This document shows positions 1 through 30,175 of a stretch of 30,175 bases of DNA, piece after piece (the stretch's first letter is position 1; each line of letters starts with the position of its first letter). The position numbers and the translations under genes were made by a program. This DNA comes from Saccoglossus kowalevskii (taxonomy: Eukaryota > Hemichordata > Enteropneusta > Harrimaniidae). Location of the stretch: the NCBI RefSeq assembly GCF_000003605.2, contig NW_003109084.1, positions 263,043 to 293,217 of the forward strand, given 5' to 3'. The notes under the pieces were generated by a model, which had not been told where the DNA came from, did not search any database, and saw nothing but the letters and a program-made list of their open reading frames with translations.

Positions 1-149
1 GAGTATTTTAAATAAAAATTAATGACTTGTCCAGAATGGAAAGCTTTGTGAAAATAATGGGAAATAATATGGCTTTGTCATATTATTTAAAAAATACAAT
101 TTTCTAAAAGATAAATATGTAACTGTGGTCTGGGAGAACCTTGCTACTG

Positions 150-320
150 TTTAATCAATTTTTTCAGAGATTTTTTAATTTGTATTTCTTTCTATGTTGA
201 ATTTCAGTGTATTTTAATTTTAGTGTGTCTTATTTTATTTGTCTTTTGTATTCATTTTTTTTTTACCTTACTAAACCCACAGATGGTTAAGTTGTGTAAT
301 AAAGTTATTATTGTTATTAT
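150..320 (+). mobile_element. 3' end of a degraded non-LTR retrotransposon (LINE)
   Basis: The T-rich stretch (TTTTAATTTTAGTG, TTATTTTATTTGTC and similar) is followed by a G-rich hinge, then AATAAAGTTATTATTG and a short ATT-type tail. The same layout occurs at the 3' end of the LINE in NUP54 intron 1 (minus strand, ending near 19856), which also has a T-rich 3' UTR and an AATAAAC-TTATTATTATT tail. No reverse-transcriptase coding sequence is visible, so this is a 5'-truncated copy. The left edge is approximate. The LINE call rests on resemblance of the tails. Confidence 0.5.
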
Positions 321-429
321 AAACCAGTGAATTTAAAACAATGAATAGTTCTACAACATCAAATTCACTAAAATTTAACCCAGTGAATATTTCTTCTTGG
401 ATACCAGTATTACCAGTAGTATCATATAT

Positions 430-630
430 TGTACAATACTTTATTTTCGCTTGGAATTAGTTTTCGCTGAAGGAAAGATTCAGTGAAAATAAAATCCAGT
501 GAATATGTATTTTTTCCTATATTTTACATTCAACTTGTCAAAAATCAGTGAAAATAAATTCCATAGAAAACACTCAAAAAGTCTTTTCAGCGAAAAATAA
601 TTCCAGCTAAAATAAAGTATTCTACAGTAA
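430..630. mobile_element. MITE-like inverted repeat, family 1 copy A
   Basis: The left end reads GTACAATACTTTATTTTCGC, then TTGGAATTA and TTTTCGCTGAA. The reverse complement of the right end reads TACTGTAGAATACTTTATTT, then AGCTGGAATTA and TTTTCGCTGAA. The two ends are therefore imperfect terminal inverted repeats of about 45 bases around an AT-rich core. There is no coding capacity. A related, more degraded copy lies at about 3391-3570. Exact ends and target duplication are unclear; TA is possible. Confidence 0.55.
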
Positions 631-855
631 TTAAGATGGGAGTTGAAAGGGTCATGGTACATTAATAATAAAATGAATTATTATTGAATGTGTCAACCAA
701 TTAGAATATTACAAAACAAATCACTGAAGTTTGCTAAATTCAGGTCGTATTATTTATCATATAATTGGTAATGATGATTATTTTCTGATATTAACTATGT
801 TTGGTTGGTTAAAAGGTCAAAATCTCCCATCATGCATTGCTTATTTAATATGCAG

Positions 856-3800
856 GATGGGTTGCCGCAACCACTGCTCGTTTATTTTGTCATCAGCCAA
901 TTACAATTTTCGTTCACAGCTTATACAGAGCTAGGTTACTATGCAGTTACTAAACTATATGGACTTGACGATGAGATTGGTAATGCCGCCAGGAACTGTA
1001 TATTTTATCTGAGTATATATCCACTTATAGATGGAATTGTGAGTAAATTGTAATGCCAAACTAAAATTAAATCAATAAATAAATTCCTAGTATTAAATAA
1101 TTTGAATATTGTGAAATACTGTAATACAGTAAATGACAAAGAATGAATTCCATATTAGGATGATTGAGTGTGCATATTTCTCAACAACTTCATTAAATTA
1201 GGTTCACACTGTTGTTAACAGAGCTCAATCAGTTATGATTTGTATGTAGTAAAATTTATTTCTACTGTCCTGATATTCTGTGACAAACCAGGCAAATATA
1301 ACTGCCACTAATTTTAATACAGTGTACTGTTTTGATTGTGGTGATGTTTGCTTGTTCACAAGAAAGTTTAAAACATGCAAATATTCAATTGTTGTACAGT
1401 ACGGCATACATTGCTGAACTTTATCAAAGTTTTTCAAGAGATATTATTATTATTTTTACAATCATTACAGGCTCAGTTGTTTGCTGGTATTCTACTACAA
1501 CACAAGTACAGTACATTGGTAGGAGGAGCTAGTATTGTGGATGTTGGCTTACAGGTAATGTTTAAATTGTTTGATGGTAGTTTATAATAGGTAATAGGTT
1601 GTTGATGGTACACAAAATAGTTGGTAGTGAGTGGTTGATAGTAGATAACAGGTTGTTTATGGTACACATAAAACAGTTGGTAGTGAGTAGTTGATAGTAG
1701 ATAATAGGTTGTTGATGGTACAAAATAGTTGGCAGTGAGTTGTTGATAGTTTGTAGAAGGTAGTTGATAGCAGGTAATTGTACAGGATTATTGTGTCAAA
1801 TTTTGTGTAAACACACAATGTATGCATTATTCACATATTGGGTACAATGTTATGCATTGAATGAGGCACTTAAAGGCCCAAAATATAATTGTTGCTGGCC
1901 CTGAGAGATGGGCCTTTTTTCTTATTTATTTATTTTTTGCAATAAAATTCTTGTATTTTTGCAACACTTATAAGCAACCATAAATAAATGTGAGATGTGC
2001 ACCTTTCAAACCGAGGCATGTGCTGATCAGAAACTAATCTATTTTCAAGCTTGGATCCAATCAACCCAATATTGTGAGGGACAACCTCAGATATTGAATT
2101 TCACTATCATCTGTACTGACTTTTCATTTTATATATTTCAGTTTATAACAATGCAATTACAATTGTAACATGATGAGTGGTAAAAAAAAAATGATAACAA
2201 TAATATTGAGATATTTATTTAATAGATTGGCACAACTATTGGTCTACTACATACAAGTTTATCTGTTGTCTTCCCTGTGATGATTCCAACAATAGCACTC
2301 TACTTAGCAACGTCTGTCAGACTTACCATATTACTTGCGGGATTCTTCAAATTTATATACCCAAAGCAACCGATCACTGTCAGCACTTCAGATGGAGTAA
2401 GTCATATTACATATTAAACATTTTCTTCATGAGAAATGTCACTTATTTAGATGCTATCAATACCTGTGACACAGAATAAAAATCAAAGATGGCGGCAGCT
2501 GAACCACCCTCGGCCAATCACACGCATCACAAATACTTTCAGATGGATTTTCATATTCTCCAAATATTTTCAAAAACATCAATTTTTATCAGACTTGGAT
2601 TTCGTCCAATCAACAGAAACAAATTTTGAAAACTTCAGCGTTATGCAAAACTGCAGAAAAAAATTAGTAGGATAGAGGTTTCAAATTGAAGTGCATGATG
2701 AAAAGAAACAAAAACAATTTTTTTGGGCCTAATCTCTGATCTCATTTGATGGTACATGAAGTAAGTGACCTAGACTGGCGCAGTCGGGGCGATTACTTTG
2801 TTTTTGTAGTTTGAATAAAATAAAATAAATCGCGAAATGAAAATAAAAAAATTCGCAAAATGAAGGTGTTAGCGCGATTCGCAGTTACAGGGGATTTTGC
2901 GCTAACACCTCCATTTCGCGTTTTTTTTATTTTATTTAAACTACAAAAACAAATTAATCGCCCTGACTGGGCCAGTCTATAAGTGACCCTACAATATGAG
3001 ATTCATTAAACTTGTGCAGTAATTTTCATTTTCTCAGAGCTTTTTGTGAGGAGCAAATGGAAATTACTACACAAGAGAAGCACAAGTTTCAATTTCTCAT
3101 TGCTCAATGAAGATGATGTGATAAGTGTAATAAATAACAGTAACTACTGTCAAAACTTGTAAGTCAACTGTGAAAATTCTACTACAATATAGTGAATCTC
3201 TTTTTGTGAAATTTAGTCTTCAACTAATTTGTTGGCAGATGATGGGACTGACTGTGAGGAAAGTATTATGGTTCTGGTGGCCATTAGCACTTGTACGTTG
3301 TATTCAAATACTTAGCAGGCCGATCTGTAATGTACTCGTAGCACGTGATCTGGATGATCCTGAAGCCACTGTACAGGTAATTAAGTCTTGTACTGTAAAA
3401 TACTTTATTTTAGCTGAAATTAATTTTCCTTGAAAAATGAATTTTAGTATGAATTTTATTTTTGACTAATGAGTTGAATGTAGAATTCAAGAAAAAGGGT
3501 AATTTCAATGATTAATTCAGATGGAGTAATAGCAAAAATAAATTCCAAGTAAAAATTAGGTAATTTACAATTATTATTAGTAGTATATATCTAGCATAAA
3601 AAACAATAAAAATTACTATTCTGTTAAAAGCTGTTTCCATATTCATTCCAAAATATATCTGCAATTGTTCCAATGTTCATAATTTCCTTTATTTGTGGTA
3701 AAATACGTCACCAACACTGGAACGTTCATATTGACAACAAATTCTTTTCTTTATTAAAGATGCATATACCTGTGATGGGAATATCATTGAGCGCAAACCT

Positions 3801-6800
3801 TCATACAAAACAAAACATTTCGGGGCTGTTACCTCTCATTAAATTATCATGACAATCAGGAAAAAGATGTATATTACCGGTAATAAGGTTATCACGAGAA
3901 TACAGCAAAGTATGCACTCAGGCAGTACTGGAATGCATCAACCTCATCCATATGTGTTGGTTGATATAATCATCATACAACTTCTTATCATATTCAATCA
4001 CATCCTACCCTTATAAAAATTGACCATGTTTATGTGAAACTTGTTTTTTTTGGGCATATGATGCTCCATACTGAAATATAATTTGTTTGACAGGCATTGG
4101 CTGTATTAACAGTCACCTACCCAGTGGCTCAGGTAGTATACCAATGGTTGAATGAACTTAAAACCCTAGCACCAACATTTCTTAAGGTAAGAGACTATAA
4201 GACATGAAACCAGTATGTCTAATGTGTGACCTCTGAAATAGTATACCTAATTTACTTTGTGACATGTTGATTTTATTAATAGTAAATTTAATTATCAAGG
4301 AAGCACTGGAATGTATTCAGTATTTGCTCTATTTGAAGTGCATCTCCAATAGAAGCGAATATAAACTGAGACTCTCATTTGTTTTTAATATAAACATCAA
4401 CTCTTCAAGCCTTCTTTTGTCACAAAATAAAATAGGTTAAATTTATCACCTATTTTTTTTTCAAAATTTTGATAAAGATCTTTAGAATCTGTTATAGAAG
4501 ATTATGTCCATTTGGTTCAAAATAATCAAAACAACTAAATAGAAAAATACTTAAAAGCAAAAACCCAAATTTATATAACATTGATCAATTAATATATACC
4601 ATGAAACTATATTCATCAACCTCAAAGAAAATCCAAAATCAGTTTTGCTGTGAAAGTATTGGCATATTTTTTTCTTTGTGTGTCTGCAAAGTTAATATAT
4701 ACTTGTATCCTGAATTGTTCTTGCATTAAACTATAATTTCTTGATCTGTTTTTTCTACAGCGTCAGAATGTTACAACTCGAATCAAAATCACACCAAGAC
4801 ATATCGCAATCTTCAATGTAACTTGCATGTGCATATCTTTTTCTGTAAGTTATGCAACTTTTTGTTTCTCTATTGTTTTTACCCATAACCATTTCAAGTT
4901 GTACATTATAATAAACAGTTCAGAATGGATCCGTTGCTCATTTGTTTCTAGCCAACATGCCCAGAATTCAAATTACTTAACTGAATGATAGGCAGGTGAT
5001 GAAAACAATGGATGATATATCCCGGTATATATATCAGGTGTTTCTTCTCTGATTGTATTAACCATGCAAGACCCCTATAAATGCAAAATTGCTGCACCAT
5101 TAAAAGGCAAGGGGGCAGCAACCTTATTCTTGGGGTGGACATCCAGGTATTTTCACCACCATCACAATGAAAACAAAGTCCAAAAACTCTCAGAAAACTG
5201 TACTTTGAGGTAGTTGTTGAGACTCCCCAGAACAAGATTTACCCCTACATGTACAACATATAAAAATTTCGTTGCTCAGGATTAGATCAAATTTGAGTTT
5301 GTGGTGTTTTCTTGGCTTTAGCCATTTTCATCGGCTCTTCGACTGGCATTACATAGCAGCTCACGTAGTGTCCATAGAAATACATGGTACAGTGGTATGC
5401 ATCTTAGAAACAAAGAAAGTTGACGTAGCTCTGCCCTTGAGTATAGGTAGCATTTTCGGCAATACTCTCAGATGATTTTAGAATACCGTAGCGTCTAATG
5501 AGATTTCATACATGATTTTCAGAATTCTCCTTACTTACTGACACTGAAGCAATGTGAAATATACAGTCTTGTTGATGATCATATGGGCAATATATAACCA
5601 TGTTGAAATTGTGGTGCAAACGTGTTCAATCAGAGTAAAAAATGACATCTGTTGTAAACTTGATTGTCACTCAAATTCCTTGGTTTCCTTCTGTAATAAA
5701 TCATGATTGTTTTAATCCCCCACTGAATAAACGATGGTAAAATCATTGTTGATTTAGATTTCCGGAAGCTCTTCCCTGCAACAGCAATGAAGAATGAACC
5801 ATAGTGCCGATGTTGTGTTTACCCACAGTACGTTTTCTAACTTGCAATTTTATGTTGTTATAAATTATTATTACAGGGCATGTTAATATTGTTTTGGATC
5901 CCAGGTATTGCCGAGTCGTTTCTAACCACCGTACTTCGAATTGATGAAGTGACTGCAGCATTGTGTGTTGTGCCGCTAAAAATATTCTCTTTTATGCCAT
6001 TTGCAGGTGAGCATAGCGGTAGTTGTATCAGGACACTGCAAGCCACTAAATGTTTGATAGTTTTTCCGTTTCTGAACATATGATGGATTTGTTTATCTTC
6101 TCAATTATTGTAAAATGCTAAATTTTCATAGTTTGGGAATAAACATCCCGGTGAAATGTTAACTGTTACAAACCCTTTGGTTCTTTGCACTGCTCACAAA
6201 GTAGTTGTCGTTGGTTTAGTTACACTTGTCAACTTAGAAGGCAATCCAAGAGTGCAAACCTCTGCCATAGATACCAATTACATCTACCTCTCCTTAAATT
6301 TTTTAGTTATGAATGAAAAATCATCTCTACAAACAATTTGTGTCCTGACAATTTTATTTTTAATATTGTTTTGAGTTATCCTGCTTACAGACAAACATGT
6401 GCGTGCAAATACAATACTTTAATATTAAGTATGCATCCTATGGGACCCATATAAAAACTCATGCACTGTGACGACCATCACCCTTTACAGATCCCAGGAC
6501 AAGCAGCCCAGTCATGTCAGGAATAGGGTTCCCAACTCTCTAAATGTAGAGGATAAACTTGCATTGTCACTTTTTAAGATGTAAGTGCACCACAACAGAT
6601 CTGGTATTCCATGTTTGGTGTTAAATCCACTGTAGTTTCCACTGGCATGCACTCACAAGTTGACATGTTTCTTCCATCTCTCTGTAGTTACATTGAGAGC
6701 TCATGTAACATCATGGCTGTTGCTATGGCAACAAACAAAAATGATTGCTCCTAGTGCTGTGGTCAGATTGGTGGTACTCGTTGTATCACTTTTGACTTTT

Positions 6801-7497
6801 CCTATGTTTGGGTTAGTACATTTTATTTTGATATTGCTGTGTGCATTAGTAGTCATTATAATTGACCTGTCTGTCTGTATAGTTCAACTTGTCGCATACA
6901 AAATGTACATTTATTTGACAGTTTCAGGTGAAGTACAAAAAATGTAGTTCTTGTTTTTGGAATGCAATAATTATTTCTCCCATAATTGCTGTGTAACATT
7001 TTTTATGTATTTTTACACCAAAGATACAAATAATTCAAAATAATACTACCGGTAATATCATTCAATGTTGGTTTCTAGACTTCACGGTGCCCAATTGGGT
7101 ATTACCGCATTGCTGTGTAGTTTCAGTTCTGAGGCATTAACGGTTCTCGCTGGTACTATCTGGATCAGACATAGACGGGTAAGTAATAACTATCATTAAG
7201 GACTATCTCACTATGCAATGTGTACTGCATATTTTTGCCTTCTTACTGGTGGGGCATGTGTGCATGGAACTACAGATTTGCTATCTAATCTTAGTAATTG
7301 CTGAATGAAAACAATAGTGATGATCCAAAAAGTCGTATTACTATCGTACATTGTAGTACAAATGCAATCACTATACCTTGCATGAACTCTTTCTACAGCG
7401 GATACATGATCGGAGTGTGATGGAGATGTCAACTAGTGAAATCACATGCAGTGATAAACTAATGGTAGAAGCGGAGGAGAGGGAGACAGCACTCTAG
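856..7497 (+). CDS. ANKH: Progressive ankylosis protein homologue (ANKH), 5'-partial
   Basis: ANKH is a multi-pass membrane protein of the plasma membrane and secretory pathway. In vertebrates it drives export of ATP and citrate and controls extracellular pyrophosphate and mineralisation. I read ten exons: 856-1038, 1471-1554, 2226-2396, 3239-3376, 4094-4186, 4761-4844, 5877-6006, 6688-6811, 7079-7178, 7399-7497 (stop TAG 7495-7497). All junctions are GT/AG and the phases join without a break, giving 401 codons plus stop. Recognisable family blocks, in order: YTELGYY, LLQHKYSTLVG, FWWPLAL, SRPICN, VARDL, TPRHIAIFNVTCMC, LCVVPLKIFSF, VTLRAHVTSWL, LHGAQLG. Vertebrate ANKH has about 490 residues, so roughly 85 N-terminal residues lie upstream of the window. 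The tail is short, charged and divergent (EAEERETAL). Met replaces the second Phe of the vertebrate FSFFP block. Identification is by remembered family sequence; the exon phases support it independently. Confidence 0.95.
1570..1775. repeat. Minisatellite of about 55 bp, roughly three copies
   Basis: The string AGGTTGTTGATGGTACA (with small changes) starts at 1596, 1650 and 1706. It is followed each time by a block containing AGTTGGYAGTGAGT and GTTGATAGTAGATAA. Copy spacing is 54 and 56 bases. It sits in the ANKH intron after the exon ending at 1554, beginning only about 15 bases after the splice donor. It has no coding role. Confidence 0.8.
2771..2979. mobile_element. Palindromic MITE (209 bp) with 9-bp target duplication
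   Basis: The element begins TAGACTGGCGCAGTCGGGGC; the reverse complement of its other end begins TAGACTGGCCCAGTCAGGGC. The arms continue as near-complements (GATTA, TTTGTTTTTGTAGTTT, ATAAAATAAAA, CGCGAAATG, GGTGTTAGCGC) almost to the centre. The direct repeat TAAGTGACC flanks it at 2762-2770 and 2980-2988. The left arm carries an extra segment (about 2840-2863) containing a second TTCGCAAAATGAA-like block, so one arm was internally duplicated. There is no coding sequence, so mobilisation would need a transposase from elsewhere. A 9-bp duplication is usual for Mutator-like elements and 8 bp for hAT; the superfamily is not settled. It lies in the ANKH intron before the exon at 3239. Confidence 0.85.
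2997..3099. repeat. Short foldback element or hairpin
   Basis: CTTGTGCAGTAATTTTCATT plus TTCTC (3011-3035) pairs with 3051-3075, whose reverse complement is CTTGTGTAGTAATTTCCATT plus TGCTC, across a 15-base loop. The outer ends also pair: TGAGATTCATTAAACTTGTG on the left against TGAGAAATTGAAACTTGTG from the right. The left arm looks like the right arm with about nine bases deleted (TTCTCTTGT). It starts only 8 bases after the direct repeat flanking the 209-bp MITE. It may be a small foldback transposon or a chance hairpin-forming remnant. Confidence 0.65.
3391..3570. mobile_element. MITE-like inverted repeat, family 1 copy B (degraded)
   Basis: The left end TACTGTAAAATACTTTATTT followed by TAGCTGAAATTAATTTTCC matches the ends of the copy at 430-630. 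The right end, reversed, reads TTGTAAATTACCTAATTTTT, then ACTTGGAATTTATTTTTGC, a diverged form of the same inverted repeat. It starts only 15 bases after the ANKH exon ending at 3376. Ends are approximate. Confidence 0.45.
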
Positions 7498-7641
7498 AAA
7501 TATCGAACGTATTTTTAAAAAAAAATATTTTCATATTATTGCAAGCAACATTTTTTGTATTATATGATTTTTCCACTGAAGCAAAATTATATTTTTGGCA
7601 TTCATGCTCAAATAAGTGTGGAATGTTTCATCTTGTTTATG

Positions 7642-7647
7642 AATAAA
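7642..7647 (+). terminator. Poly(A) signal of ANKH
   Basis: This is a canonical AATAAA about 145 bases after the ANKH stop codon, followed within 30 bases by a T-rich and GT-containing stretch (TTTCTTTTATTTTGTTTATA). It predicts a short 3' UTR of about 170 bases. Confidence 0.7.
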
Positions 7648-7837
7648 TATCCAATTTTTTTAAAAGTTTCTTTTATTTTGTTTATACCCCCGGTACTACT
7701 AACAATTGTCAGCAAGGTGTTCTTACAAATATAAGTTTGATTTTACAATAAGTCAAAAACAATTACATATTATTGGTAAAAATTCCACATGTTTTACTAA
7801 TGGTTTTAAAGTGAACATTTTGGGTGAACATTTCATG

Positions 7838-8065
7838 ATGATATCTTCAATTCTCTAATTTTGGTGAATATTTGTCATTTTTGGTAAAAAGTGATATTTT
7901 CTACTTGTTAAAAACCGCAAGTCCAATATTACATGTGGACCTCTCAGATTTGTTCGTTTTGTACTGATATCTTGAATTTTGGTGAATATTTTTGGCAAAA
8001 AGTGATATTTTCACTTTAAAAAGCGCAAGTCCAATTGCTTTGATATTACATATGTATTCATGTGA
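7838..8065. repeat. Two tandem units of an unclassified interspersed repeat
   Basis: Two similar units start at about 7838 and 7966, 128 bases apart. Shared blocks are GATATCTTSAATT, TTTTGGTGAATATTT, AAAAAGTGATATTTTC and GCGCAAGTCCAAT (CCGCAAGTCCAAT in the first unit). The same blocks (ATATCTTTAATTCTCTAATT, TTTTGTCATTTTTGG) recur at about 16010-16060 in NUP54 intron 6, so this is a dispersed family. It lies in the intergenic space between ANKH and NUP54. I cannot assign it to a transposon class. Confidence 0.6.
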
Positions 8066-8807
8066 AATTTTTTCTCAGTTATATTCCTGACAAGTAGACC
8101 CTTGTCATTGTTAGATAACTATAGGATTGTTGTGCAAACCATTATCAAAAAAACAAATAAATCTAATTTTATTTCAAATCAATTTTGTAATCTTAATTTC
8201 ATTACAAAATGTGTAAATTGGTGGACATAAATGATTGTTTGAAGGGCACATTAGCCGTGCAAACTTTCTTGAGAGCTGCTACTTCACTTCCAGTGATCAC
8301 TTGATCTGTTTGTACAAATAGCTTCTAAACAGAATGGTACATTGTAAATTTCTATTACACTTTTGTTTTTCCTTGGAGTAAAAAAAAACATGTTACAATA
8401 ACTTCAGAAATAAGTGACATTTTGATGCAAGACCTTACAACCACTTTGACTCGCTCGGTCAAAAGGAATATTATTAATAAGCAATCAGAATACTGTCAAC
8501 AATGTGCATAAAATGAAATTTGATTGGGGTGTAACAAATGAAAACACTTCAAAAATGACTCCTCATGGAACATATATGCTGAGTTAGTTATTTATCATTG
8601 CAAATCAAAAATATAATTTCATAGGGCAGGGGAACAATTACGAGTATCTGAATGAAGACTATTGGTAATAACATTTTTTGCAGTGATACACACATCGACA
8701 ATTAATACGTTAAAACCAATAATTTCAGAATTACTAGTATTTATGAAAATATCAAATACGAAAAAGATTGCCTTTTTATAGTGAAATTTTGCAAAGTTGT
8801 ATCAATA

Positions 8808-8813
8808 TTTATT
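8808..8813 (-). terminator. Candidate poly(A) signal of NUP54
   Basis: On the minus strand this reads AATAAA, about 327 bases beyond the NUP54 stop codon. It is the best canonical hexamer I see before the ANKH 3' end. The interval 8814-9139 would be NUP54 3' UTR and includes a short (AT)n run near 9053-9066. I see no gene in the 7648-8807 intergenic part apart from the repeat listed above. Confidence 0.5.
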
Positions 8814-9139
8814 GTACAACACAAGGTAAATGATCTAAGAAGTGGGCATTACAGACGTCACTGACCAGTCTAGATCTCAAAGTGACTTAATAGTAACCCT
8901 GTCCTCATGTTGGATTTACAGCTTAGACTGTTGTTGGCTTCACACAAATTACCACACATAGTGCTCTCTAGTTGATGTCTTCAAGTCAGCTGTGCAACAT
9001 GTGAATATGTCAACACGTATTTGGTTGATTTTACAAAACGTGTTATACCCATATATATATATATATACGTTGTATTACACAGGTACAGTATGTTACTGTA
9101 TTACCAGTATGTTACATTGTATTACCAGTACATAAAATG

Positions 9140-12100
9140 TTATCGTCTTCTGTGAATGACTTCTGTTAGTCCTTGTTCTATCAACTGTAAGTCATCTGCA
9201 TCATCTTTTATAATGCTGATAAGATGCCGAATGCCTTCTTGTTGTTGTCTTAAATGCTGTGAACAGACAAGTTGAAGGAATGAGACTTTGGCAAATCTGC
9301 ACAAATACTACACTGACATCTGCACAGGTTCTCTATAGAGCTCCTACACTGAAATCTACAATAGGTATTCTTATCAAAGTTTTCCATCATCCTGTAAATT
9401 TTGCTAGTGGATGATTACTATCAAAACGAATCAGATCTTTTGATTGCCATGAAAGTAGTGAGAAACTCACTATTGGTTCCTATGGTAAAAATTTTTTTTG
9501 TTTTTTTTATTTCAAAATGTTTGTTTTAGTGAAACTATTACATGGAATTATAATAGTTACGACTGTCATGATTAATATTTAACATGAAATAATGATTCAA
9601 CATGCATTCATACTATGTAAGAACACATTCACGGCTTGTGTAAAAATTTTAAAATAATGAATAACAAATACATTTTTAGTTCTATTGCTTTAATCATAGA
9701 CAAGCAACTCCAGTGATTCTATTGTAGTAGGGTGGGCTGGAAAAAAGTTAAGCTGATTTAAACTAACCGTTAACATAAGCTAAATGTTTATTTCGATTTC
9801 TCGTAAAATGCATGTTTTAGGTGTTGACGAGAGTTGCCTAAGTTATTGTAGAAGTCTTTGAAATTATTAATGAAAACGGGGTACAGCATAGGTAGACGTG
9901 TATCCAGGCTGAAAGACTGGATGTTTAGTCAAAATGGCGACAGATGTAAAAAATTAACAATGGAATGAAAGTCTATTTTTGAAAAAATGCGAGACAGAGA
10001 ACAACAAAAAACAAGCGTAGTCAGTGAAAAATAACAAAATTTGAAGATCCATGCATCATGAAAACAATAATATTTGTGTATTTTGTCGAAAACGGGGTAC
10101 AAACTTGGACAAGCATTCCCTTTGAAAGAGTGTGAACAGGTAGTCAAGATGACGACAGACATGAAGATGACACATGAAAACAGACTGATTGAAAGTTAAT
10201 TTAAAAAAAGTGCAAGGCAGAAAACAACAAAAAACGATTCATGCATCATGAAAAAAGAAATATTCAAATATTTTGTCGAAAACAGGGTACAAACTGAATA
10301 TAACATTTACCTACCACCACATTTAGTTAACATGTACAAAAACATTTGAACATATATATTAAAAGTAATATTTACTAGTGAACCACGGTCACGGGAACAA
10401 CTGATAACTATTATGTGTTCGAAAGATGCGTATTGCGGAAAGAAAACGACTCGTTTAGGAAAAGATCCTTGTAGTTTGATACGAAAGTAGTGACATCGCA
10501 TCGAAATAAATATGATGTCATTAGAATATTCCAGTCCAGCTTGCGTTGGGCATCTGGCGTTTGACTTTGATGTTTGCCGCAGTTGCGCGTCCTTCCTACT
10601 ATACTGTCTATGCTTTAATGTACAAATCTTAATTTCGCTATAAGACAACTACAATAACCATGTTTGATAGTTTTACAGAAGTATTGGCAATGGTCTATAT
10701 TCTTTGTCTTCTGTGACATACTCAGTCTTAATTCTGATAGGCTCACCTGTTTGATTTCATCTTGCAAAGCAAGATCCATTGAGTATCTTTCTTCAGTTCG
10801 GGCTCCTAGAGCTTGGCTTTGCATTCGAATCTGAGACATCATTTCATTGAGACGACCCTGAGTGATTAGTGAGAATAAAACACACATACACAGATTAGTC
10901 AGTGTCGAAAGAATATGCAGCGTAACATATTCACACAAATCAGAGATAGACGACAGCTCTCCTTAAAATGACCTACATTGTACATGTATTAATTCAAAGT
11001 AATGTCATAACTATCTGGGTAAAGTCCGGGTAAGGTTGCTACAATTATACCGTAGGCAATCATGTATAATTTAATTAATAACGAAGGTGTACACTGAATT
11101 ATAATTCTCTCATCTGATAAGCATAATAATAAAATAAAGTGCTTATTAATACAGAAAAAACACTTATATGCTAATTAGTTAATTAACATGCATTTATCTA
11201 TTATTACTCACACAGACCCAAGTAACTGAATACTTGAAATTTTCATCCAAAAAACACAAAATCATCATAATTAATTTTTCATTTTGTTTTACATCTTTCA
11301 TTTTATTTTTTGTAACCAAATTCACAACAATGAGCCCTAAGATGATTTGTTATTTCATTAAGGCATAATTAAGCATATTATTATACCATGGTATCTCAGT
11401 AACAAACATAATCTGGGGTATCAGTAACAGCATGCTATAAATGTGTTGTTACATCCCACCATATTAGGAAATGTGGATTCCAAATATGAAATGATTATGC
11501 AAATATTTTTGAAAACAAAGTGGACTGTAACAAAAAACTACCAAGTTTGGACTGCATGAATTTGAGATATAAGCCAAAATGTGCGAAAAAGGACGAAAAA
11601 TTACCAATTTCCATTAAACAAAATGGCTGGTGATCAGCCATATTAATAGAATCTCAACAAAAACTAACTTGCATCTTTGTGAAATAATATATGCCCTCTG
11701 CACCAAATCTGAATGAACTTAATTGTAAGCTGAAGCTATATGCAAAACAAACAAAACAAAATGGCCTCCAGTTGTCAAACTTTTTGGGGAAAAATTTGAA
11801 AAATAATGAATGTACCCCAGTATACCAACAACTATCACCCATAATCTATGTTTGAACAGAATTGGCGAGTACAACTAAGAGACAATGCTTTACACATATA
11901 AAATGGAGATATGAGTCAAATATGGCTGCCAGTCGGCCATTTTGTATCTGAACAGAAACAAAATCTGGGGGCATATGTCTACTACCATATACCAATCATG
12001 TACCATGCTTGGGGGAAATCGGTCCATGAACATATGAAATATATTGTGATGAAACTCAATCCATAAGCCTTCGGACTGGGTATATCACAAGGCGTATAAA

Positions 12101-15100
12101 AATGGCTAATTCAGTGTTGCCAATAAGCAACTGTGGTGGCAGTATTAAGTAACTGTATAAGGAACAATTATTTACCTTGAACTGAGTGGGTGCATTTAAT
12201 TCAGCCTGTATTGACTCTAATTGTACTCTAAGTTGTTCCTCATCAATTTGTATAGCAAGACCACTTTTTCTGTAAACTTCTTGTACTAGCATAACCTGTA
12301 ATCATTTTCAAGTACACGTATCAAGAATTATTTAACATATTGTGACGAACGGGTGCACTTTCAGAAGTTGAATCCCTTGAACGATTTCACTCGTGTGATT
12401 CTGATATGAAATCAATGTCAAAGTGCTACAATTGTCATGCTGTGTTGTGTTCAATATGGGACCATACACAACGTGTGTAAAATACATTGCATGAAATACG
12501 AACACCCGCTGCATGACAAATGTAGCGTTTTAAAATGTGCTGTTATGGTGGTGTAAATGCTAGATATAGGCAAACACAAATGGGAATTCTTACCTGCAAA
12601 ACTCTATGTGAAAGTTCAGCTTGTTTTCGTTTATACTCCGCTAACTTAGCATGTATTGTGGATTGATTTCTTTGAAGAGTAGAAATGTCTTCTGCAATTA
12701 TCTAATCGAAAAATATATCTTTCTTTTAGAAAAAAAACATTTGGCTGGAAAAATCTTGTCAATTATTAAAGATGATTTCAAATAGATATATGACTGGCAT
12801 AAATTGTGGTACAGTAATGACAATATAAGTCCCTATTTTTGGGCTACATATGAGCAAGTAAAATCAAACAAAACTTACAGATAATGGAAATAATATGTAG
12901 ATGTAGTTTTATCGTATAAGCAAAGCTGTGCAGCAATTAATGGTATTTATTTTTTTCATAGCATTAAGTAAAACTGTCAACATTTTCAGGATTAAAACTT
13001 CTTTGAAGTTTATTGATGTTGACTTACATTCAGTCTACCTTGGTGTTGTTTATTTTGTTGCTCCTGATGTTTAAATCTTGAATTCAATTCACTGAATCCA
13101 ACCATGGGAACTGGAATTAAACTGAATAGGAAAATACATCAACATGCATAAATTTAAAACTGAATCCAACCATGGGAACTGGAATTAAACTGAATAGGAA
13201 AATACATCAATATGCATAAATTTAAAACTGAATCCAACCATGGGAACTGTAATTAAACTGAATAGGAAAATACATCAATATGCATAAATTTAAAACTGAA
13301 TCCAACCATGGGAACTGGAATTAAACTGAATAGGAAAATACATCAATATGCATAAATTTAAAACTGAATCTAACCATGGAGACTGGAATTAAGCTGAATA
13401 GAAAAAAAAGATCCACCCACCCAGGAACACAAAAACATGTAAACATAGTTCACCTATTAAAACCTTGCCCTTGCATACATAAAATGTGCAATGTTAAGTT
13501 CACCACTTCAATCATGCACTATCAATTATATAGTTCACACAATTTTACTGTACATACTTGGCCTAACCACTAGTCTGAGGTTAACACATGGCCTGCTGAC
13601 ACAATTTTCACCCATTCATCTGTGGAGGCTTTCATGAGTGTACAAATGTGAAAACCTATCATAGGACAACTAGCAAAGAAAATACTCTTCTCCAGCAGAA
13701 AACAATTATGTATTAATAGATAAGCTAAACCGTTTGGAGGCGGGGGTGTTATAGGTGTACTTACTTTGATGGGTCAGGATTGTCAAGTTTTGCTTGTCTC
13801 CATAATCGTGGATCATAACCTATGAAATATAGTGGATGAAGTGAAGGCATTAGAATTAGAATATTTTTGAGAACACCCTCAAAAACAAATTATCAAAAAA
13901 TTAGGAATCTAGATGTCAATAATGAATCTGAAAAGTTGAAAAAAAGCTATGTTAGGAAAATATTCAAACCTGACAAATAAGTGGCTAACAATGCAGCAAT
14001 ACTTTTTATGTCATCGCTATATTGTTGCATACCACAAAATGTCAATATTGTCAGGAAATTTACAAGACTGTTTAGCTATGCATGTCTTGAGAGTATTTAA
14101 TCATCTGATTGATCAAACCATTTTTACGAATGAGCGCCATTTGGTTAAATGTGGGCAGTGTAACACAAATTTATTTAGAGAGATTATTTACTGCCTCTAT
14201 AGTTTTGATATAACATAATATTTGAACATTTTTTCTAATGGCTAAATTAGAAATAGAGTGAACATATTTGGAGCAAAATGCAAGGACCAAAGTAACAACT
14301 CTATGTAGTTATACACACTCATATACTTGACTAGTGACTTAATTCTCTTTTTGGCTCAATGGACTATAGGCCGGCTAAGCCTATGGGATGGATTTCTGTC
14401 CTGAGTCTGTCGTCCGTCTATCTGTCTATCTGTCTGTCTGTCTGTCTGTCTGTGCACGACTTCTTCTCAAAAACCGCCGAACCATTTGACTCGATTTTTG
14501 GTGTGTGAATGCCTTGATGAGTGTAGATGGTAATTTGTTCATGAGAAGTCGATCTGCCAAAAATTATGCAAATTAGCCCCCCAAAACTCTACTGTGGCGG
14601 TCTATAGTGAGAGCGCCTTCTATAGTATGGTGTTGGAATAACTTTGTTTATGAATAAGTCTGTGCATCCCTGTGTCGGTCAGTCGAATTGTTTTTGTCTG
14701 TGGGCAGGTCGATTCTCCTGTTTTCTNNNNNNNNNNNNNNNNNNNNNNNNNNNNNNNNNNNNNNNNNNNNNNNNNNNNNNNNNNNNNNNNNNNNNNNNNN
14801 NNNNNNNNNNNNNNNNNNNNNNNNNNNNNNNNNNNNNNNNNNNNNNNNNNNNNNNNNNNNNNNNNNNNNNNNNNNNNNNNNNNNNNNNNNNNNNNNNNNN
14901 NNNNNNNNNNNNNNNNNNNNNNNNNNNNNNNNNNNNNNNNNNNNNNNNNNNNNNNNNNNNNNNNNNNNNNNNNNNNNNNNNNNNNNNNNNNNNNNNNNNN
15001 NNNNNNNNNNNNNNNNNNNNNNNNNNNNNNNNNNNNNNNNNNNNNNNNNNNNNNNNNNNNNNNNNNNNNNNNNNNNNNNNNNNNNNNNNNNNNNNNNNNN

Positions 15101-18100
15101 NNNNNNNNNNNNNNNNNNNNNNNNNNNNNNNNNNNNNNNNNNNNNNNNNNNNNNNNNNNNNNNNNNNNNNNNNNNNNNNNNNNNNNNNNNNNNNNNNNNN
15201 NNNNNNNNNNNNNNNNNNNNNNNNNNNNNNNNNNNNNNNNNNNNNNNNNNNNNNNNNNNNNNNNNNNNNNNNNNNNNNNNNNNNNNNNNNNNNNNNNNNN
15301 NNNNNNNNNNNNNNNNNNNNNNNNNNNNNNNNNNNNNNNNNNNNNNNNNNNNNNNNNNNNNNNNNNNNNNNNNNNNNNNNNNNNNNNNNNNNNNNNNNNN
15401 NNNNNAATTAAAAAATAAATGCATATTACATTAAAATACTGAGTATTTTTTGTATCATGTGGAATTTTTTTTGATTGACTGTAATTTTTCAACATTATGT
15501 AACGCCTATTTTAGAACCAAAATAATGCCTTTCTCTCTTCCCCGACGCCTATTCAAGAGATTGTACGGTGTATTGTTTGTTTTGTGCATGTGTTGTGGAC
15601 AAAAAATGACCACGCCCATTTAGTGATTGCAATATGTACTTAATAGAAACCGCACCCCGAACTTCAGCTTTTGATCCCAATTTTTAAATTGATACATTGT
15701 AATATAAACCGTGGTTTATAATAGGACTTTAACGGTGGTTTTCCCATTTCACACGGTTTTCATCGACCAATTTCGGACCATCGCCCTCAAAATAATTGAT
15801 GAAATAGTTTCAGGACCCATCGACAGTAGAAAGGTAGAAACTTAAGGCGAAAATAATGAAAAAAACAAACAGATGTTACTATTTTAAAATGGTCATTTTT
15901 GGTCAAAAATTCTATTTTCGACTTCTTCTTCAAAACCGGTAGCCTGAATGCTTTGATACTTGGTGTGTATGTACCTTGTGTTGACATCTACTAGATTTGT
16001 TCATTTCATGGCCATATCTTTAATTCTCTAATTTTGGCAAATATTTTTGTCATTTTTGGTTAAAAATGGAATTTCAACAAACCACTATTTCCCATTGCTT
16101 TGGTGTTAGGCATACATGTGTTTATTATTCTATTGACAACTTTGTGTGGTTGTTTGGCGATATTTCATTTAAAAGTACAAATTTAAACGAAAAGTTGTGG
16201 CATATACAGCACTAATCTTTTGTACAATAGCCGTTGAGCAACAGGCCATTGGCCTGTTTTTCCATTAGCCATACGTCAATTTCTACAAACGGATGCAATA
16301 AATTGAAACTAAAATGCATCATACTGCAAGTCTATATGTCCCTCAGTATCAGTTTGATGTTCGGTTGACCCAATCAGATCCAATAAAATACATAACATGC
16401 ACAGCAAAGCAGTCAATTCATTAGCTGGCAATAATAATGGTGAACAACACCAATGTGATGCTGACAGTAACAAGATCACCAGACAACACGTTTTTGCATT
16501 TTGAGGCCAGTCAACTTCCTGTTTGTAATATTGAATATAGCTTAACAAGCCAGCTTACCTGCCGGTGGGTTGTCCATGTACTGTCGTAACTGAGCTTCTG
16601 TTAATTCAGTTTTAGGCATCATATTATCAACACCTAGATTAACAAGTTGCTGCTTGATGGTTGGCTGAGATAAAAAACTAAACAGATCAGTAGCAGACAC
16701 TCTCTTTGATGTACCGGTCGGTAGACGCTCAAGAAGATAGATAAGGACTTCAGTTCTGAAAAACATTCCGCATTACTGTAGTTAATATTGGCTGGACAAT
16801 ACATCTGTGTTGCAGTTCCCTTCAAAACGATCTACTAGCTTCCTGATTTCTCGCAACACTGTATTCTATCCTACGTACCACGTATTTTGGACAGAGCCCT
16901 CACACTTACCGATCATCTGGCAGCGCCCTCACACCTTCAACGCAGACAGACAATGTAGGTTTGCTTCCCAGTAACTTAAACAAGTTGTCAACAATTTGTT
17001 GCTGGTAACTTCGTATTTCTGATTCTTTCTTCTTGAAATCCAATGCCACTAGACCCAACTCATTCTTTGTGGATGGTTTACAGCTGTACCCAACTGTCTG
17101 AAACAGGAAAGCAAATGTAAAGGGTGGTGGACATTGCGTTCTGTATGTGCGAGACTTTCCCATATGGAACCAATATCTCAAGCATATTTGCGAAATGACC
17201 ACCACTATTTAACACTGAATGTCATGCATGCATGTATAATAATATTATAAGTTCTTTGTTGAGAAATTATTGTATATTCTGTTGAATTGTTCATAAAGTT
17301 CCCATCTTTCATTGGTATATATTTGACAGTGTATTATGAAATGTTTTTCATCTTCTGTTGTTTTACATATTTAGCAAATTCTTTTGTTAGCTGGTGTTTT
17401 GGGACGTGTGTGTCTGGCAACTTCAATCCCAAGGCTATGACAGCTTAGTCTTAGTGTGGCCAATGTTTTAATATCTTGATATTTTTCAGTAATGTTTAAA
17501 TAGGGTGCATATTTAATTGTATTAATCAAAAGTCTGTATGTGTGTAGTTTAAACTTTCCTCTATTGTTGGTCTCATTTCAGATCTTTCTGTTTTTTAATA
17601 ATGTCAATATTTTACTTTTTTTTATTATATTTAGATAATGTATCCAAGAGTTTTTGCAACAATTTTAAGGTAATTATGTTCCTATTCCATAATTCTCGAT
17701 TGTGTTCCTCAGACTATATAGTTTTTTAAGTGCTTGTATTAAGAGTGGGATTCCATATTTGAACACCACAGAAGGTATTCCATCACTGTGCTAGCTTTCC
17801 TTGTCTTCAGTTTTCTTAATACAGCATTTATTTCTTGTATTGTAATTTGGTTGTTCAGCCATTCATTTCTATTCATAGCATCTTCTATTAATTCTGTATT
17901 TTTGTTCTCTTTTCTACTGGTTGATGTACTTGAGTTTATGCTAATTCATTGGATGTATTTAATCTATTCTGTGTATGGAGTCTCTAAGACATTGCTATTG
18001 TTGCTATGATGTGAATATTCTCTTATAACATTTCATAGTTCTTGTTGTGATGTCTCATTTAGATTACTGACTTTATCTTGTAAGGTGCATAATAAAAACC

Positions 18101-21100
18101 TCAAACCTTTGAATGCCAAACTTTTGTTACCGTTGACAACAATTTTCTCAAAAATTTAAAGATTAAAGACCTGCAGGTACTGAAATATTTATAGAACATG
18201 CAAATTTTTGGGTGTGAAAAATTATTGGTTCAAAAGGTTAATGTGTTACACATGATCATCAAAGAATAGAATGCAAAACTGATGACAGAATCTTCTGACA
18301 CTCTGCAAGCATCCACTGATCTGTGAAACTATATTTACCTTAAACCTGCAAAAAGGGTTATCAGGTGAGAAGTCAACAGATGCATTCTGGGTGTAATAGC
18401 CTTTACCAGTTCCCCAAAATGCTTGGATCTGATTCCATTTGGCAAAAACAATGTCTCTTTCATCACCAAATATCATAGGCAAGTGTAGCGCACTGGCTGT
18501 GTTTACAAGCACATTGGCAGAGTTGGCTTGCTGGCCTGTCAAGCAACAGAAAAAAGAATAGTTTACAAAATCACTATATTTACCATATTGTATTGTTTTT
18601 TTTTAATCAGACAATTTGGTGGTAGTCACAAAAACTAGTTACCATGACATCATAAATTGCTAATGGTACAAAAAAACAAATTAAGTTGTATGGTATAAAC
18701 AACGTGAAGCTATGATGTATCCTCTCAGTAAGTACAAGATTCAATAGCAGTAACTTAAGCCATTAGCTGAATTAATAGTTTTGTGCACATCAGTTCAACC
18801 AAGGTAGTAACTAACAACTAGTGAACTAACCTTGAATGCCTGTACCAAGTCCAGTTGTGCCCAGACCAGTAGTACCAAGACCAGTGGCACCCAGTCCAGT
18901 AGTACCAAATCCAGATGACAACCCAGTGCCAAGTCCAGTCCCTAATCCAGTCCCTAGTCCAGTGCCAAGTCCAGTGCCAAGTCCAGTTCCTAAGCTGGTA
19001 CCAAATCCGGTTCCGAGACCAGTACCTAATCCTGTCGCAGAAGACCCAAATCCAGTCCCAAAGCCTAATCCAGTTCCAAATCCAGTACCCCCTGTGGTAG
19101 TAGTTGTTAATCCAGTACCTAATGCTCCTGTACCAAGACCAGTTCCCAACCCAGTGGTTCCAGTTCCAGCTCCAAAACCTGTAACCAAGAATACAGTGAC
19201 AGACAGAATTGTCCCAGAGAGAAATCATAACTGAGTAGGTTTTTCTGACAATTAAATCTTGGCTTTACATATGTAGAAATATATTCTGTGATGTCAGAGA
19301 TTCAAATTGTGTATCTACATTTATACTCACTGATTACTACAAGCTATTTAAATGTGCCTTTGGGGGGAAGGGGTAGTAAATACGTATGTAACGAGAAGCA
19401 TGTCTGCCTATGATAGCTAGACACATTTTCTGTGGTCATGAGTTTGAATCTCACTAGTGTTTATATGTTTGAATGTACATGTAATTAAAGCATATGAACT
19501 GATGTCATATCAGAGTAGATTTATTACATGGTCTTGCATACTAATTAACATTAGTAGGAAATATATTCATTTCAGTTTCGGAACTGTTTCATTTTTATTT
19601 GACAAACATGATTAATGCCAACATCAAACCGATATGCATGGATTTTGGCGATTGAAAAGAAATGGAACATGGAAACAGTGAGTAGTTCTTGATCGTGATT
19701 AGTATATACTATTACTAGTATACTTGTTACCTTGGAAAGAAAAGGATCCTGAGGGCGCTGTTGTGGCTGTAGTAACAGTTCCAAGTCCACCGAAGAGAGA
19801 GGGTGCTGTTGTTTTAGTTGCACCAAATCCAGAGAAGCCAGTAGTTCCTGAACAGAATAATAATAAGTTTATTAACACTTACACATTCCCCGGAGGGATT
19901 GGCAATGGTTACAAAAGTTTAAGAAGGAATAAAACAAAAAAATAAATAGATAAAATAAAACAAACTAAGCTAATAATACATTACAGAGAATAAAAAAAAT
20001 ATTAAGATTAAATTATAATACTACAAAAGATAGAAAACAAAATGCAAAACTTAAACTGTGAAAGAAAATTATCACTGGGGTTGCTGTCTTATTTCAAAAC
20101 ATTTCTTTAGGTACCTTGCTACAGGGAGTGTTAGGCCACTGTTGTTTAGCAAGGCTATGAATTGTGTCTTTGGTGGCAAATTTTTAAAGTTTTGGATTTT
20201 GGTTTTTGCCATTTCAAATAGGACATTTCTTTCGGGGGTATATCTTTAGCATGACATCATTAGGTGATACTCATCTTCTACTTCGTTTTGATCACAAAGG
20301 TTGCATAATCTATTAGCAAGGGGTATTCCTTTGTGTTTGCCAGTCTCAATTTTCAAGTTATGGTCACTGAGGCGGAATTTAGTCAAATTTTCGTGCATCT
20401 TTTTCATTTTGTTTTTATTGATTGTCGTTATGTAATTCACTTTTCCAAGTTGATATGAATGATGTTTGTATATTTTTGTTAATTCGTCCTAATTGCCTTG
20501 CTGTTAGAATTTCATTGCTGTCAACCAAGTTAGACTGGTTGATGTTATTCAGAAGGGAATCTATATTAGTGTACCATTTACTATTAATTTCTCTTTATTT
20601 TCTTAGAAAGCTAGTTTTAATAATGGATTTGACGAGTTCTTTACACGATTAAAATATTTGATCATTTGTTTTTCGATAAAAGTCTCCAATGGCAACGTCC
20701 AAGTTCACCGTATAAACCCATTGTTGTGATGTTTATGGATGTACCCAAAAGAAAACGAAAATAATTATATGTACATCTTCAATTGGTGATTTGAGTGTAA
20801 TTTCATCTTTCCACACATCACTACCATATGTGAGAATTGGTCTGATTAGTTTATCAAACAGAGAGAGTGACAGGGGTATACTTAGGTTTTTACCAGTTTT
20901 TCCCTTTAAAGAAAATAAGGCCTTTAAAGCTTTTCTTTTTATGCTTTTTAGGCTTTCCTTGAATTTCCCATTAGCATATAAAAAATCAAGATATAAAAAA
21001 AATAAAGAGACACGGTCATCAGAACTGCATATGTACACATCTATAGCTGTGGTTTAAATGTATAAGACCCTCTTCAGGACTGGTATGCACACTTGATGTA

Positions 21101-21363
21101 GACAAGATGTTTGATCACAGTCCTGAGGGACTGTGGTTTGTTGAAGTATTGATGACAGGTAAAGTTGCTGAGTTTTAGCTGATCGATCGGAGCTGATAAA
21201 ACTGTAGAAGTATTGATGGCAACTTCACAAGCTGCGTCGCACAGTGATGGAGTAATGTATTCGTACCTGTAGTCAACGCACTGCTTCCAAACCCTCCAAA
21301 CGCCGGAGCCGATGTTGCTGGTGGTTGGCCACCAAACGATGCGCTACCAAAGGAAAACGACAT
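9140..21363 (-). CDS. NUP54: Nucleoporin p54 (NUP54), complete, 12 exons
   Basis: NUP54 is a subunit of the Nup62-Nup58-Nup54 complex lining the central channel of the nuclear pore. Its FG repeats bind transport receptors and its coiled coils build the scaffold. Exons in transcription order: 21363-21267, 19847-19731, 19178-18831, 18535-18339, 17097-16910, 16755-16559, 13819-13765, 13121-13028, 12701-12594, 12295-12176, 10857-10747, 9256-9140 (TAA). Phases join throughout, giving 1,749 nt or 582 residues; human NUP54 has about 507. The start MSFSFGSASFGG is a typical FG N-terminus. Exons 1-3 (about residues 1-187) are FG/LG-rich and all phase 1. Then follow KWNQIQAFWGTGKGYY, NPFCRFK, VGYSCKPS, FKKKESEIRSYQQQ (alpha/beta region), PVPMVGF, and the coiled-coil exons with YRKSGLAIQIDEEQLRVQLE, ELNAPTQFKGRLNEMMSQIR and HLRQQQEG. 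The extra length comes mainly from the GLGT expansion in exon 3. The C-terminus ends VIHRRR, differing from vertebrates. Confidence 0.97.
9872..10287. repeat. Tandem duplication of about 200 bp in NUP54 intron 11
   Basis: AAAACGGGGTACA starts the first unit near 9874, the second at 10089, and AAAACAGGGTACAAAC opens a truncated third at 10279. Matching internal blocks include GTCAAAATGGCGACAGA versus GTCAAGATGACGACAGA, and CATGCATCATGAAAA in both, with ATTTTGTCGAAAAC at each border. Units are about 216 and 190 bases. No open reading frame is conserved between them. The neighbouring block 10380-10610 is richer in CpG than its surroundings but has nothing I can identify. Confidence 0.7.
10858..12175 (-). 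other. NUP54 intron 10, with a repeat rich in ATGGC/GGCCAT motifs
   Basis: The first half (10858-11530) is plain AT-rich sequence with nothing identified. From about 11540 to 12050 there is an unclassified interspersed repeat. Small palindromic blocks ATGGCTGGTGATCAGCCAT (about 11623-11641) and ATGGCTGCCAGTCGGCCAT (about 11924-11942) sit about 300 bases apart, each followed by a similar run (AATCTCAACAAAAACTAAC and ATCTGAACAGAAACAAAATC). ATGGCCTCCAGTTGTCAAAC near 11761 is a third, weaker unit. This looks like two to three diverged repeat units. Confidence 0.5.
13091..13410 (-). repeat. 68-bp tandem array copying the 3' splice site of NUP54 exon 8
   Basis: ACTGAATCCAACCATGGGAA recurs at 13091, 13159, 13227, 13295 and (as ACTGAATCTAACCATGGAGA) 13363: exact 68-base steps, four nearly identical units plus a shorter, diverged fifth. 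On the minus strand each unit reads CCTATTCAG, TTTAATTCCAGTTCCCATGG, TTGGATTCAGT. That is the exon 8 acceptor followed by the first 31 bases of the exon, then about 30 bases of intron. The genuine exon uses the unit at 13091-13121; the other four copies lie in intron 7, upstream in transcription. The 68-bp step is not a multiple of three. Reading on from an upstream acceptor copy meets an in-frame TAA at the next acceptor. Confidence 0.92.
13820..14726 (-). other. NUP54 intron 6, right-hand part before the assembly gap, with repeat sequence
   Basis: 13820-14340 is AT-rich with nothing identified. From about 14345 there is an interspersed repeat containing a GTCT/ATCT microsatellite (about 14414-14454), then blocks reading CTTCTCAAAAACCGCCGAAC, GATTTTTGGTGTGTGAATG and TTTGTTCATGAGAAG. 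A diverged version of the same order (CTTCTTCAAAACCGG, TACTTGGTGTGTATGTACC, TTTGTTCATTTCATGG) is found at 15920-16010 on the other side of the gap. Repetition probably caused the gap. Confidence 0.6.
14727..15405. other. Assembly gap (679 Ns)
   Basis: The run of undetermined bases lies wholly inside NUP54 intron 6, between the exons ending at 13819 and starting at 16559. Exon phases on both sides join (phase 1), so no NUP54 exon needs to be hidden here. The true gap length is unknown. Confidence 0.99.
15406..16558 (-). other. NUP54 intron 6, part after the gap, with repeat units
   Basis: No exon is seen. 15890-16110 carries the repeat family also seen at 14470-14540 and 7838-8065 (ATATCTTTAATTCTCTAATT, TTTTGTCATTTTTGG, CCCATTGCTTTGG). 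Near 16232 an inverted repeat AACAGGCCATTGGCCTG is followed by a T run. A similar AAAGGCCCA ... TGGGCCTTTTTT pair occurs at about 1873-1919 in an ANKH intron, suggesting a shared element end. The rest is unremarkable AT-rich intron. Confidence 0.5.
17235..18070 (-). mobile_element. Degraded LINE (non-LTR retrotransposon) in NUP54 intron 4
   Basis: Read on the minus strand, broken pieces of a LINE ORF2 appear. First comes an early reverse-transcriptase block with EINAVLRKLKTRKAS and DGIPSVVFKYG..LL.QALKKLY (about 17870-17690). Much nearer the 3' end is the C-terminal block LATLRLSCHSLGIEVARHT, ICKICKTTEDEKHFIIHC, YTNERWELYEQFN (about 17465-17260). The central polymerase motifs, including the expected YxDD, are missing, so most of the domain is deleted and the remainder is frameshifted. 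It ends in a TAATATTATTAT-type tail near 17235. It has the same orientation as NUP54 and belongs to a different family from the intron 1 LINE. It is not functional. Confidence 0.8.
18831..19178 (-). repeat. NUP54 exon 3: GLGT-type low-complexity FG/LG repeat
   Basis: This exon (about residues 72-187 of NUP54) is almost entirely Gly-Leu-Gly-Thr and related units, with about six FG dipeptides among roughly twenty LG dipeptides and a T5 run. At DNA level it is a minisatellite of 12-base and related units (GGACTTGGCACT-like). Both exon borders are phase 1, so unit gain or loss, or skipping of the whole exon, keeps frame. Vertebrate NUP54 has a much shorter GLGTGLGTG stretch as I remember it, so this is an expansion of an existing motif, not a new one. 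Confidence 0.9.
19179..19730 (-). other. NUP54 intron 2
   Basis: This 552-base intron lies between the two FG-coding exons. It is AT-rich, with a short G run (GGGGGGAAGGGG, 19363-19374). I see no exon, RNA gene or recognisable repeat in it. Confidence 0.7.
19856..21056 (-). mobile_element. Degraded LINE in NUP54 intron 1, with intact-looking 3' end
   Basis: On the minus strand, pieces of the C-terminal part of a LINE ORF2 follow in order. They include FLYANGKFKESLKSIK, ALKALFSLKG, LFDKLIRPILTYGSDVW (about 21000-20800); WYTNIDSLLNN, ARQLGRINKN (about 20575-20470); FRLSDHNLKIETGKHKGIP, RLCNLCDQNEVEDEYHLM (about 20380-20250, the usual Cys-Cys-His-type tail motif); and FIALLNNSGLTLPVARYLKK (about 20160-20100). 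Stops and frameshifts separate them. A T-rich 3' UTR then leads to GTTAATAAAC and a TTATTATTATT tail ending at 19856, ten bases short of NUP54 exon 2. The copy is 5'-truncated and lacks the catalytic reverse-transcriptase core. Confidence 0.85.
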
Positions 21364-21373
21364 TTTGCAACAT
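21344..21373 (-). promoter_or_regulatory. Overlapping upstream ATG/uORF at the NUP54 start
   Basis: An ATG at 21373-21371, ten bases before the NUP54 start codon, opens a nine-codon reading frame in another phase. It runs over the true start and ends at TAG (21346-21344). The NUP54 ATG has A at -3 and the upstream one has A two bases before it (AGCATGT). If the transcript starts upstream of 21373, this frame could lower NUP54 translation. The transcript start is unknown. Confidence 0.45.
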
Positions 21374-21560
21374 GCTGCTTATGACAGAAGTTTGAATCAA
21401 TGGCGGAGTTTTTATTGTATGGTTGGTGGTTGTGTACTTCCTCGAGAAGTGCGCCCGCTTGCAACATTTTTGTAGTACATTTTGTTTTTACTGTTCTTCC
21501 CTCGTACCTTTCCCATGTGCCTATGCAAACGCCCATGCGACAAGGTTGTCGCCCGCGGTC
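21364..21560 (-). promoter_or_regulatory. Probable NUP54 5' UTR and promoter region
   Basis: Upstream of the NUP54 ATG the base composition changes. CpG dinucleotides cluster (CCTCGAGAAGTGCGCCCGC near 21440, GACAAGGTTGTCGCCCGCGG near 21540) while flanking sequence is AT-rich. No TATA box stands out. This fits a CpG-containing housekeeping-type promoter, as would be expected for a nucleoporin, but the exact start site cannot be placed. Confidence 0.45.
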
Positions 21561-21858
21561 ATTTGATTGATTAAATGGGCATATTATTTTTAAAAATGAT
21601 CTTAAAAATTTTGGAAAAAAGTCATCAACTTTTGTTTTTAATACACTGTATTCAATATTTAAAAAAAAAAAAAGTCGTCTGAAAAGAGAGAAAATAACGG
21701 AATTTGTCGGTGTACCTTATTTCCATACCAATCTAAGACATTATTAAAGGTAATAATATGAATAATCAGGATTTTCGAACAATTCTTGGTTACCGTCATC
21801 ATTTTCAAGGTTGCGTGACCCATTTTGGAGGAGCGGAAGTACTAGTAGTTCGGTGATC

Positions 21859-22177
21859 ATGTACCGTGAGTATACTGTAAAATTGGGATAGTCTGATGAA
21901 CTGATTTAATGTAAACTAACTATCTGCGTCATTACAGTCACACATAGATACAGAGTGTGTGCCAAATCACACACATAGTCACCACTGTATTAGTACACAA
22001 ATGTTGCAGTTTTCGCAGGAGAATACAGTTTTGTTGGGCGCCATCACCGGCGGAATTGTGAACATCGCAGGACATGTACGATGTACGAGTATTCTGGCTG
22101 TGGTAATAATTCAAGTTTACAGGCGCACTATTCAGCAAATAAAGTATAATTCCGTTGAATTTGGCGACAAAAAATAA
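21859..22177 (+). CDS. Weak candidate: small-protein transcript head-to-head with NUP54
   Basis: I do not recognise this. A good donor (ACC|GTGAGT at 21866) is followed 72 bases later by a good acceptor (CATTACAG, ending 21937), which would make a very short intron. The following segment has an ATG at 22001 opening a 58-codon frame to TAA (22175-22177). It has a hydrophobic stretch, TVLLGAITGGIVNIAG, a second one, SILAVVIIQV, and a basic end, YRRTIQQIKYNS. It would be a small one- or two-helix membrane protein. It starts about 500 bases from the NUP54 ATG on the opposite strand, so a shared promoter is possible. A short ATG reading frame in the first exon (21859) would end at TAG before 22001. 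It could equally be chance. Confidence 0.2.
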
Positions 22178-25100
22178 CCATTCAAATAGACAAATTAACA
22201 GTGGGTACTGCACGACTGACGGGTGTTTATTTTTATGATGATCATTCGCATACGCTTGGAATTTTTGGTACGTACTATTTAATGATGCGAAAGATATCCT
22301 AGTACATGTAGTTCTTATTTTCTTAAGTTTTTCCACAAAAAAGTAACTTTAACTACTAGCATTCTAGTATAGATTTATGCTTGAACTTGATCGGTAATAA
22401 CGACGAACATGATTGGCAACACAGCAACAGCCATGAATTTGAAATTGTAACTAACAGTAACAACGATATGACTGTCACCCTGGCAACATATCACTTTTTA
22501 ATTAATCACGTAGGGAATACATTGGATACACTTCATTATTGTTCGTTAGTCAGCACTTAGAATAAATGTTACTGTTTAATACAAACGTAAACAAGCATAC
22601 AGAAAATGTGCTAACGGGGCCAGTGTTGAACTAATTATTTCAAAGTTTTTCCAAAATAAAAAAAGTGAGTTACGGCTACGGATCTTATTCTTAGTTCATT
22701 TTGCGTGTGTATTTGGGTAGTTATTTCCTCCAACGACTGCGTACTGTATTCTGCGTACTGCTGAAATCCATTGTGTTCATAATTGTGCAATGCCAAACAA
22801 AAACACGGTTAAGTAATGTACTATGTTAGTACAATGCTCATGTAATGGCGAATACAAACCCAATCATGGTTTCCAAATGAATTGTTGCGAACAAGAAAAA
22901 GCCCTAAAACGAAACCTACTATGTGGATGGTGGATGGAGGGGAATTGTTCTTTAAAGAATCTTCGTTAAACACTAATAGCATTACAAAAAATAGTCCCAC
23001 GATCTGAGGGTCGGCTAACAATTATATAATATTGACCTGTCTACCGGGCTAGAAATGACTGGAATGTGAAAACAGGACATCATGCAGGGATTGAAGATTA
23101 TGACAAGCTCATGCTGTGTTAATTCTTATTCTTCGTATATGAGGCATGAGGCACTTTGCGGCTTGTCCGTTGGGTATGGCGACGCGATGGGCGTTTACAA
23201 AAAAAATGTGTACAGCGAGTTACTTTAAAAGGAAGCCATGACAATATGCCCAGAAGGCAAAAATGTGCGCATGGTGGAAGGAATGGTACTGGCGTATTTT
23301 TATCCTTCATATGGGACAATTTTGTCATAAAACGTATTCTTCCTCTACAAATCTTACAGTATTGTGCGTGGTTCTTGTTATGTCGTTTTAAACGCTGCTT
23401 TCACGTCACTTGACAGATTTGTTTTTAATAATAACAAACAAATTGGCCCACGGCTTTGCAATAACAGACAAACAATTAACAAACAACTAGCTTTGTGCGA
23501 AGCCTGGGATATCATATATATATATATATTTCGCAGTGACGGATTTATGCGAAATAACCATCGAAAAAAATATTATCAAGCGTAAAATGATCGATTAAAT
23601 ATTGAACAGTATGGATCATGTTTGGGTCATACTGCGTGTGGCCGATCGGGAGAGAAGGTTTTATTTTGTTTAAAATAGGATTTGGATGTAACATATGTGA
23701 AGTAGCCCCCTACTTTATAATGGTTTCATTCTATGGTACTCCCAATTCATGGTGCTGTATTAACTCCGTTGTGTTCCTTTGACGCCACTCCTTGATATCG
23801 CCAATACATGTCACCATTATCCCCGCTCCATATAAACAAGTCGTCGAAAGAGCAAAGTCTTTCATCTCAATCGAAGGAATTATGTTTGAGAGATTCCTGC
23901 CTCTGATTTCACGCTGTGAGGAGTTCACTTTGGGTCAATTAACAGTGGAGCGTTAGACAAAGAGTGCGACTATCTTCCATTCACTATATGTTTGTAGGAG
24001 GGAACGGGGCCATGAGAAGATAGCAATGAAAAAGAAAATCCAGAGACGTTCTGAAAAGAACAACGCCGCGGGCATAGTGATGAATTGAATTATATACCGT
24101 GGAAATCCCATATATATATATATAAATATACCGTGGACATTCTATAAATATATGTATATATATATAACTTCGTGACATAGAAAACTTTGGGACCGACAGA
24201 CATCGAACGAAGTCGTGAACACAATTTCGGAGGTAAGTGAAGATGATGTGTATACTGTTTAGATGCTCAGTGTTTGTTGTTTATTTCTATTACATTCGGT
24301 ATTCAAGGTAAACAGTGTGTATTGTTGTTATTGTCCCTCGCTGCGTCAACAAATTTGGAAGCAAGTAAGTCGCGATAAGTTTACTATCATGCTTTCCAGT
24401 ATATGTTTGATTGCAATAGTTGATCAAAATGATATTGGTAAAAAATGAGGATAGTCGCGAACAACACATTTGTCTTAGTAATATATAAAAAGTGTATTGA
24501 ATATGTATGCTTATGAGAACTCCCTTGAACCCTCATACTGGATTTGAAGCCATAATGACGTTACCCCCGATTAAAGTTTCATTTTTGTTACAAAAACAAA
24601 TGGTAAGAAATGCAGTTTTCCACTATTCGCATTGTTATTTCGGATTTCAAAATTGCCGAGAGCATGGCCTCGGGGTTTAGCCTGTTTAGCGCAAACCACA
24701 GTTGCCATGGAAACAAGCACGTGGAACTCACAGACAAGATAACAAGAGGCAGACTTATATTGTGGTTTAAAATGTGACTCAAAAATGATGCCTCAAAAGC
24801 TCGAGTTTCACTCGCACGATGTCGGATCGTGCGCCATTATAATTAAGCCTGAGACAGAGTTATACTCTTCAGTAAAACTTGTGCGACTTAATATGCAAAG
24901 TCTAGACGAAAACACGATGCGGAAAATGCGATTAATTAAAGCCATAATCACGTTTATGCGACGAACCCAAAACGTTGCACAACACCACCATTGTAGATTT
25001 GCCCGGGCTTTTAGCGCCGTGACAAATTAGTCACATGTCGACTTAATAGCTACCTGTTGAGACCCAGTAACACTCGATATCTACGACGCCTAACATGGGC

Positions 25101-25851
25101 CAATCGCTGTGAACGATGTCCGAACAATTATTCTATACAAGAGATATGATCTGCTGCTGCTGCGATGTCTGCGTTTTCTCGGTACCGCTGACAAATGATG
25201 GGCTCAGACCAACCCTATATGCCACGCAGAGACGGCATAGTGAACTAAGTTGCTACTTTAGGAGTGTGGTTACCAGTTACTTGATTACACTACACCCCAA
25301 TGCAAGTCGGATGGCTTCGGCTGTTTCTAATCAATATTATCGAATTAGTCTACCATACATTAGAACTAATTCCCTCTATACATGTACATGTATATTTTTC
25401 ACAATACACAGCTGCGTTTCAACAACAAAAATAACTTAAACCATAGACTAAACTAAACTAAACTAAACTAAACTAAACTAAAAAGTACAATCATTACTGC
25501 ATGGCGTAGATCCTAAATTCAAGTTCTTCTTATCGAACTGTTAATGTTAGAAGAATCCCCAAATGTAAAAAGAGTAATTCAATTTCTAGTCGCTTTCTCG
25601 TGCGATTTTTAAAGAAAAAAAATGCGAAGAGTTGTTTAACATCATTGATATAATTCACCAGTAAAAGCAGCGTTTGTGTTTGTCTACTTATCTCTTTACG
25701 TCACTCGTACAATAATTATAGGCTGAAATGTACACCATAAAGTGCATGATTTAAACGGAGAATTTCCAAAGCGCGGCATGACAATAGTTCCATCACCGTG
25801 ACAGTTCCACAGTGACTGGAGGACAGTGGTTCTGTATAGGCCCAATATTAC
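22178..25851. other. Intergenic stretch without a supported gene
   Basis: I find no exon chain I can defend. Items seen: AATAAA at 22561; short (TA)n runs at about 23512-23529, 24110-24123 and 24151-24166; a possible 5' exon end CGGAG|GTAAGT at 24233; and an unrecognised 65-codon minus frame at 23731-23928 without an ATG start (TTCLYGAGIMVTCIGDIKEW) that could be an exon or a repeat fragment. The sequence has more CpG than the left half of the window. The pentanucleotide repeat at 25448 is listed separately. Confidence 0.5.
25448..25482. repeat. (CTAAA)7 microsatellite
   Basis: Seven uninterrupted CTAAA units. It is a simple pentanucleotide repeat, unlike the usual animal telomere unit TTAGGG. 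Confidence 0.95.
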
Positions 25852-25882
25852 TATAAATAGTGACCGTCTTCGCTGTCAGTTC
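25852..25882 (+). promoter_or_regulatory. TATA box and initiator-like site
   Basis: TATAAATA (25852-25859) is followed by TCAGTTC (25876-25882), which matches the animal initiator consensus; its A would place transcription start near 25878, about 26 bases after the TATA box. The first ATG after it (25899) opens a signal-peptide exon. The combination makes this the clearest core promoter in the window. Fine placement is inferred. Confidence 0.55.
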
Positions 25883-25898
25883 ATTCTTTCTCGTATCG

Positions 25899-28800
25899 AT
25901 GTTGCCGTGGCTTGTACTCGCATTTCTGCTCGGATCTTGGCTTGTCTTACCCATGTAAGTATTTAGATTGGTTTGGTGATACTATTTATCATAATTATCT
26001 CGTGCTATTTTGGTGAGTTTTCGTTTCTTTATCATCGCTCTCACAACTTTGCTCATGCGACTGTCTTGGCGTTTTGGTGGTTTTCGCAGCGTTTGAGCTA
26101 ATGGCTGACATAAACCACACGTCATGCATCTTGTGTTTACACCGTAGAAACACATGAACGGACACTCGCTCAACGGCGCCAAAAGTCATTCCATTATGTC
26201 ACTTTCTTTGACGAGAAAGAAATTTAAAGATTGTGTAATGACTTGAATATTCGTAAATCGTCTGATTGGCACGAGAAACAGGTAGGGGTTCTTTGCGAAT
26301 AAAACTCGTTAGCACTAATACTACGCAGGGTGGCTCCAAACGTCTAGTATTCAAGACGTCTACATGCCTCGGGCCTGGGACATCGGGGCGTCAAGTGCCG
26401 TTACACTGGATACATAAACAATTCACCATGTTCAAACAAGCTACTTCACCGAAAAGTAAACTTGGACATGCCTGGTCAACATTTCTTCACAAAGAAAGGA
26501 TTTAATCGTGTTTTATTCCACGCCCATGCATTTAACTTTAAAAGCAGGCTTTGGAGGTCAAGTTGATTGCACTTATAGATACGGTGCAGTACGGTCATTG
26601 GATTTGTATAACGGCTAAACTATATGGATAACGCCAAATAAATTTTAACATGCAGCGTGCCCCTTCTTTGACGATCGGGTCAGAAATGTGCTAAGTCGTG
26701 CTAAGTCAGCTTTGATCAACTAGTGAACAGCGCACGCATAATGTGAACCTTTTTTTGTTGACAACGCACATTTGGAACGGTGTTTCGTGTTCCTAAAGTA
26801 CAGCCGATATGTTTCTGTCAGATACACAGTTTCATTTGTATATGGCAACTAGTGAACCAATAACATCCAGATGTAATTATAATGATTTTCTTTTTTTATT
26901 AAAAAGTATTTACGAGAGTTACAAAAAATCTATTCTCCCACATTTCAACGACACTCCTATGACGAATTCTCCGATGGTAAAGTCTTAGAGCGACAATCGG
27001 AAGTTTGGTTTGAATGGTCTAAGTTTGGCGAGTTAGTTCAGTGGGAGTTGTTGTTGGTTCTAACAGGTCACCTTTGGTGAATGTTGGTTACACGACCAAG
27101 TAATCGATGTTATGTTTTATATGAAACATATACATATGTATATATATTCAAAAATACATTACAGTAACTTTCGATGACATTAAACTATGAATAACAGATG
27201 TTAATTCGAACGCGATGAACCGGGTCACCTCACTTCTCGTGTTCATTTTGTTTTTGTTTTTTTATTCTGCAATCAATTGGAATAACGACTCAAGAAAACA
27301 TATGTTTTGATTACTTGTAAAATACACGGGAAAAGCAGAATGAAAGTCTAGTCAAATTGTAAACAAGTAATATTAACGGCCTACAGTATTAACAAAACTT
27401 TGTCAGCAATTTTGAGCAATAATACAATTTACGATTACTAATCGGATGATTTTAAAATTTATTGTACAATGGAAGTGATTAACATGGCGTCGCAGTGCTT
27501 CAAAATATTGTATTGTCTGCATTTATTGAAGTAATATTCATAATTTCCCTAATATTCACGCTAAAACCCGTGACCAATTGTTTCCAAAATCATTATTCTT
27601 AAAATGGTTACAATATGATCATTGTTCTTTTCAAAGTTGTCAGGTTTTTACAATTGGGTAATATACAATAGTTTATTAAACCCAAAAAAACTTCGATTTT
27701 ATAGACTCAGTTGACTGTGGTGGCAGTCGGGTGTCAGTTTTGACTATGTTGTCGGATGACCTGACTGTCATTCGCGTATACATGTAATCAGATATTCAAC
27801 TAAAAATTTAATATAAAATAGCTCAGATAACAAGGAACATTTGGGATTAGGGTTAGATAAGATAACTTATACAACGTTTAGCTAGACATATTATATGATC
27901 TATTATAATAATTGTACTATAGATATTTTACTGAATTTGTAACAATGTAAGAATCAAAGAAGCAGTCCGGGTAACTTTGAGTATATTTAAGTTATCAATT
28001 GTATTTTACTGCATATTGATATACACACTAAATTGTTTTTGCAGAACATCCATCCTTCAAAGTTAATAGTGCGTACCAACAATTATTTGATCGAATGACT
28101 AATACTGTAACATCGTTTATGTATGTATATATCAACTTGCAATATTGAACATAGATATTGAAATATTCTCAATACTTGTTGCAATAGTTGTTGTCTGTTT
28201 TGTTTACTAAGACTTTGTGTATATAAATTAAATACATTTAATTATCGTGTTGATTAATCTCGTTTCGTCCTGCGTTTGTGGAGGCCAAGCATGGGCGAGA
28301 TCGATGAAGAGAGTATAACTTCTACCGCCATGATGTGTTTGCGAATTTAGTTTTCTAGCACAGACCTGCTACCACTGCCCCGAAATGCAGCACCTTGTAT
28401 TGTCTACAAGGTTTTTTGACTCTATAGACAAGACAACGTCTCAACTTTAGACTGTCACTTGATGGTCTGACGGGAAAGATGTCTTTGGTCATAACATTAA
28501 TCTATTCTCAGATTGATGTTAAGGCGTCTAAGATATGAAATTGAATTTCTCATTATTTAGAAAGATTGTCGACAAGACTGTATGCTCAGTCTAAGACTAA
28601 TCCTGTTCAGTTTTATACAAATGAATTGGAAAATATGATGCAACATTTAAGGTATACATATTTTACCAAATGATATGGATAAGCTGTATGTTATTTGCAT
28701 GCTCGCGACATCACTATATTTTCTGATATTGTAACACGGCATTTCATGCACGCGGAAAAGTAAACAAAATATGACCGAGGGACTGTCGAATGTCTATTAC

Positions 28801-29613
28801 CACGTGAAATGTTGTATTAAATATTAGCTTCAGCGTCTTGGAATGATGGACAATTACTACAACAAACTTACAAAATGTTATGTAATATCAGAGGTATATC
28901 TGATAATAAATAGACTAGCGGGGAAATATTCCCGGGCAACTGAAATAGAACTGAAATTAGAAAAATGTTTTGGCAAGGCAAATAAGTTTAAAACCAAGGA
29001 CTAAAAAAAACGCGAATGATGTGCTGACATGTTCTCAATTGAGCACACTATATATCATTTATTGTAGAATTATAAAACATCGCTTAACTTAGAATTCTGT
29101 ATTTTTTCATGTATTTGTGAATTTGAAGAGGTTTTGACATTCTCTAGAAATATAAAGCGGTAGTCATCAAGTAATTGCATGGCAGGGAGTCTAGAGATGA
29201 GATGATAAACGAATACAGGGATGAGTACTATTCCTTACCCCAATATCCAGCATGGGACTATCTACGAAAACGCTATCTACATAAAGAACTAAAAATCTGT
29301 CCATCTTTTCATAAATTTAACTAAACACTGACTTCAAAAAACAGTTGTCGTTAGGATCGCACTTTGTCGTGCAATTTAACATAAATAGAGGTTGTAAAAT
29401 ATATTGTTATTTATTTAGTTGCTATATCGTGTACAGTGTATTAAATATCAAAGGCTTTTTGACCTGAATTATGCCATATTATTATTACTTGCCGTGATTG
29501 GCAGCACGTTGTCTTCGTGTATACGTTATCGTGCAATCCCACCAGTACCAGAACAGCATCGACGTAACGCGATAGCGTGCTTCAACATTACCGTTGAGGG
29601 CGGCACGACTTAG
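25899..29613 (+). CDS. Candidate small secreted peptide gene (two exons)
   Basis: Not recognised as a known family. Exon 1 (25899-25954) encodes MLPWLVLAFLLGSWLVLP, a clear hydrophobic signal peptide, and ends AT|GTAAGT in phase 2. Of the possible later exons, 29505-29613 fits this phase: it follows a CAG acceptor and completes the split codon as Ile. It reads TLSSCIRYRAIPPVP, EQHRRNAIAC, FNITVEGGTT and ends at TAG, with AATAAA 76 bases later. The product would be 54 residues with two cysteines 19 residues apart, an N-glycosylation site (NIT) and an Arg-Arg pair. Signal cleavage after the LSS just before the first cysteine is plausible. Without splicing, exon 1 runs straight into a TAA. The 3.55-kb intron may hide further exons, and the second exon's acceptor has a mediocre pyrimidine tract. 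Exon 1 is more secure than exon 2. Confidence 0.35.
25955..29504 (+). other. Presumed long intron; no supported exon
   Basis: I see no second gene. The block 26260-26480 is richer in GC and CpG than its surroundings and has an open frame that I do not recognise. A strong acceptor at 28044 (TTGTTTTTGCAG) leads, in the phase required by exon 1, to a stop after seven codons. Small features are a (TA)-rich run near 27130-27150 and a short hairpin ACCTTGTA/TACAAGGT near 28390-28411. The remainder is AT-rich non-coding sequence. Confidence 0.45.
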
Positions 29614-29688
29614 TTTAATACGAGGTTATTTGGAAAGGATTGTGACAGGTGACAGAGCATTAGTAATCGTTGAAAATAACAATGAGTA

Positions 29689-29694
29689 AATAAA
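29689..29694 (+). terminator. Candidate poly(A) signal
   Basis: AATAAA lies 76 bases after the stop codon of the candidate terminal exon at 29505-29613, in a spacing normal for a short 3' UTR. The hexamer is common in AT-rich DNA, so alone it proves little. Confidence 0.4.
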
Positions 29695-30175
29695 ATACTT
29701 GAAACTGAAAAGTGTACAATATATTTCTGATAGTAAGAAGTGCAACATATTGGGAAATTGAAATAGTATCACAGTTGTTGCCATGTTTTGATACTAGTGT
29801 GAACAATCGTTGAACACGAAGTTCAATGAATACTCATACTATTAATTTACAATATATGTTTATTCATAGTTTCCCGAGTCGATGACAGTTTTCAAAGCTG
29901 ACTTTCAACATCAACGTTTATTATAAGAAATTATAAGCCAGGCACTGCTCGAAAGTTTCAAAAAATACATTCTTTATAAAATACTAGTAGTCACCGGTAA
30001 CACGATTCTCATAGAACACACTTACTGTAGTTAATTTCATTGTACCCATGTTGTTTCTGCGTACAGCAGCGAGTTATTTGTAGATATGTTCGAATTCGAT
30101 GTGTTTTTTAAGAAGCTCAAAAATGAGTGTGCTACGCGTTCAATTATTAATTGAAAGCATTGACCATAAGACTTT
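29695..30175. other. Right edge, nothing identified
   Basis: This is AT-rich sequence with no open frame, splice-site pair or repeat that I can support up to the end of the window. Confidence 0.5.

Follow-up and report, generated by a model that had tools for sequence, protein, structure and literature searches.

A tandem array over the intron 7/exon 8 boundary of NUP54 repeats a splice acceptor five times and is probably a mostly neutral minisatellite

The NUP54 gene in the window analysed here (the whole stretch of 30,175 nucleotides, with a GC content of 34.5%) raises the question of which acceptor the spliceosome takes when the end of an intron offers the same signal five times, and whether such an arrangement does anything for the gene. 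The boundary between intron 7 and exon 8 is straddled by a tandem array, for which TRF reports a period of 68, 4.6 copies, 96% matches and a score of 583. After dinucleotide shuffling of the window (N removed, n = 20), 18 of the shuffles contained no array at threshold 50, and the remaining two scored 51 and 53. The locus thereby represents a natural experiment in acceptor choice, with four matching sites and a higher-scoring outermost one in front of a common downstream exon, and junction use would tell whether the spliceosome goes by order, by strength or by closeness to the exon in choosing its acceptor.

An exon model was assembled by hand from stop-to-stop frames, ending in a TAA stop codon. 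All 11 introns of the model show GT-AG borders, and the reading frame is unbroken over 582 codons. A first-pass annotation had named the gene as NUP54, which was borne out by a phmmer search against PDB chains: the best match was chain 5ijn_F (E = 1e-175, residues 72–581), and the matches up to E = 0.001 comprised 14 distinct sequences, every one of which is named Nup54, NUP54, p54, Nup49 or NUP57. Exon 8 codes for NLIPVPMVGFSELNSRF..., which phmmer pairs with KLIPVPMVGFKELLRRL of 5ijn_F, and the acceptor at 13121 is therefore well placed. Viral contigs yielded no relative when scanned with the last 331 aa of NUP54. Elsewhere in the gene, exon 3 (18831–19178) is mostly a coding tandem repeat of 12- and 15-bp units (GLGTG/TTGLG) and forms a second repeat-prone stretch, while intron 11 contains two 73-nt copies (10033–10105 and 10223–10295) with 79% identity, 190 bp apart. 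Intron 1 harbours a remnant of a reverse-transcriptase zinc-binding domain on the minus strand (20246–20485; zf-RVT, E = 0.00033, under the Pfam cut-off), and intron 6 includes a run of 679 N (14727–15405). The coordinates of the gene and of the array copies are collected in Table 1.

Table 1. Positions of the NUP54 gene parts and of the array copies in the window (A, repeated core; S, spacer).
Feature	Position	Strand	Description
NUP54 gene, coding span	9140..21363	-	12 exons, 582 aa; hand-built model, GT-AG introns; phmmer
NUP54 intron 7, 643 nt	13122..13764	-	exon model
NUP54 exon 8, 94 nt	13028..13121	-	acceptor at 13121, donor after 13028; exon model
Tandem array, 68-bp period	13091..13406	-	(A S)4 A; A = 44 nt, S = 24 nt; TRF, unit comparison, core scan
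A copy 1, authentic acceptor 13121 + first 31 nt of exon 8	13091..13134	-	0/44 mismatches to copy 2
A copy 2, intronic, upstream acceptor 13189	13159..13202	-	reference copy of core scan
A copy 3, intronic, upstream acceptor 13257	13227..13270	-	1/44 mismatches to copy 2
A copy 4, intronic, upstream acceptor 13325	13295..13338	-	0/44 mismatches to copy 2
A copy 5, intronic, diverged, acceptor 13393, eight-T run	13363..13406	-	5/44 mismatches to copy 2

At the authentic site, the repeated core A consists of 13 intronic and 31 exonic nt, and the heptamer TATTCAG is present five times on the minus strand, so that an exon entered there would begin at 13393, 13325, 13257, 13189 and 13121. The exon model and the core comparison thus confirm the initial description of the 68-bp unit as the exon 8 acceptor TATTCAG together with the first 31 exon bases, and the four further copies placed in intron 7 were all located at the acceptors given for them. 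The proposed span of 13091 to 13410 is correct in its start, but the array ends at about 13406 according to TRF, and the count of five acceptors applies to TATTCAG but not to AGs in general, of which the array contains 16, every unit having three except that of 13393, which has four. No copy of core A beyond these five was found at up to 15 mismatches on either strand of the whole window. Likewise, a search for direct repeats of at least 22 nt within 500 bp, which extended over 9000–14700 and 15410–21600 and can miss diverged or gapped repeats, revealed no other repeat covering a NUP54 splice site.

The copies fall apart in their degree of similarity. The units of 13325, 13257, 13189 and 13121 differ pairwise in 0–2 of 68 positions, those of 13325 and 13189 being identical, and their acceptors, spaced 68 nt apart, share the same sequence from −21 to +7. 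Copy 13393, in contrast, deviates from these inner four at 5–6 positions of the shared 44-nt core. Ahead of that core, 21 of 24 positions are unlike spacer S in an ungapped comparison, for a total of 26 differences in 68, 5 of them within the 44. The claim that the copies are near-identical therefore stands for the inner four and fails for 13393, which also has no spacer upstream. In the exon-derived part of this copy, P and G are replaced by S and R, and the coding copy 13121 at the other edge of the array is not diverged. The divergence fits an old duplication and a recent amplification. Near-identity had been taken earlier as a sign of recent expansion or gene conversion, and this holds for four of the five copies, implying their recent expansion or homogenisation. 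We envisage that an initial duplication placed two copies of the 44-nt segment A, consisting of acceptor and exon head, at a distance of 68 bp, that copy 13393 then diverged, and that the inner units were lately amplified or homogenised via unequal crossing-over or slippage. Unequal exchange between two earlier A copies would yield a fractional array without a spacer at one end.

Part of the five copies may alternatively go back to misassembly or merged haplotypes, with a true copy number higher or lower than the one seen here. The identity of units 13325 and 13189 agrees with such an artefact, as does the 679-N gap in the scaffold at a distance of 1.3 kb from the array, and the draft-genome assembly of one published lancelet mirage is described as apparently aberrant (PMC3087553). 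However, four kinds of units are distinguishable, namely the diverged 13393, 13257 with its own change at +8, the type shared by 13325 and 13189, and the coding 13121 with its own spacer change. Several copies are therefore hard to ascribe to pure artefact, and we regard this explanation as distinctly improbable. The precise number of copies depends on a single assembly, because units 13325 and 13189 are identical and the gap lies nearby.

The position on an exon boundary was rejected as evidence by itself. After merging 16 TRF rows to nine arrays and counting NUP54 splice sites only (those of an ANKH-like gene were omitted), a random 316-bp interval hits a splice site with a probability of 0.17, so that 0.62 of the nine arrays are expected over one and one is observed. 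The unit and core comparisons gave no indication that the upstream copies are under constraint. We also rejected the intact state of TATTCAG in all five copies as a mark of constraint: the inner copies are too similar to inform, and an unchanged heptamer at 5 changes per 44 bases is expected by arithmetic in about 4 of 10 cases, and its survival is therefore not evidence.

The strength of the competing sites was ranked using 3' and 5' splice-site matrices of the Shapiro-Senapathy type and branch-point weights, which are approximate, their scores being good for ranking only. The scanned range contained 41 AGs with first exon bases from 13734 to 13029. By the approximate matrix, the five TATTCAG acceptors occupied ranks 1–5, with a score of 10.7 for 13393 and 7.8 for each of the other four, compared to 0.7–10.7 for the 11 real acceptors of NUP54. 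A second acceptor matrix, built from the ten other acceptors of the gene, again placed 13393 first (4.4), followed by the array AG at 13246 (2.4) and the remaining four TATTCAG sites (1.8 each). The edge site at 13393 is thus predicted to be at least as strong as the authentic site at 13121 and, if anything, better, save for its branch-point region. That it exceeds 13121 by both matrices is the chief result against an easy neutral reading. The inner copies contain a branch-point candidate TTGAT with its A at −18, and no good branch-point match was found for 13393 within −15 to −45 (best score −0.6, approximate weights). By eye, a TTTAC is present upstream of 13393 with its A near −47 and no intervening AG.

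Entry at 13121 leads to the 582-aa protein, and each of the four upstream TATTCAG sites, if used, leads to a product of 423 aa ending in ...DVFSYSV, the stop being a TAA formed just past the acceptor of the next copy. This agrees with the earlier statement that only the last copy gives the normal protein and that the others run into an in-frame TAA within one unit. Extending the analysis to every AG in the four upstream copies, a premature stop was obtained in 13 of 13 cases, after 403–423 aa and 92–345 nt before the exon 8/9 junction. An AG located 11 nt into exon 8 results in a premature stop as well, and another one 30 nt into the exon (13091, minus strand; GGATTCAG) gives an in-frame product of 572 aa, ten residues fewer. 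A premature stop that precedes a later junction by more than about 50 nt makes a transcript a substrate of NMD. By this 50-nt rule, the products of upstream-copy entry would be expected to be NMD substrates, in line with the NMD targeting proposed in the first-pass annotation. The stop position typical of NMD-coupled alternative 3' splice sites was thus recorded for 13 of 13 AGs, but it does not single out the array: each of the 33 upstream AGs scanned, whether inside or outside of it, gives a premature stop, which is therefore no special mark of the array.

These data bear on the idea that the array acts as a splicing decoy, sending a share of the NUP54 pre-mRNA to NMD through its competing upstream acceptors while the copy number tunes the level. 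The top five ranks of the array acceptors among the 41 AGs by the approximate matrix and the premature stops at all 13 AGs of the upstream copies, 92–345 nt before the exon 8/9 junction, agree with it, and intronic repeats are able to steer splicing, as described for the 38-nt repeats in intron 6 of hTERT, a variable repeat linked to splicing choice (PMC8150890). These hTERT units are, however, described as intronic repeats (PMC8150890), whereas those of NUP54 duplicate a splice site together with part of the exon. We consider a decoy rather unlikely, given that all 33 upstream AGs give a premature stop whether they belong to the array or not, that the lancelet mirages are suggested in two reports to be harmless to splicing (PMC3087553, PMC3902484), and that the exon-derived part of copy 13393 has changed P and G to S and R as expected without constraint. 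It appears quite unlikely, moreover, that the acceptor copy number sets NUP54 dosage, with each added unit providing a competing acceptor that feeds NMD in the manner of a length-polymorphic rheostat. If true, this would be a natural rheostat on a core nuclear-pore gene and, provided that the host is not a lancelet, the first to be called a mirage beyond that group.

An upstream copy might also be on its way to becoming a mini-exon, with its own acceptor and a donor in the duplicated exon head, which would amount to the beginnings of a new exon or intron. A precedent is the potato RdRp gene, in which the duplicated segment spans the boundary of an intron and the downstream exon as in NUP54, and in which a cryptic donor GTAAG from the exonic part made a new intron (PMC4974935). 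In the NUP54 array, the donor-like sequence ATG/GTTAGA of copy 13393 scores 4.8 by the approximate matrix versus 2.1 in the other copies and is the top site of its kind. Yet the 11 donors of NUP54 reach 7.3–11.3 and that of exon 8 reaches 9.4 by the same matrix, so the duplicated segment contains no usable new donor as judged by these approximate scores, and none of the quality found in potato. In addition, the 19-nt length of such a mini-exon would, by arithmetic, shift the frame. We therefore regard this outcome as very improbable.

Regarding these results together, the array is likely to be a mostly neutral minisatellite of the mirage kind, which arose by local duplication over the intron 7 3' splice site and leaves 13121 as the favoured acceptor with some leakage to NMD. 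The site at 13121 would be taken in most transcripts through exon definition from the exon 8 donor, which would prefer the nearest acceptor, because it is the sole copy joined directly to the A-rich remainder of exon 8 and the donor; entry farther upstream would add T-rich sequence. Outside the repeat, exon 8 consists of 49% A and 19% T, and the 272-nt extension resulting from upstream entry of 47% T and 24% A, compared to 34% T in NUP54 introns. The exon head itself is T-rich (42% T), and composition therefore provides no clean contrast. Speaking against such a preference, a designed library in human cells is reported to show no order preference between consensus-bearing tandem 3' splice sites, the native contexts in that study covering sites 2–59 nt apart (PMC6783452). 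RNA structure was considered as a means of selecting 13121 and rejected: the fold z-score is −0.61, with 23 of 100 shuffles folding equally well or better, and accessibility is lowest at the authentic site (0.47, vs. 0.55–0.60 at the other four). Some entry through the upstream copies is likely, which would yield NMD substrates, and the array would be neutral for the most part, with a copy number that probably varies. In our judgement, absence of a function of the array is the likelier case.

The term mirage reportedly originates from the work of Canestro et al. 2002 on Adh3. The architecture itself is already known from the mirages of lancelet genes, and the NUP54 array is, to judge from its sequence, another such case. 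It has all three mirage features testable at this level, namely a tandem array of minisatellite-size units (68 bp × 4.6, score 583, shuffles at most 53), a unit composed of intron end, splice site and part of the exon with one authentic copy, and homogenised inner copies with the boundary copy excluded (0–2/68 vs. 5–6/44 at the edge). The Branchiostoma globin gene BflGb6 is described in the same terms, as a minisatellite-like repeat whose unit comprises the 3'-terminal part of an intron and the 5' part of the next exon, with splice signals in several copies and homogenised inner copies from which the boundary units are left out (PMC3087553). Its units are 150–160 bp long, with 10–72 bp quoted in the same paper for Adh3 (PMC3087553), compared to 68 bp in NUP54, and it differs from NUP54 in being a globin gene. 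Another report adds the lancelet PGBD5 gene and cites troponin C as mirage cases (PMC3902484). PGBD5 likewise contains tandem repeats over splice sites, with unequal copy numbers in two assemblies; these repeats are imperfect, unlike those of NUP54, and the authors deduced their correct splicing from homology, little cDNA being at hand (PMC3902484).

The lancelet mirages are described as unstable in length, and Adh3 data as well as RT-PCR of globin transcripts suggest that regular splicing is undisturbed, while the authors allow that the copies could still serve as cryptic sites and give rise to aberrant transcripts (PMC3087553, PMC3902484). The cases found there under the mirage name are all cephalochordate (PMC3087553, PMC3902484), and if the host of the NUP54 array is not a lancelet, the known range of mirages would be widened. 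Lancelet genomes have a GC content near 41%, compared to 34.5% in the window, which is no more than a hint in this respect. Minisatellites at exon-intron boundaries are also described for human genes in segmental duplications, but with units of 30 bp on average and in recent primate paralogues, unlike NUP54, and they are stated to bring about new introns or alternative splicing (PMC2812944), contrary to what the lancelet reports say. Among open-licence papers, none combined Nup54 with a minisatellite, and by title or start of the abstract none of the top eight of 5,068 papers matched for NUP54 and splicing dealt with a repeated acceptor. NUP54 was also absent from the titles of the papers listed in the searches that produced the precedents.

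Two of ten scanned open frames in the window matched the ANKH family PF07260, both on the plus strand (778–1050, E = 9.3e-9; 3134–3430, E = 2.7e-10), and an ANKH-like gene thus appears to be arranged tail to tail with NUP54. Between these two frames, TRF detected a 56-bp tandem array of 3.2 copies with 84% matches (1577–1750).
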